Source of the DNA: Polynucleobacter sp. MWH-Loch1C5
GTDB taxonomy: Bacteria; Pseudomonadota; Gammaproteobacteria; Burkholderiales; Burkholderiaceae
Direction of reading: 5' to 3'
Assembly: GCF_018881775.1 (NCBI RefSeq)
Contig: NZ_JACVPR010000001.1
Location: forward strand, 1,444,318-1,508,317
Length of the DNA: 64,000 bases
The notes beneath the pieces were generated by a model. That model was given only the letters and a program-made list of their open reading frames with translations, ran no database searches and was not told where the DNA came from. A program made the position numbers and the translations under genes. Within the stretch, counting starts at the first letter, position 1. Each line of letters opens with the position of its first letter. Shown piece after piece: positions 1 to 64,000 of this stretch.

Positions 1-126
1 GACCTGAGCGAAGCCGATAGCAAGCGTCGTTACCAAGCGAAGCAGAGCTTCTTAGAGTATTTGATTAATGAGCCCCAGCATAAGGGTCAGTTGAGGTATT
101 GCGGCTTTAAGAGCGCCACTCAATAA
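1..126 (+). CDS. C-terminal end of an unidentified protein (partial)
   Basis: An open frame enters from the left edge and stops with TAA at 124-126. It gives about 41 residues, beginning DLSEADSKRRYQAKQ and ending CGFKSATQ, charged and apparently soluble. I do not recognise the family from this fragment. A 7-bp inverted repeat followed by a T-run lies just downstream, which fits the end of a transcription unit. Confidence 0.5.
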   Translation, partial: DLSEADSKRRYQAKQSFLEYLINEPQHKGQLRYCGFKSATQ

Positions 127-145
127 AGCCCTATACACTTAGTGA

Positions 146-189
146 AAACCCTATAAAAACAATGAGATAAGTAAGGGTTTCTGTTTTTT
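146..189 (+). terminator. Possible intrinsic terminator after the partial gene
   Basis: AAACCCT (146-152) pairs with AGGGTTT (174-180), and a T-run follows at 183-189. The loop is long (21 nt), so the hairpin is weak. The position between the partial gene and fadD fits termination. Confidence 0.35.
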
Positions 190-214
190 AGGCCTCGGAC
201 CTACAATCGAAAGC

Positions 215-1978
215 ATGAATACAACTCATGCTAATCACTCTCACGCCCTCTGGCAAAAAGCTTATCAAGAGGCTGGCATTGTGCCTCAACTCAAAGCTCC
301 AGAGTATTCCAATCTAGCAGCGCTTGTACACGATATGTGTTTGCGCTATGCGCAACAAGACCCTAAGAAAAAGGCCTATACCTGCGTCGTACCGAACGGT
401 ATGAATGGCAATCTGACATTCAAGCAAGTCGATGAAATGTCAGATGCATTTACCGGCTATTTGCGCGGCGTATTAGGTTTGCAAGCCGGTGATCGCGTCG
501 CAGTGCAGTTGCCCAATAGTTTGTCTTACCCGATTGTTGCTTTTGGCATCATGAAAGCCGGATGTGTTTTGGTGAACACCAATCCACTCTATACCGAAAG
601 CGAGATGATTCATCAGTTCAATGATTCGGGTGCCAAAGCACTCGTGATCATTGATATGTTCGCTAATAAATTACCAGAAGTATTAGCCAAGACTCAAATC
701 AAGCATGTCGTCGTTGCGGATGTCACGGCATTTTTCCCAGCCGTTCCGCGTCGTGTGATTCGTTTAGTGCAAAAAGTTTGGAACCGTGTTTTGCCAAGTA
801 TCACTGTGCCGCATGAGCGCATTGCTAGTGCCCTGAAAAAGGGTGCGGCGACCTTGGCGCAAACCCCGGCTAAAACTTATTGGGAACATATTGGTCCCGA
901 TGAAATGGCCGTCTTGCAGTACACCGGTGGTACTACAGGGGTCAGCAAAGGAGCCGTACTCACCCACAGCAACTTATTGAACAACGTCAATCAAATGTTG
1001 GCCATGGGTGGCACCCATATGCAAATCGGTACTGAATGTGTACTCACTGCATTACCGATCTATCACATCTTTGCATTCACGGCGAACCTCCTAGGCTTCC
1101 TGGTCATTGGTGCCAGAAACATCTTGATTCCGAGCCCACGTCCAGTGCAGAACTTGCAGCGTGCGATTGAGAACTACCCAGTGACCTGGATGACTGGGGT
1201 GAACACCTTATACAACGCGCTGCTTAATGAAGAGTGGTTCTTGGCTTATCCACCCAAGCACCTTAAAGCTTCGATTGCGGGGGGTACGGCTTTGCACTTA
1301 GCTGTAGCCCAACGCTGGCGCGAAGTGACTAAGACACCGATTGCCGAAGGTTATGGTCTGACTGAAACTTCGCCCGTTGCGACATTCAATCCTTTGTCGG
1401 GTAAACCACGCAACGGTATTGGTATTCCAACACCGGGTACCGATGTGCGTTTGGTGGGAGAAGATGGTCAACTCGTTGGCATCGGTGAACCGGGTGAGAT
1501 CCAAGTCAAAGGACCTCAGGTGATGAAGGCTTATTGGCAACAAGATCAAGAGACTGCCAAAGTGCTCCATGATGGTTGGTTAGCTACGGGTGATGTGGCC
1601 ATGATGGATGAAGAGGGCTATCTGCGCATTGTGGATCGTAAGAAAGACATGATCTTGGTTTCAGGTTTTAACGTCTACCCCAATGAGGTTGAAGACGTCA
1701 TCGCCCAAATGGATGCTGTATTGGAAGTAGCAGTAGTCGGTGTCCCAGACCCAGTCAGTGGTGAAGCAGTGCGTGCTTATGTCGTACCTAATCCTGAGCA
1801 TGATGGCGAGCTCAAGACAGCAGATGTAATTGCACATTGCAAATCACAACTCACCAACTACAAGGTGCCACATCAAGTTTTGATTCGTCATGACTTGCCG
1901 AAAACACCCATTGGTAAGGTCTTACGTAAGACTCTCAGAGCAGAAGCCTTGGCTGAGATGGGTGCACCCAGACAATAA
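215..1978 (+). CDS. fadD: Long-chain-fatty-acid--CoA ligase
   Basis: The 587-residue protein activates long-chain fatty acids to acyl-CoA via an acyl-adenylate, feeding beta-oxidation and lipid synthesis. It carries the ANL-superfamily signatures in order: the AMP/ATP loop YTGGTTGVSKG near residue 235, the adenylate motif GYGLTETSP near 380, and the hinge and fatty-acyl signature DRKKDMILVSGFNVYPNEVEDV-type near 475. The C-terminal catalytic lysine region is PKTPIGKVLRK. Length is slightly above the usual 550-565. The next gene, a transporter, starts 18 bp downstream and may be co-transcribed. The exact acyl-chain preference cannot be read from sequence. Confidence 0.9.
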   Translation: MNTTHANHSHALWQKAYQEAGIVPQLKAPEYSNLAALVHDMCLRYAQQDPKKKAYTCVVPNGMNGNLTFKQVDEMSDAFTGYLRGVLGLQAGDRVAVQLPNSLSYPIVAFGIMKAGCVLVNTNPLYTESEMIHQFNDSGAKALVIIDMFANKLPEVLAKTQIKHVVVADVTAFFPAVPRRVIRLVQKVWNRVLPSITVPHERIASALKKGAATLAQTPAKTYWEHIGPDEMAVLQYTGGTTGVSKGAVLTHSNLLNNVNQMLAMGGTHMQIGTECVLTALPIYHIFAFTANLLGFLVIGARNILIPSPRPVQNLQRAIENYPVTWMTGVNTLYNALLNEEWFLAYPPKHLKASIAGGTALHLAVAQRWREVTKTPIAEGYGLTETSPVATFNPLSGKPRNGIGIPTPGTDVRLVGEDGQLVGIGEPGEIQVKGPQVMKAYWQQDQETAKVLHDGWLATGDVAMMDEEGYLRIVDRKKDMILVSGFNVYPNEVEDVIAQMDAVLEVAVVGVPDPVSGEAVRAYVVPNPEHDGELKTADVIAHCKSQLTNYKVPHQVLIRHDLPKTPIGKVLRKTLRAEALAEMGAPRQ

Positions 1979-1996
1979 CAAGATAGAAAGAACACT

Positions 1997-2899
1997 ATGG
2001 TTACCGAATTCGAGACAAAACTACTAGGCATGATGATGATCATCATCATGCTGGGCATGGGAGCATCCTTGACCTGGCGTGATTTCCTCATTTCATTCCG
2101 TAAGCCCAAGCGCCTGATATTGGGTTTGTTTTTGCAATATGGTTTGATGTCTTTCATTGGCTTTAGCTTGGTTAAGCTCTTGGGCTTGCCACCAGCAATT
2201 GCGATTGGTCTGATTTTGATGAGCTGTATGCCAGGGGGTACAACCTCTAACATCTTTACTTACTTCTGTAAGGGTGATTTGGCGCTCTCGATCATGATGA
2301 CTTGTGTATCTACGCTTGCCGCCTTAGTGATGGTGCCTGCAACCATTGCTTTCTATTCTAATTTGGCAGGCTTCTCGGGAGACTATGTCATCCCCGCAGA
2401 AAACGTCGCTCAAGTCCTGGTAGTCTTGCTAGTGCCTACGGTCATTGGTGTGATACTGCGTAAGCTCAATGCTAACGTGGGAGCAACCGTTGAACTTATT
2501 GGTGCTGCCTTTGGCGTCGGCGTGATTCTTTTCCTAGTGGTCACATGGATCCCCCGTAACTATCAGCTACTTCTTGATACGCCTATAACAGTCTACGCAG
2601 GTGCTATTGGGCTTGGTTTGATTGGTATGTTAGCGACTTACTACATTTCGCGTGGCGCAAGAGAAGATAAGAACCGTGCGCGCACGATTGCTCTTGAGAT
2701 TGGTATTCAAAATGGTCCTCTGGCGATTTTGATCGTGACCCTCAATATCACTGGCCCTAATCAGCAAGATGTACTTTTAATCCCCGTCTTGTATTCACTG
2801 TTTATTGTGGTGAATTCTACGATTTTGACATTCTTCTTTAGACGTAAAGCTGATGAAGAGGCTGCGGCACGTGACCGTGCCAAATTAGCAAAAGCCTAG
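1997..2899 (+). CDS. Bile acid:sodium symporter (BASS) family transporter
   Basis: The 300-residue protein is almost entirely hydrophobic, with about nine to ten predicted membrane segments. It has the BASS-family core MSCMPGGTTSNIFTYFCKGD, the conserved region preceding the discontinuous helices of the sodium/organic-anion symporters, and a second family-typical stretch EIGIQNGPLAI. It probably imports an organic acid with sodium in the inner membrane; the substrate is unknown. It lies 18 bp after fadD in the same direction, which suggests a shared transcript, but bile acid itself is unlikely to be the natural substrate. Confidence 0.8.
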   Translation: MVTEFETKLLGMMMIIIMLGMGASLTWRDFLISFRKPKRLILGLFLQYGLMSFIGFSLVKLLGLPPAIAIGLILMSCMPGGTTSNIFTYFCKGDLALSIMMTCVSTLAALVMVPATIAFYSNLAGFSGDYVIPAENVAQVLVVLLVPTVIGVILRKLNANVGATVELIGAAFGVGVILFLVVTWIPRNYQLLLDTPITVYAGAIGLGLIGMLATYYISRGAREDKNRARTIALEIGIQNGPLAILIVTLNITGPNQQDVLLIPVLYSLFIVVNSTILTFFFRRKADEEAAARDRAKLAKA

Positions 2900-2902
2900 T
2901 AA

Positions 2903-3289
2903 TCACTGCGGAGTGGCTGGAACTAATTTCCAGCCCTCTGCGCAGACTTGCACATAGGGATAGTAAGTCTGAGTCGAGGCACAGTAATACCAAACCGGTG
3001 GCAGATTTTGTGCCAAAAGCGGTTGAGGGGGTACTACAAGCACCGGAGGTGCTGTATAAACCGGGCTTGGATAAACGGGTTGAGCATAGACCCAGCGCGG
3101 CTGGGTCAGGGCATAAGTCACGACACCGCCAGCGATAAAGGGACCCACCCAGTGACTGGTACGATGGTAATGACCCCGATGGCCACCATGAGCTTCAGCA
3201 GGGCTGGCAATCATTGAGCCTAAACTCAGGAGGCTGATGGCCAAGAGTGTTTGTGTAGCCTGACGGATGATCGCTTGTTTCATATTCAC
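2903..3289 (-). CDS. Small secreted His/Pro/Tyr-rich protein
   Basis: A 128-residue protein with an N-terminal signal peptide (hydrophobic LLAISLLSLGSMIASPAEA, predicted cleavage near residue 33). A His/Gly patch (HGGHRGHYHR) follows, then a short hydrophobic segment and a Pro/Tyr/Val-rich middle. The C-terminal YYCASTQTYYPYVQVCAEGW has two cysteines that could form a disulfide. Similar small exported proteins are common in Burkholderiales, but I know of no function. It is convergent with the BASS transporter (3 bp gap). Confidence 0.65.
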   Translation of the reverse strand: MNMKQAIIRQATQTLLAISLLSLGSMIASPAEAHGGHRGHYHRTSHWVGPFIAGGVVTYALTQPRWVYAQPVYPSPVYTAPPVLVVPPQPLLAQNLPPVWYYCASTQTYYPYVQVCAEGWKLVPATPQ

Positions 3290-3422
3290 CTCTTTTGGCA
3301 GGATGCCAAGGATATGCCCATAACGTAGTTCAAGCGTCTAAGTTGACATCTTTTTACTCATCAAAAGCCCTGTGCCAGTGTTATATTGCAAGCGTTTGAT
3401 TTCAATTGCTTTTAGGAAAGAT

Positions 3423-4199
3423 ATGCTGAAAAAAATAATTTTGGGTTTCATTATTTTTCTAATCTTCATCATGGGCTTTACCGTCTATGGTATTTATCAG
3501 TTAGATAGTTTGGTCAAGCAAGCGATTCAGAGTTATGGCAGTGAAGCAGTGGCTAGCAAGGTCACTGTGGGTGATGTGAACGTCAATCTTAAAGAAGCCA
3601 AAGTCTCGATTCGTGATTTGCAGGTCGCTAACCCCGATGGCTTTACTCAGGCTCAGGCCCTCCAAGCCAAGCAAGTCGAAATTCTTTTAGATAAAGATAA
3701 ATTAGGTACGGATTTAATTGTGGTGCGTAGCGTCCTGGTGACAAAGCCGATGATTGTCTATGAATACCAGAATAAAAAAGATAACCTCAGCATTTTGCAA
3801 AAAAATGCTGAGGCATACGCGCAGCGTATACAAAAAGAAGCCCCAGTCACACCGGCTGATCCCAAAGTCGCTAAGGCGCAAAGTACTCGCTTAATTATTC
3901 AAAGTGTCGAGATTCAGAAACCAGAATTAGTGCTCCAAGACACTCGATTGGCTGATAAACCGGTTCAGATTGATTTGCCGGATATTCGTTTAAAGCAAAT
4001 AGATTCTGAAAAAGGAGTCAGTGCCGCTGAGTTAAGTGCCCAACTCATGGAATCTTTATTTACGGAATCGCGTCGCTCGATCAGTAATCACGCGCCCACA
4101 GTGCTATTTGAGGCAGGTGAAAAACTCAAAGAGGCGGAGTCCCAAATCAAAAGTCAGGGCGATAAGTTATTACAGGAACTCAAGAGTCTATTTCGCTAA
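3423..4199 (+). CDS. Membrane-anchored AsmA/DUF748-like envelope protein
   Basis: The ORF track starts at 3372, but ATG at 3423 has a good AGGAAAG Shine-Dalgarno and immediately gives a basic-hydrophobic anchor (MLKKIILGFIIFLIFIMGF), so I use that start (258 residues). The rest is periplasmic: a beta-rich stretch with VGDVNVNLKEAKVSIRDLQVANPDGF, typical of AsmA-like or DUF748 proteins that bridge the envelope, then a Lys/Gln-rich helical tail. A role in envelope lipid or protein transport is a family-level guess only. Confidence 0.6.
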   Translation: MLKKIILGFIIFLIFIMGFTVYGIYQLDSLVKQAIQSYGSEAVASKVTVGDVNVNLKEAKVSIRDLQVANPDGFTQAQALQAKQVEILLDKDKLGTDLIVVRSVLVTKPMIVYEYQNKKDNLSILQKNAEAYAQRIQKEAPVTPADPKVAKAQSTRLIIQSVEIQKPELVLQDTRLADKPVQIDLPDIRLKQIDSEKGVSAAELSAQLMESLFTESRRSISNHAPTVLFEAGEKLKEAESQIKSQGDKLLQELKSLFR

Positions 4200-4215
4200 A
4201 ACGCTGATGCGGTGA

Positions 4216-4317
4216 TTAGCTCTACGTGATATCACCGAATTGCTCGATCAAGGGGTGCTGACGCGCTCCTCATCCTCGGGTAGAAGTGCTAGCTATGACT
4301 TGAGCTCTCTGAAGTAA
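4216..4317 (+). pseudogene. Remnant of a Fic-family protein C-terminus
   Basis: In the frame starting at 4201, translation after an in-frame TGA (4213-4215) reads LALRDITELLDQGVL followed by a Ser/Gly/Arg loop and SYDLSSLK, ending in TAA at 4315-4317. This matches the winged-helix tail seen at the C-terminus of Fic/DOC-family AMPylation proteins (pattern SRDLxELxxxGxLxxxGxGRSxxYxL). No Fic catalytic core is present nearby, so only the last ~33 codons survive. It marks the scar of a lost accessory gene between the AsmA-like gene and oxyR. Confidence 0.55.
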
Positions 4318-4400
4318 TTCCCGTAAATCGATTAAATCAACATATTTAATCGAATTCATCTATCATGTAAATTCCAGTGTTATAGATAACTGAGGTTTTC

Positions 4401-5351
4401 ATGGCTGCACTTCCTTCGCTGCGTCAATTACGCTATTTAGTGGCTGTAGCGCAACATCTGAACTTCACCAAAGCGGCTGAAGCTTGCTTCGTGAGCCAAT
4501 CGACACTCAGTACTGGGCTCAAAGAGCTTGAGCAGACCATGGGCGTGCAATTGATTGAGCGAGATCGACAAAATGTGTCTGTCACTCCAGTCGGTGAAGA
4601 GGTAGTCGCGCGTGCGATTCAATTATTAGCCGGCGCAGAAGATCTCATTGAGTACACCCATCACACCGGACATGCCATGACCGGCACCATCAAGTTAGGT
4701 GCTATTCCGACGATTGCGCCATTTTTATTGCCTCAAGTGATACCGATGATTCGCCAAGAGTATCCGGATTTAAGAATAGCTTTACGCGAAGACTTAACTG
4801 CCAACTTATTGCAAAGGGTCGTTGACCACCAGCTTGATTTTGCATTGATTGCGCTACCTTATGACACAGAAGGTTTACTGGTCAAAGAGCTGTATGCCGA
4901 TGAGTTTTGGTTGACCGCCCCCCAAGGCGATCCTGCTTTGCAGGAAGAGGAAGTCACAGTACCCGCCAAAATGGCCGAACGACTTTTATTGCTCGAAGAA
5001 GGGCATTGTCTGCGTGAACATAGTTTACGAGCTTGTCGTAAAAAAGAAGTCGCCAATGCCGATGGTTTGGAGGCAACCAGTCTTTTAACCCTGGTCCAAA
5101 TGGTTGAGTCGGGTCTAGGCATTACCTTATTGCCAGAGATGGCTGTTCGTTCTGGGATTCTGAACAACACCCATTTGCAAGCGCGCCCATTGTCCGCTCC
5201 TGCACCTAAGCGTGGCATTGCTCTGGTAGCGCGTCAAACCACTGCCAGAATCGATGAGTTTTTAGCCATCGCACAAATGATCATAGAAATTCATTGGCAT
5301 GTACAGAAAAAGACTCAAGCTCAAAGTGTGAGTGGGAAGAGTGCCCGCTAA
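4401..5351 (+). CDS. oxyR: LysR-type hydrogen peroxide sensor and regulator OxyR
   Basis: A 316-residue LysR-family regulator with the HTH at about residues 8-65 (LRYLVAVAQHLNFTKAAEACFVSQSTLS) and a substrate-binding-like effector domain. The peroxide-sensing pair is present: Cys203 and Cys212 in GHCLREHSLRAC, equivalent to E. coli Cys199/Cys208, which form a disulfide on oxidation. It therefore should activate catalase and peroxiredoxin genes. None of those targets is adjacent; the downstream gene is a convergent queuosine-precursor transporter. The start ATG at 4401 follows TGAGG. Confidence 0.88.
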   Translation: MAALPSLRQLRYLVAVAQHLNFTKAAEACFVSQSTLSTGLKELEQTMGVQLIERDRQNVSVTPVGEEVVARAIQLLAGAEDLIEYTHHTGHAMTGTIKLGAIPTIAPFLLPQVIPMIRQEYPDLRIALREDLTANLLQRVVDHQLDFALIALPYDTEGLLVKELYADEFWLTAPQGDPALQEEEVTVPAKMAERLLLLEEGHCLREHSLRACRKKEVANADGLEATSLLTLVQMVESGLGITLLPEMAVRSGILNNTHLQARPLSAPAPKRGIALVARQTTARIDEFLAIAQMIIEIHWHVQKKTQAQSVSGKSAR

Positions 5352-5370
5352 CTGCTACAAGATGCTAGAA

Positions 5371-5394
5371 GAAAATTTAGACTTTGAGTCTAAA
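5371..5394 (-). terminator. Intrinsic terminator of the yhhQ-like gene
   Basis: TTTAGACT and AGTCTAAA (5376-5394) form an 8-bp perfect stem with a 3-nt loop, overlapping the stop codon of the minus-strand transporter gene. On the minus strand it is followed by ATTTTC. It could also act on the convergent oxyR transcript. Confidence 0.5.
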
Positions 5395-6084
5395 GGGTGT
5401 GAAATTCGTGTGATAGTCGTAATAGTCTTCTGACTCCTTACGTTTGAGCCAAGCAATCACGCGGTAGGTCACAGGGGTCATTAATATTTCCCAGGAGGTC
5501 TTCAGCACATACTGAGCCAGCGCCACCGCAATAACTTGCTCGGTCGGCCAAATGGCATAAAACGCCATGAAGTAAAAAATAGAAGAATCAATCGCTTCGC
5601 CCACCGCTGTTGAGCCTATCGTGCGCATCCAGAGATGTTGGCCTTGCGTTAAGATTTTCATCTTCGCCATCACATAGGCATTAGCAAGACTACCGCACCA
5701 GAAAGCCAACATCGAGGCGGCAATAATGCGCCAAGTATTGCCAAAGACAGTTTCTAAACCGATTTGGTACTGACGCATATAGTCGTTATCGGCCGGTGGT
5801 AATTGAATCACCACGACAGACATGAAAGCGGCAAATAAAAGCGCGGCAAAACCGGCCCACACCGCACGGCGATCATGCCCGTAGCCGTAGACCTCGGTGA
5901 GGATGTCGCCAAATAAATAAGTGATGGGGAAAAATAAAATACCAGCACCAAAGACAGTCATCCCGAGGATGGGTAAATCCACCACGGCTGCTTTACCTGC
6001 ACCAATCAAGTTGGAGCACAGTAAAGCGGTGACAAAAGCCGCTAGGAGTAGATCGTAATATTTGTAATGGCGCTTGGCTTGCAT
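5377..6084 (-). CDS. Queuosine precursor transporter (YhhQ/QPTR family)
   Basis: The 235-residue integral membrane protein belongs to the DUF165/YhhQ family, which imports queuosine precursors (preQ0/preQ1) for tRNA wobble modification. Recognisable family stretches are YKYYDLLLAAFVTALLCSNLIGAGK at the N-terminus, FFPITYLFGDILTEVYGY around residue 55, and GSTAVGEAIDSSIFY near 155. It has about six to seven hydrophobic segments. It is a single gene convergent with oxyR and ends in a hairpin overlapping its stop codon. Confidence 0.85.
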   Translation of the reverse strand: MQAKRHYKYYDLLLAAFVTALLCSNLIGAGKAAVVDLPILGMTVFGAGILFFPITYLFGDILTEVYGYGHDRRAVWAGFAALLFAAFMSVVVIQLPPADNDYMRQYQIGLETVFGNTWRIIAASMLAFWCGSLANAYVMAKMKILTQGQHLWMRTIGSTAVGEAIDSSIFYFMAFYAIWPTEQVIAVALAQYVLKTSWEILMTPVTYRVIAWLKRKESEDYYDYHTNFTPFRLKV

Positions 6085-6117
6085 CTGGTCATCATAGACC
6101 TAGATGCAAAACTCTGC

Positions 6118-6552
6118 TTAGGGGTTTAAAAAATCACCGGAACGAATACGTGTTAGATATTTGACATCTTTAGCGTATTCATAAATATGAGCCGTGTATG
6201 TTTGTTCGTTTTCAATGAGGTGAACAGTGCTCACAATCCGATCGTATTCATGGGGGCGCAGGTCAGTCATACTGCATTCTTCAAAGGCGTCAAGTTTGGC
6301 TAACAGTGGTGCTAGTGCATCTTCAGCAATTTCATAAAGCTCACCGATGACTTGATCGTCTGGATTTTCTGAGCCGATCGCGGCAGGGTAGAAAGATACT
6401 TGATAGAGTTGTGCTTGCCAACGAGCTAAACCTAAACAACGACCTATGCTTTGTATCTCGGTGCGCATCGCGCGCCCTTGTTCTTGAGGCGCTTGGCTTC
6501 TTAATGTGCCGTATACGAATAAATAAGACCAACGCATGACACTCTCATTCAC
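6118..6552 (-). CDS. Gamma-glutamylcyclotransferase-like (GGCT/AIG2) protein
   Basis: A 144-residue protein that opens with the family hallmark YLFVYGTLRS (residues ~10-19), the substrate-binding YGTL loop of the gamma-glutamylcyclotransferase fold. VIGELYEIAEDALAPLLAKLDAFEEC follows; its glutamate-containing DxFE region is where the general acid/base of the fold normally lies. It may act on gamma-glutamyl or similar amides; the true substrate is unknown. First of a run of minus-strand small genes (6118-7699). Confidence 0.7.
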   Translation of the reverse strand: MNESVMRWSYLFVYGTLRSQAPQEQGRAMRTEIQSIGRCLGLARWQAQLYQVSFYPAAIGSENPDDQVIGELYEIAEDALAPLLAKLDAFEECSMTDLRPHEYDRIVSTVHLIENEQTYTAHIYEYAKDVKYLTRIRSGDFLNP

Positions 6553-6571
6553 AAAAAAGACTTAGATATGC

Positions 6572-6934
6572 CTAGGAATCTTTTAACGCCTCATGAATAC
6601 TCGGAAAGCAAGTCAAGAAGAGATAACTTGGATATTGCTCGGGCTTCATGCCGTCGAGATTGGCAAATACTTCTTCACGGATCTTACCAATCGTATGAGA
6701 GTCTGTTGCCGCCAAGGCGCTCACAAGACGGGCGGCTAGAGAATCTTTTTCCATATCAATACCATGTTGCATTTTGATATTCGCTAAAAATGATCCATAA
6801 GTACTCGCAAATTGCATATCGCAAACAAAACCGTGATGAGTACTCGGATGTTGTTGTGACAAAGTCACTGCTAATTGTTGGCAATCGCTAAATACAGCGC
6901 GTAGTTTTTGCAAGATTTCGGCAGAGGGATTCAT
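6572..6934 (-). CDS. Hypothetical protein, co-transcribed with the YchJ-like gene
   Basis: A 120-residue soluble, mostly helical protein without a signal peptide or recognised motif. Its ATG overlaps the end of the upstream YchJ-like gene by 4 bp (6931-6934), which indicates translational coupling. Cysteines occur at QLAV-flanking DCQQ, GFVCDMQ and LTCFPS but form no metal-binding pattern. I do not recognise its family. Confidence 0.65.
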   Translation of the reverse strand: MNPSAEILQKLRAVFSDCQQLAVTLSQQHPSTHHGFVCDMQFASTYGSFLANIKMQHGIDMEKDSLAARLVSALAATDSHTIGKIREEVFANLDGMKPEQYPSYLFLTCFPSIHEALKDS

Positions 6935-7344
6935 GATGCTATTTTATCGGGAAACTCACCGTTCAGGTAATACCAGCGGCTCTCTTGCCGGACAAAGCGA
7001 CTGACTTCATGTAAGCGATAAGCCTTGCCATTGATTTTGTATATGGCAAGAAACTCTACGAGTCCTGACTCGCCGCTAGGCTCTATTTCACTGCGATAGA
7101 TTTTTAAGCTCTGCCAGCGGGGCCGTTCATCTTGAGCATCGTCATCGAGTGTGGCTGGACGCGTACTCGGATGCCATGTGTCTAATACATAATCATGAAG
7201 ACCTAGGGCATAGGCGCTATAGCGTGAACGCATCAATAATTCAGGACTACTTGCAGCAGTACCTTGATGCCACACTTGGCAACAACTGACATAGTCAGCT
7301 CCACCGCAAGGGCAGGGTATAGAGGTCTTCAATGTTTTAGCCAT
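6931..7344 (-). CDS. YchJ-family (UPF0225) protein with SEC-C zinc motif
   Basis: The 137-residue protein starts with the SEC-C-like metal motif PCPCGGADYVSCCQVWHQG (residues ~10-28). The UPF0225/YchJ core follows: SPELLMRSRYSAYALGLHDYVLDTWHPSTRP, an NTF2-like fold. The SEC-C motif binds zinc in SecA and related proteins; the cellular role of YchJ proteins is not known. It overlaps the following hypothetical gene by 4 bp. Confidence 0.8.
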   Translation of the reverse strand: MAKTLKTSIPCPCGGADYVSCCQVWHQGTAASSPELLMRSRYSAYALGLHDYVLDTWHPSTRPATLDDDAQDERPRWQSLKIYRSEIEPSGESGLVEFLAIYKINGKAYRLHEVSRFVRQESRWYYLNGEFPDKIAS

Positions 7345-7354
7345 ACCGCATTAT

Positions 7355-7699
7355 TCAATGAAACTCATTGGTGTCAGTATTTTTACCTCCCCGAGATTTA
7401 CGCGAGCGGGTTTGCGCAACAGAGACTTCGACGCTCTGAGTGGGATTGATTTCATGCCAAGTCATCAATATGTCACGTTTGAGATAAATCATGATTTGTG
7501 ACAACTTGCGTTTAGAGGGCTTAGGCAAAGTCTCGCGAGCAAAAAACATGCGAGCTAACTCTTGATTGAGCATTTGTTCGGCATGCATGATGGCTTCAGA
7601 AAGACTGTGACCGATGGCGAGCAGATCAGGAAAGTCGCTCAAGCTAATCAGATAATCTCCTCGAGCGGTTTGTTCTACGGTGGCAGGGTAAGCAAACAT
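7355..7699 (-). CDS. Solitary HicB-like protein
   Basis: The 114-residue protein has a HicB-type N-terminal fold: FAYPATVEQTARGDYLISLSDFPDLLAIGHSLSEAIMHAEQMLNQEL matches the antitoxin pattern (YPA...gdYxvsFpDlP...GxsleEAxxxAxexL). No HicA double-stranded RNA-binding toxin gene lies on either side, and the C-terminus ends in a basic, low-complexity tail (TRSRKSRGGKNTD) rather than a clear HTH or RHH. It could be an orphan antitoxin or a repurposed domain. Confidence 0.6.
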   Translation of the reverse strand: MFAYPATVEQTARGDYLISLSDFPDLLAIGHSLSEAIMHAEQMLNQELARMFFARETLPKPSKRKLSQIMIYLKRDILMTWHEINPTQSVEVSVAQTRSRKSRGGKNTDTNEFH

Positions 7700-7900
7700 G
7701 GTTTTCTCATAAAAATCTCGAGTCTAGGCAAGCCCCCATAGCAAAGCAAATCTGTAAAAAAGACCTTTTGTGAGGTAGTGACAAAAACTTTCCTAAGTAA
7801 ATCAATTGGGTATATATTGCGAACATTCAGAAATAAGAAAAATGACAGATAAGTCTTACGCAAAAATAAGTATTAACCTACAGAGGATTCAGAAAACAAT

Positions 7901-8524
7901 ATGACTCAAGATCATTCCAGCGTGACAGTCGTGAGTGAGCGCCCCATACAGTTTCAGGGGAACCGCTTGGCGGCATGGTTACTCAAGCGTTTAGGGTGGA
8001 CTCTGTACTTTGATGGATTGCCTGGCCCTCATGGTGTGATGGTGGTCTATCCGCATACCTCTAACTGGGATTTTTTTATTGGCTTATTGGCGAAATGGGC
8101 GATGGGTCTACAGATTCAGTTTTTAGCGAAAGACTCGCTCTTTAAGATTCCTTTGGTCGGTGCTTGGTTGCGTTATCTTGGTGGCATCGCTGTCGTGCGT
8201 TCTAGTCCACAAGGGTATGTGCAAGATATGGCGAGTTCAATGTTAGCCCGTGAATATGCTTGGGTGGTCATTACCCCCGAGGGTACCCGTCAACGCACGC
8301 CCGGTTGGCGCAGCGGTTTTTATCGCCTAGCCACGCTCGCCAATATTCCCGTAGGTTTAGCATTTATAGATTACCGCCATAAAGAGATTGGTGTGAAACA
8401 TTTCATACAACTGTCTCAGAATGAAGATCTAGACCTAGACACAATAAGACAAGAGTATGCCGAGCGCGCTGGGTTTCATCCTGAAGATGCAGCGCCCATT
8501 ACTTTTTGGACGCCGCGCTCATAG
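7901..8524 (+). CDS. Lysophospholipid/1-acylglycerol-3-phosphate acyltransferase family protein
   Basis: The 207-residue protein has the acyltransferase catalytic HX4D motif as HTSNWD (residues ~50-55) and a second block ITPEGTRQRTPGWRSGFYRLA, the acceptor-binding EGTR motif. FLAKDSLFKIPLVGAWLRYLGGIAVVR lies between them, as in PlsC-like enzymes. It probably transfers acyl chains to a lysophospholipid at the inner membrane; it is shorter than the main PlsC (about 240-250). The start ATG follows CAGAGGA-type purines. Confidence 0.8.
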   Translation: MTQDHSSVTVVSERPIQFQGNRLAAWLLKRLGWTLYFDGLPGPHGVMVVYPHTSNWDFFIGLLAKWAMGLQIQFLAKDSLFKIPLVGAWLRYLGGIAVVRSSPQGYVQDMASSMLAREYAWVVITPEGTRQRTPGWRSGFYRLATLANIPVGLAFIDYRHKEIGVKHFIQLSQNEDLDLDTIRQEYAERAGFHPEDAAPITFWTPRS

Positions 8525-8526
8525 TG

Positions 8527-8910
8527 CTAGACGGTTTGTGCTGCGTCGTAACGCTTGAGTGTTTCAAGATCGACACGTTCAAGCGCTTTGAGATGGGTAC
8601 TCTCTAATTTAATTTTGGGAGCACAACCCGCCTCGAGGGCTTCTAGCCAACGTGACAAACATAAGCACCATTGGTCACCGGCTTGTAGACCAGCAAAGCG
8701 CCACTCAGGACGTGGCGTGATAAGGTCATTGCCACGCGCATAACTAAATTGTAGAAATTCATCACTCATGATGGCGCAGACCAGGTGACTGCCTACATCA
8801 TCAGGACCGGTCTTACAGCAGCCATCACGATAAAAGCCAGTGAGGGGCTCAAAAGAACAGGGCGATAGTGGTTCACCCAAAACATTGCGTGCGATTTCTT
8901 GTGCAGACAT
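8527..8910 (-). CDS. DUF2237 family protein
   Basis: A 127-residue protein with the DUF2237 signature: NVLGEPLSPCSFEPLTGFYRDGCCKTGPDDVGSHLVCAIMSDEFLQFSYARGNDL, then GLQAGDQWCLCLSRWLEA. The family is widespread, small and cytosolic with conserved cysteines; its function is unknown. It is convergent with the acyltransferase (2 bp gap). Confidence 0.85.
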   Translation of the reverse strand: MSAQEIARNVLGEPLSPCSFEPLTGFYRDGCCKTGPDDVGSHLVCAIMSDEFLQFSYARGNDLITPRPEWRFAGLQAGDQWCLCLSRWLEALEAGCAPKIKLESTHLKALERVDLETLKRYDAAQTV

Positions 8911-8951
8911 AAAACGAATCAGTTACATTAGGAAGACTTCACTCTAGTGCA

Positions 8952-8976
8952 TTTCATGCGGCTTTGCAGCATGAAA
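8952..8976. promoter_or_regulatory. Inverted repeat upstream of the first Bug receptor gene
   Basis: TTTCATGC and GCATGAAA form 8-bp perfect arms around a 9-nt centre, in the divergent gap between the DUF2237 gene and the Bug gene that starts at 9039. It could be an operator or an RNA hairpin; the direction of action is unknown. Confidence 0.35.
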
Positions 8977-9038
8977 CCAAAAAGTGCTGCTAGGGGAAGG
9001 GGATTGAATATCAATAAAAACAATTCGAGGAGAATCAA

Positions 9039-10016
9039 TTGAAGCCCTTCTTATCTAAAACCCTGCGTTTAGCAACACTCATGAGTGCTGTTTTACTCAC
9101 AGCAGCAGTTCATGCACAGAATTATCCGAATCGCCCGATCACCTTCGTCGTGCCCAACCCTCCTGGCGGATTGGTGGACACCTCAGCGCGTTTAGTGAGT
9201 GATTCACTAGCGGGTGTGATCGGTCAACCCACAGTCGTAGAAAATAAACCTGGGGGTAGCGGCAATATTGCTTACCAAGCTGTCGCGAAAGCGCCCAAAG
9301 ATGGCTACACGATATTGGTCTCTTATTCCGGGTATCACGTCGCCAACCCGATTCTGATGGATAAGCTCCCTTGGGATCTAAAAAGTTTGACTCCGATCGG
9401 CTTGGTCACGATTGCGACCAATGTGATTGCCGTACATCCATCGGTGCCTGTGAATAATCTCAAAGAGTTCATCGCCTATGTTCAGAAAAATCCAGGCAAA
9501 CTGAATTACGCATCCCAAGGCAACGGTTCGGTGGCCCATATCGGCACTGAAATTTTCAAGCAAAAGATCAATGGCAATATCGTGCACGTTCCTTACAAAG
9601 GATCTGGCGCGGCGATTCAGGATGTTCTGGCTGGCCAAGTACAAGTCTTCATTACCACACCACCTTCTGTCATGGGCCATATTCAAACCGGTAAGCTCAA
9701 GGGCTTGGCGGTGACTGGTAAGAGTCGTCACCCCATGATGCCCAATGTACCCACAGTCGCAGAAGCGGGCTTGAATAATTTTGATTTAGAGTCATGGGTC
9801 GCTTTATATGCCCCAGCAGGCACACCTGATGCAGTGATCAATAAACTATCAGCCGATGTCAAGAAAGCTTTGGAATTACCAGAAACGAAAAAACGTGCAG
9901 ATGCTGCAGGGGTGGAGGTTCGTTACTTACCCCCTGAGCAGATGACACGTCTATTAAATTCTGAAATCGAGATTTGGGGCAAAGCCATCAAATCAGCGAA
10001 TATCAAAATGGATTAA
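9039..10016 (+). CDS. Tripartite tricarboxylate transporter (Bug-family) substrate-binding protein
   Basis: The 325-residue protein starts at TTG (9039), preceded by CGAGGAGA. The TTG start is needed for the signal peptide (KPFLSKTLRLATLMSAVLLTAAVHA, cleaved before QNYPNRPI). The Bug fold follows: ITFVVPNPPGGLVDTSAR near residue 37, VVENKPGGSGNIAY near 65, and VPYKGSGAAIQDVLAGQV near 190. It binds a carboxylate solute in the periplasm. No TctA/TctB membrane subunits are nearby, the usual orphan-receptor situation in betaproteobacteria. The substrate is unknown. Confidence 0.88.
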   Translation: MKPFLSKTLRLATLMSAVLLTAAVHAQNYPNRPITFVVPNPPGGLVDTSARLVSDSLAGVIGQPTVVENKPGGSGNIAYQAVAKAPKDGYTILVSYSGYHVANPILMDKLPWDLKSLTPIGLVTIATNVIAVHPSVPVNNLKEFIAYVQKNPGKLNYASQGNGSVAHIGTEIFKQKINGNIVHVPYKGSGAAIQDVLAGQVQVFITTPPSVMGHIQTGKLKGLAVTGKSRHPMMPNVPTVAEAGLNNFDLESWVALYAPAGTPDAVINKLSADVKKALELPETKKRADAAGVEVRYLPPEQMTRLLNSEIEIWGKAIKSANIKMD

Positions 10017-10663
10017 GAACCTACATAATCCTTTTGTGCTTCCCAAGACGCCGCTTTAAAAGCGGCGTTTTGCATGAGCTTGTCATAAATACGCATAATT
10101 TGCGGATAGCGTTCTAAGGGGATCTGAGCGGCGATGGCATTACGAACTTGAGGCACTAAACACACATCTGCTAGGCTGATTTCATCGGCGAAAGAGTATT
10201 GCCCCGCACAATCGGTCAAACGTTGTTCATAGGCAGTTAAGGCTAGGTGATGCCAATGAGCGTACCAAGTATCAAGACCGTTCGCTGAAACTTGTAACTC
10301 TCGTTTGAGATAACGCAGCACGCGTAAATTGGTTAAAGGATGAACGTCACTGGCCATATCGTGACACAGTGCTCTGACTTGGGCGCGTGCGATCGGGTCT
10401 TGAGGTAGTAGGGCGGGTTCTGGATAGACTTCTTCAAGGTACTCTAAGATGGCCATCGATTGATGCAAATGGACATGACCGGTATTTAAAACCGGCACCA
10501 TACCTGCTGGATTTTTTAAAAGAAAATCACTACTAAACTGATCCCCGGGTTGCCCTTTGAGATTAACCGGGATAGCTTCAAAAGCTAAGTTCTTATAGTG
10601 CAAAGCAATTCTGACCCGAAAGGCAGCGGAACTGCGATAGAAGGTATGGAGTTGTAGATTCAT
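10013..10663 (-). CDS. maiA: Maleylacetoacetate isomerase (zeta-class glutathione S-transferase)
   Basis: A 216-residue GST-fold protein with the zeta-class signature SSAAFRVRIAL (residues ~11-21), where the serine/cysteine region activates glutathione. NPAGMVPVLNTGHVHLHQSMAILEYLEE is the glutathione-binding beta-alpha-beta end, and the C-terminal domain has ISLADVCLVPQVRNA. It isomerises maleylacetoacetate to fumarylacetoacetate in tyrosine/homogentisate breakdown. No partner gene (fahA) is next to it. It overlaps the convergent Bug gene by 4 bp. Confidence 0.85.
   Translation of the reverse strand: MNLQLHTFYRSSAAFRVRIALHYKNLAFEAIPVNLKGQPGDQFSSDFLLKNPAGMVPVLNTGHVHLHQSMAILEYLEEVYPEPALLPQDPIARAQVRALCHDMASDVHPLTNLRVLRYLKRELQVSANGLDTWYAHWHHLALTAYEQRLTDCAGQYSFADEISLADVCLVPQVRNAIAAQIPLERYPQIMRIYDKLMQNAAFKAASWEAQKDYVGS
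10048..10071 (+). terminator. Intrinsic terminator for the Bug gene, embedded in maiA coding sequence
   Basis: ACGCCGCTT (10048-10056) and AAGCGGCGT (10060-10068) form a 9-bp GC-rich perfect stem with a 3-nt loop, followed on the plus strand by TTTT. It lies 32 bp past the Bug stop codon, inside the convergent maiA frame. Confidence 0.6.
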
Positions 10664-10724
10664 GGGTACATCTTAAGCCAAATAGGGTGCGAAGGTGCAG
10701 GGCTAAAAAATGGTTTAATGCCGT

Positions 10725-11342
10725 ATGGATGTGAAAAATAAAAAATACCTATTTGTCTACTTGCATGGTTTTCGCTCTTCGCCACAATCGACCAAAGCTC
10801 GTTTGACTGAAGCAGCTCTTGCTGAACGTCAAGCCAACGGTTGGCAGATTGAGTGGTACGCACCGCAACTACCCGCTTCACCGAAAGAGGCGATGGCTCT
10901 GGTACAGGCCGAGATTGTCCAGAGACAGTATGATGTTTTATGCATCATCGGCTCCTCGCTCGGAGGCTACTACGCGACTTATCTAGCAGAGCAGTACCCT
11001 GGTGCGCGCACCACCTTGCTCAACCCCGCTGTATTTCCGGCCCGTGATTTAGAGCGTTATGTGGGCACACAAACGAACTGGCATGATGGTAGCCCCTTTG
11101 AATTCAAACCCGAGTATGTAGCGCAATTAGAGGCGCTCAAGGTCGACCGTTTGACTGGTCACGAGCGCTATTACTTGGTGGCTGCCACGGATGATGAAGT
11201 TTTAGATTGGAAAGAAATGATGATGAAGTATCCTGGCGCGAATCAAGTGGTGATTCGTGGTGGCGATCATGCGATTACAGATTACCCCATCTATTTACCA
11301 GAGATATTGCGCTTTCATTTTTTCTGGTCTTATGAGAATTAG
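10725..11342 (+). CDS. YqiA/YcfP-family alpha/beta-hydrolase esterase
   Basis: The 205-residue protein opens with the oxyanion-type LFVYLHGFRSSPQSTKA of the YqiA family. The nucleophile elbow is GSSLGG (Ser78), with acid and base candidates in AATDDEVLDW and GGDHAITDY near the C-terminus. E. coli YqiA is an esterase for short and palmitoyl-CoA-type substrates. It is followed by an Old Yellow Enzyme gene in the same direction. Confidence 0.8.
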   Translation: MDVKNKKYLFVYLHGFRSSPQSTKARLTEAALAERQANGWQIEWYAPQLPASPKEAMALVQAEIVQRQYDVLCIIGSSLGGYYATYLAEQYPGARTTLLNPAVFPARDLERYVGTQTNWHDGSPFEFKPEYVAQLEALKVDRLTGHERYYLVAATDDEVLDWKEMMMKYPGANQVVIRGGDHAITDYPIYLPEILRFHFFWSYEN

Positions 11343-11395
11343 GCAAGTCAGATTTGATTACTAGACAATCTATTTATAAAAATATCGAGACAACT

Positions 11396-12526
11396 ATGAG
11401 CCAGCCAAGCAAATTATTTAGTCCCCTCAAACTATCATCTCCTGCAGGTGGTTTGACTTTGGCTAATCGCGCTATTGTGGCGCCGATGTGTCAATACTCC
11501 GCGAACCAGGGTCAAGCCACTGACTGGCATATGATGCATTGGGGTAACTTACTCAATAGTGGCGCAGGTTTATTCATTATCGAAGCGACCGCTGTCGAGC
11601 CTGAGGGCCGTATTACTCCTTATTGTTTAGGTTTATGGGATGACAAAACAGAAGCGGCTCTAAAAGACCGACTCCAACGTGCGCGCGCCTTAGCGCCGCA
11701 GGTTCCAGTCTGTATTCAGTTAGCGCATGCGGGGCGTAAAGCCTCTAGTGATGCGCCCTGGAAAGGTGGGCAATTGCTTGATGCGCAGCAAGGGGGTTGG
11801 CAGACCGTGGGCCCATCAGCGATTCCTCAACTCGATGGTGAAGTTGCGCCTCAAGAACTTGATGCTACTGGTCTAGAACGGATCAAGCAGGCTTTTGTCA
11901 AAGCGGCACAGAGAAGCCAAGCGCTGGGAATCGAAGCCATCGAAATTCATAATGCCCATGGATATCTCTTGCATCAATTTCTCTCACCGATTGCTAATCA
12001 AAGAAGCGATCAATATGGTGGGTCTCTGGAAAATCGCATGCGCTATCCTCTCGAAGTGTTCCAGGCATTACGTAGTGCATTTTCAGGTGTTTTGGGTGTG
12101 CGTGTTTCTGCGAGCGATTGGTTAGATAACGGTCTACAGCTTGAGGAAGTAATTGAGTTTGCAAAGCAACTCAAAGCATTGGGTTGTGATTTCATTCACG
12201 TATCTTCAGGAGGTATATCGCCTAAGCAACAAATTGCGATTGGTCCTAATTATCAAGTACCGTTTGCTAAAGCGATTAAGGCAGCTACCGGTATGACAAC
12301 CATTGCTGTTGGTCTAATTACTGAAGCCAAGCAAGCTGAGGCCATATTGCAAGCTGATGAAGCGGATGCTATTGCCATGGCGCGCGCCTTTTTATATCAG
12401 CCTCGTTGGGTCTGGCAAGCCGCTGCTGAGTTAGGTGGACAAGTGGCAGCTAGTGAGCAATACTGGCGTTGTATGCCGCGTCAAGCGCAGCATATCTTTG
12501 GCCAAGTCAAACTCGGGCAGCGTTAA
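11396..12526 (+). CDS. NADH:flavin oxidoreductase, Old Yellow Enzyme family (YqjM/XenA-like)
   Basis: The ORF starts at a TTG (11354), but ATG at 11396 begins the conserved domain, giving about 376 residues. FMN-binding and catalytic elements of the thermophilic-like OYE group are present: APMCQYSA (the redox-tuning Cys of YqjM), QLAHAGRKAS, and the His-Asn pair region EIHNAHGYLLHQFLSP. It reduces activated alkenes such as enones using NAD(P)H, often as a detoxification enzyme. Physiological substrate unknown. Confidence 0.85.
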   Translation: MSQPSKLFSPLKLSSPAGGLTLANRAIVAPMCQYSANQGQATDWHMMHWGNLLNSGAGLFIIEATAVEPEGRITPYCLGLWDDKTEAALKDRLQRARALAPQVPVCIQLAHAGRKASSDAPWKGGQLLDAQQGGWQTVGPSAIPQLDGEVAPQELDATGLERIKQAFVKAAQRSQALGIEAIEIHNAHGYLLHQFLSPIANQRSDQYGGSLENRMRYPLEVFQALRSAFSGVLGVRVSASDWLDNGLQLEEVIEFAKQLKALGCDFIHVSSGGISPKQQIAIGPNYQVPFAKAIKAATGMTTIAVGLITEAKQAEAILQADEADAIAMARAFLYQPRWVWQAAAELGGQVAASEQYWRCMPRQAQHIFGQVKLGQR

Positions 12527-12550
12527 ATCCTGCCTACCCAAGGAGTGGGT

Positions 12551-13456
12551 ATGCAAAAGCCAGCACTGAAATCTTCAGCAACGCTCATTAGCGTTGCTTT
12601 AGTGCTATCGCTTCTGCTGCACTTCATAGCCATGGGGGGATTATCTTTCTGGCCCAAAACCACAGCTTTACCTTTGCCCAATACCGTTGTGCAAGCCACA
12701 TTGGAAATGGCTCCCGTAGATAATAAACAAAGTACTGAGCGCGCAAGTATTGAGGAAACATCATTGGTGGGTGACGCTTTTGAAGAATCATCAGAGCCAT
12801 TCAATGCTCAAGCCTTTCAATTGCCACCTAGTGCTTTGATGACTTATACCGCTTATTTAAATGGCGCAGCTTACCCTGCGGGGACAGTCAATTGGCAAAT
12901 ACGTGATGCACGATATCAACTGCAAGTCACGGTACCGGTGCCCTTTATTGGGGACTTTACTTTTACAAGTTCAGGGGGTGTCGATACTTTTGGATTAGCC
13001 CCTGAAATTTATATTGAAAAACGAGCGAGTCGCTCAGAGCGCACAGTCACTTTATTGCGCGATCAGGAACTGATCCAGTTTTCTACGCAGACAGAAAAGA
13101 TTCCTTTACGCCCCGGCACTCAAGATCGTTTTAGTGTCATGTTTCAGTTAGCAGGTTTAGTAGCCGGTAATCCTGAGATCGATCAAAAGGGGATTGCCCG
13201 AGAAATTCCATTGGCCAGTATTCAACAGTTAGAGACTTGGACTTTTGTGAGCCAGGGAGATGTTGTGCTGACAGAAGTGGCAGAGCATTTACAGGAAACA
13301 CGTCATTTTTTACGGCTGCCTCGGGATGAAAAAGATCTAAGACGCTTTGAGGTTTGGCTCGCTAAAGGAGCGCATTACTTACCCGTCAAAATGCGTCAGA
13401 CGGATCACAAAGGCCAAGTCATTGAACTCGTCTTAAGCCAATTACAAATGCAATAA
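12551..13456 (+). CDS. DUF3108 domain-containing exported/anchored protein
   Basis: The track starts at GTG 12545; ATG at 12551 is preceded by AAGGAG at 5-nt spacing and is preferred (301 residues). One N-terminal hydrophobic segment (LISVALVLSLLLHFIAMGGLSF) anchors or exports it. A linker follows, then a beta-rich DUF3108 domain (LMTYTAYLNGAAYPAGTVNWQIRDARYQLQ...GDFTFTSSGGVDTFGLAPEIY). The family is periplasmic or outer-membrane-associated and of unknown role. Convergent with the FGE-like gene. Confidence 0.75.
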   Translation: MQKPALKSSATLISVALVLSLLLHFIAMGGLSFWPKTTALPLPNTVVQATLEMAPVDNKQSTERASIEETSLVGDAFEESSEPFNAQAFQLPPSALMTYTAYLNGAAYPAGTVNWQIRDARYQLQVTVPVPFIGDFTFTSSGGVDTFGLAPEIYIEKRASRSERTVTLLRDQELIQFSTQTEKIPLRPGTQDRFSVMFQLAGLVAGNPEIDQKGIAREIPLASIQQLETWTFVSQGDVVLTEVAEHLQETRHFLRLPRDEKDLRRFEVWLAKGAHYLPVKMRQTDHKGQVIELVLSQLQMQ

Positions 13457-13464
13457 AGGTCTGA

Positions 13465-14220
13465 TTAGCGCACATCGCGCACACACCGAAAACCAATATA
13501 TGCGACGCGTGTATCCATCGGTTTGGTAGCTAGGTCAGACTCGATTTGCCGCTCTGGCCCATACCACCAGGAAGCCCCTCGCGTAATTCGTTCTTGACCA
13601 CTACCGCCATCAACCCACTCCCAAAGGTTGCCACCCATGTCATATAAGCCATTCACGCCGGCTGTGGTGGTCATCACAGGCACATGGCCGCTACCCCGAT
13701 TCAGTGAGCCTTGAGGAGCGACACCTTTGAAGCGACCTTGTAGATGGTGAGAGCCATCGGCAGAAGGGCCATTGGGGTAGCGATAGCGTTGTCCTTGAAC
13801 AAAGGGGGCTGATGGTGTTGTTCTTTGCTCTAGGTAAGCGGCCTGCGTCCATTCTGCATCCGTCGGTAAGCGTTTGCCGAAGTAACGACAGATTGCTTGC
13901 GCTTCGGCATACATTAAGTGAGCTGCAGGTTCACGATCCTGGGCAGCCACACCAAAAGGGGTGCGCCAAGTCCAACCCGGTTTTTGAACCCAGCCGGATT
14001 CATAGATATAGCTGCCACCTTCTTTTTCACCGCGACTCACAAATCCAGTGGCCTTGGCATAGCGCTTGACAGTGCCGATGCTCACTTCATGCAGATCCCA
14101 CTCCAGTGGGCCAATTCGAGTGGTTTTCTCTAAGGTAGTCAGAGGGCCAGCACTCTCAGCCATCAAGTGTGGGCCGTAGAGCAAAGCACTACAAACGGAT
14201 ATCCATGCGAGCTTTTTCAT
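13465..14220 (-). CDS. Exported FGE/SUMF1-fold protein lacking catalytic cysteines, in the msrPQ operon
   Basis: The start is ATG at 14220, which overlaps the msrQ stop as ATGA, rather than the upstream TTG-type start of the track. This gives 251 residues with a signal peptide (KKLAWISVCSALLYGPHLMAES). The fold hallmarks are ICRYFGKRLPTDAEWTQAA, NGLYDMGGNLWEWVDGG, RITRGASWW and IGFRCVRD at the C-terminus. True formylglycine-generating enzymes have a Cys...Cys pair shortly after the RGGS(Y/F) element. Here that stretch reads YGPERQIESD without cysteine, so a sulfatase-activating activity is unlikely. It may be an accessory or binding protein for periplasmic methionine-sulfoxide repair. Confidence 0.75.
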   Translation of the reverse strand: MKKLAWISVCSALLYGPHLMAESAGPLTTLEKTTRIGPLEWDLHEVSIGTVKRYAKATGFVSRGEKEGGSYIYESGWVQKPGWTWRTPFGVAAQDREPAAHLMYAEAQAICRYFGKRLPTDAEWTQAAYLEQRTTPSAPFVQGQRYRYPNGPSADGSHHLQGRFKGVAPQGSLNRGSGHVPVMTTTAGVNGLYDMGGNLWEWVDGGSGQERITRGASWWYGPERQIESDLATKPMDTRVAYIGFRCVRDVR

Positions 14221-14813
14221 CGACGTACGATCCTTGTGAGTAATAACCATCCAATAAAGAGAGCATACAGGCTGACCTCAAAAAAATCTTGCTTACCTGA
14301 TTTATGCCAAAAATAGTGCAGGATGACTGTTATAGCAATCACATAAATCAAGCGATGTAATTTTTTCCAAGACCGCCCTAAGGTGCGCATGGCCCATGTA
14401 TTGGAGCTGATTGCCAAAGGCAACATCATCACAAAAGACAAAAAGCCCATCGTAATGAAGGGGCGCTCCAATACATCGACGACCATCGTAGACCATGACC
14501 AACCATGATCTAACCAAAACCAAATCACAAAATGACACAGTGCATAGCTAAAACTCGCTAAACCTAGTGTGCGTCTCCAGGGTAATAAAAATGGCTGTTG
14601 TGTGATTTGTCGTAAAGGCGTGATTGACAAAGTTGCGCATAAGAACACGAGTGCCCACGTCCCTGTGGAACGTGTAATGAACTCAATGGGATTGGCGCCT
14701 AGACCATCATAGAGGCCTAAGTAAACAAGTCTTAAAAAAGGTAGGCTCGCTAATAAGACCAGTAGGCTTTGTTGTACTGCCGGTGATGCACTCAGAGTTA
14801 TCTTTCGCATCAC
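14217..14813 (-). CDS. msrQ: Protein-methionine-sulfoxide reductase heme-binding subunit MsrQ
   Basis: The 198-residue protein is a ferric-reductase-like membrane cytochrome with about five to six helices. Conserved histidines (SYALCHFVIWFWLDH, WKKLHRLIYVIAITVILHYFWH) would ligate heme b. It passes quinol or flavin electrons to periplasmic MsrP. The gene starts 5 bp after msrP and overlaps the FGE-like gene by 4 bp, so the three form one operon. Confidence 0.88.
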   Translation of the reverse strand: MMRKITLSASPAVQQSLLVLLASLPFLRLVYLGLYDGLGANPIEFITRSTGTWALVFLCATLSITPLRQITQQPFLLPWRRTLGLASFSYALCHFVIWFWLDHGWSWSTMVVDVLERPFITMGFLSFVMMLPLAISSNTWAMRTLGRSWKKLHRLIYVIAITVILHYFWHKSGKQDFFEVSLYALFIGWLLLTRIVRR

Positions 14814-14818
14814 AGGCT

Positions 14819-15787
14819 TTAGTAAAAACGCTTCAGATCCATACCTGCATAGAGCGACGCGACTTGCTCAGCATAACCATTAAAGGGCAGGGTCTTGATG
14901 CGGGGAGCAAATAGACCGCCTTCACCGCCTATGCGACGTTCTTGGGCTTGGCTCCAGCGAGGGTGAGATACCTCGGGATTGACGTTGGCATAAAAACCAT
15001 ATTCATGAGGGGCTGCCACTTGCCAACTGGTGCGCGGTTGCTGTTCTGTAAAGCGAATCGCCACAATGGATTTGCCACTCTTAAAGCCATATTTCCAGGG
15101 AATAGTCATGCGAACGGGGGCTCCGTTTTGTTTCGGTAACACTTCACCATATAAACCAAAGGTCAGCAGTGTGAGGGGGTGTAAGGCTTCATCGAGGCGC
15201 AAGCCTTCGGTATAGGGCCACTGTAAGACGCGACTTTTTAAGCCGGGCATTTGCTCACGATCGGCTAAGGTCACAAATTCAACAAACTTAGCGGAGCCTT
15301 GAACTTGAGTCGCTTTGATTAGGTGTGACAAAGAGTAGCCAATCCAAGGAATCACCATCGACCAACCCTCTACGCAGCGCAAGCGGTAGACACGTTCTTC
15401 TAGAGGCGCTAATTTGATGAGCTCATCGATATCCCAGGTCCGTGGTTTATTCACAAGTCCTTCGACACGCACCGTCCAAGGACGGGTTTTAAGTCTTTGT
15501 GCGTGGACGACGGGGTCGGCTTTGTCCAGACCAAACTCATAAAAATTGTTATAGCTGGTGACATCCTTATAGGGTGTTAATTTTTCTGCTGTGAAAAATT
15601 GTGGATTGGGTTTTGCAGCTAATGCCAGGCGCTCATTGGCGCGAGCCTCCCTATGCCATGCCAAAGAAGTGATAGATGTTGAAAGGGCCAATGTCGACCA
15701 GCCCGCTTGGGCTAGCCACTGACGCCGTCCTTCGTAAAGGGCTTGAGGTGTGATTTCAGAGGCAAGAATCTTTGGAGGCTTGTTCAT
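14819..15787 (-). CDS. msrP: Periplasmic protein-methionine-sulfoxide reductase catalytic subunit MsrP
   Basis: A 322-residue molybdopterin-dependent reductase that repairs oxidised methionine in envelope proteins. A twin-arginine signal is visible ([11 protein letters not shown], Arg21-Arg22). The sulfite-oxidase fold has molybdenum-ligating Cys138 in [22 protein letters not shown] and [21 protein letters not shown] follow, the pterin-binding and C-terminal parts. Length matches the family. It heads the msrP-msrQ-FGE-like operon. Confidence 0.92.
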
Positions 15788-15809
15788 AAAACAAGCTTAA
15801 TCGACTTCT

Positions 15810-16208
15810 TTATTTCTTGCACAAACGATGTTCAATTTTTAGGCAGCGATTGGTGACAATCGGTATCTGAGCCTTCTTAGCAGCGGCAACGCTTGCTTCA
15901 TCATGGATGCCTAACTGCAGCCAGATCGAGCCTACTCCCAGCGCAATCGCTTCTTGCGTGATGCGTAAGCAGTCTTCTGCGCGACGAAACACATTCACCA
16001 TATCGATCTTCTGTGGAATGCTTTTGAGATCAGGGTAGCAGGTCATCCCCAGAATACTCTGGCAGTTAGGGTTGACTGGAATAATGTCGTAGCCCACTGC
16101 TTGCATATACCTAGCTACATCATAGGAGGGACGATCCGTCTTGTCAGACAGTCCTACTACGGCAATCGTTTTTGTCTTTTGAAGTAATTCTGGGATATCA
16201 ACGCTCAT
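15810..16208 (-). CDS. CoA-binding domain protein (YccU family)
   Basis: About 132 residues when started at ATG 16208 (three codons inside the track ORF, next to TAGGTG). It consists of one CoA-binding Rossmann-type domain: TIAVVGLSDKTDRPSYDVARYMQAVGYDIIPVNPN, then VNVFRRAEDCLRI and SIWLQLGIHDEASVAAAKKAQIPIVTNRCLKIEH. The ligand is presumed to be CoA or an acyl-CoA; no catalytic function is known. Confidence 0.82.
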   Translation of the reverse strand: MSVDIPELLQKTKTIAVVGLSDKTDRPSYDVARYMQAVGYDIIPVNPNCQSILGMTCYPDLKSIPQKIDMVNVFRRAEDCLRITQEAIALGVGSIWLQLGIHDEASVAAAKKAQIPIVTNRCLKIEHRLCKK

Positions 16209-16241
16209 GCAAAACACCTAGAAAGCTGAGATACTCTGATC

Positions 16242-16472
16242 ATGCCACAAGATCAGAACTTTGTTGATGTGAAGAAATTACATCACTCCAAGTGGACCGC
16301 TGTGACTCCTATCGAGCGACAAAAACATTTCATGGTGGTTAAAGTGATCGTGCCTGAGGATGGTTCGCCGATTCGTCAGGTTGTTATTGAAGCGGTTTTG
16401 ACGCGGCAGCAAAAAACCATTGAGTGGCGTACTTTGAAAGATCGTCAATATTGGATCAGCGGTTGGTCTTAG
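16242..16472 (+). CDS. TIGR02450-family Trp-rich small protein
   Basis: A 76-residue protein with the TIGR02450 pattern: LHHSKWTAVTPIERQKHFMVVKVI, IEAVLTRQQKTIEWRTLKDRQYW and a terminal GW. It is small, basic, cytosolic and of unknown function. It is transcribed divergently from the CoA-binding protein gene. Confidence 0.8.
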   Translation: MPQDQNFVDVKKLHHSKWTAVTPIERQKHFMVVKVIVPEDGSPIRQVVIEAVLTRQQKTIEWRTLKDRQYWISGWS

Positions 16473-16488
16473 CACTGTGAGTGAATGC

Positions 16489-17541
16489 TCAAGAGCGATG
16501 AAAGCGTCGCATGAGTCTTTTTTCAAAGAGCTCATAAAAGGGCCAAGCGAGAGCTACGCTGAGTATCACAGCGCATAGCATACCCAATAGATGTATCCCT
16601 GGTTCGCGAGGTAAGAATTGCATCCAAAAAGCGTTCACGACGAGTGAGATTGGAAAATGCACTAGAAAAACTGAGTATGAGCGTTGGCCTAAGGCGAGTA
16701 AGGCAGAGGATGCGGGCATACGTAGTTTAAGATCTACACTCAAAAATAGAATACAGGCGCAGATCCAGGCAAGCGATAGACGTAAATTCGGTTCTTGATA
16801 GAGTGCCAAGCCATAGGCTAAGCTGACTAAGAGCATGGTGATGTAGCCTAAAGGGCGTTGTAATTGATTGGCATACGCAGCAATCATGCCAATACCATAA
16901 GCAGCCAGGTAATAAATAAAGTAAATATCATAGGCATGCGCTTGGCTAAACATGACCAAAGAGATCAAGCTGGCAGACACAATCAGGGCTAAGGCTAAAT
17001 AACGGGTTGTTTTAAATGACCAAGAGACAGGTGCTAATTTCTCAATCAAGAAAATGAGCAGAGCACTCACCATAAAAAGCTGAAAATCAATCGCCACATA
17101 CCAAAACCCTGCGGAGAGAGATTCGTAATGCAAGATATCTTGTAAAAACAGAAGATGACTGGCCAATTGCCAAGCGCTAGGTCGTGCTGAAATCGAATCA
17201 TGACGCATCCACAGACTCGCGAGCTCATTGCAGAAAATGACTAAAACAATGGCGGCGTAATACGGAATAGCGAGACGCCAGAATTTATGGCTGATATGTT
17301 CAGTAATGCTGCGCTTCACAAATGTGTTAGCGGTACTCCATTTACTCGCTGCTAAATAGCCACCGATGGCTAAGAAGACATAGACTGCCATACGACCATA
17401 CTCAAATAGCCAGGCATTGAGTGGTGCTATCAGTGGAGCGGCAAGGTCAGACATTGGGCCGTAAAACGCCAAATGGTGTCCCACAATCAAGAGGCAGGCG
17501 ATGCCCTTGATTTGATCGACGAGAAGATTGCGTGAGTTCAA
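16489..17541 (-). CDS. Acyltransferase family 3 membrane protein
   Basis: The 350-residue protein has about ten membrane helices and the acyltransferase-3 N-terminal pattern LVDQIKGIACLLIVGHHLAFYGP, with the family's conserved histidine after the first helix, and a later WYVAIDFQLFM. It probably O-acylates an extracytoplasmic glycan or a glycolipid. It lies 3 bp downstream of a small secreted protein gene, so the two are co-transcribed. Confidence 0.8.
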   Translation of the reverse strand: MNSRNLLVDQIKGIACLLIVGHHLAFYGPMSDLAAPLIAPLNAWLFEYGRMAVYVFLAIGGYLAASKWSTANTFVKRSITEHISHKFWRLAIPYYAAIVLVIFCNELASLWMRHDSISARPSAWQLASHLLFLQDILHYESLSAGFWYVAIDFQLFMVSALLIFLIEKLAPVSWSFKTTRYLALALIVSASLISLVMFSQAHAYDIYFIYYLAAYGIGMIAAYANQLQRPLGYITMLLVSLAYGLALYQEPNLRLSLAWICACILFLSVDLKLRMPASSALLALGQRSYSVFLVHFPISLVVNAFWMQFLPREPGIHLLGMLCAVILSVALAWPFYELFEKRLMRRFHRS

Positions 17542-17544
17542 ATC

Positions 17545-17976
17545 TTATTTCACGATCGGCCACATCAAGTTCAATTGATTGGACTTGGAGGCTTCAATCT
17601 TGATATTGCGTTTTAATGGGCGACCTTCAAAGACTGCATCGATGGTGTATTCCCCGGGAGGTAGATCAATCAGGAGGATAGGCCCTTCGGTCACGATCTC
17701 TAGGCTAGGCGTTTTACTGCCTTTTTTACTCAGTTTGATTTGTACATCTGAGATCCATAACGCTCTTTGGGGGTGATCTTGGGAAAGCTCCACTAGTAGT
17801 GGCCATTTTTTACCCAGCTCTTGCATCGCTTCAGACTCTTCGCTGCCGATGCCGCCTGTCATATACATCAGGCCGTTGATATTCTTTGTCTCAGGTAAGA
17901 GACTTGTGGTTTGTGCCAGTGCACTCGTTAAGCTCCAATAGAGTGCGAGGAATAATCCAGTCCAAGAAATTTTCAC
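17545..17976 (-). CDS. Small exported protein with a carboxypeptidase-regulatory-like beta domain
   Basis: A 143-residue protein with a signal peptide (KISWTGLFLALYWSLTSALA, cleaved before QTTSLL). A beta-rich domain follows, ending LIDLPPGEYTIDAVFEGRPLKRNIKI, a pattern found in carboxypeptidase-regulatory or transthyretin-like folds. Probably periplasmic. Function unknown; it heads a two-gene unit with the acyltransferase. Confidence 0.6.
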   Translation of the reverse strand: MKISWTGLFLALYWSLTSALAQTTSLLPETKNINGLMYMTGGIGSEESEAMQELGKKWPLLVELSQDHPQRALWISDVQIKLSKKGSKTPSLEIVTEGPILLIDLPPGEYTIDAVFEGRPLKRNIKIEASKSNQLNLMWPIVK

Positions 17977-18018
17977 GCCATCTCCTGCAAATTAATTGAA
18001 TTCGTGTAGCATGGTCAG

Positions 18019-18660
18019 ATGTCTTTATGCCTGCCCATTCGCTATTATCGGCTAAGAATTTCAGCTCTGATGCAATTCCTCGCTCTAGGGATATTTTGTT
18101 ATTCCAGCGGGGTCTGTGCCATGAGCTCGGAGCAGGTCGCAAAAACGCTCATGCAGCGTGATCAGATTTTAGTGATGCGTCATGCTGATGCGCCGGGTTA
18201 CAGTGATCCGCTCGGTTTTCGTCTAGGTGACTGCAGTACCCAGCGTAATTTAGGAGACGCGGGGCGCACACAAGCCAAGGCGATCGGTCTCTGGTTAGCG
18301 CAGGGACTACAGAAGACCGCAAGCGAGCGACAAATTTACTCTAGCCCCTGGTGTCGTTGTGAGGAGACTGCTCGCTTACTCCAGTTAGGACCCGTGCGTA
18401 GCGAGCCCGTTTGGGGTTCTTTCTTTGAGCGGCCGCAAGAAGAGGGGCGTTTTCGCCAGGGCGCCAAGCAGTTTTTAAAAGAACGCTACGCAGCTAGAGT
18501 AGCAGGACCTAACAATCCCGCCATGATTGTGGTGACACATCAAATTAATCTGACCTCACTGATCGGTTCTTGGGTGAATGTGGGTGAGATGGTGGTATTG
18601 CGATTTAACGCCCAGGGCGAGGTGATCAGTCATCAACGCCTTGCCCCTATACCTTACTAG
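18019..18660 (+). CDS. Histidine phosphatase superfamily protein, probably exported
   Basis: The 213-residue ORF contains the phosphohistidine motif as ILVMRHADAPGY. Later family residues are seen in RTQAKAIGLWLAQG, SPWCRCEETARLL and VVTHQINLTSLIGSW (the second catalytic histidine). A hydrophobic stretch (LMQFLALGIFCYSSGVCA) suggests a signal peptide; ATG at 18070 may be the true start. The substrate of the phosphatase is unknown. Confidence 0.75.
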   Translation: MSLCLPIRYYRLRISALMQFLALGIFCYSSGVCAMSSEQVAKTLMQRDQILVMRHADAPGYSDPLGFRLGDCSTQRNLGDAGRTQAKAIGLWLAQGLQKTASERQIYSSPWCRCEETARLLQLGPVRSEPVWGSFFERPQEEGRFRQGAKQFLKERYAARVAGPNNPAMIVVTHQINLTSLIGSWVNVGEMVVLRFNAQGEVISHQRLAPIPY

Positions 18661-18683
18661 CCTAATTTATCAATATAAATCAA

Positions 18684-18699
18684 TGACTTAATTAAGTCA
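18684..18699. promoter_or_regulatory. Perfect 16-bp palindrome upstream of the SOS promoter
   Basis: TGACTTAATTAAGTCA is exactly self-complementary. It lies 11 bp upstream of the -35 of the LexA-box promoter, a typical place for a second regulator. The binding protein is unknown. Confidence 0.5.
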
Positions 18700-18710
18700 C
18701 AGGATAAGTC

Positions 18711-18738
18711 TTGACCTTATTCTTAAATACTGTATATT
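18711..18738 (+). promoter_or_regulatory. Sigma-70 promoter of the SOS micropeptide gene
   Basis: TTGACC (18711-18716), 16-bp spacer, TATATT (18733-18738). The -10 lies wholly inside the LexA box, so LexA binding would block polymerase. The predicted start near 18745 gives a leader of about 42 nt. Confidence 0.7.
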
Positions 18739-18747
18739 TATACAGTA
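18728..18747. promoter_or_regulatory. LexA SOS box
   Basis: TACTGTATATTTATACAGTA contains CTGT-N8-ACAG, the canonical LexA operator of E. coli and of betaproteobacteria. The palindrome extends to 10-bp perfect arms (AATACTGTAT / ATACAGTATT, 18726-18749) around ATTT. It covers the -10 of the micropeptide promoter. Confidence 0.85.
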
Positions 18748-18786
18748 TTGAACCTGTATTTGATTAAGAGCTAATAGGAGTATGTC

Positions 18787-18909
18787 ATGAAAACATTAAT
18801 TGCTAACCCACTATGGTCAGTATTGAGCGGTCTCGTGATTTGGATGGTTTTCGCAGAAAAACCCGGTGAGTGGCAGCGTAAAGAATGGATCTGTTCACGC
18901 CAAGATTAA
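18787..18909 (+). CDS. LexA-controlled 40-residue single-pass membrane peptide
   Basis: A short ORF missed by the ORF track: MKTLIANPLWSVLSGLVIW... , 40 residues, with TAA at 18907-18909. An AGGAG Shine-Dalgarno (18776-18780) sits 6 nt before the ATG. Residues about 8-23 form one hydrophobic helix, followed by a charged, Trp-rich tail (KPGEWQRKEW) with one cysteine (ICSRQD). A LexA box overlaps its promoter, so it should be induced by DNA damage. Topology resembles SOS-induced division inhibitors such as Caulobacter SidA or membrane toxins such as TisB, but I see no sequence match to them. Function is inferred from context only. Confidence 0.75.
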   Translation: MKTLIANPLWSVLSGLVIWMVFAEKPGEWQRKEWICSRQD

Positions 18910-18918
18910 GGCTTCATT

Positions 18919-18967
18919 GATCCCATCCTAAAAACCCACTTCACACTCACTTCTTTGGGATGGGATC
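18919..18967. terminator. Inverted repeat between the micropeptide and CWC genes
   Basis: GATCCCATCC (18919-18928) and GGATGGGATC (18958-18967) are perfect 10-bp arms separated by 29 nt. They straddle the convergent gene ends and are followed by TTT on the plus strand. The loop is long for an intrinsic terminator, so this is a weak call. Confidence 0.35.
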
Positions 18968-19165
18968 TTTCCCTGTTTGCCAATCAATTCCTGCTCGCTG
19001 CAAACGATCTTGTAGACAGGATTCGCAAAGACAAGTCTGAGTCTCTTGAATAACACTGGCTGGCAATGGGGGGTATTGCATACACCAACACTGCTGGTCA
19101 GGCGCTTGCGCACCACACTTTACTGGAGCATGGCAAATCGGGCAAATAGAAGGTGTCGAATTCAT
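18947..19165 (-). CDS. Cysteine-rich CWC family protein
   Basis: The start is ATG at 19165, which overlaps the Smr gene stop as ATGA, not the longer track ORF. It gives 72 residues with the CWC pattern CPICHAPVKCGAQAPDQQCWC and then CLCESC; eight cysteines suggest a zinc-binding fold. Function unknown. It is translationally coupled to the Smr-domain gene upstream. Confidence 0.75.
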   Translation of the reverse strand: MNSTPSICPICHAPVKCGAQAPDQQCWCMQYPPLPASVIQETQTCLCESCLQDRLQRAGIDWQTGKDPIPKK

Positions 19166-19635
19166 GGATGCAGGATCAGTAGTGTGATGCCGGGATTGCC
19201 ATAGATGTCTTTGGTCAATTGAGTCTTTAACTGAGGATAGAGTTTGGTGCACTGGGCATAGGCACTATAACCTGGTAATAAATCATCCCCTCTAAAGTAG
19301 TTCTCAACCGTTTTATAAAAGCCTGCTTGCAAGTCAGCTATCAGGGCATTTTTAATAGCACCCCCGCGACCTCCAGAACCGTAGCCATGAATCACTTTTA
19401 CAAATTGCACGCCCGTATCTTCAAGTTGTCTTAATTTTTCCACCAGCCGTTCGCGTGCTTGATCAACGCTCGGTAGCCCCACTTCAAGATTGAAAGTAAA
19501 AATACCTGCCACTTTTTTGGCGCCATCGGGAAGTTCTGTGGCGCCACAAAAAGGGCAGGAGGAGGCTAATGCGCTACGCGCATTGCCGCAACTAGGGCAG
19601 GGGACGTACGATACTTTGACCATGGAGCCAAGCAT
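19162..19635 (-). CDS. Smr-domain protein with N-terminal zinc ribbon
   Basis: The protein is 157 residues, or 153 if begun at the fifth codon (MVKVSYVPCPSCG). The N-terminus is a CPSCG...CPFCG zinc ribbon. The rest is an Smr domain: DQARERLVEKLRQLEDTGVQFVKVIHGYGSGGRGGAIKNAL, with the HGxG motif of MutS2/Smr endonucleases. It might nick nucleic acid. Its start overlaps the end of the dehydrogenase gene by 32-44 bp, so the three genes form one operon. Confidence 0.75.
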   Translation of the reverse strand: MLGSMVKVSYVPCPSCGNARSALASSCPFCGATELPDGAKKVAGIFTFNLEVGLPSVDQARERLVEKLRQLEDTGVQFVKVIHGYGSGGRGGAIKNALIADLQAGFYKTVENYFRGDDLLPGYSAYAQCTKLYPQLKTQLTKDIYGNPGITLLILHP

Positions 19636-20554
19636 TCAAACATTCGACGACCCCTTGGCTAAAGGTCTTGAAAACATCTTCAGCCACAAAGCCAAGATGA
19701 GGGATTAACAGCGTATTGGGGCAATCGCGCAGCGGATGATCAATCGGCAAGGGTTCGATATCAAATACATCAAGAGCTGCTCCTGCAATTTTTTCATCGC
19801 GCAAAGCATTTACCAGAGCATCGGTATCAACTAACACGGATCGGGAGGTGTTAATGAGTAAGGCGCCGGGCTTCATTAGAGCAATTTTTTCTTTGCTCAC
19901 GATGCCCTTGGTCGTTGGGCCTGCCACGATATGCAATGAGATGATGTCGGATTCGCTCATTAATTGATCGAGTGATACGGCACTGGCACCCGCTGCTTGA
20001 GCTCGCTCTGCGGTCATATTCGGGCTCCAACACAGCACACGCATGCCAAAAGCTTGCGCGTAGCGCGCCATCCGTGAACCAATTTCGCCTAGGCCAATCA
20101 GTCCCAAGGTTTGACCTTTGAGCATTGGTAAGAGCGAGCGATCATTGCGCCAAGCACCTAACATCATGACGGCGTTTTGTTCGATCACGCGCTTATACAG
20201 GGCCATTAACATGGCCCAACTTAATTCAGAGGTGGAATCTTTTGACGGGCCCCATTCGGTGAAGCTAACTGGAATCTGACGTTGTTTGAGGGCCTCAACA
20301 TCCAAGGCTAGATTACGGGTGCCTGTAAACACCACATACTCTAGGTAGGGCAGTTGGGCAATGAGATCGGCCTTTAAAGGGGTGCGATCACGCATTAACA
20401 CCAAGGCGTTCGCATCTTTGATGGCTTTGAGTAAATCAGGACCTTCCATGCGTTCAGAGTAGTACTCGACATGCGCATCTCTTTCGATCGCTGACCAATC
20501 GGCTAAGCGGCGGTAGGCTTCTTCATAATCATCTAGCACGACTATTTTTTTCAT
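19592..20554 (-). CDS. D-2-hydroxyacid dehydrogenase family protein
   Basis: A 320-residue NAD-dependent enzyme. The Rossmann motif is GLIGLGEIGSRMARYAQAFGM. Catalytic elements are NTSRSVLVDTDAL (Arg), ALDVFDIEPLP (Glu) and IPHLGFVAEDVF (His). It resembles phosphoglycerate dehydrogenase-like members but lacks the regulatory C-terminal ACT domain. It probably oxidises a 2-hydroxy acid; it is divergent from a Bug receptor gene, which could supply a related carboxylate. Confidence 0.83.
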   Translation of the reverse strand: MKKIVVLDDYEEAYRRLADWSAIERDAHVEYYSERMEGPDLLKAIKDANALVLMRDRTPLKADLIAQLPYLEYVVFTGTRNLALDVEALKQRQIPVSFTEWGPSKDSTSELSWAMLMALYKRVIEQNAVMMLGAWRNDRSLLPMLKGQTLGLIGLGEIGSRMARYAQAFGMRVLCWSPNMTAERAQAAGASAVSLDQLMSESDIISLHIVAGPTTKGIVSKEKIALMKPGALLINTSRSVLVDTDALVNALRDEKIAGAALDVFDIEPLPIDHPLRDCPNTLLIPHLGFVAEDVFKTFSQGVVECLNAWLHGQSIVRPLP

Positions 20555-20570
20555 ATTGTCTCCGTGTAAA

Positions 20571-20583
20571 CCCTAGTCTAGGG
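20571..20583. promoter_or_regulatory. Short palindrome in the dehydrogenase/Bug divergent region
   Basis: CCCTAGTCTAGGG has 6-bp perfect arms around one base. It lies 16 bp upstream of the minus-strand dehydrogenase start, between divergent genes, so it may be an operator or a leader hairpin. Confidence 0.3.
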
Positions 20584-20681
20584 GGTGCCTCATTATTTTG
20601 GGGCTTGGCACAGATTATAGGAGTGTGGGATATTAACGTTGTCATAGAGCAAAAATAGCCGGACATAACACAGGAGACAAT

Positions 20682-21665
20682 ATGAAGTTAAAGACCTTAG
20701 CCCATGTGGCAGGTGCAGTATTTTCAGCTGCGACCTTACTCGCATCGCCCTTAGCGCAAGCGCAAGAGTGGCCCACACAAAAACCCATCAAGCTCATTGC
20801 CGTTTTCCCACCTGGGGGTTCAGTGGACCAAGTAGCCCGTATCTTGGCCCCGGCATTGCAAAACCAATTAAAGCAAAACGTCATTGTTGAAAACATCGGT
20901 GGTGCTTCTGGTTCGATAGGTACTGCAGCCCTTGCTAAAGCGGCGCCGGATGGTTATACCTTTGCAGTTGTATTTGATACGCATGGTGTGAATCCGAGTC
21001 TCATTGAAAAGCTACCTTTTGATACCAAAAAAGATATTGCGACTGTGACCATGATTGGTACAGCCCCAATGGTTTTAACAGCCAGTAAAGCATCGGGCCT
21101 GACAAGCTTTAAGCAATTGGTTGATCAAGCACGTGCGAATAAACCGAATAGCTATGGCTCTATTGGTACAGGTAGCTTAGGCCATTTGGCTTTTGCTTCT
21201 TTAGCCAAAGATGCCAAATTTGATTGGACCCACATTCCATTTCGTGGGGGTGGTCCTTTGATGCAAGATGCCTTAGCCGGTCATGTGCCATTAGCGGTTG
21301 GTTCTTTATTCTTGGTCAAGCCTCATATTGATTCAGGTGGGGTGATTCCTTTGGCGGTCACAACTAGCAAACGTTCACCTGAATTGCCAAACGTGCCAAC
21401 GATCGCTGAGAGTGGCTTCCCAGGCTTTGAAGCCCCTGCTTGGTGGGCTGTGATTGCGCCTGCACAAACACCGCCTGCGATCATCAACCGTATGCATGAA
21501 GAGGTGGCCAAAGCTTTGAAGTCGCCTGATATTGCCTCACGCATGAAGACCCAGGGGATTGAAATCTCTGCATTAGGACCGAAGGCAGGACAAGATTTCA
21601 TTAATCGTCAGATTGATGTTTGGGGTAAGTTTGTGCGCGACAACAACATCAAGCAAACGAACTAA
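20682..21665 (+). CDS. Tripartite tricarboxylate transporter (Bug-family) substrate-binding protein
   Basis: A 327-residue periplasmic receptor. The start ATG follows AGGAGACA. Signal peptide: LAHVAGAVFSAATLLASPLAQAQ. Bug motifs: IKLIAVFPPGGSVDQVAR, VIVENIGGASGSIGTAAL and IPFRGGGPLMQDALAGHVPLAVGS. No membrane subunits are adjacent. The divergent hydroxyacid dehydrogenase and the downstream carboxymuconolactone-decarboxylase-like gene suggest uptake and handling of an organic acid, but the ligand is unknown. Confidence 0.87.
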   Translation: MKLKTLAHVAGAVFSAATLLASPLAQAQEWPTQKPIKLIAVFPPGGSVDQVARILAPALQNQLKQNVIVENIGGASGSIGTAALAKAAPDGYTFAVVFDTHGVNPSLIEKLPFDTKKDIATVTMIGTAPMVLTASKASGLTSFKQLVDQARANKPNSYGSIGTGSLGHLAFASLAKDAKFDWTHIPFRGGGPLMQDALAGHVPLAVGSLFLVKPHIDSGGVIPLAVTTSKRSPELPNVPTIAESGFPGFEAPAWWAVIAPAQTPPAIINRMHEEVAKALKSPDIASRMKTQGIEISALGPKAGQDFINRQIDVWGKFVRDNNIKQTN

Positions 21666-21668
21666 TTG

Positions 21669-22211
21669 ATGAAAAAAAACATCGTTCCATTGCAAGCCTC
21701 AGATCTAGCAGAACCTGCGGATCTGGTGGCGGCCATTCGTGCGCGACGTGGTGGCGAACTGATCAATTTAGATCGTATGCTACTACATAGCGTTCCGTTT
21801 GCACGAGGATGGAATCGATTTTTAGGGGAGGTTCGTGAGAACCTCACCCTAGACCCCAAGTTGAGAGAATTAGCGATGTGTGGTGTTGCTGTTCTCAATC
21901 GCGCTGACTATGAGTTTTTACATCACGCACCGATTTTTATGAAATGTGGTGGTAGTGCTGCGCAAACAGCTGCGTTGCAACAACTGGGTCAAGCCCCTTT
22001 GCCTCAAGGTTTGTTTTCAACTCAAGAAGAACAGGTGATTGAGTTGATTGTGCAAATGACTCGTCAAATCGAAGTCGATGATGAGCTGCTGGAGTCCTTG
22101 CAGCGCCAATTGGGTAATACGGTGCTGGTGGAGTTAGTCGGCGTGATCGCGACTTACAATATGGTGTCGCGTTTCTTAGTGGCGCTCCGCGTTACCCCTG
22201 ATTCTCACTAA
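21669..22211 (+). CDS. Carboxymuconolactone decarboxylase-like (AhpD-fold) protein
   Basis: The protein has 180 residues from ATG 21669, three bases after the Bug stop codon, so the genes are co-transcribed. The CMD-family features are FARGWNRFLGEVRENLTLDPKLRELAMCGVAVLNRADYEFLHHAP and VELVGVIATYNMVSRFLVAL. AhpD-like peroxidase activity needs a CxxC, which is absent: only isolated cysteines occur (AMCGV, MKCGG). A catabolic decarboxylase or hydrolase role is more likely; the exact reaction is unknown. Confidence 0.75.
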   Translation: MKKNIVPLQASDLAEPADLVAAIRARRGGELINLDRMLLHSVPFARGWNRFLGEVRENLTLDPKLRELAMCGVAVLNRADYEFLHHAPIFMKCGGSAAQTAALQQLGQAPLPQGLFSTQEEQVIELIVQMTRQIEVDDELLESLQRQLGNTVLVELVGVIATYNMVSRFLVALRVTPDSH

Positions 22212-22313
22212 CAAGCTGTTTTACAGCCGTATACTTTCATTAGCCTAATAGCTAATAGCTCTGGCCATTATTCATATCTATGATGCGCTCATTAGTCTAT
22301 AAGAAAGTAAATA

Positions 22314-22916
22314 GTGTCAGCTGGCCATATCTACCTGATTGATGATGATAGTTCGGTGCGTGAGTCTATCTCTCGTATGCTTAAGAGTTATGGGTTTTCA
22401 GTGGAGAGTTACGCTGATCCAGAAGATTATTTAAAGCAAGCGATTCCAGTTTCTCCCGCAGCCATCATTTTGGATGTGCGTATGCCGGGGATGAGCGGTG
22501 TAGAGTTACACGCAAAACTCAATGAGATGGGACGTAAAACCCCCATTATTTATATTTCTGGTGAATCGATGCCCCATGAAATCGTTACTTCTATGAAGCA
22601 AGGGGCTATGGATTTCTTAATTAAGCCCTTTAATCTAGAAGATTTGCTCAAAGCAGTCCAAGCTGCCCTCGAAGTGGACACTCAAACCCATCAATTACTC
22701 AATCAAACGATCTCAATTCAAGCACGCTATGAAAGTTTGACCCCACGCGAGAAAGAAGTCTTTGAATTATTGGTCGAAGGCCTCATGAATAAAGAGATCG
22801 CAGTGCAATTGGGCACGACCAATGCCACCATTAAAGTCCATAAATCACGCGTCATGGAGAAAATGCAGGCCGGCTCTTTGCAGGAGTTGGTGAGGTTGCA
22901 TCACAGACTGTCTTAA
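22314..22916 (+). CDS. FixJ/LuxR-type response regulator (orphan)
   Basis: The 200-residue protein uses a GTG start. The receiver domain comes first: IYLIDDDSSVRES with acidic pocket, phospho-acceptor in AAIILDVRMPGMSG, IIYISGE and the lysine in FLIKPFN. A NarL/FixJ HTH follows (YESLTPREKEVFELLVEGLMNKEIAVQLGTTNATIKVHKSRVMEKM). No histidine kinase gene is adjacent, so its input is unknown. It probably controls transcription of distant targets. Confidence 0.85.
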   Translation: MSAGHIYLIDDDSSVRESISRMLKSYGFSVESYADPEDYLKQAIPVSPAAIILDVRMPGMSGVELHAKLNEMGRKTPIIYISGESMPHEIVTSMKQGAMDFLIKPFNLEDLLKAVQAALEVDTQTHQLLNQTISIQARYESLTPREKEVFELLVEGLMNKEIAVQLGTTNATIKVHKSRVMEKMQAGSLQELVRLHHRLS

Positions 22917-22987
22917 TGCATTGTTATGTCATGTAATCAATGTTAAAGTCTTAATAAATAAAGAGAAAGAGCCGAACGGAGACAAAA

Positions 22988-23983
22988 ATGGCCCTGGGCA
23001 AAAACAAAATAGAAGTGCTGCCACAAATCGTGGGGTCTGCCATTGTTGCGGGTCGCGAAAAAATGCGTCTGACTCAGGAGCAACTCGCACACCAGGCTTG
23101 TCTTTCAAAACGTCAAATCATGCAATTGGAAGAGGGTGGTGTTTCCACTTTCTATTCAGAGGCGCACAAAGTTACTGTTGCCAAAAAAGTAGCTAAATTA
23201 CTCAATATCGATGAATCTCAGGTCTTGGTAGATCCAAGAGGCGATGCTGTCTTACAAGAGAACTTACCTTTTGATCAACAAGAATCTCCAGCAGACGTGC
23301 CTGCACCAGCTGCATCCTTCAGTGCCGAAGCTCGCACTGCACGTCAAGAGTCGACAGAGCCTGTGCATAAAGTTTCTCTAGAAAATCTTACTTCGAGCGA
23401 GAAACCAGAGCCAGTCAAAAAGAAATCTTGGTTACCCCTGCTACTGATTATCTTGGTGGTCGCAGGTATTGTGTTGACTAAAGATCAAATTTTAGAAGTC
23501 TTCATGCCCAAGCCTGCCACGCCGATTGAGGTCAAGCTCGAGGGTGAGAGTAAACCTGAGGATAATAACGCCGCACCGAATGCAACACCTGCTAATCCGG
23601 GTACTTCACCTGCAGGTCAGCAGGGCAGTGCTCCAGGAACGCCAGCAGTGACTGCAGCAACGAGTGCCCCGTTGCCTAGCGAATTATCTTGCCCTAAAGC
23701 TGATGCAAATGTGACTGAAGTGCGCGTGACAGAGCCGAGCAAGCCGGGTAATTTTGTTTACGTACAAGCCAAAACCAAGCAAGTAGTTTGTGTGATTGAT
23801 GCCAGCGGTAAAAACATGATGCAGACTCTTGAAGCAGGTGCTGCACATACTTTCCCTGGTCGTGCACCATTTACTGTGCTGACTCAAGGTTTGGCTCAGG
23901 TCCAAGTCTACTATCAAGGTCGCCCTGTTCGTGCGGGTGAGCAAACTCGTACGGTCCGTTTAGTCGAAGCCCAAGCTCAATAA
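22988..23983 (+). CDS. RodZ-like HTH membrane protein
   Basis: The 331-residue protein has a Cro/C1-type HTH near residues 20-70 (GREKMRLTQEQLAHQACLSKRQIMQLEEGG), a linker, and a single membrane segment near 145-165 (WLPLLLIILVVAGIVL). A Pro/Ala/Thr-rich periplasmic linker follows, then a beta domain (VYVQAKTKQVVCVIDASGKNMMQTLEAGAAHTFPGRAPFTVLTQGLAQVQVYYQGRPV). This is the RodZ architecture of a cell-shape scaffold. The usual betaproteobacterial rodZ neighbours (ispG, rlmN) are absent, so it may be a paralogue. Confidence 0.65.
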   Translation: MALGKNKIEVLPQIVGSAIVAGREKMRLTQEQLAHQACLSKRQIMQLEEGGVSTFYSEAHKVTVAKKVAKLLNIDESQVLVDPRGDAVLQENLPFDQQESPADVPAPAASFSAEARTARQESTEPVHKVSLENLTSSEKPEPVKKKSWLPLLLIILVVAGIVLTKDQILEVFMPKPATPIEVKLEGESKPEDNNAAPNATPANPGTSPAGQQGSAPGTPAVTAATSAPLPSELSCPKADANVTEVRVTEPSKPGNFVYVQAKTKQVVCVIDASGKNMMQTLEAGAAHTFPGRAPFTVLTQGLAQVQVYYQGRPVRAGEQTRTVRLVEAQAQ

Positions 23984-24082
23984 TTAGCTCCACACCACTC
24001 CTTGAGGTTGCAGCTATGCGACTGCCCTCATCGATGCTCTAGTCTTGATATGATGTAGGCATCTTTTTATCTAGCTTGCATC

Positions 24083-24988
24083 ATGCCTCAAGAATTCATC
24101 AAAATCGTCGAAGTGGGCCCACGCGATGGCTTGCAGAATGAAGCTGTACCCGTGACGACTGATACCAAAGTGGAGTTAATTCGGCGATTGGCAGCCGCAG
24201 GATTTCAACACATTGAAGCCACTGCATTTGTTTCTCCACAATGGGTGCCACAGATGGCCGATGCGAGTGCAGTCATGGCCCAGCTTGAAAGAAAAAACAC
24301 CATTCAATACTCAGCGCTTGTGCCTAATTTAAAAGGATATGAAGCTGCGCTTGCTGCCAAAGTCGATGAGGTAGTCATCTTTGGCGCAGCGTCTGAGGCC
24401 TTTTCACAAAAAAATATCAATTGCAGTATTGCTGAGTCTCTTGAGCGTTTTCGTCCAGTCGCCCAAGCAGCGCAACGCGATGGTTTACGTTTGCGCGGTT
24501 CTGTATCTTGTGCTTTTGTATGTCCATATAGTGGTGAGGTGAGTACTTCAGCCTTAGTCCAGATTGCTCAAGGCTTGCAGGACTTAGGCTGTGCAGAAAT
24601 TGATATCTGTGACACGATCGGAGCAGCGACAGCTAAGCAAGTCAGAGTCGCTTATGAAGCTTTGGCCAAAGTCATTCCAGTAGAAAAAATGTCAGGCCAT
24701 TTTCACGACACCTATGGTCAAGCCTTGGCTAATATTTTGGCCGCACTAGACAGTGGCATTCGTATCTTTCACGCGAGCGTTGCAGGTTTAGGAGGGTGCC
24801 CTTACGCCAAAGGGGCTACTGGTAATGTCGCTACTGAGGATGTGCTCTATTTATTACAGGGTTTGGGTTATGAGACCGGCATTGATTTTGCCAAGGCCTG
24901 TGAAGCAGGGCACTTTATTGCCCAAAGTATTGGTAGACCTAATCATTCGCGAGCAGCCAACGCTTGGTTAGCCAAGTGTGCGGCATGA
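24083..24988 (+). CDS. mvaB: Hydroxymethylglutaryl-CoA lyase
   Basis: The 301-residue TIM-barrel enzyme cleaves HMG-CoA to acetyl-CoA and acetoacetate in leucine degradation. Signatures: IVEVGPRDGLQNE at the N-terminus, HFHDTYGQALANILAAL, and the HMG-CoA lyase signature with catalytic Cys in VAGLGGCPYAKGATGNVATEDVLYLL. Length is normal. The chromate transporter gene follows with an ATGA overlap. Confidence 0.93.
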   Translation: MPQEFIKIVEVGPRDGLQNEAVPVTTDTKVELIRRLAAAGFQHIEATAFVSPQWVPQMADASAVMAQLERKNTIQYSALVPNLKGYEAALAAKVDEVVIFGAASEAFSQKNINCSIAESLERFRPVAQAAQRDGLRLRGSVSCAFVCPYSGEVSTSALVQIAQGLQDLGCAEIDICDTIGAATAKQVRVAYEALAKVIPVEKMSGHFHDTYGQALANILAALDSGIRIFHASVAGLGGCPYAKGATGNVATEDVLYLLQGLGYETGIDFAKACEAGHFIAQSIGRPNHSRAANAWLAKCAA

Positions 24989-25563
24989 GAGCGCAGCCAC
25001 GTTCTAAAACCGAATTATTCTGGGCATTTACCCAACTCTCTTTACAGGGGTTTGGCGGTGTCTTGCCGGTGGCCCAGCGCGAGTTGGTTGAAAAAAGAGC
25101 GTGGTTCACTCGAGCCGAGTTTTTAGAAGAGTGGGCTGTTGCCCAGGTTCTACCCGGCCCCAATATCGTCAATTTATCGATTATCTTTGGTGCTAGGTAT
25201 TTTGGCTTTTGGGGTGGTCTAGCAGGTTTAGCGGGCATGCTTTTATTTCCCATGCTGGTATTGATTGTGATTGCTATGTTGTATTTGCAGTTGGGTGATC
25301 GGGCCTCAATCGAAGGGGCCTTGCGAGGGATGGGGGCTGTAGCTGCTGGCCTGATTGCCGGCACCTCGTTGAAGTTAGCTACGGCCTTGCGTCAACATCC
25401 TTTGGGTCCTTGGCTGACTTATGGCATTGCTGTTTTATGTTTTGTCTTGATTGCCTTGTTACGGGTACCGCTGTTGTACGTACTTTTATTTTTAGGCGGC
25501 AGTTCCATTTTGGCGACTTACTGGGTCGTCAAAAAATCTAATACACAAAGGCAGCATGATTAG
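24985..25563 (+). CDS. Short-chain chromate transporter subunit (CHR family), first half
   Basis: The start is ATG 24985, overlapping the mvaB stop (ATGA), instead of the track's TTG. It gives 192 residues with about five helices. CHR motif: FTQLSLQGFGGVLPVAQRELVEKRAWFTRAEFLEEWAVAQVLPGPNIVNLSI. Short CHR proteins occur as pairs that together equal one long ChrA. The overlapping second gene is the partner. Confidence 0.85.
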   Translation: MRAQPRSKTELFWAFTQLSLQGFGGVLPVAQRELVEKRAWFTRAEFLEEWAVAQVLPGPNIVNLSIIFGARYFGFWGGLAGLAGMLLFPMLVLIVIAMLYLQLGDRASIEGALRGMGAVAAGLIAGTSLKLATALRQHPLGPWLTYGIAVLCFVLIALLRVPLLYVLLFLGGSSILATYWVVKKSNTQRQHD

Positions 25564-26140
25564 TTTAGGGTTCAGTTTATGGTGGGATGTCTTTCTCACA
25601 TTTATTGGTATGTCCTTGCTGGCGATTGGTGGGGCCATCACGGTCATACCGGATATGCATCGTCATTTGGTACTGCAGCAAGCATGGATGACTGATTCTC
25701 AATTTACTGCATCGATCGCGATTGCACAGTCGGCGCCGGGCCCGAATATTTTGGTGGTGGGTATGATGGGTTGGCACATTGGTATCAATGCCACACAGGG
25801 ACTCTGGCAACAATATGCTTGGGGAACGGTGGGCTTCTGTGTAGCAATGTTAGGCGTGATGTTGCCTAGCTCGTTACTGACCTATGGCGCAGCGCGTTGG
25901 GTACAAAAACACCGCGATACCTTAAGCGTGATTTCTTTTAAGCAAGGTTTAGCCCCGATTGTGGTGAGCAGTATCTTAGCGACCAGTTGGATCATTACCG
26001 TCGCGCATGATGATTGGTCACGCGATTGGACGATTTGGTTAAGCACTGGATTGACCGTCTTATTGATTTGGAAGACCAATATCCACATTTTGTGGCTCTT
26101 AGGAGCGGGCGCCGTATTAGGGGCTTTAGGCCTGATATAG
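25556..26140 (+). CDS. Short-chain chromate transporter subunit (CHR family), second half
   Basis: A 194-residue membrane protein overlapping the first CHR gene by 8 bp. It repeats the family motif in altered form: IGMSLLAIGGAITVIPDMHRHLVLQQAWMTDSQFTASIAIAQSAPGPNILVVGMMG. Together the two genes would make a heterodimeric chromate or other oxyanion exporter. A strong bidirectional terminator follows. Confidence 0.85.
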   Translation: MISLGFSLWWDVFLTFIGMSLLAIGGAITVIPDMHRHLVLQQAWMTDSQFTASIAIAQSAPGPNILVVGMMGWHIGINATQGLWQQYAWGTVGFCVAMLGVMLPSSLLTYGAARWVQKHRDTLSVISFKQGLAPIVVSSILATSWIITVAHDDWSRDWTIWLSTGLTVLLIWKTNIHILWLLGAGAVLGALGLI

Positions 26141-26156
26141 CCAAACAGTAGACGTA

Positions 26157-26183
26157 AAAAAACCCGGCAGCGCCGGGTTTTCT
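26157..26183. terminator. Bidirectional intrinsic terminator between CHR and cold-shock genes
   Basis: AACCCGGC (26161-26168) pairs with GCCGGGTT (26172-26179) around AGC. An A-run lies on the left and TTT on the right, so it can stop both convergent transcripts. Confidence 0.8.
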
Positions 26184-26198
26184 CACATCAATATCCTA

Positions 26199-26402
26199 TT
26201 ACATAGGCTGAATGTTCGATGCCTGCTTGCCTTTAGGACCTTGAGTCACTTCAAAGCTAACCTTTTGGTTTTCTTTGAGGCTCTTGAAACCTGAACCTTG
26301 GATAGCAGAAAAGTGTGCGAAGAGATCTTCACCACCGCCATCAGGAGTAATAAAACCGAAGCCTTTAGCGTCGTTGAACCATTTAACTGTACCTGTTGCC
26401 AT
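26199..26402 (-). CDS. Cold-shock domain protein (CspA family)
   Basis: 67 residues from ATG 26402 (six codons inside the track ORF), preceded by AAGGAAAT. RNP motifs: KGFGFITPD and DLFAHFSAI. It binds single-stranded RNA and DNA and melts RNA structure. The long 5' gap (about 160-360 bp) and a CGGTGA-CAA-TCACCG hairpin (26437-26451) in the likely leader fit post-transcriptional control typical of cold-shock genes. Confidence 0.92.
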
Positions 26403-26766
26403 TACTAATTTCCTTATCAAACTAATTTAAAACATACGGTGACAATCACCGCTTACTGCAGGGCTGGAAGATTTAATTGCACGAAATCTCCAATCAAATG
26501 GAAACAACGGAAGTCACCTAAAGTCCTACGAAACTGAGTATCGCACACATTTCTAAAGATTTGATGACTATTTCATCAGGGGTTTTACTAGGTATTCCCT
26601 TGATTTATCAGTCAATTTAGGCATTTTGGGGCCGTTTTTTGGATATTTGAGAGATTCTTACACGCTAAAGTTGGAGTTTCGCGCATCGATTCTGAATGCC
26701 TTATGATGTATCAAGGGCACAAAAAAGCCCGATGATGATGAATCTATAACGATAAAAAGGCAGACA
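26403..26766. other. Long intergenic region between divergent cold-shock and nitroreductase genes
   Basis: No ORF or known RNA motif is seen. The minus-strand leader of the cold-shock gene occupies the left part and contains the small CGGTGA/TCACCG hairpin at 26437-26451. The right part holds the nitroreductase promoter area, with an AAAAAGG Shine-Dalgarno just before 26767. The rest looks AT-rich and unstructured. Confidence 0.5.
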
Positions 26767-27459
26767 ATGAATCAAGCAGAAATTACAAAAATTGTGGATG
26801 AAAACATCGCAAGTCGTCGTTCGATTCGTGCGTTTTTACCCCAAGAAGTGTCTAAGGAATTGATCCTGGAGATCATGAATGTGGCTGCACGTGCGCCTTC
26901 GGGTACAAATACGCAGCCTTGGCAAGTGCATGTGCTTACCGGAGATAAGAAAAAAGCACTCTCCGAAGAGATCGTGCAAACCTTCCTCGATCCAGAAGCG
27001 GCTAAACAGCACACAGAAGAATACAACTACTATCCTGCGCAATGGGTGGAGCCCTACATTGGGCGTCGTCGTAAAGTGGGTTTTGATCTGTATGGACTGC
27101 TTGGCATTGGTAAAGAAGACAAAGCCAAAATGCAGCAACAGCATGCGCGCAACTATCAATTCTTTGATGCACCTGTCGGCATCTTCTTCACTATCGATCG
27201 TGTGATGCAGCAAGGTAGTTGGTTTGATTACGGTATGTTTGTGCAAAACGTGATGTTGGCTGCTAGAGCTCGAGGACTCGATACTTGCCCACAAGCTGCA
27301 TTTACTCAATTCCATAAAATTATCGGGCGACACTTAGGTTTGGCTGAGAACCAACAATTGATATGCGGTATGTCACTCGGCTATGCTGATTTATCTAAGC
27401 CAGAAAATAAATTAGTCACTGTTCGTGAGCCTGCTGAAACCTTTACACGCTTTTTATAA
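26767..27459 (+). CDS. Nitroreductase family FMN oxidoreductase
   Basis: The 230-residue protein has the nitroreductase signature [42 protein letters not shown] (FMN phosphate-binding RRSIR and the GTNTQPW loop), a dimer-interface core, and MSLGYAD near the C-terminus. It reduces nitro or quinone compounds with NAD(P)H. Its stop lies 8 bp before gcdH, so they could be co-transcribed. Confidence 0.85.
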
Positions 27460-27467
27460 ACACATTT

Positions 27468-28658
27468 ATGTCCAAAGCTTTTCAATGGGATGATCCTTTT
27501 CGCTTGAGTGAACAACTCTCAGAAGAGGAGCGCATGATTGCCCAGGCTGCACGTGATTACGCGCAGGGTCAGTTAGCCCCGCGCGTCTTGCAGTCCTTTC
27601 GTCAAGAAAAAACCGATATTGAAATCTTCCGTGAGATGGGCTCATTGGGCCTTTTAGGTGCGACAGTTGCGGAGCAATATGGTGGGGCTGGCTTAAGCTA
27701 TGTGGCCTATGGTCTGATTGCGCGAGAAGTCGAGCGAGTCGACTCGGGTTATCGCTCGATGTTGAGTGTGCAATCTTCACTAGTCATGTTGCCCATTGAG
27801 ACTTTTGGTACGGAGGTACAAAAGCAACGTTATTTACCCAAGCTAGCCACAGGTGAGTGGATAGGTTGTTTTGGTCTAACGGAACCTGATCATGGTTCAG
27901 ATCCGGCCGGTATGGTCACTCGTGCGAAGGCAGTCTCTGGTGGTTATGAAATCACGGGTAGCAAAATGTGGATTACCAATAGTCCGATTGCAGATGTCTT
28001 TGTGGTGTGGGCTAAATTGAAAGATGACAGCAGCGGTCGCGATGAGATTCGTGGCTTCATTTTAGAAAAGGGTATGCCTGGTTTATCAGCGCCCGCGGTG
28101 CACGGTAAAGTGGGTTTGCGCACTTCGATTACTGGTGAGATTGTGATGGATCGCGTGTGTGTCACTGAAGATGCCATCTTGCCTAATGTCAAAGGTCTGA
28201 AGGGGCCTTTTACTTGCTTAAACAGTGCGCGCTACGGTATTGCTTGGGGAGCGTTAGGCGCTGCCGAAGATTGTTGGCATCGCGCGCGCAATTATGTGTT
28301 GGAGCGTCAGCAGTTTGGTCAACCCTTAGCGGCTAATCAGTTAATTCAAGTCAAACTGGCAGATATGCAAACTGAAATTAGTATTGGTTTGCAAGCTTGT
28401 TTACGTTTGGGGCGTATGAAAGATGAGGGCAGTGATGCTGTTGAAATCACCTCCATCCTCAAACGTAACTCCTGTGGCAAGGCTTTGCACATTGCGCGCT
28501 TGGCACGCGATATGTTGGGGGGTAATGGCATTGCCGATGAGTACGGCGTGATTCGCCATCTGGTTAACTTAGAGGTCGTCAATACCTATGAAGGCACGCA
28601 TGATATTCATGCCTTGATACTTGGACGCGCCCAAACTGGCATACAAGCCTTCTTCTAA
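27468..28658 (+). CDS. gcdH: Glutaryl-CoA dehydrogenase
   Basis: A 396-residue acyl-CoA dehydrogenase that converts glutaryl-CoA to crotonyl-CoA in lysine, tryptophan and aromatic breakdown. FAD and substrate motifs: [37 protein letters not shown] and the C-terminal [19 protein letters not shown] with the catalytic glutamate of GCDH. The ending [11 protein letters not shown] is typical of this subfamily. Confidence 0.9.
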
Positions 28659-28659
28659 G

Positions 28660-29139
28660 ATGTTTTTACGTAAGCTTTTTTTATTGCTATGTTTCTTGAC
28701 TGCATCACACCCAGCCATTGCTTTGGAGGTGGGTGATGAACTGAAGCTCCCCGAGTTAAAAACAATTCAGGGAAAGGTTTTTACCCAAGCTGACTACAGC
28801 AAGCGATTTACGATCGTACAGATCTGGGCGACCACTTGCCCATTTTGTCGTTTTCAAAATAAAAACTTAGACGAGTTACTCAAAAAAATAGAGCCCAAGC
28901 AGGTGAATCTGATTTTGTTATCGGTCGATAAAAATACTAAAGTGGTTGAAGACTATTTAGAAAAGAATCAATATCGTTTTGATGTCGTGATGATGACCCC
29001 AGATTTGGCCAAGCGCTTTGGTAAACGCCGTTGGATTCCAGAGCTTTATGTCATCGATCCCAAAGGCAAGATCATTCAAAAGGACATGGGGCAGATGATC
29101 GATCTAGACGTTTATGACCTGGCGCGTTTTGCTCGTTAA
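28660..29139 (+). CDS. TlpA-like exported thioredoxin-fold protein
   Basis: The track ORF begins inside gcdH; ATG 28660, one base after the gcdH stop, gives 159 residues with a signal peptide (FLRKLFLLLCFLTASHPAIA). Thioredoxin active site: WATTCPFC. It is probably a periplasmic thiol reductase (cytochrome c maturation or disulfide repair). Co-directional with gcdH, though no functional link is evident. Confidence 0.8.
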   Translation: MFLRKLFLLLCFLTASHPAIALEVGDELKLPELKTIQGKVFTQADYSKRFTIVQIWATTCPFCRFQNKNLDELLKKIEPKQVNLILLSVDKNTKVVEDYLEKNQYRFDVVMMTPDLAKRFGKRRWIPELYVIDPKGKIIQKDMGQMIDLDVYDLARFAR

Positions 29140-29155
29140 GCGAGAGTTGAAAAAT

Positions 29156-29183
29156 TTGAAATTGTAATGATGTGCATTACAAT
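29156..29183 (+). promoter_or_regulatory. higBA promoter
   Basis: TTGAAA (29156-29161), 16-bp spacer, TACAAT (29178-29183). The predicted +1 falls near 29190, exactly the A of the full-length higB ATG, implying a leaderless mRNA. The spacer and -10 lie within the operator palindrome. Confidence 0.6.
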
Positions 29184-29184
29184 T
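29160..29184. promoter_or_regulatory. HigA-type operator palindrome
   Basis: AATTGTAATG (29160-29169) and CATTACAATT (29175-29184) are perfect 10-bp arms around a 5-bp centre. The palindrome overlaps the promoter core of higBA, the normal place for autorepression by the HigA antitoxin. Confidence 0.75.
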
Positions 29185-29189
29185 AATGG

Positions 29190-29467
29190 ATGATTCAATC
29201 TTTCAGGCATAAAGGTTTAAGAGATTTTTTATGAAGGGTACATATCAGGGAATACCGGCTCAGTGTGCCCCAAAAATTGAGCGCATCTTGGACTTATTGG
29301 ATTCTGCTGTAGAACCCACTTGTCTTAATATTGTGGGCTATAAGTTTCACGGCTTGAAAGGGTCTCGCAAAGGTACTTATGCTTTGTGGGTCACTGGAAA
29401 TTGGAGAGTCACTTTTCGATTTGATGGTGAAAATGCTATTGATGTAGATCTAGAGGACTATCACTAA
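29190..29467 (+). pseudogene. higB: HigB/GraT-type toxin split by a -1 frame change at a slippery T-run
   Basis: The track lists only 29231-29467 (78 residues: MKGTYQG...). The conserved HigB N-terminus MIQSFRHKGLRDFL is encoded just upstream from ATG 29190 in another frame, ending in TGA at 29232-29234. One extra T in the T6 run (29225-29230) would join the frames as ...FRHKGLRDFFMKGTYQGIPAQ..., matching the family. The junction is T TTT TTA in the correct frame for -1 ribosomal slipping, and the ATG at 29231 overlaps the stop (ATGA), allowing restart. The rest has the toxin core KFHGLKGSRKGTYALWVTGNWRVTF. It may be a pseudogene, a programmed shift or a sequencing error. Confidence 0.7.
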
Positions 29468-29796
29468 TGACGAAAGCTAAAAAAAGTCTGCGACACCCTA
29501 ATCGAAGACCCACTCATCCAGGAGCTATATTGAGAGAAGATGTGCTGCCACAATTAGGCATTACTCAAACTGCCTTTGCTCTTCATTTGGGGGTGAGTCG
29601 CTTGACGGTTTCGGAGATCCTACTTGAAAAAAGAGGGGTTAGCGCAGAAATGGCGATTCGCTTGTCTAAAGTGATCGGCGGCTCCCCTCTGACATGGCTG
29701 CGCATGCAGGAGGCGGTTGATCTGTGGGAAGCCGAGCAAAAGCTAAAAACTCAAATTAAAAATAAGCTCACGCCGATTAAATTGCTTGCGGCCTAA
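29467..29796 (+). CDS. higA: HigA-family antitoxin
   Basis: A 109-residue HTH_XRE antitoxin with the family start RRPTHPGAILREDVLPQLGITQTAFALHLGVSRLTVSEILLEKRGVSAEMAIRLSKVIG and the HigA-typical SPLTWLRMQEAVDLWEAE. It neutralises the HigB RNase and represses the operon. The start overlaps the higB stop by 1 bp. It is intact even though the toxin is split. Confidence 0.92.
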   Translation: MTKAKKSLRHPNRRPTHPGAILREDVLPQLGITQTAFALHLGVSRLTVSEILLEKRGVSAEMAIRLSKVIGGSPLTWLRMQEAVDLWEAEQKLKTQIKNKLTPIKLLAA

Positions 29797-30002
29797 AGGC
29801 CTGAAATAACCTCAAGTTAAAAGTCATAAGCATATGCCAAATTCTTCTAAGAAAAACCCCACGGCGACGCACCCAACTCCTAGGCAGCATAAGACTTTTC
29901 AGGTCTAATACAGTTAGCAAAAGAACCTAATTTTAGGGTTAAACCCGTAGGGTTTTTTGGTTCACTAGCTTTTATGATGGAGAAGTTCTTAGGGAGGAGT
30001 TT
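29797..30002. other. Gap after higBA
   Basis: The gap holds one possible 24-codon ORF (from ATG at 29837; MPNSSKKNPTATHP...) with no good ribosome site, which I do not call, and the terminator at 29932-29961. Nothing else is seen. Confidence 0.4.
29932..29961 (+). terminator. Intrinsic terminator after higBA
   Basis: AAACCC-GTA-GGGTTT (29941-29955) is followed by TTT. A second pairing, GAACC/GGTTC, encloses it, giving a nested hairpin. Confidence 0.6.
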
Positions 30003-30350
30003 ATGACGAAACATTTCAAGTCGATCAAGCCTGTGATTGCAGGTTTTGCAGTGAGTGTGTTGGCACTGTCTGCCACAGCACAAGCGCAAACTTTACAAGT
30101 CAAGCAATGGGTGGCTTCCTGTGCTGCTTGCCACGGTACAGATGGTTATTCAGAAGGTGGTATGGCGAGTCTTGCCGGACAAAAAAAGTCAGACCTCATT
30201 GAAAAGATGAATGATTACAAATCAGGTAAGCGTGTGGCGACCATCATGCATCAATTGGCCAAGGGTTATACCGACGAGCAAATCGAGCAAATTGCTGCTT
30301 ACTACGCCGCTTTGCCTCATCAGAAACCTGCTGCAAAGCCAGCTAAATAA
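30003..30350 (+). CDS. fccA: Class I cytochrome c, probable FccA-like subunit
   Basis: A 115-residue exported cytochrome: signal peptide VIAGFAVSVLALSATAQAQ, heme site CAACHG (residues ~38-43), and methionine ligand candidate in GGMASLAGQ or TIMHQLAKGYTD. Size and order (cytochrome then flavoprotein) match flavocytochrome c sulfide dehydrogenase. It would carry electrons from sulfide oxidation to the respiratory chain. The Shine-Dalgarno is GGGAGGAG. Confidence 0.75.
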   Translation: MTKHFKSIKPVIAGFAVSVLALSATAQAQTLQVKQWVASCAACHGTDGYSEGGMASLAGQKKSDLIEKMNDYKSGKRVATIMHQLAKGYTDEQIEQIAAYYAALPHQKPAAKPAK

Positions 30351-30364
30351 TAAAAAAGGAGTTC

Positions 30365-31645
30365 ATGATGCAAAGACGACAATTTATACAAATCGCCGGT
30401 GCTAGTGCGATTGCTACGACTTTAGCGGGCTGTGCCTCTACCAAGATCGATGCCAAAGGAGCTAAGGTTGTTGTAGTGGGTGGTGGTTATGGCGGTGCTA
30501 CGGCTGCAAAATATGTGCGAAAGTTCTCCAATTACACAGCGGATGTGACGCTGATTGAGCCGAATCAAAACTTTATTTCTTGCCCGCTCTCTAATTTAGT
30601 TTTGGGCGGCAGCCGCAAGATTGAAGATCTCACAGTCAGTTATGAGGGCCTGCGTAAAAATCACGGTGTTAACCTCGTACGTGACTCTGTAGTCTCAGTG
30701 GACGTTGCTAAGCGCCAAGTTCGTTTAGCAGGCGGTGCCTCATTGTTTTACGATCGCTTGATCGTTTCCCCGGGTATTGATTTGGTGTATGACAAATTAC
30801 CGGGCATGTTAAAGCCGGGTGCTCAAGACGAAGTCTTGCATGCTTGGAAAGCAGGCCCACAGACCGTCGCTCTCAGAAAACAGCTCGAGAGCATGAAAAA
30901 CGGTGGTGTTTTTGCTATTTCAATCCCATTGGCTCCATACCGTTGCCCTCCTGGACCTTATGAGCGTGCTTGCCAAGTGGCTGAGTACATTCAGCAAAAT
31001 AAGCCGAAGAGCAAAGTGCTTATCTTGGATGCCAATGATGATGTGACCTCTAAGCCGGGTCTCTTCAAACTTGCATGGTCACGCCGTTATCAAGGTTTGG
31101 TTGAGTATCGTCCTAAGCACAACTTGGTGGATGTGGATGTCAAGACGAAGACTTTGAAGTTTGAGTTCAACGACGACATCAAAGCCGATGTATTGAACGT
31201 TTTGCCGATGATGCGTGCGGGTTCGATTGCTGTCAAAACCGGTTTGGCCAATATGAACAATCGTTGGTGTGAGGTTGACTTCCTGACTTTTGAGTCCAAA
31301 GTTGCCCCGAATGTGCATGTCTTGGGTGATGCGATTCAGATTGCCCCAGGTATGCCGAAGTCTGGCCATATGGCTAACCAGCACGGTAAGACTTGTGCGG
31401 CTGCCGTAGTTGCTATCTTGAGTGGTGCTGAAGTCAGCCAAATGCCGGTGTATAACAACACTTGCTATAGCTTCGTTTCAGCGACTGAAGTGGTACACGT
31501 GGCTAGCGTTCACCGTTACGATGCTGAAAAGCGCACCATGGTGACTGTACCTGGATCGGGTGGTGTCTCAACAGCCGCTAATCCATTAGAAGGTGAGTAC
31601 GCGAATGCATGGGCACGTAATATCTGGGCCGATATGTTGACCTAA
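30365..31645 (+). CDS. fccB: Flavocytochrome c sulfide dehydrogenase, flavoprotein subunit
   Basis: A 426-residue protein with a Tat signal (QRRQFIQIAGASAIATTLAGCAST, which also resembles a lipobox). Dinucleotide fold: KVVVVGGGYGGATAAKYVRKF. Redox cysteines are visible in FISCPLSN and in NNTCYSFV, as in FCSD/SoxF. It oxidises sulfide to zero-valent sulfur or polysulfide in the periplasm. It sits 14 bp after fccA and ends in a strong terminator. Confidence 0.82.
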   Translation: MMQRRQFIQIAGASAIATTLAGCASTKIDAKGAKVVVVGGGYGGATAAKYVRKFSNYTADVTLIEPNQNFISCPLSNLVLGGSRKIEDLTVSYEGLRKNHGVNLVRDSVVSVDVAKRQVRLAGGASLFYDRLIVSPGIDLVYDKLPGMLKPGAQDEVLHAWKAGPQTVALRKQLESMKNGGVFAISIPLAPYRCPPGPYERACQVAEYIQQNKPKSKVLILDANDDVTSKPGLFKLAWSRRYQGLVEYRPKHNLVDVDVKTKTLKFEFNDDIKADVLNVLPMMRAGSIAVKTGLANMNNRWCEVDFLTFESKVAPNVHVLGDAIQIAPGMPKSGHMANQHGKTCAAAVVAILSGAEVSQMPVYNNTCYSFVSATEVVHVASVHRYDAEKRTMVTVPGSGGVSTAANPLEGEYANAWARNIWADMLT

Positions 31646-31667
31646 GATATGCTGTGAACCGATGTAT

Positions 31668-31693
31668 AAAAAAGACCCTGCGGGGTCTTTTTT
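31668..31693. terminator. Bidirectional terminator between fccB and rarA
   Basis: AAAGACCC (31671-31678) and GGGTCTTT (31683-31690) form an 8-bp stem with a 4-nt loop, flanked by A- and T-runs. It serves both convergent genes. Confidence 0.85.
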
Positions 31694-31707
31694 ATTGATC
31701 GTCATGT

Positions 31708-33024
31708 TTACTTTTTAGTTTTTTGCAAATACTGCGCGTCTAGCTCACGCAAAAAAGCCATTTTCTCGGCGATTTTGCCTTCCAGACCCCGTTCGGTCGG
31801 CTGGTACCAACGCGGTTCAGTCATATTCTCTGGCAGATATTGTTCCCCTGCAGCGTAGGCATGCGCTTCGTCGTGCGCATAGCGGTAGGTACGCCCATGA
31901 CCGAGTTCTGACATGAGTTTTGTCGGGGCATTACGTAAATGCAGAGGTACTTCAGCGCTACCATGATTTTTTACATAGGCCATCGCTTGATTGAAAGCTT
32001 GATAAGCGGCATTACTCTTAGGGGCAATTGCTAGATAGATGGCTGCCTCTCCGAGAGCTAATTCTCCTTCGGGGCTTCCTAATCGTTCATAGGTCAGGGC
32101 GGCATCGTTGGCAATTTGTAGAGCGCGCGGATCGGCTAAGCCAATATCTTCCCATGCCATACGAATCAGGCGCCGGGCCAGATATTTAGGATCAACGCCG
32201 CCATCGAGCATGCGGCATAGCCAATATAAAGCGGCATCAGGATTGGAGCCGCGCACGGATTTATGCAGAGCGGAGATTTGATCGTAGAACTGGTCTCCAC
32301 CTTTATCAAAGCGCCGTGAGCTCGCGCCCATCACGCTCTGTAGCCAAGGGACTTCAATAGTTTTAATTTGAGCTTGAGTCGCTGCGCTGAAAACTTGTTC
32401 GCAGACATTGAGTAGGCGTCGGCCGTCGCCATCTGCGCTCGCGATTAAAAACGTCTGCGCCTCGGGTGTAAGAGGTGGACTCTCTGGCATTGCGGCGCGG
32501 GCGCGTTCTAGCAATAGTCTTAATTCATCATCGCTGAGGGCTTGCAAAACATAGACTTGTGCCCGAGAGAGCAGTGCTGAGTTCACTTCAAACGATGGGT
32601 TTTCTGTAGTTGCGCCAATGAAGGTCACTAAACCGGATTCGACAAAGGGCAATAGCGCATCTTGTTGAGATTTATTAAAACGATGAATTTCATCAATAAA
32701 GAGGATGCTAGGTCGCCCCTGTTGTGCAATCACCGCTTGCGCTTCTTCAATAGCGGCACGTATTTCTTTAACACCTGCTAGCACGGCAGATAGGGCAATA
32801 AAGTGGGCTCCAAAAGCATCGGCACACAGACGCGCCAAAGTCGTTTTACCCACGCCCGGTGGACCCCAGAAAATCATCGAATGAGCCTGGGCCGATGCAA
32901 AAGCCAGGCCGAGCGCTTGCTCAGGACCTAATAAATGGCTTTGTCCAACGACTTCACTGATGTGTTGGGGACGTAGACGCTCTGCTAAGGGGATATGAGG
33001 CGGTGTTTGCGGAAAAAGACTCAT
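31708..33024 (-). CDS. rarA: Replication-associated recombination protein A
   Basis: A 438-residue AAA+ clamp-loader-like ATPase acting at stalled replication forks. Walker [19 protein letters not shown]. Walker [20 protein letters not shown]. Sensor 1: [25 protein letters not shown]. The C-terminal MgsA/RarA domain includes [31 protein letters not shown] and ends [12 protein letters not shown]-like. Length is typical. The usual upstream lolA-ftsK context is not visible. Confidence 0.93.
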
Positions 33025-33105
33025 AACGCAATTTAAACACAGGCAGTCATGGCGAAGTCAATTTAGCTGATTACAATAGCTAGTCTTCGTAAAGTTAGGT
33101 TAAGT

Positions 33106-33645
33106 ATGTCAAATCTACAAGAAAAAACAGGCTTAGAAAAAATGAAACCATTGCCGCGTTGGATTTTTATGAGTCGTTGGTTACAGGCGCCTTTATATAT
33201 TGGCCTGATCGTGGCCCAAGCCGTCTATGTGTACCAGTTCTGGAATGAGTTGGTGCATTTGATTGGCATGATTTCCACGAAAGGTGGTGTCACTGAAACA
33301 GAAATCATGCTGATTGTCCTGGGCTTGATTGACGTCGTGATGATTTCTAATTTGTTAGTGATGGTGATTGTGGGCGGTTGGGAAACCTTTGTCTCGCGCA
33401 TGGAGTTAGAGCATCACCCTGATCAACCGGAGTGGCTCTCGCATGTTAATGCGGGTGTGCTCAAGGTCAAGTTAGCCACTGCGATTATCGGAATCTCATC
33501 AATCCATTTGCTCAAGACCTTTATCAATGCCGATAGTATCGACGATAAAACGCTGCTCTGGCAGACCGTGATTCATATCACTTTTGTGGTTTCTGCCTTG
33601 GCGATTGCCTACACAGAAAAGCTTTTACATCGCGAGCATCATTAA
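33106..33645 (+). CDS. UPF0114/TIGR00645 (YqhA-like) membrane protein
   Basis: A 179-residue protein with about four helices. Family stretch: MSRWLQAPLYIGLIVAQAVYVYQFW; then MLIVLGLIDVVMISNLLVMVIVGGWETFVSRME and LSHVNAGVLKVKLATAIIGISSIHLLKTF. Function unknown. A stable terminator (33711-33732) follows. Confidence 0.88.
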   Translation: MSNLQEKTGLEKMKPLPRWIFMSRWLQAPLYIGLIVAQAVYVYQFWNELVHLIGMISTKGGVTETEIMLIVLGLIDVVMISNLLVMVIVGGWETFVSRMELEHHPDQPEWLSHVNAGVLKVKLATAIIGISSIHLLKTFINADSIDDKTLLWQTVIHITFVVSALAIAYTEKLLHREHH

Positions 33646-33710
33646 ATATAGAAGGCTTTAGGACTCTTAGAGCGAAAAAACATACAGCACAAAAAGAAAA
33701 AGTAATTATC

Positions 33711-33736
33711 AAGGGGCACATCAGTGCCCCTTATTG
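33711..33736. terminator. Terminator after the UPF0114 gene
   Basis: AAGGGGCAC (33711-33719) pairs with GTGCCCCTT (33724-33732) around ATCA, followed by ATTG. The stem is strong and lies between convergent genes. Confidence 0.7.
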
Positions 33737-33779
33737 TTTGAGCCCTAAAAAGAGTAAGAACAGACTCTTAATGATCTAC

Positions 33780-34247
33780 TCAGAACTGGCGCAAACTCAA
33801 ACCTGCCCAGATCAGCGAGGCTGAGGCAATCACCGTCAGAATCGTGCGCATTTTCAAAAAGTCTTGTAGGTAAGCCGCATCGCTAATTAAGTGACGATAT
33901 TGGCTACGATCAACGGCGAGCGCTAATAAGAGTGTGGCAGCTACACCAAAGTAGCCTAAAGAAAATGGCATATGTAAGCAGGCCCAGGCGAGGAGGGCCG
34001 GCACAATACCCCATAGCCAAGCACCACGATCACGCCAAAAGTTGTGGCTGAGCTGATTGGATTGTGGACCTAGGACCAGGCCCCAATGAATCGCCCCTAC
34101 AAAAGAGGCAATGGTCGCGCCATAAATAAATAATGAGTTGGCTGCCCAGAAGTCAATCGGTGGCTCGCCAAATTGCACCAAGGCACTGAGTGCAATAAAA
34201 GGGATTAATCCTGCGTATCCTAGAAATTTTGTAATGGGCGCTAACAT
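33780..34247 (-). CDS. DUF3429 membrane protein
   Basis: A 155-residue protein with about four to five helices. LGYAGLIPFIALSALVQFG, FIYGATIASFVGAIHWGLVL and WGIVPALLAWACLHMP match DUF3429. Unknown function. It lies downstream of the hydroxyacyl-CoA dehydrogenase gene on the same strand. Confidence 0.82.
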   Translation of the reverse strand: MLAPITKFLGYAGLIPFIALSALVQFGEPPIDFWAANSLFIYGATIASFVGAIHWGLVLGPQSNQLSHNFWRDRGAWLWGIVPALLAWACLHMPFSLGYFGVAATLLLALAVDRSQYRHLISDAAYLQDFLKMRTILTVIASASLIWAGLSLRQF

Positions 34248-34267
34248 GGGGTCAGAGTGTAATGGGC

Positions 34268-35119
34268 TTATGAATAAGTGTAAACGCCTCGACCGGTTTT
34301 GCGCCCTAGATATCCGGCTGCAACCAACTCGCGTAATAATGGGCAGGGGCGATATTTGGAATCATTGAAGTTGGCCATATAGACTTCCATCACGGCTAAA
34401 CAAGTATCCAGACCAATCATATCGGCTAAAGCTAGAGGGCCAATGGGATGATTGCAACCCAGTTTCATGCCGGCATCGATATCTTCGGGGTTGGCGACAC
34501 CTTCGGCCAGGACAAAGAAAGCCTCATTGATCATCGGGATTAGGATGCGGTTGACCACAAAGCCTGGGGCATTTTTTACAGTAATCGGCTCTTTACCTAG
34601 AGCGCGAGCCATGTTTTGCACGGCGGCATGGGTCGCATCTGAAGTCTGCAGACCGCGAATAATCTCAACCAAGGCCATGAGTGGCACTGGATTAAAGAAA
34701 TGCATGCCGATAAAGCGTTCAGGGTATTTGATTTGTGCTGCTAATTCTGTGATCGAGATTGATGAAGTGTTGCTGGCAATGATGACATCAGGGCTCACAA
34801 CCTCCTGTAGTTGCTGCAAAATTTTGACCTTCAAGTCTTTATTTTCAGTCGCTGCCTCAATCACGATTTGGCAATGGGCAAAATCCACATAATTCGTGCT
34901 GCCTTGAATCTTGGCTAAAGCAGCGCTTTTATCGGAAGCGCTGATTTTATCTTTCTTGATCAGGCGCTCGAGGCTATCACTGATTGTTTTGATGCCGCGC
35001 TCAAGCGCTGTTTGATGAATGTCAACCATGACCACCTCAAGCCCAGCCACTGCGCAAGCCTGTGCAATACCATTGCCCATCGTGCCCGCGCCAATCACAC
35101 CCACTCGCTTTATGCTCAT
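34268..35119 (-). CDS. 3-hydroxybutyryl-CoA (3-hydroxyacyl-CoA) dehydrogenase
   Basis: A 283-residue NAD-dependent enzyme. Rossmann motif: VGVIGAGTMGNGIAQACAVAGLEVVMVDI. Catalytic His and Glu regions: FIGMHFFNPVPLMALVEIIRG and NRILIPMINEAFFVLAEGVA; C-terminal NHPIGPLALADMIGLD. It oxidises 3-hydroxybutyryl-CoA to acetoacetyl-CoA, for beta-oxidation, PHB or aromatic breakdown. With gcdH and mvaB in the window it fits acyl-CoA catabolism. Confidence 0.9.
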   Translation of the reverse strand: MSIKRVGVIGAGTMGNGIAQACAVAGLEVVMVDIHQTALERGIKTISDSLERLIKKDKISASDKSAALAKIQGSTNYVDFAHCQIVIEAATENKDLKVKILQQLQEVVSPDVIIASNTSSISITELAAQIKYPERFIGMHFFNPVPLMALVEIIRGLQTSDATHAAVQNMARALGKEPITVKNAPGFVVNRILIPMINEAFFVLAEGVANPEDIDAGMKLGCNHPIGPLALADMIGLDTCLAVMEVYMANFNDSKYRPCPLLRELVAAGYLGRKTGRGVYTYS

Positions 35120-35221
35120 CTTGATCTAACCTAATTAATAAAAGAATAGCCACAGTTTAAGGCCCCGAGGGTTTCACGAAACTGAATCGGCTCGGTAATT
35201 TTCAATTCTGGTTGAGCCTTC

Positions 35222-36103
35222 ATGGATAATGGGGGCATGAAGAACGCAGGATTCATTCTTAAGATTGTGTGCCCGGATCAACCGGGCATTGTTTATGCGG
35301 TCAGCCAATTCTTATTTCAGAAGGGCGCCAATATCATCGACTCCGCCCAATTCAGTGACCGTTTTACAGGCCGTTTTTTTATGCGTGTACATTTTGAGGC
35401 AGCTCAAGCAAAACTGGACCTGCAGAACTTAGAGCGAGACTTTCAGAGTATTGCCCAAGAAAAAGCCATGCAAGCAGAGTTTTTTAGTGATGCAGTCAAG
35501 CCGCGCGTTTTGATTATGGTCTCTAAGTTAGGGCATTGTTTAAACGATCTCTTGTTTCGCGCCCAAAGCCAACAATTACCCATAGATATCGCAGCGGTTG
35601 TTTCCAATCATGAAGACTTCAAGCCTTTGGTAGAGAGTTATCAAATTCCTTTTTACTGTTTACCCTTGAGTGATCAATCCGATCCCCGTAAAAGTGAGCA
35701 AGAAGCATTTTTACTGAATTTGATAGAAGAGCAAGCGATTGATTTAGTCGTACTGGCGCGCTATATGCAAATTCTGTCCAATGATTTGTGTGAGCGATTA
35801 TCAGGTCGCGTCATTAATATTCATCATTCCTTCTTGCCTAGTTTCAAAGGCGCGCGTCCGTATCTACAAGCACACCAACGCGGGGTGAAGTTAATCGGTG
35901 CGACTGCCCATTACGTTACTGCTGATTTGGATGAGGGCCCCATTATTGAGCAGGGGGTGGCACGCGTGGATCACACGATGGATCCCGAACAATTGGCGGC
36001 CATTGGTCGTGACGTGGAGTGTATGGCATTAGCAAAAGCGGTGCGTTGGCATGCTGAGCATCGGATTTTGCTCAATGGTCAAAGTACTGTGGTCTTTCAA
36101 TAA
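35222..36103 (+). CDS. purU: Formyltetrahydrofolate deformylase
   Basis: A 293-residue protein with an N-terminal ACT domain (FILKIVCPDQPGIVYAVSQFLFQKGANIIDSAQF, residues ~9-85) and a formyltransferase-like catalytic domain with the NIHHSFLPSFKGARPY motif and IGATAHYVTADLDEGPII. It hydrolyses 10-formyl-THF to formate and THF. ATG 35237 is an alternative start. Confidence 0.93.
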   Translation: MDNGGMKNAGFILKIVCPDQPGIVYAVSQFLFQKGANIIDSAQFSDRFTGRFFMRVHFEAAQAKLDLQNLERDFQSIAQEKAMQAEFFSDAVKPRVLIMVSKLGHCLNDLLFRAQSQQLPIDIAAVVSNHEDFKPLVESYQIPFYCLPLSDQSDPRKSEQEAFLLNLIEEQAIDLVVLARYMQILSNDLCERLSGRVINIHHSFLPSFKGARPYLQAHQRGVKLIGATAHYVTADLDEGPIIEQGVARVDHTMDPEQLAAIGRDVECMALAKAVRWHAEHRILLNGQSTVVFQ

Positions 36104-36115
36104 GAGACATCATTT

Positions 36116-36760
36116 ATGGAATTCAATCTGATTGATTTGTTTTTACACCTCGATAAACACCTCGCAGCAGTGGTACAAGCTTGGGGTCCTTGGGTGTATG
36201 CACTGTTGTTTGCCATCATTTTTGTAGAGACCGGGTTGGTGGTCATGCCATTTTTACCTGGGGACTCCTTGCTCTTTGTAGCGGGTGCGATCGCTGCAGT
36301 AGGCGGCATGAGTTTGCCTTTACTGATTATCTTGCTGATTATTGCGGCGATTTTGGGTGATGCCGTCAACTACTCGGTCGGCCGTTGGTTTGGACCGCGC
36401 GTATTTGCATGGGAAAACTCACGTTTTTTTAATCGAGATGCCTTTGATAAGACTCATGCCTTTTATGAAAAACATGGTCCGATCACGATTGTGATTGGGC
36501 GCTTTTTGCCCTTCATTCGGACTTTTGCGCCTTTTGTCGCAGGCGTGGCGCATATGTCTTACCCTAAATTTGCCACTTATAACGTTCTCGGTGGCGTCAT
36601 CTGGGTGGGTAGCTTGACCACCCTGGGCTACCTCTTAGGTGAGCACCCTTGGGTCAAGCAAAACTTCTCTATCGTTGCTTTAGCGATGATCATCATTCCT
36701 GGCTTGCCGGCAGTTTGGGTTTTTATAAAAACTCTTCTCGAAAAACGTCAAGCCAAGTAG
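36116..36760 (+). CDS. DedA-family membrane protein
   Basis: A 214-residue protein with five to six helices and the family signature FVETGLVVMPFLPGDSLLFVAGAIAA. GDAVNYSVGRWFGPRVF and FGRFLPFIRTFAPFVAGVAHM-type segments (IGRFLPFIRTFAPFVAG) hold the conserved Arg and Pro. DedA proteins are lipid scramblase or flippase candidates needed for membrane homeostasis. It starts 12 bp after purU. Confidence 0.88.
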   Translation: MEFNLIDLFLHLDKHLAAVVQAWGPWVYALLFAIIFVETGLVVMPFLPGDSLLFVAGAIAAVGGMSLPLLIILLIIAAILGDAVNYSVGRWFGPRVFAWENSRFFNRDAFDKTHAFYEKHGPITIVIGRFLPFIRTFAPFVAGVAHMSYPKFATYNVLGGVIWVGSLTTLGYLLGEHPWVKQNFSIVALAMIIIPGLPAVWVFIKTLLEKRQAK

Positions 36761-36765
36761 ATGTG

Positions 36766-37482
36766 CTACTTACGCTGTTGGTATTGAGTCTTACCGTAGA
36801 GATTTTCACGCGCCTTATCGTCTAAGAGGGGCTTACGTAAATTGGTCAGTACCTCAACCCCGCGCATCACCGCCGGTCTTGCAGCAATTTCTTCATGCCA
36901 ACGTAGAACGTGCGGAAACTCTTCGAGTGTTAGACCTTGGTTTTTCCAGGAGCGGGTCCAAGGAAAGATTGCAATATCCGCAATGGTGTACTGCTTGCCA
37001 GCAATATAGGCAGTTTTAGACAATTGTTTGTCGATCACACCATACAGACGTCGCGTTTCATTGGTATAACGATCAATCGCATATTGAATTTTTTCAGGCG
37101 CATAAATGCGGAAGTGGTGTGTTTGTCCGAGCATCGGACCAAAGCCACCCATTTGGAACATCAGCCATTGCAAGACATTGAATTTATCTCGGTCTGAGCG
37201 TGGCATGAATAAACCGGTTTTACTCGCGAGATAAACTAAGATGGCGCCGGACTCAAACACGGAAATTGGTTTGCCATCGGGGCCCTGAGGGTCGACCAAG
37301 GCGGGGATTTTATTATTGGGGCTGATCTTCAAAAAGTCAGGCTTAAATTGATCGCCCGCGCCAATATCAATCGGGTGCGCGAGCCAATCTTGACCTAGGC
37401 GATAGCCACATTCCTCCATCATGATGTGTACTTTGTGGCCATTAGGCGTAGCCCAGCTATAAACATCGATCATCTTTTTCAT
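36766..37482 (-). CDS. Glutathione S-transferase (YfcG/YghU-like)
   Basis: A 238-residue GST: N-terminal MIDVYSWATPNGHKVHIMMEECGY (the Asn/Thr-type glutathione site of the nu class), KISPNNKIPALVDPQGPDGKPISVFESGAILVYLA and C-terminal YTIADIAIFPWTRSW. YfcG-like enzymes act as disulfide-bond reductases. It lies 13 bp downstream of the aminotransferase gene, so they probably share a transcript. Confidence 0.85.
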   Translation of the reverse strand: MKKMIDVYSWATPNGHKVHIMMEECGYRLGQDWLAHPIDIGAGDQFKPDFLKISPNNKIPALVDPQGPDGKPISVFESGAILVYLASKTGLFMPRSDRDKFNVLQWLMFQMGGFGPMLGQTHHFRIYAPEKIQYAIDRYTNETRRLYGVIDKQLSKTAYIAGKQYTIADIAIFPWTRSWKNQGLTLEEFPHVLRWHEEIAARPAVMRGVEVLTNLRKPLLDDKARENLYGKTQYQQRK

Positions 37483-37495
37483 GAGGTCTCCTGAT

Positions 37496-38674
37496 TTATT
37501 GTAAGACTTGTAAGCGTTCTAGTGCCGCTTGCAAAGTAGTGTTTTGTTTAGCATAGCAAAAACGCACAATACCTGATTCGGTTTTGTCTTCATAAAAAGC
37601 GCTCACTGGAATAGCTGCGACACCGACTGTTTGTGTGAGCCAACGACAAAAGTCTGATTCTGTGAGTTCAGCTTGGGCTATTTGCAGCTGGCGATAGTTC
37701 ACACACTGAAAGTAGGTGCCTGGTGCGGGTAATAGTTTTAAGCCGGTACTGGCAAGCCCTTGACGAAACAAATCGCGTTTGGCTTGATAAAAATCAGCGA
37801 GTTCCAAATAAGGGCCGGGGTCTTGCATATAGGCGTAGATGGCATGCTGCGTGGGGGTGTGTACGGTAAAGACATTGAACTGATGAACTTTGCGAAACTC
37901 TAGCGAGAGTTCATGAGGCGCAGCCACGAAGCCAATTTTCCAGCCTGTGACATGATAGGTTTTACCAAAACTAGAAATTAAAAAACTTCTTTGAGCCAGT
38001 TCTGGGTGGCAAGCTACGCTATGGTGGTGTTGACCATCGTAAACCATATGCTCATACACTTCATCACTACAGATGAGGATCGATGTGTTGCGTACTAGAC
38101 TCGCTAAGCGCTCTAAATCTGCACGAGTCCAAACCATACCCGTGGGATTATGGGGCGAATTAATCATGATCATTCGGGTGGCAGGACTGATCGCAGCCTG
38201 CAGTGCTGCCCACGGTAACTCATAAGATTGGCTAAGACCATCAGGGCCTTGACGCAGCTCCATCGCCACTCGAATAGCTGTGCCGCCCACCGCTTCAATC
38301 GCTGGGATATACGAGTCATAGACAGGCTCAATCACAATCACTTCATCGCCTGGTCGCACACAGGCAGCCACGACTGTGAATAGGCCTTGTGTGCCGCCTG
38401 CAGTCACCGTGATTTCTGTATCGGGCTCATAGCTATGACCATAGAGCTGCGCTAGTTTTTCGCTAATGGCTACGCGCAAAGGCAGAATGCCTGCCATGGG
38501 CGGATATTGATTGTGGCCAGCTAAAGACGCTTGATAGAGGGCATCGGTCAAACGCCGATCGCAGGGAAAATCTGGAAAGCCTTGACCTAAATTAATCGCT
38601 TGATGTTTTTGTGCCAAAGCAGACATCACGGTAAAGATGGTAGTGCCGACTTTAGGTAATTTGGTCGAAAGCAT
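37496..38674 (-). CDS. PLP-dependent aminotransferase, YbdL/methionine aminotransferase-like
   Basis: ATG 38674 is preferred over the track start (an in-frame His-rich leader without homology), giving 392 residues. Motifs: LPKVGTTIFTVMSALAQKHQAINLGQGFPDFPCD, the Asn site NSPHNPTGMVW, SDEVYEHMVYDGQHHHS, and the PLP lysine in SSFGKTYHVTGWKIGFVAAP. It is probably a glutamine or methionine/aromatic transaminase. Confidence 0.87.
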   Translation of the reverse strand: MLSTKLPKVGTTIFTVMSALAQKHQAINLGQGFPDFPCDRRLTDALYQASLAGHNQYPPMAGILPLRVAISEKLAQLYGHSYEPDTEITVTAGGTQGLFTVVAACVRPGDEVIVIEPVYDSYIPAIEAVGGTAIRVAMELRQGPDGLSQSYELPWAALQAAISPATRMIMINSPHNPTGMVWTRADLERLASLVRNTSILICSDEVYEHMVYDGQHHHSVACHPELAQRSFLISSFGKTYHVTGWKIGFVAAPHELSLEFRKVHQFNVFTVHTPTQHAIYAYMQDPGPYLELADFYQAKRDLFRQGLASTGLKLLPAPGTYFQCVNYRQLQIAQAELTESDFCRWLTQTVGVAAIPVSAFYEDKTESGIVRFCYAKQNTTLQAALERLQVLQ

Positions 38675-38727
38675 AGTTCGTTTTGACCGGTTATGATGGT
38701 GATTATTTACTGAACACATATTCTGCC

Positions 38728-39510
38728 ATGTTGATCGTACTTTCGCCCGCTAAAAGCCTCGACTATGACACGCCTGCAGTGACGCAGGCGCATACCCTGC
38801 CTGATTTTGTCAAAGAAGCTGCGCAATTGATTGCTATCTTAAAGAAAATGTCTTTGCAAGAAATTGCGGAGTTGATGGATCTCTCAGATAAATTGGCGGC
38901 CCTCAATGTGGCGCGTTACGGTGATTGGTCTAAAACCTTTACCGATAAAAATAGTAAGCAAGCATTACTGGCCTTTAATGGGGATGTCTACGAAGGCCTG
39001 AATGCCAATACTCTGACTAAAAAGCAGTTGGATTACGCACAAGAGCATGTGCGGATTTTGTCAGGACTCTATGGGGTCTTAAGACCTTTAGATTGGATGC
39101 AGGCCTACCGCCTAGAAATGGGAACGGCTCTTAAAAACACCGCTGGCAAGGATCTCTATGCATTTTGGGGGAAGAAGTTGGCTCAACATCTCAAGGCCAG
39201 CCTAGACAGTCATCGATCTAAATATCTCATTAATTTGGCTTCTGATGAGTATTTCAAAGCGGTCGATGTCGCGGCACTAGAGCATCCCGTGATAGCCCCA
39301 GTGTTTCAGGACGAAAAAGCAGGTAAGTACAAGATTATTTCCTTTTATGCCAAGCGTGCGCGTGGTTTGATGACGCGTTTTATCATCGACGAAAAAATTG
39401 ATAAACCCGAGGGTTTGCTTGACTTCAATTACGAAGGTTATCGCTATGCACCTAAAGAAAGTAAACCCCATCAGCCAGTATTTAGACGTCCAGAAGCGGC
39501 AGCACGATGA
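38728..39510 (+). CDS. yaaA: Peroxide stress protein YaaA
   Basis: 260 residues from ATG 38728 (the longer track start lies within the divergent promoter gap). MLIVLSPAKSLDYDTPAVTQAHTLPDF is the YaaA opening; LLAFNGDVYEGLNANTLTKKQLDYAQEHVRILSGLYGVLRPLDWMQAYRLEMGT and a basic tail follow. It lowers free intracellular iron under peroxide stress. It overlaps the next gene by 4 bp (ATGA). Confidence 0.93.
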   Translation: MLIVLSPAKSLDYDTPAVTQAHTLPDFVKEAAQLIAILKKMSLQEIAELMDLSDKLAALNVARYGDWSKTFTDKNSKQALLAFNGDVYEGLNANTLTKKQLDYAQEHVRILSGLYGVLRPLDWMQAYRLEMGTALKNTAGKDLYAFWGKKLAQHLKASLDSHRSKYLINLASDEYFKAVDVAALEHPVIAPVFQDEKAGKYKIISFYAKRARGLMTRFIIDEKIDKPEGLLDFNYEGYRYAPKESKPHQPVFRRPEAAAR

Positions 39511-40157
39511 TCTTACGCTACGCTTTAGCATGTCTGATTTTGATCAGTTCGCATGTAATGGCGATTGAAGAACCACGCTACGAGCTAGTACTTGCTCAAG
39601 AGGATTTTCAATTACGCCGCTATAGTCCGATGCTGATTGCGCAAGTGACTGTCAGTGGTGATTTGAGTACCGCCTCTAATCGTGGTTTTCGACAAGTGGC
39701 TGACTTCATCTTTGGGGCTAATGAAGACCCTATTAAAAAAGAAGCACAAAAAATTGCCATGACTGCTCCGGTAGTCATCGAAGATGTCTCGAGCAAGATT
39801 GCCATGACAGCGCCTGTGATTGTACAAACTGAGTCCGGCCCCGGGCAGAGCTCGAAGGAGGCCCTCTGGAAGCTGGCTTTTGTGATGCCCAGACAGTTCA
39901 CGCTAGAAAACTTACCGCGCCCTAAAAATCCAAATATCGAGATTCAGAAGCTCGCTGAGCGTGAAGTGGCTGTTGTGACCTTTTCAGGTTGGGTCAGTGA
40001 AGCTGATTATCAAAAGCAGACAGAACGTCTTCGGACTTGGATACAGCAACAAGGTTGGCGCACTGCGGGTGAGCCACAGCTATCACGCTATAACCCACCT
40101 TGGACATTGCCTTTTTGGCGTCGTAATGAGGTGTGGTTACCGATTACACGTCAATGA
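39507..40157 (+). CDS. SOUL-family heme-binding protein, exported
   Basis: A 216-residue protein with a signal peptide (LRYALACLILISSHVMA). SOUL fold: PRYELVLAQEDFQLRRYSPMLIAQVTV, GFRQVADFIFGANE, two repeats of KIAMTAPVV/KIAMTAPVI and a C-terminal RNEVWLPI. It could bind heme in the periplasm. Coupled by ATGA to yaaA, suggesting a joint role in iron/heme control under oxidative stress. It overlaps the convergent DUF2863 gene by 7 bp. Confidence 0.82.
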   Translation: MILRYALACLILISSHVMAIEEPRYELVLAQEDFQLRRYSPMLIAQVTVSGDLSTASNRGFRQVADFIFGANEDPIKKEAQKIAMTAPVVIEDVSSKIAMTAPVIVQTESGPGQSSKEALWKLAFVMPRQFTLENLPRPKNPNIEIQKLAEREVAVVTFSGWVSEADYQKQTERLRTWIQQQGWRTAGEPQLSRYNPPWTLPFWRRNEVWLPITRQ

Positions 40158-41362
40158 AATAGAGGTTCTTGGGCGGGTAGGTCTTCGGGCATTTCTGCAT
40201 GGACAATCTCGCCACTACGGTCGGCAAACATCGGCACACCACAGTCTTCGCACATCTCAGGCGCAAACAGCGTGCTGTGGCGGAAATGATCTTCGATGCC
40301 CGCCGCCTTCAGGGTGTCGTAAATTTCACGTATGGGACTATCTTCGATAGAAACGTCGCTTAAGGCATCGTTACTCACCATTTCACGATCATAGAGGGGC
40401 CAGACTACGCCATACAGAATTTCTTTTTGACCCTTCAGGCCAAAGCCAATGCGATATTCATCGCATTCTTCTTCACCAAACCCTGCCACAATCACAGTCA
40501 ATTGTTTGCGAGAAACATTGAGCACAGACTCTAAATAATTGATGGCAGCGACAATGCTTAAGGGGCGTACTTTACGATCGGATTCGCGACAGTTCGTGAA
40601 ATAAGCTTCGGGTAAGGCTAATTCAAATTCGCAACCCGGTAAGAAGGCAGCAATCGTCTCTGCAATACCGCTTTGCCATTGAGTGAGTGCCACACTGCGT
40701 TCTTGACGGCGTGGACCATCTTCTTGCCAACGAAATAATGCTTGACCTGCGGGCGAGGCGACCACGCCCACCACATAGCGCGGGTCTGCCAAAACAGGAA
40801 TGGTCTCTGGCATATTACGTAATTCCATTTTGATTTCACCGCCACCAATGGCCGCTGCTGCCAATTGTTCGAGTAACTGACGTGTTTGACAGTGGGAGTG
40901 TGGCATCTGATCAATACTATAGAGCCATGGGATCAGCGCAATACGACTGCCGTCAGCAATAATCGCCTCATGCAGGAGATTGCCCATGGCGGTGATGGAG
41001 TTTGCAGATAATTTGCCAGATGGGATGTTGTAGCGCGTATGCGCCACTATTGGGATGGCTAAGAGTAGGGCGTCCCAAGTTTGCCCATTGAACTCCAGAG
41101 TCATGGACTCTGCGAGCGTTTCTGCATTTTCAGCGAGAGCATCATAGGCAATCGGATTAATTTTGAGCGTTTGCTCCAGCGCACTATCAATCGCATTTTG
41201 ATTTTGGGCGTGTAAGAGTTTGATGAGACGCTCGAGTATGCGAGCTTCCCAGTAGATATCTTCGACGCGACTTCCTGAGGCGGCAAGCGATAGGGCATCA
41301 GCAATTAAGCGTTCAGCTTCAGGAGAGATGCGTGGGGGATTTTTCGCACGAAATTTAGGCAT
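40151..41362 (-). CDS. DUF2863 family protein
   Basis: A 403-residue soluble protein with the DUF2863 architecture, which I know from Burkholderiales genomes only. The C-terminal part contains FAPEMCEDCGVPMFADRSGEIVH, a possible zinc site. An acidic tail ends the protein. Role unknown. A single gene with a Burkholderiales-restricted distribution (family knowledge). Confidence 0.8.
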   Translation of the reverse strand: MPKFRAKNPPRISPEAERLIADALSLAASGSRVEDIYWEARILERLIKLLHAQNQNAIDSALEQTLKINPIAYDALAENAETLAESMTLEFNGQTWDALLLAIPIVAHTRYNIPSGKLSANSITAMGNLLHEAIIADGSRIALIPWLYSIDQMPHSHCQTRQLLEQLAAAAIGGGEIKMELRNMPETIPVLADPRYVVGVVASPAGQALFRWQEDGPRRQERSVALTQWQSGIAETIAAFLPGCEFELALPEAYFTNCRESDRKVRPLSIVAAINYLESVLNVSRKQLTVIVAGFGEEECDEYRIGFGLKGQKEILYGVVWPLYDREMVSNDALSDVSIEDSPIREIYDTLKAAGIEDHFRHSTLFAPEMCEDCGVPMFADRSGEIVHAEMPEDLPAQEPLFH

Positions 41363-41377
41363 AGAGACATTCTAAGC

Positions 41378-41409
41378 AAAACGCCCGATATCACAAGACA
41401 TCAGGCGTT
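41378..41409 (-). terminator. Terminator of the small anchored protein gene
   Basis: ACGCCCGAT (41381-41389) and ATCAGGCGT (41400-41408) pair with one G-U type mismatch. On the minus strand TTTT follows the stem, in line with the gene that ends at 41453. Confidence 0.6.
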
Positions 41410-41452
41410 TATTTTTAAGCCTAGTTTTCCCTAGGCGAGTGCGAAATGAAAA

Positions 41453-41647
41453 TTACTTCGCTGGTGCAGCTTTTGGAGCTTCAGGAGCTTTATTACCGTC
41501 TTTGTGCTCTTTGGCTTCTTGAATATGCTGAGCTTCAGCACCATGCTTTTCGCCACCCATATCGATATCGCCATCGCTCTTAAAGAGTAAATAGCCTGCG
41601 GCACCAATCAAAATTGCGACTGTAATAAAAATTGCTTTATTGCTCAT
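41453..41647 (-). CDS. Small membrane-anchored hypothetical protein
   Basis: 64 residues: one N-terminal helix (AIFITVAILIGAAGYLLF) then a hydrophilic His/Glu/Lys tail and an Ala/Pro/Lys C-terminus. No family recognised. It has its own terminator and a purine-rich site upstream (TTAGGGAA), so it is probably expressed. Confidence 0.6.
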   Translation of the reverse strand: MSNKAIFITVAILIGAAGYLLFKSDGDIDMGGEKHGAEAQHIQEAKEHKDGNKAPEAPKAAPAK

Positions 41648-41746
41648 ATTAATTCCCTAAAAATAGATCAGTTAAGTGATTTTGTATTTTTATTCTTATA
41701 GCGATAATGTAACGCTTAAATTGCGCGAAACCTTGCGCTAAGCTGA

Positions 41747-42718
41747 CTAGAAGAGTTTTTTCGCAGCTTCAGGAAGTTTTAAACCCGCTGCTGATGCTTT
41801 TTGTAAGACTGTCCAGTAGTAACGATAGCTTGCACGGTCATGCAAGACGCCATTCATTTGTATGGGTCCCCAATCGGCAGTCATGGCTGCATGAATAATT
41901 GCCCAAGCTGTTTCGATTTCATCATTGCTCGGTGTGAGTGCTGCAACAATAATAGGAATCTGATTCGGATGAATACTCCATTTACGGGTATAGCCAAACT
42001 CATTTTTAGCGCGCAAACAATCACTACGAATAATGGCTTCATCTTTAAAGTTCGTGCACACATTGTGCGCAGGAACTTTGCCAAAGGCGTGACAGGCGGC
42101 AGAAATTTCGAGCATCGCACGTGCGATGAGTGGGTGGTCAAATTGACCGCGGTCCATCGCGTCACTCGGGATAGCGCCGTGATGGGCAGAGACAAAATCC
42201 ATCAGTCCAAAGCTCAATGATTCGACTTGGGGCAGGGCAGCTAGTTCGAAGACTTCGCGCAAGGCGCTATGCGTTTCAATCAGAACCTGTACAGGAATAC
42301 GCTGTGTAAGACCGGCGTGCTGACTGGCTTGATTGATCGCATCAAGCACCATTTGAGTTTGTGCAACACCGCTGACTTTCGGAATCATGATGAAAGCGAC
42401 TTGTTTGCCAGCCAAGCTGAGAATGGTTTGGATATCGCTGAGCCAGCAAGGATGACTCGGATCGTGGATACGCACACCGACACGCCCATGAATATGGTCG
42501 GGGCTATGCAGGACATCGACCACCAGAGCGGCATGCTCAGATTCTTGGCCAACAGGTGCACCATCTTCACAATCGAGCGTGATATCAAACACTGGCCCTA
42601 AGTCTTTTTGCAAAGCCAAGGCTTTACGCATACGCACTTCAGTGCCTGCGTAGTGATCACAAACAGGTAAGGCCCGCAATGGGGCCTCACCTTGGAACAG
42701 CACAGTCTGTGGATGCAT
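41747..42718 (-). CDS. HpcH/HpaI aldolase / citrate lyase beta-like family protein
   Basis: The first ATG is 42718 (the track M is a TTG), 323 residues. CitE-like core: LPVCDHYAGTEVRMRKALALQ, FDITLDCEDGAPVGQE (metal-binding acidic residues), VAFIMIPKVSGVAQ, LIETHSALREVFELAALPQVESLSFGLMDFV. It probably cleaves or hydrolyses a malyl- or citramalyl-CoA-type substrate. It is encoded a few bases after mdh, so it is linked to TCA metabolism. Confidence 0.82.
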   Translation of the reverse strand: MHPQTVLFQGEAPLRALPVCDHYAGTEVRMRKALALQKDLGPVFDITLDCEDGAPVGQESEHAALVVDVLHSPDHIHGRVGVRIHDPSHPCWLSDIQTILSLAGKQVAFIMIPKVSGVAQTQMVLDAINQASQHAGLTQRIPVQVLIETHSALREVFELAALPQVESLSFGLMDFVSAHHGAIPSDAMDRGQFDHPLIARAMLEISAACHAFGKVPAHNVCTNFKDEAIIRSDCLRAKNEFGYTRKWSIHPNQIPIIVAALTPSNDEIETAWAIIHAAMTADWGPIQMNGVLHDRASYRYYWTVLQKASAAGLKLPEAAKKLF

Positions 42719-42721
42719 CAA

Positions 42722-43708
42722 TTACAGGAGGTGTTTAACACCGTCTTGCTCTTCGAGCAATTCTTTGAGAGTGAAGTCCATGCGCTCACGTGAGAAGGCA
42801 TCAATTTCAAGACCTTGAACAATCTTGTACTCGCCGTTTTCACAAGTCACTGGGTAGCCATACATCACTTCGTTTGGAATGCCGTAAGAGCCATCAGAAG
42901 GGATACCCATTGTGACCCACTTACCCTGTGTACCTAAGTGCCAGTCACGGATGTGATCAATCGCAGCATTGGCTGCTGAAGCGGCAGAAGATAAACCACG
43001 TGCTTCAATAATGGCGGCACCGCGCTTACCCACTGTAGGCAAGAAAGTGTTCTTGTTCCAGTCATCGTCATTGATCATCTGTTTAACAGATTGACCGCCG
43101 ATCGTGGCAAAGCGATAGTCTGCGTACATAGTTGGGCTGTGGTTACCCCAAACGACGAGTTTTTCGATTTCTGAAACTGGCTTACCAGTTTTGGCAGCGA
43201 GTTGAGACAAAGCGCGGTTGTGATCCAAACGCAACATCGCTGTGAAATTCTTCGCTGGCAAATCGGGTGCTGATTTCATCGCGATATACGCATTCGTATT
43301 CGCTGGATTACCCACAACCAAAGTCTTCACAGTACGCTTAGCTACAGCATTCAAGGCCTTACCTTGGGCAGTAAAAATCTGAGCGTTCGCTGACAAGAGG
43401 TCTTTACGCTCCATACCAGGGCCACGTGGACGTGCGCCGACGAGAACTGCGTAGTCAATATCTTTAAAGGCGGTCATAGGGTCGCTATGAGCAGTCATGC
43501 CTGCGAGCAATGGGAAAGCGCAATCATCGATCTCCATCATCACGCCTTGCAAGGCTTTTTGAGCTTTTTCATCAGGGATTTCCAATAATTGGAGAATCAC
43601 AGGTTGATCTTTGCCCAACATATCGCCGTTCGCGATGCGGAATAGGAGTGAGTAACCGATTTGACCGGCTGCGCCTGTGACGGCGACGCGCAAGGGTGCT
43701 TTTGCCAT
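42722..43708 (-). CDS. mdh: Malate dehydrogenase
   Basis: A 328-residue NAD-dependent enzyme: [55 protein letters not shown], the catalytic [11 protein letters not shown] and [12 protein letters not shown]. Length is that of the bacterial MDH group with the longer C-terminus. It converts malate and oxaloacetate. It is divergent from a GntR regulator, with palindromes overlapping its promoter. Confidence 0.95.
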
Positions 43709-43774
43709 TTATATGCTCCGAGATAAATTAGAAAGTTGTAATCTTGCGCCCCTCTCCTGACGCAAATCGTACAA

Positions 43775-43804
43775 AGTTTAGGACTTTGGGAGTATTTCTG
43801 TCAA
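43775..43804 (-). promoter_or_regulatory. mdh promoter
   Basis: On the minus strand: TTGACA (43804-43799), 18-bp spacer, TAAACT (43780-43775). The predicted start near 43768 gives a leader of about 60 nt. The -35 falls inside the inverted repeat at 43790-43810. Confidence 0.65.
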
Positions 43805-43820
43805 ATACTCTTATATAAGA
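43790..43820. promoter_or_regulatory. Two palindromes in the mdh-gntR divergent region (candidate GntR operators)
   Basis: GAGTATTT-N5-AAATACTC (43790-43810) overlaps the mdh -35. TCTTATATAAGA (43809-43820) is a perfect 12-bp palindrome directly upstream. Both suit binding of the adjacent GntR regulator; that pairing is inferred. Confidence 0.6.
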
Positions 43821-43858
43821 CATAAGATATCTAGACGAAATTCCCTCCATGTGATGAA

Positions 43859-44596
43859 ATGGAGGCCATGACGGACACGGTAGCCACCTTTAGCCCCCTT
43901 TATCAGCAGATCAAAGGTCTTATTTTGGGTAGTTTGCAGACTGGCGAATGGAAGCCAGGGGAGATGATTCCTAGTGAAAACGAGCTGGCGGTTCGCTATA
44001 AAGTCAGTCAAGGTACCGTTCGCAAGGCGATTGATGAGTTGGCGAGCGAAAACTTGCTTGTTAGACGCCAGGGGAAGGGCACTTTTGTAGCCACCCATCA
44101 CGAAGACCGTGTTCATTTCCGTTTTTTACGCCTGATGCCTGATGAGGGGGAGCCGCATTACCCTAAAAGTCAGATTTTGGACTGTAAACGCTTGCGCGCA
44201 CCCGCTGAAATAGCCAAATTATTGGATCTCAAGACTGGGGATGCCGTGATTGAGATCGAGAGAATTTTATTTTTCTCAGAGCAAGCCATTGTTTTAGAAG
44301 AAATTTGGTTGCCAGGAGCCACTTTTAAGGGCCTCACCGCTGAAACATTGAAGAACTGGCGTGGCCCTATGTATGCCTTGTTCGAGACAGAATTTGCCAC
44401 GCATATGGTGCGTGCAGAAGAAAAGATTCGAGCCGTGGCTGCCACGCCCGAGTCGGCTGCTGCCTTAGGTATTGCTGAGGGCTCGCCACTGCTATCAGTC
44501 GAGCGTGTGTCTTATACATATGGCGAAAAACCGGTGGAAGTCAGACGTGCGGTTTACCAAACCCGTGAGCACCACTATCACAATGAGCTTAATTAG
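43859..44596 (+). CDS. GntR-family regulator, HutC subfamily (UTRA effector domain)
   Basis: The 245-residue protein has a winged HTH (YQQIKGLILGSLQTGEWKPGEMIPSENELAVRYKVSQGTVRKAIDELASENLLVRRQGKGTFV) and a UTRA domain (IERILFFSEQAIVLEEIWLPGATF...LLSVERVSYTYGEKPVEVRRAVYQT). ATG 43868 is an alternative start. It lies between mdh and the sdh operon and probably regulates TCA-cycle genes in response to an organic acid. That role is inferred from position. Confidence 0.83.
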   Translation: MEAMTDTVATFSPLYQQIKGLILGSLQTGEWKPGEMIPSENELAVRYKVSQGTVRKAIDELASENLLVRRQGKGTFVATHHEDRVHFRFLRLMPDEGEPHYPKSQILDCKRLRAPAEIAKLLDLKTGDAVIEIERILFFSEQAIVLEEIWLPGATFKGLTAETLKNWRGPMYALFETEFATHMVRAEEKIRAVAATPESAAALGIAEGSPLLSVERVSYTYGEKPVEVRRAVYQTREHHYHNELN

Positions 44597-44719
44597 GCTG
44601 CGTTGGAGGTAAGTAACAGATTAAATTCATCAATTTTTCATAGTGTCAGACTGTGGAAAGTTAATTAAGAGATAAAATCGAGAAGTTTTGCAGTGTGCAA
44701 AAAAATAGTGAGGAAATAA

Positions 44720-45106
44720 ATGCCAGAGTTTAGAAATATTCACGTCTTTGACTTGATGAAATACCGCCTGCCTTGGGCTGGTAAAGTCTCCATCCTGCAC
44801 CGTGTGAGTGGTGCTCTTATGTTCTTACTGATTCCTTTTGTGCTGTATCTTTTTGACAAAAGTGTTACCTCAGAAATCAGCTTTGTGACCTTTAAAACGG
44901 TACTAGCGCATCCTTTCATCAAGCTCGTGGTTTTGGCTCTGATTTGGGCATATTTGCATCATTTCTGTGCGGGTATTCGTTTCTTGCTCCTCGATTTGCA
45001 TATGGGGATTAGCAAGCCAGCGTCTGCGAAGTCTGCCGTGGGTGTTTTGGTCGTTAGCTTAGCGTTGACAGCGGTATTTGCTGCCAAGCTGTTTGGTTTG
45101 TTTTAA
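44720..45106 (+). CDS. sdhC: Succinate dehydrogenase cytochrome b556 subunit
   Basis: A 128-residue, three-helix membrane subunit: RLPWAGKVSILHRVSGALMFLLIPFVLYLF contains the heme and quinone region (SILHRVSG), and LIWAYLHHFCAGIRFLLLD has the heme ligand histidine. It anchors complex II and binds quinone. First gene of sdhCDAB-sdhE. Confidence 0.93.
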   Translation: MPEFRNIHVFDLMKYRLPWAGKVSILHRVSGALMFLLIPFVLYLFDKSVTSEISFVTFKTVLAHPFIKLVVLALIWAYLHHFCAGIRFLLLDLHMGISKPASAKSAVGVLVVSLALTAVFAAKLFGLF

Positions 45107-45115
45107 GGAGTGAGC

Positions 45116-45478
45116 ATGGCGAACAATAATGTCGGACCTAAGCGCCTTGTCGTTGGCGCGCATTACGGTCTTAAAGATTGGTTATTGCAGCGTATTACTG
45201 CTGTGATCATGATTGTTTTCACGGTGATCTTATTAGTGGCTTTCTTAATGAGTGATGCCACCTATGAAGGTTGGGCTGGTTTATTTGCCAACCAATGGAT
45301 GAAGATCATTACTTTCTTGGCTATTTTGAGTCTTCTGTACCACGCTTGGGTCGGTGTTCGTGACATCTGGATGGATTACATCAAACCCGTCGGTGTACGT
45401 TTGACATTACAAGTATTAACAGCATTGTGGTTGATCGGTTCTATCGGTTATGCCGCGCAAATTCTTTGGAGGGTGTAA
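45116..45478 (+). CDS. sdhD: Succinate dehydrogenase hydrophobic membrane anchor subunit
   Basis: 120 residues from ATG 45116, which has AAGGAG 5 nt upstream (the track GTG lies too close). Three helices; HYGLKDWLLQRITAVIMIVFTVILL and LLYHAWVGVRDIWMDYIKP hold the second heme ligand. Partner of SdhC. Confidence 0.93.
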   Translation: MANNNVGPKRLVVGAHYGLKDWLLQRITAVIMIVFTVILLVAFLMSDATYEGWAGLFANQWMKIITFLAILSLLYHAWVGVRDIWMDYIKPVGVRLTLQVLTALWLIGSIGYAAQILWRV

Positions 45479-45481
45479 GGC

Positions 45482-47260
45482 ATGACGGCCATTAAGACAT
45501 CATTGCCACGCCGTCGTTTTGACGTCGTAATCGTGGGCGCCGGTGGCGCAGGTATGCGTGCTTCGTTACAACTTGCAGAGGCAGGTTTGAACGTTGCCGT
45601 GTTGTCCAAGGTATTCCCAACCCGCTCACACACTGTGGCAGCGCAGGGCGGTATTGGTGCATCACTCGGTAATATGAGTGATGACAATTGGCATTACCAC
45701 TTCTTTGATACCGTTAAAGGTTCTGATTGGCTCGGTGACCAAGATGCGATCGAATTCATGTGTCGTGAAGCACCGAAAGTCGTCTATGAGTTAGAGCACT
45801 TTGGTATGCCGTTTGACCGTAATCCGGATGGCACGATTTATCAGCGTCCTTTTGGGGGTCACACAGCCAACTATGGTGAAAAAGCAGTGCAGCGTGCCTG
45901 TGCGGCAGCAGACCGTACTGGTCACGCACTCTTGCACACCCTTTATCAGCGTAACGTACGCGCCAAGACTCACTTCTTTGTCGAGTGGATGGCTTTAGAC
46001 ATCATCCGTGATCAAGAGGGTGATGTTGTGGGTGTCACCGCATTAGAAATGGAAACTGGCGAGATTCATATTTTGGAAGCCAAGTGCACCATGTTTGCAA
46101 CCGGTGGGGCAGGCCGTATTTGGGCTGCCTCTACGAATGCCTTTATCAATACTGGTGACGGTATGGGTATGGCCGCGCGTGCCGGTATCCCATTAGAAGA
46201 TATGGAATTCTGGCAATTCCACCCCACAGGTGTGGCTGGTGCCGGTGTTCTTTTAACTGAAGGTTGTCGTGGTGAAGGCGGCATCTTGCGTAATAAGCAC
46301 GGTGAGCGTTTCATGGAGCGTTATGCACCGACCCTGAAGGATTTGGCGCCACGTGATTTCGTCTCTCGTTCGATGGACCAAGAGATTAAAGAAGGCCGTG
46401 GTTGTGGTCCTAATGGAGACTACGTGGTTCTTGATTTGACGCACATTGGTGCTGAAACGATTCACAAGCGTTTACCATCCGTTTACGAGATTGGTATTAA
46501 CTTCGCGAACGTTGATGTCACTAAGGAGCCTATTCCTGTCGTGCCTACCATTCACTATCAGATGGGCGGTATACCGACCAATATTCATGGTCAAGTGGTG
46601 GCTCCGAAAAATGGTAACCCGAACGATATCGTCAATGGCTTCTATGCCATGGGTGAGTGCTCTTGCGTATCGGTCCACGGTGCTAACCGTTTAGGTACGA
46701 ACTCACTCCTAGACCTCTTGGTCTTTGGTCGTGCTGCAGGTAACCATGTGATTACAACAGCGCTTAAGCAAAAAGAACATAAGCCATTACCAGCTGATGC
46801 GGCTGATCGCACCTTGGCACGTTTGGCTAAGTTGGATAGTTCAGCATCGGGTGAGTACACACAAGATGTGGCTAACGATATCCGCAACACGATGCAAAAG
46901 CATTGTGGCGTATTCCGTACACAAGACTTGATGGACAGCGGTGTTGCGAAGATGAATGAAATCACTGAGCGCGCTAAGAGCATTCACCTCAAAGACAAGT
47001 CGAAGGTCTTTAACACTGCTCGTGTTGAGGCTTTGGAGTTGGCTAACTTGGTGGAGGCGGCTAATGCTACGATGGTTTCCGCTGCCGCTCGCCGTGAGAG
47101 CCGTGGTGCGCACGCCCACAATGATCATCCTAACCGTGATGATCAAAACTGGATGAAGCACACACTCTGGTTTAGCGAAGGCAATCGTCTCGATTACAAA
47201 CCGGTCAAGATGACGCCGTTAACCGTTGAATCTATTCCACCTAAGGTTCGTACCTTCTAA
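45482..47260 (+). CDS. sdhA: Succinate dehydrogenase flavoprotein subunit
   Basis: The 592-residue FAD subunit of complex II. FAD fold: FDVVIVGAGGAGMRASLQLAEAGL. The covalent FAD histidine is in SHTVAAQGG. Active-site motifs follow: GEGGILRNKHGERFMERY, and HYQMGGIPTNIHGQV with an Arg/His pair. The C-terminal RRESRGAHAHNDHPNRDDQNWMKHT is standard. It oxidises succinate to fumarate. Confidence 0.97.
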   Translation: MTAIKTSLPRRRFDVVIVGAGGAGMRASLQLAEAGLNVAVLSKVFPTRSHTVAAQGGIGASLGNMSDDNWHYHFFDTVKGSDWLGDQDAIEFMCREAPKVVYELEHFGMPFDRNPDGTIYQRPFGGHTANYGEKAVQRACAAADRTGHALLHTLYQRNVRAKTHFFVEWMALDIIRDQEGDVVGVTALEMETGEIHILEAKCTMFATGGAGRIWAASTNAFINTGDGMGMAARAGIPLEDMEFWQFHPTGVAGAGVLLTEGCRGEGGILRNKHGERFMERYAPTLKDLAPRDFVSRSMDQEIKEGRGCGPNGDYVVLDLTHIGAETIHKRLPSVYEIGINFANVDVTKEPIPVVPTIHYQMGGIPTNIHGQVVAPKNGNPNDIVNGFYAMGECSCVSVHGANRLGTNSLLDLLVFGRAAGNHVITTALKQKEHKPLPADAADRTLARLAKLDSSASGEYTQDVANDIRNTMQKHCGVFRTQDLMDSGVAKMNEITERAKSIHLKDKSKVFNTARVEALELANLVEAANATMVSAAARRESRGAHAHNDHPNRDDQNWMKHTLWFSEGNRLDYKPVKMTPLTVESIPPKVRTF

Positions 47261-47277
47261 GAGTACTGAGGATAACT

Positions 47278-47985
47278 ATGAGCAATACACGTATTTTTGA
47301 AGTTTATCGCTACGATCCTGAAAAGGATGCAGCGCCACGCATGCAAACCTACGAGGTGGAACTCGATGGTTCAGAGCGCATGTTGTTAGATGCTTTGGTC
47401 AAGCTCAAGAAGCTCGATGAAACTTTATCTTTCCGCCGTTCATGCCGCGAGGGTGTTTGTGGCTCTGATGCTATGAATATCAATGGTAAAAATGGCTTGG
47501 CATGTTTGACCAATATGCTCACCTTGCCAAAGAAGATTACCTTGCGTCCTTTGCCAGGATTGCCTGTGGTGCGTGATTTGATTGTTGATATGACGCAATT
47601 CTTTAAGCAATATCATTCGATTCGTCCGTACTTGGTCAATGACACGCCACCGCCAGAGAAGGAGCGCTTGCAGTCTCCTGAAGAGCGTGAAGAGTTAGAT
47701 GGTTTATATGAATGCATCTTGTGTGCCTCATGCTCAACCTCTTGCCCATCTTTCTGGTGGAACCCGGATAAATTTGTTGGACCGGCAGGTTTATTACAAG
47801 CCTATCGCTTTATTGCAGATAGCCGTGACCAAGTCACGAGTGAGCGCTTGGATAATCTAGAAGATCCTTATCGTTTATTCCGTTGTCATACCATAATGAA
47901 CTGTGTGGATGTTTGTCCGAAAGGTTTGAACCCCACTAAGGCGATTGGTAAGATCAAGGAATTGATGGTTCGCCGAGCTGTTTAA
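47278..47985 (+). CDS. sdhB: Succinate dehydrogenase iron-sulfur subunit
   Basis: The 235-residue subunit carries three Fe-S clusters: [2Fe-2S] in CREGVCGSDAMNINGKNGLAC, [4Fe-4S] in CILCASCSTSC, and [3Fe-4S] in CHTIMNCVDVCPKGL. It passes electrons from SdhA to quinone. The sdhE gene overlaps it by 1 bp. Confidence 0.97.
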   Translation: MSNTRIFEVYRYDPEKDAAPRMQTYEVELDGSERMLLDALVKLKKLDETLSFRRSCREGVCGSDAMNINGKNGLACLTNMLTLPKKITLRPLPGLPVVRDLIVDMTQFFKQYHSIRPYLVNDTPPPEKERLQSPEEREELDGLYECILCASCSTSCPSFWWNPDKFVGPAGLLQAYRFIADSRDQVTSERLDNLEDPYRLFRCHTIMNCVDVCPKGLNPTKAIGKIKELMVRRAV

Positions 47986-48251
47986 TGGCCCTGGCAAATG
48001 AGACCCTGTCGCTTTTGCGTTGGCGTGCGCGCCGGGGTCTGTTGGAAAATGATTTGATCATTGAGCGCTTTTTTGAGCGCCATGAGAAAGATCTAAAGGA
48101 AGCGGATCTAGATCCTCTGTATCGCTTATTAGATTTAAGCGATAACGATTTGATGGATCTGCTTTTGCGTCGTAAGGAACCGGAGGGAGATCTTGCGACA
48201 GAAGAGGTCTTGCGTGTCCTGGCCATGCTAAGACCCCCAAAGATGTCATAA
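47985..48251 (+). CDS. sdhE: Succinate dehydrogenase assembly factor (SdhE)
   Basis: An 88-residue, mostly helical protein with the SdhE/Sdh5 signature LRWRARRGLLENDLIIERFFE, including the RGxxE core needed for FAD attachment to SdhA. It overlaps sdhB by 1 bp. Confidence 0.9.
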   Translation: MALANETLSLLRWRARRGLLENDLIIERFFERHEKDLKEADLDPLYRLLDLSDNDLMDLLLRRKEPEGDLATEEVLRVLAMLRPPKMS

Positions 48252-48329
48252 ATCTTCGGGAAAATAAAAAATCAGGAATGAAACTTGCTTGTATATCAAG
48301 ACCTATAACGCGTAATAAGGGAAATAGAA

Positions 48330-49640
48330 ATGAACGCTTCGAACGATAAAGCCACACTATCCTTCTCCGATGGCACACCAGCCATTGAGTTGCCTATCTA
48401 TAAAGGTACGGTAGGTCCTGATGTGATCGACATTCGTAAACTCTATGGTCAGACGGGTAAATTCACCTATGACCCAGGTTTTATGTCGACTGCTTCTTGT
48501 AATTCAAAGATTACATACATTGATGGCGATAAGGGTGAGTTGCTCTATCGTGGTTACCAGATTCAAGATTTGGCCACGAACTGTGATTTCCTAGAGTCTT
48601 GCTATTTATTGCTCAAAGGCGAATTGCCGAATGCAAAGCAAAAGAAAGAATTCGATGATCTCGTGATGCACCACACGATGGTTCACGAGCAAATGCAGTT
48701 TTTCTTAAGAGGCTTCCGCCGTGACGCACACCCAATGGCTGTATTGACAGGTTTGGTCGGTGCGATGGCTGCCTTCTACCATGATGGTTTAGACATCAAC
48801 GATGCCCACCAGCGCGAAATCGCGCAGATTCGCTTGATTGCGAAGATGCCAACTTTGGTGGCAATGGCCTATAAGTATTCTGTGGGTCAACCTTTTGTCT
48901 ATCCAAAGAATGATTTGTCATATACCGCGAACTTCATGCAGATGATGTTTGCCACTCCTTGTGAAGAGTACAAGGTCAATGACGTCTTGGTGCGCGCTTT
49001 GGATCGCATTTTCATCTTGCACGCTGACCATGAGCAAAATGCCTCAACATCAACAGTTCGTTTAGCCGGTTCTTCAGGTACCAATCCATTTGCCGCGATT
49101 GCTGCTGGTGTGGCTTGCTTGTGGGGCCCTGCGCACGGTGGTGCTAACGAAGCCTGCTTACAGATGCTTGAGGAAATTCAAGCGATGGGTGGTGTTGAGA
49201 AAATCAATGACTTCATCGCTAAAGTGAAAGATAAGAACTCAGGTGTTCGTTTGATGGGCTTTGGTCACCGCGTTTACAAAAACTTTGACCCACGCGCTAA
49301 GTTGATGCGTGAAACCTGTCATGAGGTTCTCAAAGAGTTGGGCTTGGAAAATGACCCATTGTTTAAGTTAGCTATGACGCTTGAGAAGATTGCTTTGGAA
49401 GATGAGTACTTCGTTTCGCGCAAGTTGTACCCGAACGTTGATTTCTATTCAGGTATTGTGCAGCGCGCCTTGGGTATCCCTACAGAAATGTTCACTTGTA
49501 TCTTTGCTTTGGCACGTACAGTAGGTTGGATTTCTCAGTGGGAAGAGATGATCACGGATGCTGAGTACAAGATTGGCCGTCCACGTCAGTTATTTGTGGG
49601 TAGCCCAACTCGTTCGGTGACTCCCTTGGCAAAGCGTTAA
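48330..49640 (+). CDS. gltA: Citrate synthase
   Basis: A 436-residue type II citrate synthase. Catalytic histidines are in [21 protein letters not shown] and [15 protein letters not shown], with the Asp/Arg region later ([13 protein letters not shown]). It condenses oxaloacetate and acetyl-CoA. It follows sdhE by 78 bp, so it may have its own promoter. Confidence 0.97.
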
Positions 49641-49661
49641 TTGAGAGGAGTAAAGCTTTCG

Positions 49662-51074
49662 ATGGCTAGAACACTTTATGACAAGCTCTGGGATGATCAT
49701 GTGGTGCACGTTGAAGATGACGGCACCACCGTGTTGTACATTGATCGTCACTTATTGCATGAGGTAACTAGCCCTCAGGCTTTTGAGGGGTTGAATATTG
49801 CGCAACGTCCTGTATGGCGCAACTCCGCGAACTTAGCTGTTTCTGATCACAATGTACCGACTACCGATCGTAGTGCAGGCATTAAAGACCCGGTGTCCAA
49901 GTTGCAGATTGATACCTTGGATCAAAATTGCGATCACTTTGGTATTACCCAATACAAGATGCACGATAAACGCCAGGGTATCGTGCACGTCATTGGGCCT
50001 GAGCAGGGTGCGACTTTGCCAGGCATGACAGTGGTCTGTGGTGATTCGCACACGAGCACGCATGGTGCTTTTGGTGCTTTAGCTTTTGGTATTGGTACTT
50101 CTGAAGTGGAGCACGTTTTGGCCACTCAGACTTTGCTCATGAAAAAGAGCAAAAATATGTTGGTCAAAGTCGATGGTCAGTTACCGATCGGCTGCACAGC
50201 TAAAGATATCGTCCTCGCTGTGATTGGCAAGATTGGTACAGCCGGTGGTACGGGATATACCATTGAGTTTGCTGGAGATGCGATTCGCAATCTCAGCATG
50301 GAAGGTCGTATGACCATCTGTAATATGGCCATTGAAGCAGGCGCTCGTGCGGGTCTAGTGGCTGTCGATGAGACAACGATTCAATACGTAAAAAATCGCC
50401 CGTATGCCCCGCAAGATGAGCAGTCATGGGCGCAAGCTTTGCAATATTGGCGTGGTTTGCATTCCGATGTGGGGGCACAATTTGATCGTGTGGTTGAGTT
50501 ACGTGCCGAGGAAATTCTGCCGCAAGTGACATGGGGTACATCACCCGAGATGGTCACTGGTATTGATGGCAGAGTCCCCGATCCTGAAAAAGAAAAAGAC
50601 CCCGTCAAGCGTAATGCCATGGAGCGTGCATTGCAGTACATGGCCTTGATACCGAATACGCCGATCAAAGCCATTCAGATCGATAAGGTATTTATTGGTT
50701 CATGTACCAATAGCCGTATTGAAGATATCCGTGCAGCTGCTAAAGTCGTTGAGCGTATTGCTAAAAAAGTAGCTCCTAATGTGCGCTTGGCGATGGTAGT
50801 GCCGGGATCTGGTTTAGTCAAAGAACAAGCCGAGAAGGAAGGCTTGGATCGTATTTTTAAGGCGGCTGGTTTTGAGTGGCGTGAGCCCGGTTGTTCTATG
50901 TGCCTAGCCATGAACGCTGATCGTTTAGAGCCCGGCGAGCGTTGTGCCTCGACTTCTAATAGAAACTTTGAGGGCCGCCAAGGTAATGGTGGACGTACTC
51001 ATTTAGTCAGTCCGGCCATGGCAGCAGCAGCAGCCTTGGAAGGGCATTTTGTTGATGTTCGTAAGATCGCTTAA
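49662..51074 (+). CDS. leuC: 3-isopropylmalate dehydratase large subunit
   Basis: 470 residues from ATG 49662, with AGGAG upstream (the track TTG lies right after gltA). Fe-S ligands: [10 protein letters not shown] and [11 protein letters not shown], with the first cysteine in [28 protein letters not shown]. It isomerises 2-isopropylmalate. A small lipoprotein gene separates it from leuD. Confidence 0.96.
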
Positions 51075-51111
51075 TCACGGATGTGAAATCTAAAAAGTAA
51101 TGGAGACAATG

Positions 51112-51297
51112 ATGAAAGCAATCGCAAAATGGGTCAGCCTAGCAGCTATCGCTGTGAGCTTATCAGCTTGTAACACCATTGCAGGTCTTGGCGAAGATTT
51201 GCAATACTTGGGTAGTGCATTTACTAAAGAAGAGAAAAAGCAGGAGAAAAAGCCTGCGGATACAAATTCTGGAGTGACGGTTACACCGGTTAAGTAA
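51112..51297 (+). CDS. Entericidin A/B-like small lipoprotein between leuC and leuD
   Basis: 61-62 residues from the tandem ATG-ATG at 51109/51112 (GGAGACA upstream); the track start is a little longer. The signal peptide ends in the lipobox LSAC (Cys near residue 20), then NTIAGLGEDLQYLGSAF, the entericidin pattern. The Lys/Glu-rich tail (KEEKKQEKK) and VTVTPVK extend beyond the usual ~45-residue entericidins. Small outer-membrane lipoproteins of this family are linked to envelope stress and cell death in E. coli. Confidence 0.8.
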   Translation: MKAIAKWVSLAAIAVSLSACNTIAGLGEDLQYLGSAFTKEEKKQEKKPADTNSGVTVTPVK

Positions 51298-51300
51298 TTT

Positions 51301-51948
51301 ATGCAAAAGTTCACCATTCATCAAGGCTTGGTAGCCCCGCTCGATCGTGAGAACGTCGATACGGATGCCATCATTCCAAAGCAATTCCTAAAATCGATCA
51401 AACGGACTGGCTTTGGTCAAAATCTCTTTGATGAATGGCGCTACCTCGATCACGGTGAGCCAGGTCAAGATTGCTCTACGCGCCCCGTGAACCCAGACTT
51501 TGTGTTGAATCAAGCCCGTTACCAGGGATCTAGTATTCTTTTGGCGCGCCAAAACTTTGGCTGCGGGAGTTCGCGTGAGCATGCGCCATGGGCGCTTGAG
51601 CAGTATGGTTTTAGAGCCATCATCGCGCCAAGTTTTGCTGATATCTTTTTTAACAACTGCTACAAGAATGGTTTGTTGCCTATCGTTTTAAGTGCGCAGC
51701 AAGTCGATCATTTATTTAATGAAACCTATGCGTTTAACGGTTATCAATTAACGATTGACCTTGAGCAGCAGTTGGTGATTGCGCCGGATAACCGGACCTA
51801 CAGTTTTGATATCGCTCCGTTTAGAAAGTATTGTTTATTGAACGGTTTAGACGATATTGGCTTGACCTTGCGCTACAAGGATAAAATCAAGTCTTACGAG
51901 GCAGAGCGTCTAATGCGTATGCCTTGGCTGGGTACGAAGCTACCCTAA
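51301..51948 (+). CDS. leuD: 3-isopropylmalate dehydratase small subunit
   Basis: A 215-residue swivel-domain subunit: [24 protein letters not shown] and [15 protein letters not shown], with the conserved Ser/Arg at the active site. It completes the LeuCD enzyme. It follows the lipoprotein gene by 3 bp, so all are in one operon. Confidence 0.96.
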
Positions 51949-51972
51949 TTCTCAATTCGTTTTAAGGCTCTT

Positions 51973-53040
51973 ATGAAAATTGCGGTATTGCCGGGTGATG
52001 GCATTGGTCCTGAAATTGTTGCTCAAGCAGTCAAGGTTTTAAATGCTTTGGGTGAATCTTTTGAAATGGAAACGGCACCAGTCGGTGGTGCAGGGTATGA
52101 GGCTAAAGGCCATCCTTTGCCAGAGGAGACCTTGAAGCTGGCCAAAGAAGCGGATGCCATTTTGTTTGGTGCCGTCGGTGACTGGAAATACGACACTCTG
52201 GCTCGTGAGTTAAGGCCTGAACAGGCTATTTTGGGCCTGCGTAAACACCTGAGTCTTTTTGCCAATTTGCGCCCAGCGATTTGCTATCCCGAACTCACAG
52301 CGGCTTCGAGCTTAAAGCCTGAGATTGTGGCTGGTTTAAATATATTGATCGTCCGCGAGTTAAATGGTGACATTTACTTCGGTAGCCCGAAGGGCATACG
52401 CACGGCGACTGACGGTCTTTTCCCAGGTGCCCGTGAAGGCTTTGACACCATGCGCTACAGCGAGCCTGAAGTCGAGCGTATTGCTCATGTAGCGTTTGAG
52501 GCGGCTCGCAAACGTCACAAGCGTGTCTGTAGTGTTGATAAAGCGAACGTTTTAGAAACCTCGCAGTTGTGGAAAGAGGTTTTGACCCGTGTGGCAAAAG
52601 ATTATCCTGATGTGGAATTGAGCCATATGTATGTGGATAACGCTGCCATGCAATTAGTCAAAGCGCCGAAGGCATTTGATGTGGTGGTGACGGGTAATTT
52701 ATTTGGTGACATTCTCTCAGATGAAGCTGCGATGCTCACAGGGTCGATTGGCATGTTGCCTTCAGCCTCTTTGGATAAAAACAATAAGGGCTTGTATGAG
52801 CCTAGCCATGGATCTGCCCCTGATATCGCAGGTCAAGGCATTGCCAACCCCTTGGCGACGATTTTGTCAGCAGCCATGATGTTGCGTTATTCCTTGGGTA
52901 AGGCGGAGCAGGCTGATCGTATTGAGGCAGCAGTGCAGAAGGTTTTAGCCGCTGGTTATCGTACAGGCGATATTAAAACAGAGGGTTGTAAGCTCGTTGG
53001 CACCCAAGAAATGGGTGAAGCCGTACTTAAAGCTCTGTAA
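51973..53040 (+). CDS. leuB: 3-isopropylmalate dehydrogenase
   Basis: The 355-residue enzyme oxidatively decarboxylates 3-isopropylmalate in leucine synthesis. Features: [14 protein letters not shown], the [10 protein letters not shown] substrate loop, [11 protein letters not shown] (catalytic Lys) and the metal and NAD region [24 protein letters not shown]. Confidence 0.97.
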
Positions 53041-53080
53041 GATAGCAGTTTCGTATTCATATTTTTAAATAGGTGTCGTG

Positions 53081-54214
53081 ATGGCAACTCCATTGGTAGG
53101 TTTAGTTGGTTGGCGTGGTATGGTCGGTAGCGTTCTGATGCAGCGCATGCAGGACGAAAAAGATTTTGAGCATATTGAGCCCGTTTTTTTCAGTACTAGT
53201 AATGCGGGTGGTGCAGCGCCGGCGATGGCTAAGAACGAGAAAAAACTCTTTGCTGCCGATGACATTGAGGCACTCAAGCGTTGCGACATCATCATCACCT
53301 GTCAGGGTGGTGATTACACCAAAGAGGTCTATCCTAAGATTCGTGCTGCAGGTTGGAAAGGTCACTGGATTGATGCGGCGAGCGCATTGCGTATGGTAGA
53401 TGAGTCCGTCATTATTTTGGATCCTGTGAACCGTCCCGTGATTGATCAAGCACTGTCCAAAGGCGGCAATTTGTGGGTGGGCGGTAACTGTACTGTGAGC
53501 TTGATGCTCATGGCGATGGGTGGTTTATTCAAGAATAATTTGGTCGAATGGGTGAGTGCCATGACCTATCAGGCTGCCTCGGGTGCCGGTGCCCAGAATA
53601 TGCGTGAACTGCTCTCGCAAATGGGAGCTTTGCATGATGCAGTCAAGACGCAGCTCGCAGACCCAGCATCAGCCATTTTGGATATTGATCGCAAAGTCTC
53701 AGAGACCATGCGTTCAGCGAGTTTCCCTACTAAGAACTTCCGTAATACCGCGTTAGCGGGTAGTTTGATCCCATGGATTGATGTACCTGTTGAGCATGGA
53801 CAAAGTAAAGAAGAGTGGAAGGGTGGCTCTGAGTGCAACAAGATCTTAGGCAATCCAGCCTTTAGAAGTCCAGGCAGTATTCCAATTGATGGCTTGTGTG
53901 TACGTATTGGCGCCATGCGTTGCCATTCACAAGGTCTGACGGTGAAGCTCAAAAAAGATGTGCCCTTAGCTGAGATCGAAGGTCTCTTAGCGAGTGCCAA
54001 TGATTGGGTGAAGGTTGTGCCTAATGAGCGTGAAATCACAGAGCGTGAGCTCACGCCTGCAGCAGTTACAGGCACTTTGACAGTGCCCGTGGGTCGTTTA
54101 CATAAATTAGCGATGGGCCCTGATTATTTAGGAGCCTTTACTGTGGGCGACCAATTGCTCTGGGGTGCTGCTGAGCCATTACGTCGTATGTTACGTATTC
54201 TCTTGGAGCGTTAA
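53081..54214 (+). CDS. asd: Aspartate-semialdehyde dehydrogenase
   Basis: The protein has 377 residues from ATG 53081 (AGGTG spaced 5 nt; the track GTG is one codon earlier). NADP fold: [18 protein letters not shown]; catalytic Cys in [16 protein letters not shown]; and the histidine in [15 protein letters not shown]. It makes aspartate semialdehyde for Lys, Met, Thr and peptidoglycan precursors. Confidence 0.96.
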
Positions 54215-55498
54215 TTGAACTTAGCCAAGCTGATCATCGTAGCCCAACTCCTCGCTTGGGGGGTGGTGCATGCTGTCAGCTTGGGGAATTTACAAATTCA
54301 GTCAGCGCCGAGCCAAGCCTTTAAGGCCCGGGTTGAGATTCTGGAAGCCGCTGGTGTCGCAGATCTCTCTGTGGCACTTGCCAATGCAGAAACTTATGCG
54401 CGTTTAGGCATTGCTGCATCGAGTACTCAAGCGCAACTGCAGCTCAGTTTAGAAAAAGATGCCAAAGGTCAAGCGACGGCAGTCGTGATTCAGTCGCCTG
54501 AGGTTCTCAAGCTTGCGCCTAATGAAGTTTTTTTAGACGCTCTCATTGAGTTGCGTTGGTCAGCGGGTTTGGTGCGTCGTGCTTACACGCTCTTAGTGGG
54601 TGATCAAGCCAAGATTCAAGTCAAGGCGGGCGAGACCTTGTCTGACATTGCTACACGAGTCTTGCCTCAATTTGAAGGGGCTAACTTTGATCAGGCGCTG
54701 ATCGCTTTATATCGAACCAATCCTCAGGCTTTTGTCAGCGGCAGTATTCATCGCTTGGCCGCAGGTGCACAGCTGCAGATCCCCAGTGCAGCCACAGTGC
54801 AAAGTGTGCCTGTGAATGAGGCTCAACAAATCACACAAGCTGCCGATCAAGCTTATCGTCGAGGTCAGGCGAGTGCGCCGCTGGCACAAGTTGTGAAAGA
54901 GGCGATTCAGACAACGGGTGACCGATTGCAAGTAGGGCCAGCACCGGGTGCCAGTGGTGAGGCGAAGCGCCGCATGGAAGAGTTGCTGGTGCAAGAAAAA
55001 GCCTTGGCTGATGCGAAGCAGCGCATTGTTGAATTAGAGAAAAATATTGCAGATCTGAAAAAGCTTATTGCTCAGGGCGAGTCTGCACCTGTTGCAAGCG
55101 CTGGACATTGGCTAAATTACGGGGGTCCTTTGGCCTTGGCCGTATTTGTATTGTTAGCTTTGATTGTCTTATTGAAGCTCTCTAAAAACGATGCTAAGCA
55201 AAGAGAAGCCCAGGCACCGATGCCTGCACATGCTGCTCAATTATTTGCTAGCCTCGATCTGAATTTGAATACGCCTGCTCCGGCGGCCATTTCGCCTACC
55301 AAAACAGCGGATGAAGAGTTACCGAGCGCTGAGACCTTACGAGTTAAGCTCAATTTGGTCAGGGCATACATCACTATCGAGGATTTTGGTGCAGCTCGCC
55401 GCAGCTTAGATGAGATCTTGGCTGTGAGCAATCAGGTCGACCCTGACATCACAATTGCTGCCAAAGCCTTGATTGCACAAATCGACGAGCAGCGCTAA
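54215..55498 (+). CDS. fimV: FimV/HubP-type polar landmark protein (short)
   Basis: A 427-residue protein starting at TTG right after the asd stop; no better start exists, and the signal peptide ([17 protein letters not shown]) supports it. FimV N-terminal motif: [23 protein letters not shown] LysM-type region ([17 protein letters not shown]) follows, then a coiled coil, a membrane helix ([15 protein letters not shown]) and a short cytosolic C-terminus with a FimV-type tail ([24 protein letters not shown]). It is about half the length of Pseudomonas FimV. Confidence 0.8.
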
Positions 55499-55500
55499 TC

Positions 55501-56322
55501 ATGCGCTTGGCTTTAGGTTTGCAATACGATGGTAGTGCCTATCATGGTTGGCAAACGCAACCTCATCAAGACACCCTACAAGATGCTTTAGAAAAAGCCA
55601 TCGTGCAATTCATTGGCGCTCCCCATACTTGCCTGAAAACCACCACTGCAGGTCGTACGGATGCGGGTGTACATGCTTTGGGGCAGGTAGTCCACTTTGA
55701 TGCCGAGGTGGAGCGTACTGAGTGGTCGTGGGTGCGGGGTATCAATACTTATTTGCCCAGGCAGTTAGCGGTGCAATGGGCTCAAGTGGTGCCAGCGGAC
55801 TTTGATGCGCGTTTTAGCGCTACGCAAAGACACTATGTCTATGCGCTCTTTACAGGACCTTGCCCGGCGCCTCTGTTGCATAGACAAGCCGGTTACCTGA
55901 TGCTGCCACCCGGTCAGCGTTTGGATGTCCAAGCGATGCAGGCGGCTTCTCAATATTTACTCGGTGAACATGATTTCAGTTCCTTTCGTTCGGCCGAATG
56001 CCAGAGTCATACCCCGATAAAGACGATTCATGACCTGAGTATTCACGCAGAAGGACCTTGGGTCTATTTTCAGGTGCGGGGTAATGCATTTTTGCACCAT
56101 ATGGTCAGAAATCTAGTCGGTACTTTGTTGATGGTGGGGCAAGGTAAACAAAGCCCTGATTGGGTCAAAACCGTCTTAGAAGCTAAAAGCCGTCAGGCGG
56201 CAGCACCCACTTTCATGCCCGATGGCTTGTATTTGGCTGGGGTGAGTTATCCGGAGCACTACCAGATTCCTAAAGCCAATTTGGCAGCTAGTGTTTTACC
56301 TGCCTGGCTCTTTGCCGGATAA
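55501..56322 (+). CDS. truA: tRNA pseudouridine(38-40) synthase
   Basis: A 273-residue protein. The catalytic Asp is in [32 protein letters not shown] at the N-terminus and [20 protein letters not shown] are TruA signatures. It modifies uridines in the anticodon stem-loop. Located between fimV and trpF, as in related genomes. Confidence 0.96.
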
Positions 56323-56330
56323 TCGGTCTT

Positions 56331-56996
56331 ATGGGCCTTTTGACACGCACCCCGGGTAAAACCAGAATTAAATTCTGTGGTTTGACTCGCCCTGCGGATG
56401 TCGATGCCGCAGTGGGCATGGGTGTGGATGCCTTAGGTTTTGTCTTCTACCCACCCAGTCCCCGGGCGGTATCCCCTGAATTGGCAGCCACTTTGAGTGC
56501 CCGTATGCCAGGAGGCATGGATGTCGTGGGTTTGGTAGTGAACCCCAGTGATGCCGAAGTGGCCCGCATTCAAGAGCGCTTAACCATTACCTTGTGGCAA
56601 TTTCATGGGGATGAAAGCCCAGAGCGCTGTGCTGAGATTGCCGGCAATACCCCTTGGATGAAAGCGGCGCGGATTTCCCCGGGCTTTGACTTAGGCGATT
56701 TTTCTATACAATATCAAAAAGCCCACGCTTGGTTACTCGATGCCTTTGTCGAAGGCTATGGGGGCGGTGGGCATGTATTTGATTGGTCATTAATACCTCC
56801 AACATGGGCAAAAGAAAACGCGCATCGGGTCGTTTTGAGTGGTGGATTGAACGCGCACAATGTGGGCGAGGGCATCACTCGTCTAGCGCCTTTAGCGGTT
56901 GATGTTTCCAGTGGCATTGAAATCGCTAAGGGACAAAAAAGCCCAGAGCTCATGAGAGCTTTTGTCGATGCTGTACAACTTGCTCATAGCAAGTAG
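56331..56996 (+). CDS. trpF: Phosphoribosylanthranilate isomerase
   Basis: A 221-residue TIM barrel. [34 protein letters not shown] contains the catalytic Cys and the substrate loop. [20 protein letters not shown] has the Asp, and [16 protein letters not shown] and AVDVSSGIE end the phosphate site. It catalyses the third step of tryptophan synthesis from chorismate. Confidence 0.95.
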
Positions 56997-57013
56997 CCAA
57001 TAAGAGGTCAGAT

Positions 57014-58207
57014 ATGTACGATTTTCCAGATGCACGTGGTCACTTTGGACCTTACGGTGGAGTCTTTGTTTCTGAGACGTTGATGTATGCTCTGAATGAG
57101 CTTAAAGAGAACTACGCTAAGTATCAACGCGACCCTGACTTTCATGCTGAGTTTCATCGTGAGCTAAAACATTTTGTCGGCCGGCCTTCACCCATCTATC
57201 ACGCCAAGCGCATGAGTGATAGCTATGGTGGTGCGCAAATCTATTTCAAACGCGAAGATTTAAATCACACCGGCGCACACAAGATCAATAATGTGATTGG
57301 CCAAGCGATGCTGGCCAAGCGCATGGGTAAAAAACGCATCATCGCTGAGACTGGAGCAGGTCAGCATGGTGTAGCCACAGCAACGATCTGTGCTCGTTTT
57401 GGTTTGGAGTGTGTGGTTTACCAAGGTGCGGTGGATGTAGCCCGTCAAGCGCAAAACGTCTATCGCATGAAGCTTTTGGGTGCAACAGTAGTGCCGGTAG
57501 AGTCAGGTACCAAAACACTCAAAGATGCGCTTAATGAAGCCATGCGTGATTGGGTCACCAATGTTGAAAACACTTTTTACATCATTGGTACGGTTGCCGG
57601 CCCACATCCTTATCCCATGATGGTCAGAGACTTTCAAAGTGTGATTGGTGAAGAATGTAAAACACAAATGCCGGAGATGATTGGGCGTCAGCCAGACTAC
57701 GTGATGGCTTGTGTGGGTGGTGGATCGAATGCCATGGGTATCTTCCATCCCTATATTGATGTCCCTGGTGTGCAACTCATTGGCGTTGAGGCAGCTGGTC
57801 ATGGCCTGAATACGAAAGAACATTCAGCCGCATTGGTGGCAGGTACCCCCGGTGTCTTGCATGGTAACCGGACCTATTTATTGCAAGATGAGAATGGTCA
57901 GATTGCTGAGACCCATTCGGTATCTGCAGGGATGGACTACCCTGGTGTAGGTCCCGAGCATGCTTGGTTAAAAGATTCTAAACGTGCCCAGTATGTTGCA
58001 GTGACCGATGATGATGCGCTCAAAGCCTTTCATGAGTGTTGTCAGATTGAGGGCATTATTCCAGCCTTAGAGAGTAGTCATGCAATTGCTTATGCCACTC
58101 AACTGGCAAAAACCTTGCCCAAAGATAAAACCATTTTGGTCAATCTCTCGGGACGAGGGGATAAGGATATGCATACCGTTGCTCAGGTATCAGGACTTCA
58201 GTTGTAA
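57014..58207 (+). CDS. trpB: Tryptophan synthase beta chain
   Basis: A 397-residue PLP enzyme: [22 protein letters not shown], the PLP lysine in [12 protein letters not shown], the catalytic Glu in [13 protein letters not shown], and the glycine loop [10 protein letters not shown]. It joins indole and serine. Coupled to trpA 7 bp downstream. Confidence 0.97.
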
Positions 58208-58214
58208 GGAAAAC

Positions 58215-59012
58215 ATGTCAAGAATTCAGCAGGCCTTTGCCGCACTTTCAGAAAAAAAACGCAAGGCCTTAGTGCCTTTTATCACGGCTGGAGATCCCGA
58301 AGCTGGCCTCACACTGGATTTCATGCACGCCCTAGTAGCGGGTGGTGCGGATGTCATTGAGCTAGGGGTGCCATTCTCGGACCCCATGGCTGATGGTCCA
58401 GTAATTCAAAGAGCCTCAGAGCGTGCCTTGGCTCGCGGTATGACACTCAAGCACTGTATTGAACTGGTGGCCCAATTTAGGAAAACCAATCAGACCACAC
58501 CCATCGTTTTGATGGGCTATGCCAATCCCATTGAGCGCATGGGGGCTGAGAACTTCGTCAAGAGTGCCAAAGCTGCCGGTGTCGATGGTGTCTTGGTCGT
58601 CGACTATCCTCCTGAGGAGTGTGAAGACTTTGCCAAAGCCTGCGCTCAAGCAGATATCGATCCTATCTTTCTCTTAGCCCCAACTTCATCTCCCCAGCGT
58701 ATTGCTCAGGTAGGTGCCTTGGCCAAGGGCTATATCTATTATGTATCCCTCAAAGGCGTCACAGGGGCTGCGAACCTCAACACCCAAGAAGTGGCGAGCA
58801 TCATTCCGCAAATTCGTGCGGCTACGACAGTCCCGATTGCCGTCGGTTTTGGCGTACGCGATGCAGCGTCTGCCGTAGCGGTGAGCCAGACAGCGGATGG
58901 CGTCGTGATTGGTAGCAAGATAGTCCAATTATTAGAGGAAGCCGACCCGGCCAAGAGAGTACAATCACTCCAATCCTTTATTACAGAGATCCGCGAGGCC
59001 TTGGACCGATAA
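58215..59012 (+). CDS. trpA: Tryptophan synthase alpha chain
   Basis: 265 residues from ATG 58215 (AAGGAAAAC upstream; the longer track start is inside trpB). [53 protein letters not shown] has the catalytic Glu and Asp. [11 protein letters not shown] and VGFGVRDAA follow. It splits indole-glycerol phosphate. Confidence 0.96.
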
Positions 59013-59013
59013 G

Positions 59014-59886
59014 ATGAGCTGGCTCGATAAATTACTCCCCCCTAGTATTCAGCATACCGACCCTGCGCAGCGTAAGAGTGTGCCTGAAGGTTTATGGATT
59101 AAATGTCCGAGTTGTGAGGCTGTCTTATATCGCAATGACATAGAGGGCAATTTACGTGTCTGCCCAAAATGTGATCACCATATGCGTATTGGCGCACGTG
59201 AGCGTTTAGACAAACTCTTGGATCTTGAGGGGCGCTATGAAATTGGTCAAGAGGTGGTGCCTGTCGACGCCCTCAAATTCCGTGACACTAAGAAATATCC
59301 AGATCGTCTCAAAGATGCGATGGACAGCACAGGAGAGACCGATGCTTTAGTCGTGGTCTCTGGCGCGATTCATTCCATCCCTGTCGTCGTTGCCTGCTTT
59401 GAGTTTGAGTTCTTGGGTGGTTCTATGGGCTCTGTCGTGGGTGAGCGTTTCGTGCGCGGCGCACAAGCTGCTCTAGAGCAAAAAGTACCATTTATCTGCA
59501 TTACTGCCACCGGTGGTGCGCGTATGCAAGAAAGCTTACTGTCGCTGATGCAAATGGCCAAGACCAACGCTATGTTAGTCAAGTTAGCGCAAGCCCGCCT
59601 ACCTTATATCAGCGTCTTAACAGACCCAACGATGGGTGGTATTTCAGCTAGTTTTGCCTTTATGGGTGATGTGGTGATGGCTGAGCCGAAGGCTTTGATT
59701 GGTTTTGCTGGACCACGTGTGATTGAGCAAACCGTCCGTGAAAAATTGCCTGAAGGTTTTCAGCGCTCAGAGTTTTTGATGCAAAAGGGCGGTGTGGACA
59801 TGATTGTCGATCGTCGCGAGATGCGTCGCAAGTTGGCTGATATTTTGGCGATCTTGCTAAAGCAACCCAGCGATGCTGTTGCTTGA
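59014..59886 (+). CDS. accD: Acetyl-CoA carboxylase carboxyltransferase subunit beta
   Basis: The 290-residue protein has the N-terminal zinc ribbon (Cys31, Cys34, Cys50, Cys53: CPSCEAV...RVCPKC) and the carboxyltransferase domain ([72 protein letters not shown]). It makes malonyl-CoA with AccA. It follows trpA by 1 bp. Confidence 0.97.
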
Positions 59887-61193
59887 TGTCGCAAGCAAAA
59901 CTTTTTTCCAATTTAGATGACTGGCTAAAGTACCTCGAGCAGGCTCACCCTGTTGGTATTGATATGGGTTTAGGTCGGATTGGGCGCGTCAAAGAGGCAC
60001 TCAATTTCCCGATTAAACCCATTCTATTTACTGTGGGTGGTACCAATGGTAAGGGTTCCACTTGTGCCATGCTCGAGAGTATTCTCTTAGCGGCATCCTA
60101 TAAAGTAGCTTGTCATACCTCACCACATTTTCTGAAGTTCAATGAAAGGGCTCGGATCAATGGTGAGATGGCTAGCGATGAGCAATTACTAGAGCATTTT
60201 GCTGCTGTAGAAAAAGCGCGGGTGTCTTTAGATGACCCGCCGAGTTTGACTTATTTTGAGTTCACCACTTTGGCCATCATGCACCTATTCGCGCACAGCG
60301 GTATGGATGCCATCATTATGGAAGTTGGTATGGGTGGACGTTTAGATGCCGTCAACTTATGGGATGCTGATGTGGCGATTGTCACCTCGATTGATATGGA
60401 CCACATGGAGTATCTCGGAAATACACGCGACAAAATTGCTTATGAAAAGGCGCATATTTTTAGATCGGGCCGCACTGCGATTTGTGGCGATCCTGTGCCA
60501 CCAGCCAGTCTGATTGATCATGCCAAAGCGATCGGTACTGATTTATGGTTAATAGGGCAAGACTTTAATTTCCAAGGTGACAAACAGCAGTGGGGCTGGG
60601 CAGGACGCGGTAAGCGTCTATCTGGTTTGGGTTATCCAGCTTTGCGTGGCGCCAATCAGCTGCTCAATGCTTCGGCAGTGATTGCTGCCTTGACAGCGGT
60701 TCGTGAGCGTTTGCCTGTGGGGGCCCAAGAAATTCGCAATGGTTTAGCTTGGGTCGAGTTGCCAGGACGTTTTCAAGTCTTACCGGGTCGTCCGACCATC
60801 ATCTTGGATGTGGCGCACAATCCCCATGCTAGCAGTGCTTTAGCGCAAAACCTTGAAAACATGGCTTACCACCCCTACACCCTCGGTGTCTTTGGTGTCA
60901 TGGCTGATAAAGACGTGAACGGTGTGTTGCGGCCTATGTTGGGTCTGATTGACCATTGGTATTTGTGTGACCTACCCACGCAGCGCGCCATGTCTGCAAA
61001 AGACATTGGTCAGCGTCTCATAGAGCTTGGCTTTAAGGAGGACAAGGATCATACGATCCAAACCTTTACAGAACTCGGTTTAGCCTATGCTGCAGCGCTA
61101 GAAAAAGCAGGTGAGGGTGATAGAATGGTGGTATTCGGATCTTTTTACACAGTCTCTGGTGTGATGGCGTATCGCAATGCCAAAGCTCATTGA
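59886..61193 (+). CDS. folC: Bifunctional folylpolyglutamate/dihydrofolate synthase
   Basis: ATG 59886 shares one base with the accD stop (435 residues). ATP loop: VGGTNGKGSTCAMLESIL; then HTSPHFLKFNERARING, MEVGMGGRLDAVNLWDADVAIVTSIDMDHMEYLG and LDVAHNPHASSALAQNL. It adds glutamate to folates and dihydropteroate. Confidence 0.95.
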   Translation: MSQAKLFSNLDDWLKYLEQAHPVGIDMGLGRIGRVKEALNFPIKPILFTVGGTNGKGSTCAMLESILLAASYKVACHTSPHFLKFNERARINGEMASDEQLLEHFAAVEKARVSLDDPPSLTYFEFTTLAIMHLFAHSGMDAIIMEVGMGGRLDAVNLWDADVAIVTSIDMDHMEYLGNTRDKIAYEKAHIFRSGRTAICGDPVPPASLIDHAKAIGTDLWLIGQDFNFQGDKQQWGWAGRGKRLSGLGYPALRGANQLLNASAVIAALTAVRERLPVGAQEIRNGLAWVELPGRFQVLPGRPTIILDVAHNPHASSALAQNLENMAYHPYTLGVFGVMADKDVNGVLRPMLGLIDHWYLCDLPTQRAMSAKDIGQRLIELGFKEDKDHTIQTFTELGLAYAAALEKAGEGDRMVVFGSFYTVSGVMAYRNAKAH

Positions 61194-61243
61194 TGGTGGT
61201 AACAAAATCCTAAGATGAAGTGGGCCCTTAACTAAAGACTTGC

Positions 61244-61930
61244 ATGCGATTACCATTTTTAAATCGAACCCAAGCCAAGACCAATCTAGCGGTCGAGGAC
61301 AACCTCACGGAAGATCCAGAACGTCAGCGCGCGCGCCATCGATTGATTGGCGCGATTTTTTTGGTGCTCATTGCGGTAGTCGGCTTGCCGATGATTTTTG
61401 ATGCTAATCCTAAGCAGCAACACAATGACATCGCCATACAAATTATTCAGCCAGGCAGTAAAGAGAAGTTAGAAGCCAAGCCAGACGCTAAGCCTGAAGT
61501 GAAAGCGGATGCTAAGCCTGAGTCTAAGTCGGATGGCAAGGTTGAGAAAGTTCCGCCGGTTGCCAAAACTTTAGATAAAGGTGAAGAGGTTCTAGCGATC
61601 TTAGAAAATCGCAGTGCTACTAAGGAAGTGGCAAAAGAAAGTCCTAAAGAAACGCCAAAAGAAACTGTACGTGAATCAAGCAAGACAGAGGGTCAGTTTT
61701 ATGTACAAATTGGCGCATTCTCATCCGAAGAGCGTGTTAAAAATTGGCAGGCTAAGCTTACTGAGCAAAAAGTAGCGACTTACGTCGAGACTAGAAATAA
61801 TAAAGAGGGTGTAAAGCTCTACTTACTGCGCTCAGGACCCTACCCAGATCGAGCGGCTGCTGATGCAGCAGAAAAGAAGATTCGATACGTGGGCCTATCA
61901 CCCAAAGTGGTGGCCAAGAAACCTGAGTAA
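61244..61930 (+). CDS. dedD: DedD-like SPOR-domain cell-division protein
   Basis: A 228-residue protein: an N-terminal cytosolic part, one helix (LIGAIFLVLIAVVGLPMIFDANP), a Lys/Glu/Ala/Pro-rich low-complexity linker with repeated KPEV/KADAKPE blocks, and a C-terminal SPOR domain (FYVQIGAFSSEERVKNWQAKL ... LYLLRSGPYPDRAAADAAEKKIR). It binds septal peptidoglycan. Position between folC and cvpA fits dedD. Confidence 0.88.
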   Translation: MRLPFLNRTQAKTNLAVEDNLTEDPERQRARHRLIGAIFLVLIAVVGLPMIFDANPKQQHNDIAIQIIQPGSKEKLEAKPDAKPEVKADAKPESKSDGKVEKVPPVAKTLDKGEEVLAILENRSATKEVAKESPKETPKETVRESSKTEGQFYVQIGAFSSEERVKNWQAKLTEQKVATYVETRNNKEGVKLYLLRSGPYPDRAAADAAEKKIRYVGLSPKVVAKKPE

Positions 61931-61953
61931 AACGACAAGCACGCCCAGCCGCC

Positions 61954-62466
61954 ATGAACCTACACTTCACCCTTGTCGATATTGTGTTTGGTACTGTCTT
62001 AGCGGTTTCAGCTCTGATCGGTATCTGGCGTGGTTTGGTGCGTGAGTTGTTTGCTTTGATTGGTTGGGTCGCTGCAGCGTGGGTCAGTTATCACTATTCC
62101 ACTTGGCTTGCCAAAGAATGGTTAACGGGAGTGCCCGGTGGCGAGATGACTCGCATGGCTTTGGGTTTTGTCATTCTCTTCATCATCACTCTGATTGTTT
62201 TTGGTTTAACGGGGCGCTTTGTGGCAAAGCTACTAGCGAGTGCTGGTTTAAGCCCCATGGATCGCTTTTTAGGTTTTGCCTTTGGTTTTGTCAGAGGTTT
62301 ATTGATTGTGATTATTTTGAGTAGTTTGGCAGCAATGACGAGTGTGAGTCAGACCACGGAGTGGCGCAAAGCTTGGTCTTTACCAGCAATTGAGTTACTC
62401 TCAGGAATGGCGCGCGCATGGTTGCCTGATGAATGGGCCGCCCAGTTATCTGGGCGTGCAAATTAA
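61954..62466 (+). CDS. cvpA: CvpA family membrane protein
   Basis: A 170-residue protein with four helices: VDIVFGTVLAVSALIGIWRGLVRELFALIGWVAAAW is the family signature; LGFAFGFVRGLLIVIILSSLAAM near the end. Needed for colicin V production in E. coli; now seen as an envelope-homeostasis protein. Lies before purF as usual. Confidence 0.92.
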   Translation: MNLHFTLVDIVFGTVLAVSALIGIWRGLVRELFALIGWVAAAWVSYHYSTWLAKEWLTGVPGGEMTRMALGFVILFIITLIVFGLTGRFVAKLLASAGLSPMDRFLGFAFGFVRGLLIVIILSSLAAMTSVSQTTEWRKAWSLPAIELLSGMARAWLPDEWAAQLSGRAN

Positions 62467-62487
62467 TTTGTAACGCTAGGGGTTTTT

Positions 62488-64000
62488 ATGTGTGGAATTG
62501 TCGGAACCATAGGCAATAGTCCAGTAAATCAATTGCTCTACGATGCGCTCTTGTTGTTGCAGCATCGTGGTCAGGACGCTGCGGGTATTGCCACCATGAA
62601 TGGTAGTTCGTTCTCAATGCATAAGGCCAACGGCATGGTGCGTGACGTATTCCGAACACGCAATATGCGCAGCTTACCGGGGAATGCGGGGATCGGTCAG
62701 GTCCGTTACCCGACTGCAGGATCTGCCAGTAGTGAAGAAGAGGCGCAACCTTTTTATGTCAGCGCTCCCTTTGGCATTATCTTGGCGCATAACGGTAATC
62801 TTACCAATGCGGCTAGTTTGCGTGATGAGATGTTCTATCGCGATCGCCGTCATATCAACACGAGTTCTGACACAGAGGTCTTGCTCAATGTGTTGGCCGA
62901 TGAAATTCAGCGTGCCACCAATAGCATTGCTTTAGATGCTAGCGCCGTCTTTAATGCGGTGACGCAAATGCATACACGACTCAAGGGCTCCTACGCTGTC
63001 GTGTCACTGATTGCTGGTTATGGTCTTTTAGCATTTAGAGATCCTTTTGGTATTCGTCCATTGTGTATCGGTCGCTTAGACACTGAGCAAGGCCCAGAGT
63101 GGTTGATTGCCTCAGAGTCAGTGACACTTGAAGGTCTTGGTTTTACTTTTGTGCGAGATGTGGCGCCGGGTGAAGCCATCTTTATTGGTGCTGATGGTAG
63201 TTTTCAGAGTCGTCAGTGTGCCGCCCATCCAGTCTTAAACCCTTGTATCTTTGAGTACGTCTATCTAGCAAGACCCGATTCATGTATTGATGGTGTGCCT
63301 GTTTATGACGTCCGTTTGCTCATGGGCGATTACCTCGCTAAAAAAATCGCCCGAGAAACCGATGCATCTCAAATTGATGTGGTGATGCCGATTCCGGATT
63401 CAAGTCGCCCAGCAGCGATGCAGGTTGCCAAATTACTCAATGTGCCTTATCGCGAAGGTTTCTTTAAAAATCGTTATGTAGGTCGGACCTTCATCATGCC
63501 GGGCCAAGCTATGCGTAAGAAATCAGTCCGTCAAAAGCTCAATGCGATGAGTTTTGAGTTCAAGGACAAGAACATCTTGATTGTCGACGATTCGATTGTG
63601 CGTGGTACAACCTCTTATGAGATCGTCCAAATGGCGCGCGATGCCGGTGCGAAGAAAGTGATCTTTGCATCTGCAGCACCTCCTGTATGCTATCCGAACG
63701 TGTATGGCATCGATATGCCGACGCGCAGTGAGTTGGTAGCCTATGGTCGTACCCATGCTGAAATCACCGCGTTGATCGGCGCTGATCAACTGATCTATCA
63801 AGATGTTGAAGATTTGAAGCGTGCCGTGCGCGACATCAACCCCAAGATAGAAAACTTTGATGCCTCTTGCTTTGATGGTCACTATGTCACTGGTGATATC
63901 ACAGAGTCTTATTTAGATGCTCTAGAGGCGGCAAGAAACTCGCCTAAAGCCATTGCGGATCGTCAAAAAGCAGAGAGTTCAGACTTAGCGCGTTCACAAT
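62488..64000 (+). CDS. purF: Amidophosphoribosyltransferase (C-terminus cut by window end)
   Basis: Not in the ORF track because no stop is reached. ATG 62488 gives MCGIVGTIGNSPVNQLLYDALLLLQHRGQDAAGI, with Cys2 as the glutamine-amidotransferase nucleophile. Later motifs: RYPTAGSASSEEEAQPF, LAHNGNLTNA, the phosphoribosyltransferase VVMPIPDSSRPAAMQVAKLL, and the PRPP loop ILIVDDSIVRGTTS. About 504 residues are visible, nearly the family length (about 505-510). First step of purine synthesis. Confidence 0.95.
   Translation, partial: MCGIVGTIGNSPVNQLLYDALLLLQHRGQDAAGIATMNGSSFSMHKANGMVRDVFRTRNMRSLPGNAGIGQVRYPTAGSASSEEEAQPFYVSAPFGIILAHNGNLTNAASLRDEMFYRDRRHINTSSDTEVLLNVLADEIQRATNSIALDASAVFNAVTQMHTRLKGSYAVVSLIAGYGLLAFRDPFGIRPLCIGRLDTEQGPEWLIASESVTLEGLGFTFVRDVAPGEAIFIGADGSFQSRQCAAHPVLNPCIFEYVYLARPDSCIDGVPVYDVRLLMGDYLAKKIARETDASQIDVVMPIPDSSRPAAMQVAKLLNVPYREGFFKNRYVGRTFIMPGQAMRKKSVRQKLNAMSFEFKDKNILIVDDSIVRGTTSYEIVQMARDAGAKKVIFASAAPPVCYPNVYGIDMPTRSELVAYGRTHAEITALIGADQLIYQDVEDLKRAVRDINPKIENFDASCFDGHYVTGDITESYLDALEAARNSPKAIADRQKAESSDLARSQ

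Follow-up and report, generated by a model that had tools for sequence, protein, structure and literature searches.

A putative LexA-controlled micropeptide gene of Polynucleobacter, a candidate for a DNA-damage division checkpoint

Introduction

Polynucleobacter species are abundant freshwater bacteria, and arrest of cell division by the SOS response without SulA is known in only a few species. A 64-kb window of a 1.65-Mb Polynucleobacter genome (the window being the whole stretch of DNA that was analysed) contains a very short open reading frame next to a LexA-type operator. The original prediction, a reading of the letters of the window, took it for the gene of a DNA-damage-induced membrane peptide, possibly a division inhibitor. 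Is this frame a gene, does LexA control it, and could its product act on division?

TisB of E. coli, an SOS-induced, hydrophobic membrane toxin of about 30 residues, offers one point of comparison. Small membrane proteins that are induced by SOS and target FtsW/FtsN are well established as a kind (PMC4211646, PMC13396833). SidA of Caulobacter crescentus is an SOS-induced inner-membrane division inhibitor of 29 amino acids that binds FtsW/FtsN (PMC4211646); the single-pass inhibitors YneA of Bacillus, SosA of Staphylococcus and ChiZ of Mycobacterium are induced by SOS or by damage (PMC13396833, PMC6851548) and, as small membrane proteins, interfere with division at a late stage (PMC13396833). 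A search of the open-access PMC subset returned nothing describing the micropeptide gene and nothing on SOS division arrest in Polynucleobacter.

The micropeptide gene and its operator

The locus is a tiny, previously unlisted gene of freshwater Polynucleobacter, the elements of which are collected in Table 1. The 40-codon frame with its AGGAG site is present as originally described, as is the exact CTGT-N8-ACAG LexA box. The placement of the -10 hexamer within the operator was confirmed, and a -35 hexamer at a 16-bp spacing can be added to it; in a promoter scan the pair matched the consensus at 10/12 positions. What had to be corrected is the extent of the palindrome: the 20-mer with perfect 10-bp arms that had been proposed has T/T as its innermost pair, and the true palindrome consists of 11-bp arms around a central TT. 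The layout TTGACA-16-TATATT is legible in most homologues of group A, the clade of the window itself, and a motif scan found a Shine-Dalgarno-like motif 5' of nearly all homologues. The inverted repeat downstream was not listed by our terminator scan, which covered loops of up to 8 only; judged by its sequence, it is a candidate terminator possibly common to the micropeptide gene and the convergent gene downstream. Termination at this point would make the micropeptide gene monocistronic, as it probably is.

Table 1. Sequence elements of the micropeptide locus (positions in the window)
Feature	Position	Strand	Description
Micropeptide gene, 40 codons	18787-18909	+	ATG start; ORF translation MKTLIANPLWSVLSGLVIWMVFAEKPGEWQRKEWICSRQD
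Sigma-70-type promoter	18711-18738	+	-35 TTGACC (18711-18716), 16-bp spacer, -10 TATATT (18733-18738)
Putative LexA (SOS) operator	18726-18749		AATACTGTATA-TT-TATACAGTATT; overlaps the -10 region; assigned by sequence
Operator core	18730-18745		CTGTATATTTATACAG; CTGT-N8-ACAG
Shine-Dalgarno sequence	18776-18780	+	AGGAG; seen in sequence
Inverted repeat, candidate terminator	18919-18928 / 18958-18967		GATCCCATCC / GGATGGGATC, followed by TTT; seen in sequence

The operator core is the sole CTGT-N8-ACAG in the window. One such site per window is not beyond chance (0.8 expected; present in 53/100 shuffles), and since the bare consensus is thus unremarkable in 64 kb, the case needed genome-wide context and conservation. 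The whole genome contains 13 CTGT-N8-ACAG sites, compared with 8 for the reversed control. Eight of them lie within open reading frames, one (L072) is unclassified, with no adjoining long open reading frame in the scan, and four were recognised in promoter position, namely those at lexA, recA, a Y-family DNA polymerase gene and the micropeptide frame. The recA site was flagged as internal only through an upstream GTG that extends the frame; the recA ATG lies ~90 bp downstream of the site. When the core was restricted to A and T (CTGT-W8-ACAG), three sites remained, at the Y-family polymerase gene, recA and the micropeptide frame, against none in the reversed control. A single LexA of the genome passes the curated cut-off (TIGR00498), and lexA is directly preceded by its own box of the same consensus, CTGTATAGAATCACAG. 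The significance of the operator thus derives from the AT-core count together with the preservation of the box in every close relative (see below). SOS control of the micropeptide is well supported on these sequence grounds, and the locus is very probably a real LexA-controlled micropeptide gene.

Selection, distribution and features of the peptide

A test of the substitution pattern for neutrality, which had been proposed for this frame, did not give a neutral result, and the gene stands. Among the 14 genomes of group A, pN/pS was 0.18 and the pairwise differences at the three codon positions were distributed as 382:208:1154, with a synonymous fraction of 0.54 compared with 0.24 under the null (300 simulations, maximum 0.29); these figures, like those for conservation, derive from short alignments. 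On the minus strand of 18787-18909 one antisense frame is free of stops in 14/14 group A homologues, which probably just follows from the constraint on the sense codons.

A single-sequence search detected homologues in 46/186 Polynucleobacter genomes. The profile search raised this number to 49 genomes at E<1e-4, the three weaker additions being referred to as group E, and left 137/186 genomes without a significant homologue. With about three quarters of the genus lacking a significant homologue, the peptide cannot be indispensable. Other genera of the family and order yielded no relatives, and the family is thus genus-restricted at the search sensitivity used; the search of plasmids and viral contigs likewise returned no relatives, so that nothing pointed to a gene of mobile elements or phages. 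The micropeptide matches no Pfam, NCBIfam or PHROG family, and PDB sequences yielded only chance matches to signal peptidase (E 1.7). What emerges, in support of the original prediction, is a betaproteobacterial micropeptide gene that is under selection and keeps its LexA operator; it has no match in the protein-family libraries searched. A public metagenome-assembled genome titled Thermoflexus hugenholtzii also holds a Polynucleobacter micropeptide locus (L161); it is probably a mislabelled or contaminated bin.

The peptide measures 40 residues in the window and 31-40 across the family. Conservation resides mostly in a charged tail rich in Trp, Glu and Cys. W19, F22, E24, G27, E28, E33, W34 and C36 are shared over three clades, R31 is nearly invariant, and position 29 is either W or F. 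By hydropathy, group A has a hydrophobic stretch of 15-20 residues, compared with 8-9 uncharged residues in groups B-D, which are followed there by a GE[WF]xRKEWVC-like tail. AlphaFold places a helix at residues 8-22 and assigns a confidence to the tail that is too low for a fold search. The single hydrophobic membrane helix that had been predicted therefore fits the clade of the window (15-20 residues, helix 8-22) and does not hold elsewhere (8-9 residues), and a transmembrane peptide is plausible in the window's clade only, as far as crude hydropathy sums can tell. With so short an uncharged segment in groups B-D, the peptide may perform its conserved function bound to a surface or to a protein, and not as a pore or a simple transmembrane anchor.

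Conservation of the operator among clades

The LexA box is identical in all 14 genomes of group A, 57-95 bp before the ATG, although the DNA between box and gene and the DNA downstream differ. Group D comprises genomes of 2.3-3.2 Mb, P. kasalickyi among them, with peptides 31-49% identical to that of the window. There, a box lies ~50 bp before the ATG in 14/14 genomes and a second one ~102-117 bp before it in 13/14; CTGT and ACAG are invariant in these boxes while the eight-base core varies. In groups B and C, a scan over 200 bp that tolerated one mismatch gave no LexA box in 17/17 genomes read (L139 is the same genome as L029). The three genomes of group E (L124, L125 and L126, corresponding to G002, G015 and G141) have neither a LexA box nor the palindrome described below. 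The joint conservation of reading frame and LexA box that had been proposed as a check thus holds in groups A and D and fails in groups B, C and E, where the peptide occurs without the box; in the other genera of the family and order no homologues were found for comparison. That groups B and C keep the peptide but lack the box indicates that its function is not only SOS-linked. The group E relative itself is divergent (37 residues, MSKAKECFKSLIVKIIFGENLRQWQCKEWVCTAPKGN), sits in a different neighbourhood and is possibly a remnant or a repurposed copy.

Every group B or C peptide read is preceded, 54-78 bp before its ATG, by a GCTCA-N5-TGAGC palindrome (L017-L032). The arms are lengthened by matching bases in L026 (AAACTACTGGCTCA...TGAGCCAGTAGTTT) and L027 (ACTAGCTCA...TGAGCTAGT), with outer pairs that are not kept in most other genomes. 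We do not favour reading this element as another box of the LexA type or as the operator of a regulon, since it is nearly unique to the peptide locus and LexA and its own box are of the usual type in these genomes; the lengthened arms look more like an RNA hairpin or a terminator.

A LexA site at the division cluster

A look at possible LexA targets where the peptide has no LexA box led to mraZ, the gene with which the dcw cluster begins: a LexA box lies upstream of it in L171, L172 and L173 (box at 1501). Reading of mraZ leaders in 30 genomes located CTGT-N8-ACAG at -230 to -243 from the aligned mraZ start in 16/16 genomes of B, C and N (L184-L199), a minority of that clade, and in 0/14 genomes of clades A and D with one mismatch allowed. 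Clade N has no LexA-boxed peptide; its G002 carries only the weak group E relative. None of these 30 genomes has a LexA site both at the peptide and at the division cluster. The trees of LexA and of the mraZ-neighbourhood proteins agree on three blocks, A, D and B+C+N, within the last of which C is not one clade. This agreement places the changes of the peptide box and of the mraZ box both on one and the same branch, that between B+C+N and all others, on which other genes also changed. The swap is thus one event on the tree, and the 16-against-14 split does not amount to 30 independent observations. E. coli LexA was uninformative as an outgroup (long branch) and, without a root, either state could be ancestral.

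According to Eraso et al. 2014, as cited in PMC8475190, MraZ represses the dcw cluster. In another setting, subtilis LexA bound in vitro to a LexA site that precedes a mraZ homologue (PMC3998124). The latter system resembles clades B, C and N in that a LexA operator heads the division cluster; it differs in resting on gut metagenome data discussed for Gram-positives, whereas here the operator occurs in betaproteobacteria and alternates with a micropeptide. In B, C and N the mraZ leader downstream of the LexA box is well conserved; an SOS-controlled leader RNA or a second promoter may lie in it. A replacement micropeptide encoded in the leader was considered and rejected, as no open reading frame is conserved across the three groups. 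An SOS-dependent rise of MraZ or of a leader RNA would be a plausible route to division control.

We consider it possible, at less than even odds, that the link from SOS to division has been exchanged: two clades would use the LexA-controlled micropeptide, and the third would use a LexA operator in the dcw (mraZ) leader, its peptide being SOS-independent or gone. What the genomes display in this third clade (B+C+N) is a peptide without a LexA box, or one that is absent or unrecognisable. If true, a single checkpoint would be run by a peptide effector in some clades and by direct control of the transcription of the division genes in the other; rewiring of the regulon would then have kept the output (division control) and changed the means.

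Proposed function and alternatives

The best reading of the locus, to which we assign a probability of about 0.5, is a LexA-repressed peptide of the SidA functional type, that is, a DNA-damage division checkpoint formed by a new family and likened to SidA by description. This is the probability that the peptide acts on division. A division checkpoint is argued for by the absence of SulA (PF03846) from 8/8 Polynucleobacter genomes (E. coli control positive), by the exchange with the division-cluster LexA site, and by the precedent of SidA, YneA, SosA and ChiZ; the first two, the LexA site at the mraZ/dcw leader being found exactly in the clade without a peptide box, support the link to division indirectly.

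In the scheme that we infer, which comprises induction by damage, association with the membrane, division arrest and a target, LexA bound over the -10 region would keep the promoter off until DNA damage and RecA trigger its self-cleavage and release the promoter. Derepression would then yield a small peptide made of a short hydrophobic helix followed by the invariant Trp/Glu/Cys tail. During DNA repair this peptide would hold back cell division through contact with a component of the divisome at the inner membrane; by analogy with SidA, one may guess at an FtsW/FtsI/FtsN-like target.

SidA and the micropeptide have in common LexA control, tiny size, one hydrophobic segment (clade A) and a host without SulA. 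They differ in that a conserved Trp/Glu/Cys tail defines the micropeptide family and that its hydrophobic segment is too short in clades B-D; the 8-9-residue stretch outside clade A is unlike the classical single-pass inhibitors in general. YneA, SosA and ChiZ are likewise small, damage-induced membrane proteins, as the micropeptide is presumed to be from its sequence, but they are larger, YneA has an extracellular LysM domain, and their hosts are Gram-positive or actinobacterial. SulA would share the expected role, SOS division arrest; however, the micropeptide matches no Pfam model.

The strongest alternative, which we regard as rather unlikely, is that the peptide regulates some other SOS or stress protein, for instance as the cofactor of a protease, polymerase or transporter or as its inhibitor, and has no role in division, the mraZ box having been acquired separately. 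The invariant Trp/Glu/Cys tail suggests specific protein binding and would suit such a regulator, as would the survival in groups B and C of a peptide that lacks a LexA box, and the reduction of the swap to one event. Against it stands the mutual exclusion of the peptide and division-cluster LexA sites in the 30 genomes read for mraZ.

A membrane-acting toxin of the TisB type, which would depolarise or perturb the membrane, slow metabolism and favour survival without acting on division specifically, is improbable. It shares with the micropeptide the SOS operator, the small size and the hydrophobic helix of clade A, but groups B-D are too short and too charged for a membrane span, and conservation lies mainly in the charged tail, which TisB lacks, and not in a pore-like helix. 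Moreover, the locus has no Rfam match and no antisense promoter above chance (one weak promoter-like site was seen on the minus strand), no antisense RNA was found, and the stretch from operator to Shine-Dalgarno site differs among homologues, unlike the conserved leader of a type I toxin. A small RNA driven by the LexA box, the frame being incidental, is hardly credible, for although a short transcript and a possible downstream terminator would suit it, the pN/pS of 0.18, the third-position bias, the Shine-Dalgarno-like sites and the connection of three clades of dissimilar flanking DNA by one protein profile all speak against it.

For the question of how SOS arrests division without SulA, a genus-confined peptide family with an operator that alternates with that of the division cluster provides a direct, testable entry point.

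Other LexA-type boxes

Further boxes of the LexA type were noticed in other genomes. In G123, CTGTATATTTTAACAG occurs four times (L175 and positions 1111405, 1465899 and 1996806 of G123:C1). The copy examined, L175, sits where an IS605-type TnpB-like gene begins, and by sequence the IS605-type element of this genome may be SOS-responsive. In G013 (L179), a LexA box at 1501-1516 is located 14 bp before an uncharacterised protein of 81 residues (MANLKKYEVGYDRKAENWKLKEQG..., ORF 1530-1775). In G004 (L177), an AT-core LexA box at 1501-1516 stands 129 bp upstream of a 62-residue protein (ORF 1645-1833) that resembles sigma-70 region 4.

Follow-up and report, generated by a model that had tools for sequence, protein, structure and literature searches.

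The chromosome of Polynucleobacter sp. MWH-Loch1C5 carries a HigB-family toxin gene whose N-terminus and body lie in different reading frames, joined at the heptamer T TTT TTA. Does this arrangement mark recoding, a switch, a toxin that has been lost, or a miscounted base? The host genome (G000 below) is 1.65 Mb in size and belongs to a genus represented by 186 species, the named members of which are Polynucleobacter. Coordinates refer to the window, the whole stretch of 64,000 nucleotides that was analysed, and the features of the locus are collected in Table 1.

Table 1. Features of the higBA locus, in window coordinates.
Feature	Coordinates	Strand	Remarks
Sigma-70-like promoter TTGAAA-16-TACAAT	29156..29183	+	10/12 matches, consensus scan only
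Putative inverted-repeat operator ATTGTAAT-N7-ATTACAAT	29161..29183	.	Perfect repeat overlapping the -10, intact; matched in 0/100 shuffles
higB 5′ fragment (ORF1)	29190..29234	+	MIQSFRHKGLRDFL*; encodes strand 1 and the greater part of helix 1
T TTT TTA	29225..29231	+	T6 run at conserved Phe-Phe codons; point of frame break
higB 3′ fragment (ORF2)	29231..29467	+	78 aa; ATG overlaps ORF1 TGA; conserved core and C-terminal DYH kept
Possible hairpin	29236..29270	+	4 nt after heptamer, -13.5 kcal/mol, not above chance
higA antitoxin	29467..29796	+	109 aa, intact; overlaps higB stop (TAATG); TIGR02607 E 1.4e-30

ORF1 and ORF2 are one HigB gene split over two frames. The 14 residues of ORF1 match the N-terminus of the HigB family, and ORF2 matches PF05015 (E = 7.4e-10; 39.6 bits against a 27-bit cut-off; profile positions 17-91); none of the NCBIfam toxin models was matched in the toxin ORF profile search. 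Family positions, including the C-terminal DYH and the active-site residues, are conserved in the toxin body. The T6 run occupies 29225-29230 and the heptamer lies in the zero frame, read GAT TTT TTA TGA, with the ORF1 stop at 29232-29234 and the ORF2 start codon at 29231-29233. A -1 step at the heptamer restores the exact spacing of the HigB family; as it stands, the toxin lies in two frames in place of the single continuous ORF of a HigBA module. A first-pass annotation had described a toxin whose N-terminus and body are in different frames, a heptamer in -1 phase followed by a TGA that overlaps an ATG, and fused frames that match the HigB family. The ORF coordinates with the PF05015 match, the letters at 29225-29234 and the exact family spacing, respectively, agree with this description.

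The remainder of the module has the layout of a HigBA system. HigA is encoded directly downstream of the toxin, as judged by TIGR02607 and the stop/start overlap, and a palindromic operator can be recognized at the promoter. Of the 14 positions in the operator core, 13-14 are conserved in 25/25 intact relatives and 11 in G167, the genome with the toxin body most similar to that of G000 (65%). As read from the DNA, G000 has an intact control region and antitoxin, and the toxin frame alone is broken. The -10 element ends 6 nt upstream of the toxin ATG, and the higB mRNA is therefore probably leaderless. A distance of only 5-6 nt separates a -10-like TACAAT from the toxin ATG in some copies (window 29178-29192 and clade members such as L061, L065 and L068), which are likely leaderless, while in other higB copies the leader is longer and contains a Shine-Dalgarno-like AAAGGA. 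Tandem or overlapping TTGTAAT-N7-ATTACAA pairs were seen upstream of higB in several relatives: L083 (G026), L081 (G056), L077 (G001) and L067 (G146). These paired sites resemble the paired palindromes of P. aeruginosa, which are bound by two HigA dimers (PMC6987408).

On one side of the module is a thioredoxin-like gene, on the other a cytochrome c / flavocytochrome operon. G121, G119, G068 and G065 have no higBA at this place, and only ~160-230 bp separate the two flanking genes there; higBA is therefore an insertion in the G000 lineage. Searched against plasmids, the locus DNA gave no match and the protein body gave distant plasmid HigBs only. A scan of viral contigs returned 22 HigB relatives, none of which matched solely from the run onward, the junctions not being read individually. 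The cytochrome c / flavocytochrome sulfide dehydrogenase operon has a conserved element in its leader, AGTTAGcaaa...TTTAGGGTTAAACCC..AGGGTT (window 29892-29957), with copies in G119:C76, G121:C39, G065, G111:C3, G052:C127, G030:C3 and G068. Its exact 15-mer occurs in 7/61 genomes of the genus and has no Rfam match, as is true of the window as a whole, and the element is a candidate cis-regulatory leader.

How common the heptamer is, and how it may have come about, were assessed in the window and in relatives. The T run encodes a conserved Phe-Phe in HigB helix 1, and it is present at this site because the family encodes Phe-Phe there. Across 74 ORFs (58 kb) of the window there are 8 in-frame occurrences of T TTT TTA. 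When one T was removed in silico from 21 run-bearing close relatives, an in-frame T TTT TTN resulted in 3 and an immediate stop in 1. The proposal that T loss automatically creates a heptamer was rejected on the first of these counts, and since simulated T loss seldom gives either feature, the exact arrangement in G000 is a modest coincidence. The split of the gene is certain; the presence of the heptamer is weak evidence.

In all 25 intact close relatives of the genus the frame is uninterrupted across the run, and the site codes for Phe-Phe or Phe-Tyr. Among 80 further loci from genomes, the frame is broken at the run in only two, L161 (from the G167 genome) and L167 (from a Thiobacillus MAG). 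G167 and L167 have one T too many for the frame, and G000 has one too few. Such gains and losses of a T at a single homopolymer are characteristic of a slippage hotspot and speak against a conserved -1 recoding signal, since a -1 slip could not put an extra T right. On these sequences the T run is a recurrent indel hotspot.

These patterns bear directly on -1 ribosomal frameshifting, programmed or tolerated, or RNA polymerase slippage, either of which would supply a small dose of full-length HigB from T TTT TTA. The heptamer has the X XXY YYZ form in exact phase, U UUU UUA is a real shift site in HIV (PMC5009743), so that low-level slipping may occur at higB, a stop directly follows the slip site, with an 8-bp hairpin 4 nt downstream, and the toxin body is under constraint. 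However, the split arrangement is not conserved, with 25 close relatives in frame and the other two breaks carrying an extra T, and the heptamer is a common one among local ORFs. The hairpin does not exceed chance: the stretch of 44 nt following the heptamer folds at -13.5 kcal/mol with the 8-bp stem, a value equalled by 15/200 shuffles and 164/2000 synonymous resamplings; over 80 nt z is 0.31, and four intact relatives fold better. AAAGG, a candidate internal Shine-Dalgarno sequence upstream, falls within the conserved His-Lys-Gly codons. A survey of programmed frameshifting requires at least five genes sharing a conserved site (PMC3711429), and A/T runs are, in many genomes, visibly selected against only from nine bases upward, such selection being taken as a sign of transcriptional slippage (PMC1088944). 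We consider production of full-length HigB by slipping unlikely, and the new regulatory mode for higBA raised by the first-pass annotation finds no positive support.

A different use of the same run would be phase variation, with run lengths coexisting among cells and the genome representing an off cell. Three single-T indels of both signs at one run in different genomes are in keeping with such a switch, as are the run lengths of 6-8 that are common in intact relatives. T6-T8 is nevertheless short, since contingency tracts are typically longer. Nor is the tract visibly kept by selection: TTT accounts for 92/100 Phe codons at the run and 185/214 elsewhere (two clades together), with no enrichment that would point to selection on the run. 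Conserved neighbouring genes carry 54 runs of at least 6 with no frame break, and toxins are also lost by nonsense mutation and truncation. An on/off switch is, in our estimate, very unlikely.

The same neighbouring genes address the base count itself. The frame of higB hangs on one base in a homopolymer, and a counting error in the assembly would leave the gene really intact. When window genes were compared with four relatives, 57 conserved genes (46 kb) were all in frame despite the 54 runs of at least 6, 14 of which are 7-8 in length. Routine homopolymer error is therefore unlikely on this comparison, and to a single-base error confined to the T run we assign a very small probability. The first-pass annotation had listed homopolymer error among its options, and as a general problem it is not borne out in these genes.

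Broken toxins proved frequent among relatives. In the clade nearest G000, 5/31 toxin copies are broken: two at the run (G000 and G167), one by an indel close to the C-terminus (G164) and two by absence of the 5′ half (G136 and G140); HigA is kept in 5/5. In a second clade, a single nonsense codon interrupts each of the G011 and G154 copies, which are 97% identical to intact genes, and G146 has a higB without its 5′ part. HigA is recognisable beside every broken toxin copy in both clades, and on these gene comparisons toxin loss with retention of the antitoxin is routine there. In G167 (L201, G167:C3:64000-70900) the gene upstream of higBA is CbiX-like, and in G136 (L088/L202, G136:C313) the same gene precedes a higB that lacks the 5′ half, higA being intact; this arrangement suggests a shared site of toxin loss.

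Direct observations are the split frame, an antitoxin and operator that are both intact, the intact relatives, and independent single-T indels of opposite sign at this run in two other genomes. We consider it probable that the locus is a chromosomal higBA type II module in which the toxin has recently been knocked out of frame and the antitoxin is live. Replication slippage in the Phe-Phe T run would be the most likely cause. The main product would be a 14-residue peptide, with little or no full-length toxin, and HigA would presumably still be produced and still repress the operon. A precedent comes from S. maltophilia isolates, where a frameshifted hicAB toxin goes together with lost toxicity in kill-rescue tests (PMC7650669). 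Two observations pull the other way: the conserved body and active-site residues would also be expected of a protein that is still expressed, and the heptamer stands in correct phase before a stop and a possible hairpin. Of the interpretations offered by the first-pass annotation, recent pseudogenization gained from the intact relatives and opposite-sign breaks, and programmed frameshifting lost ground with the lack of a conserved -1 site. That annotation had also proposed that recoding would be refuted by in-frame relatives together with additional inactivating changes in this strain; the relatives are in frame, and the toxin body is conserved, free of such further changes.

Apart from its frame the toxin is not decayed, and the constraint on it is consistent with a recent break. 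In a codon model omega was low on the G000 branch and omega = 1 was rejected (2dlnL 26.4), with synonymous sites saturated, so that dN/dS gives no age for the break. The HigB/HigA ratio of terminal branch lengths is 1.51 for G000, compared with 1.30 across the remaining tree. This pattern indicates that the toxin was probably under normal constraint until recently; either the break is therefore recent or some of the protein is still being produced.

A disabled higB could still yield a protein by ribosome restart at the overlapping ATG. This ATG is unusual, the position being occupied in relatives by Thr, Ser, Ile, Val or Lys. Starting at family position 15, the restart product would be missing strand 1 and the greater part of helix 1, which spans residues 8-16 when an intact relative is modelled. 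The idea that loss of helix 1 prevents folding was rejected: in a model of the 78-aa product the core stays confident (pLDDT 88). Because the model folds, the case for non-toxicity rests on GraT and not on folding. GraT lacking its first 22 residues is non-toxic, and its complex turns from de-repressor to repressor; helix 1 of P. vulgaris HigB contacts 16S rRNA (PMC6393540). By analogy, the restart product would be expected to be non-toxic and still to bind HigA, like truncated GraT, and if made it is most likely harmless to the cell. A stronger proposal is that the out-of-frame arrangement is kept for this product, with truncated HigB binding HigA and boosting repression without toxicity, and with rare -1 slips or T-run changes restoring full toxin. 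We regard selection for the truncated product as improbable.

Based on these comparisons, a textbook-looking slippery heptamer can arise at conserved Phe-Phe codons and, without conservation, is not to be read as recoding. The 5/31 broken toxins with antitoxin kept also form a small data set on the decay of chromosomal toxin-antitoxin modules and the retention of orphan antitoxins.

Among known systems, P. vulgaris HigBA (PDB 4MCT, 4PX8, 4W4G) is alike in having the toxin before the antitoxin, a C-terminal DYH and an HTH antitoxin, and it shares its fold with the intact relative L104 (TM 0.95); it differs in that the G000 toxin frame is broken within helix 1. The GraT toxin of P. putida GraTA is a PF05015 relative (6f8s) whose first 22 residues correspond to the ORF1-encoded region, but its truncation of 22 residues was made in the laboratory, whereas the G000 product, lacking 14 residues, is only a possible one (PMC6393540). 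With dnaX and IS-element -1 frameshifting, or with transcriptional slippage at 9A/9T, the locus shares a slippery homopolymer heptamer (PMC5009743, PMC1088944); there the sites are either conserved or of greater length, and stimulators accompany them, whereas the higB site is neither conserved nor long and has no stimulator above chance. In S. maltophilia hicAB, as here, the toxin is frameshifted in natural isolates and the rest of the module is present, although the toxin belongs to another family and was tested experimentally (PMC7650669). The break in G000 looks like ordinary toxin loss at a mutation-prone site.
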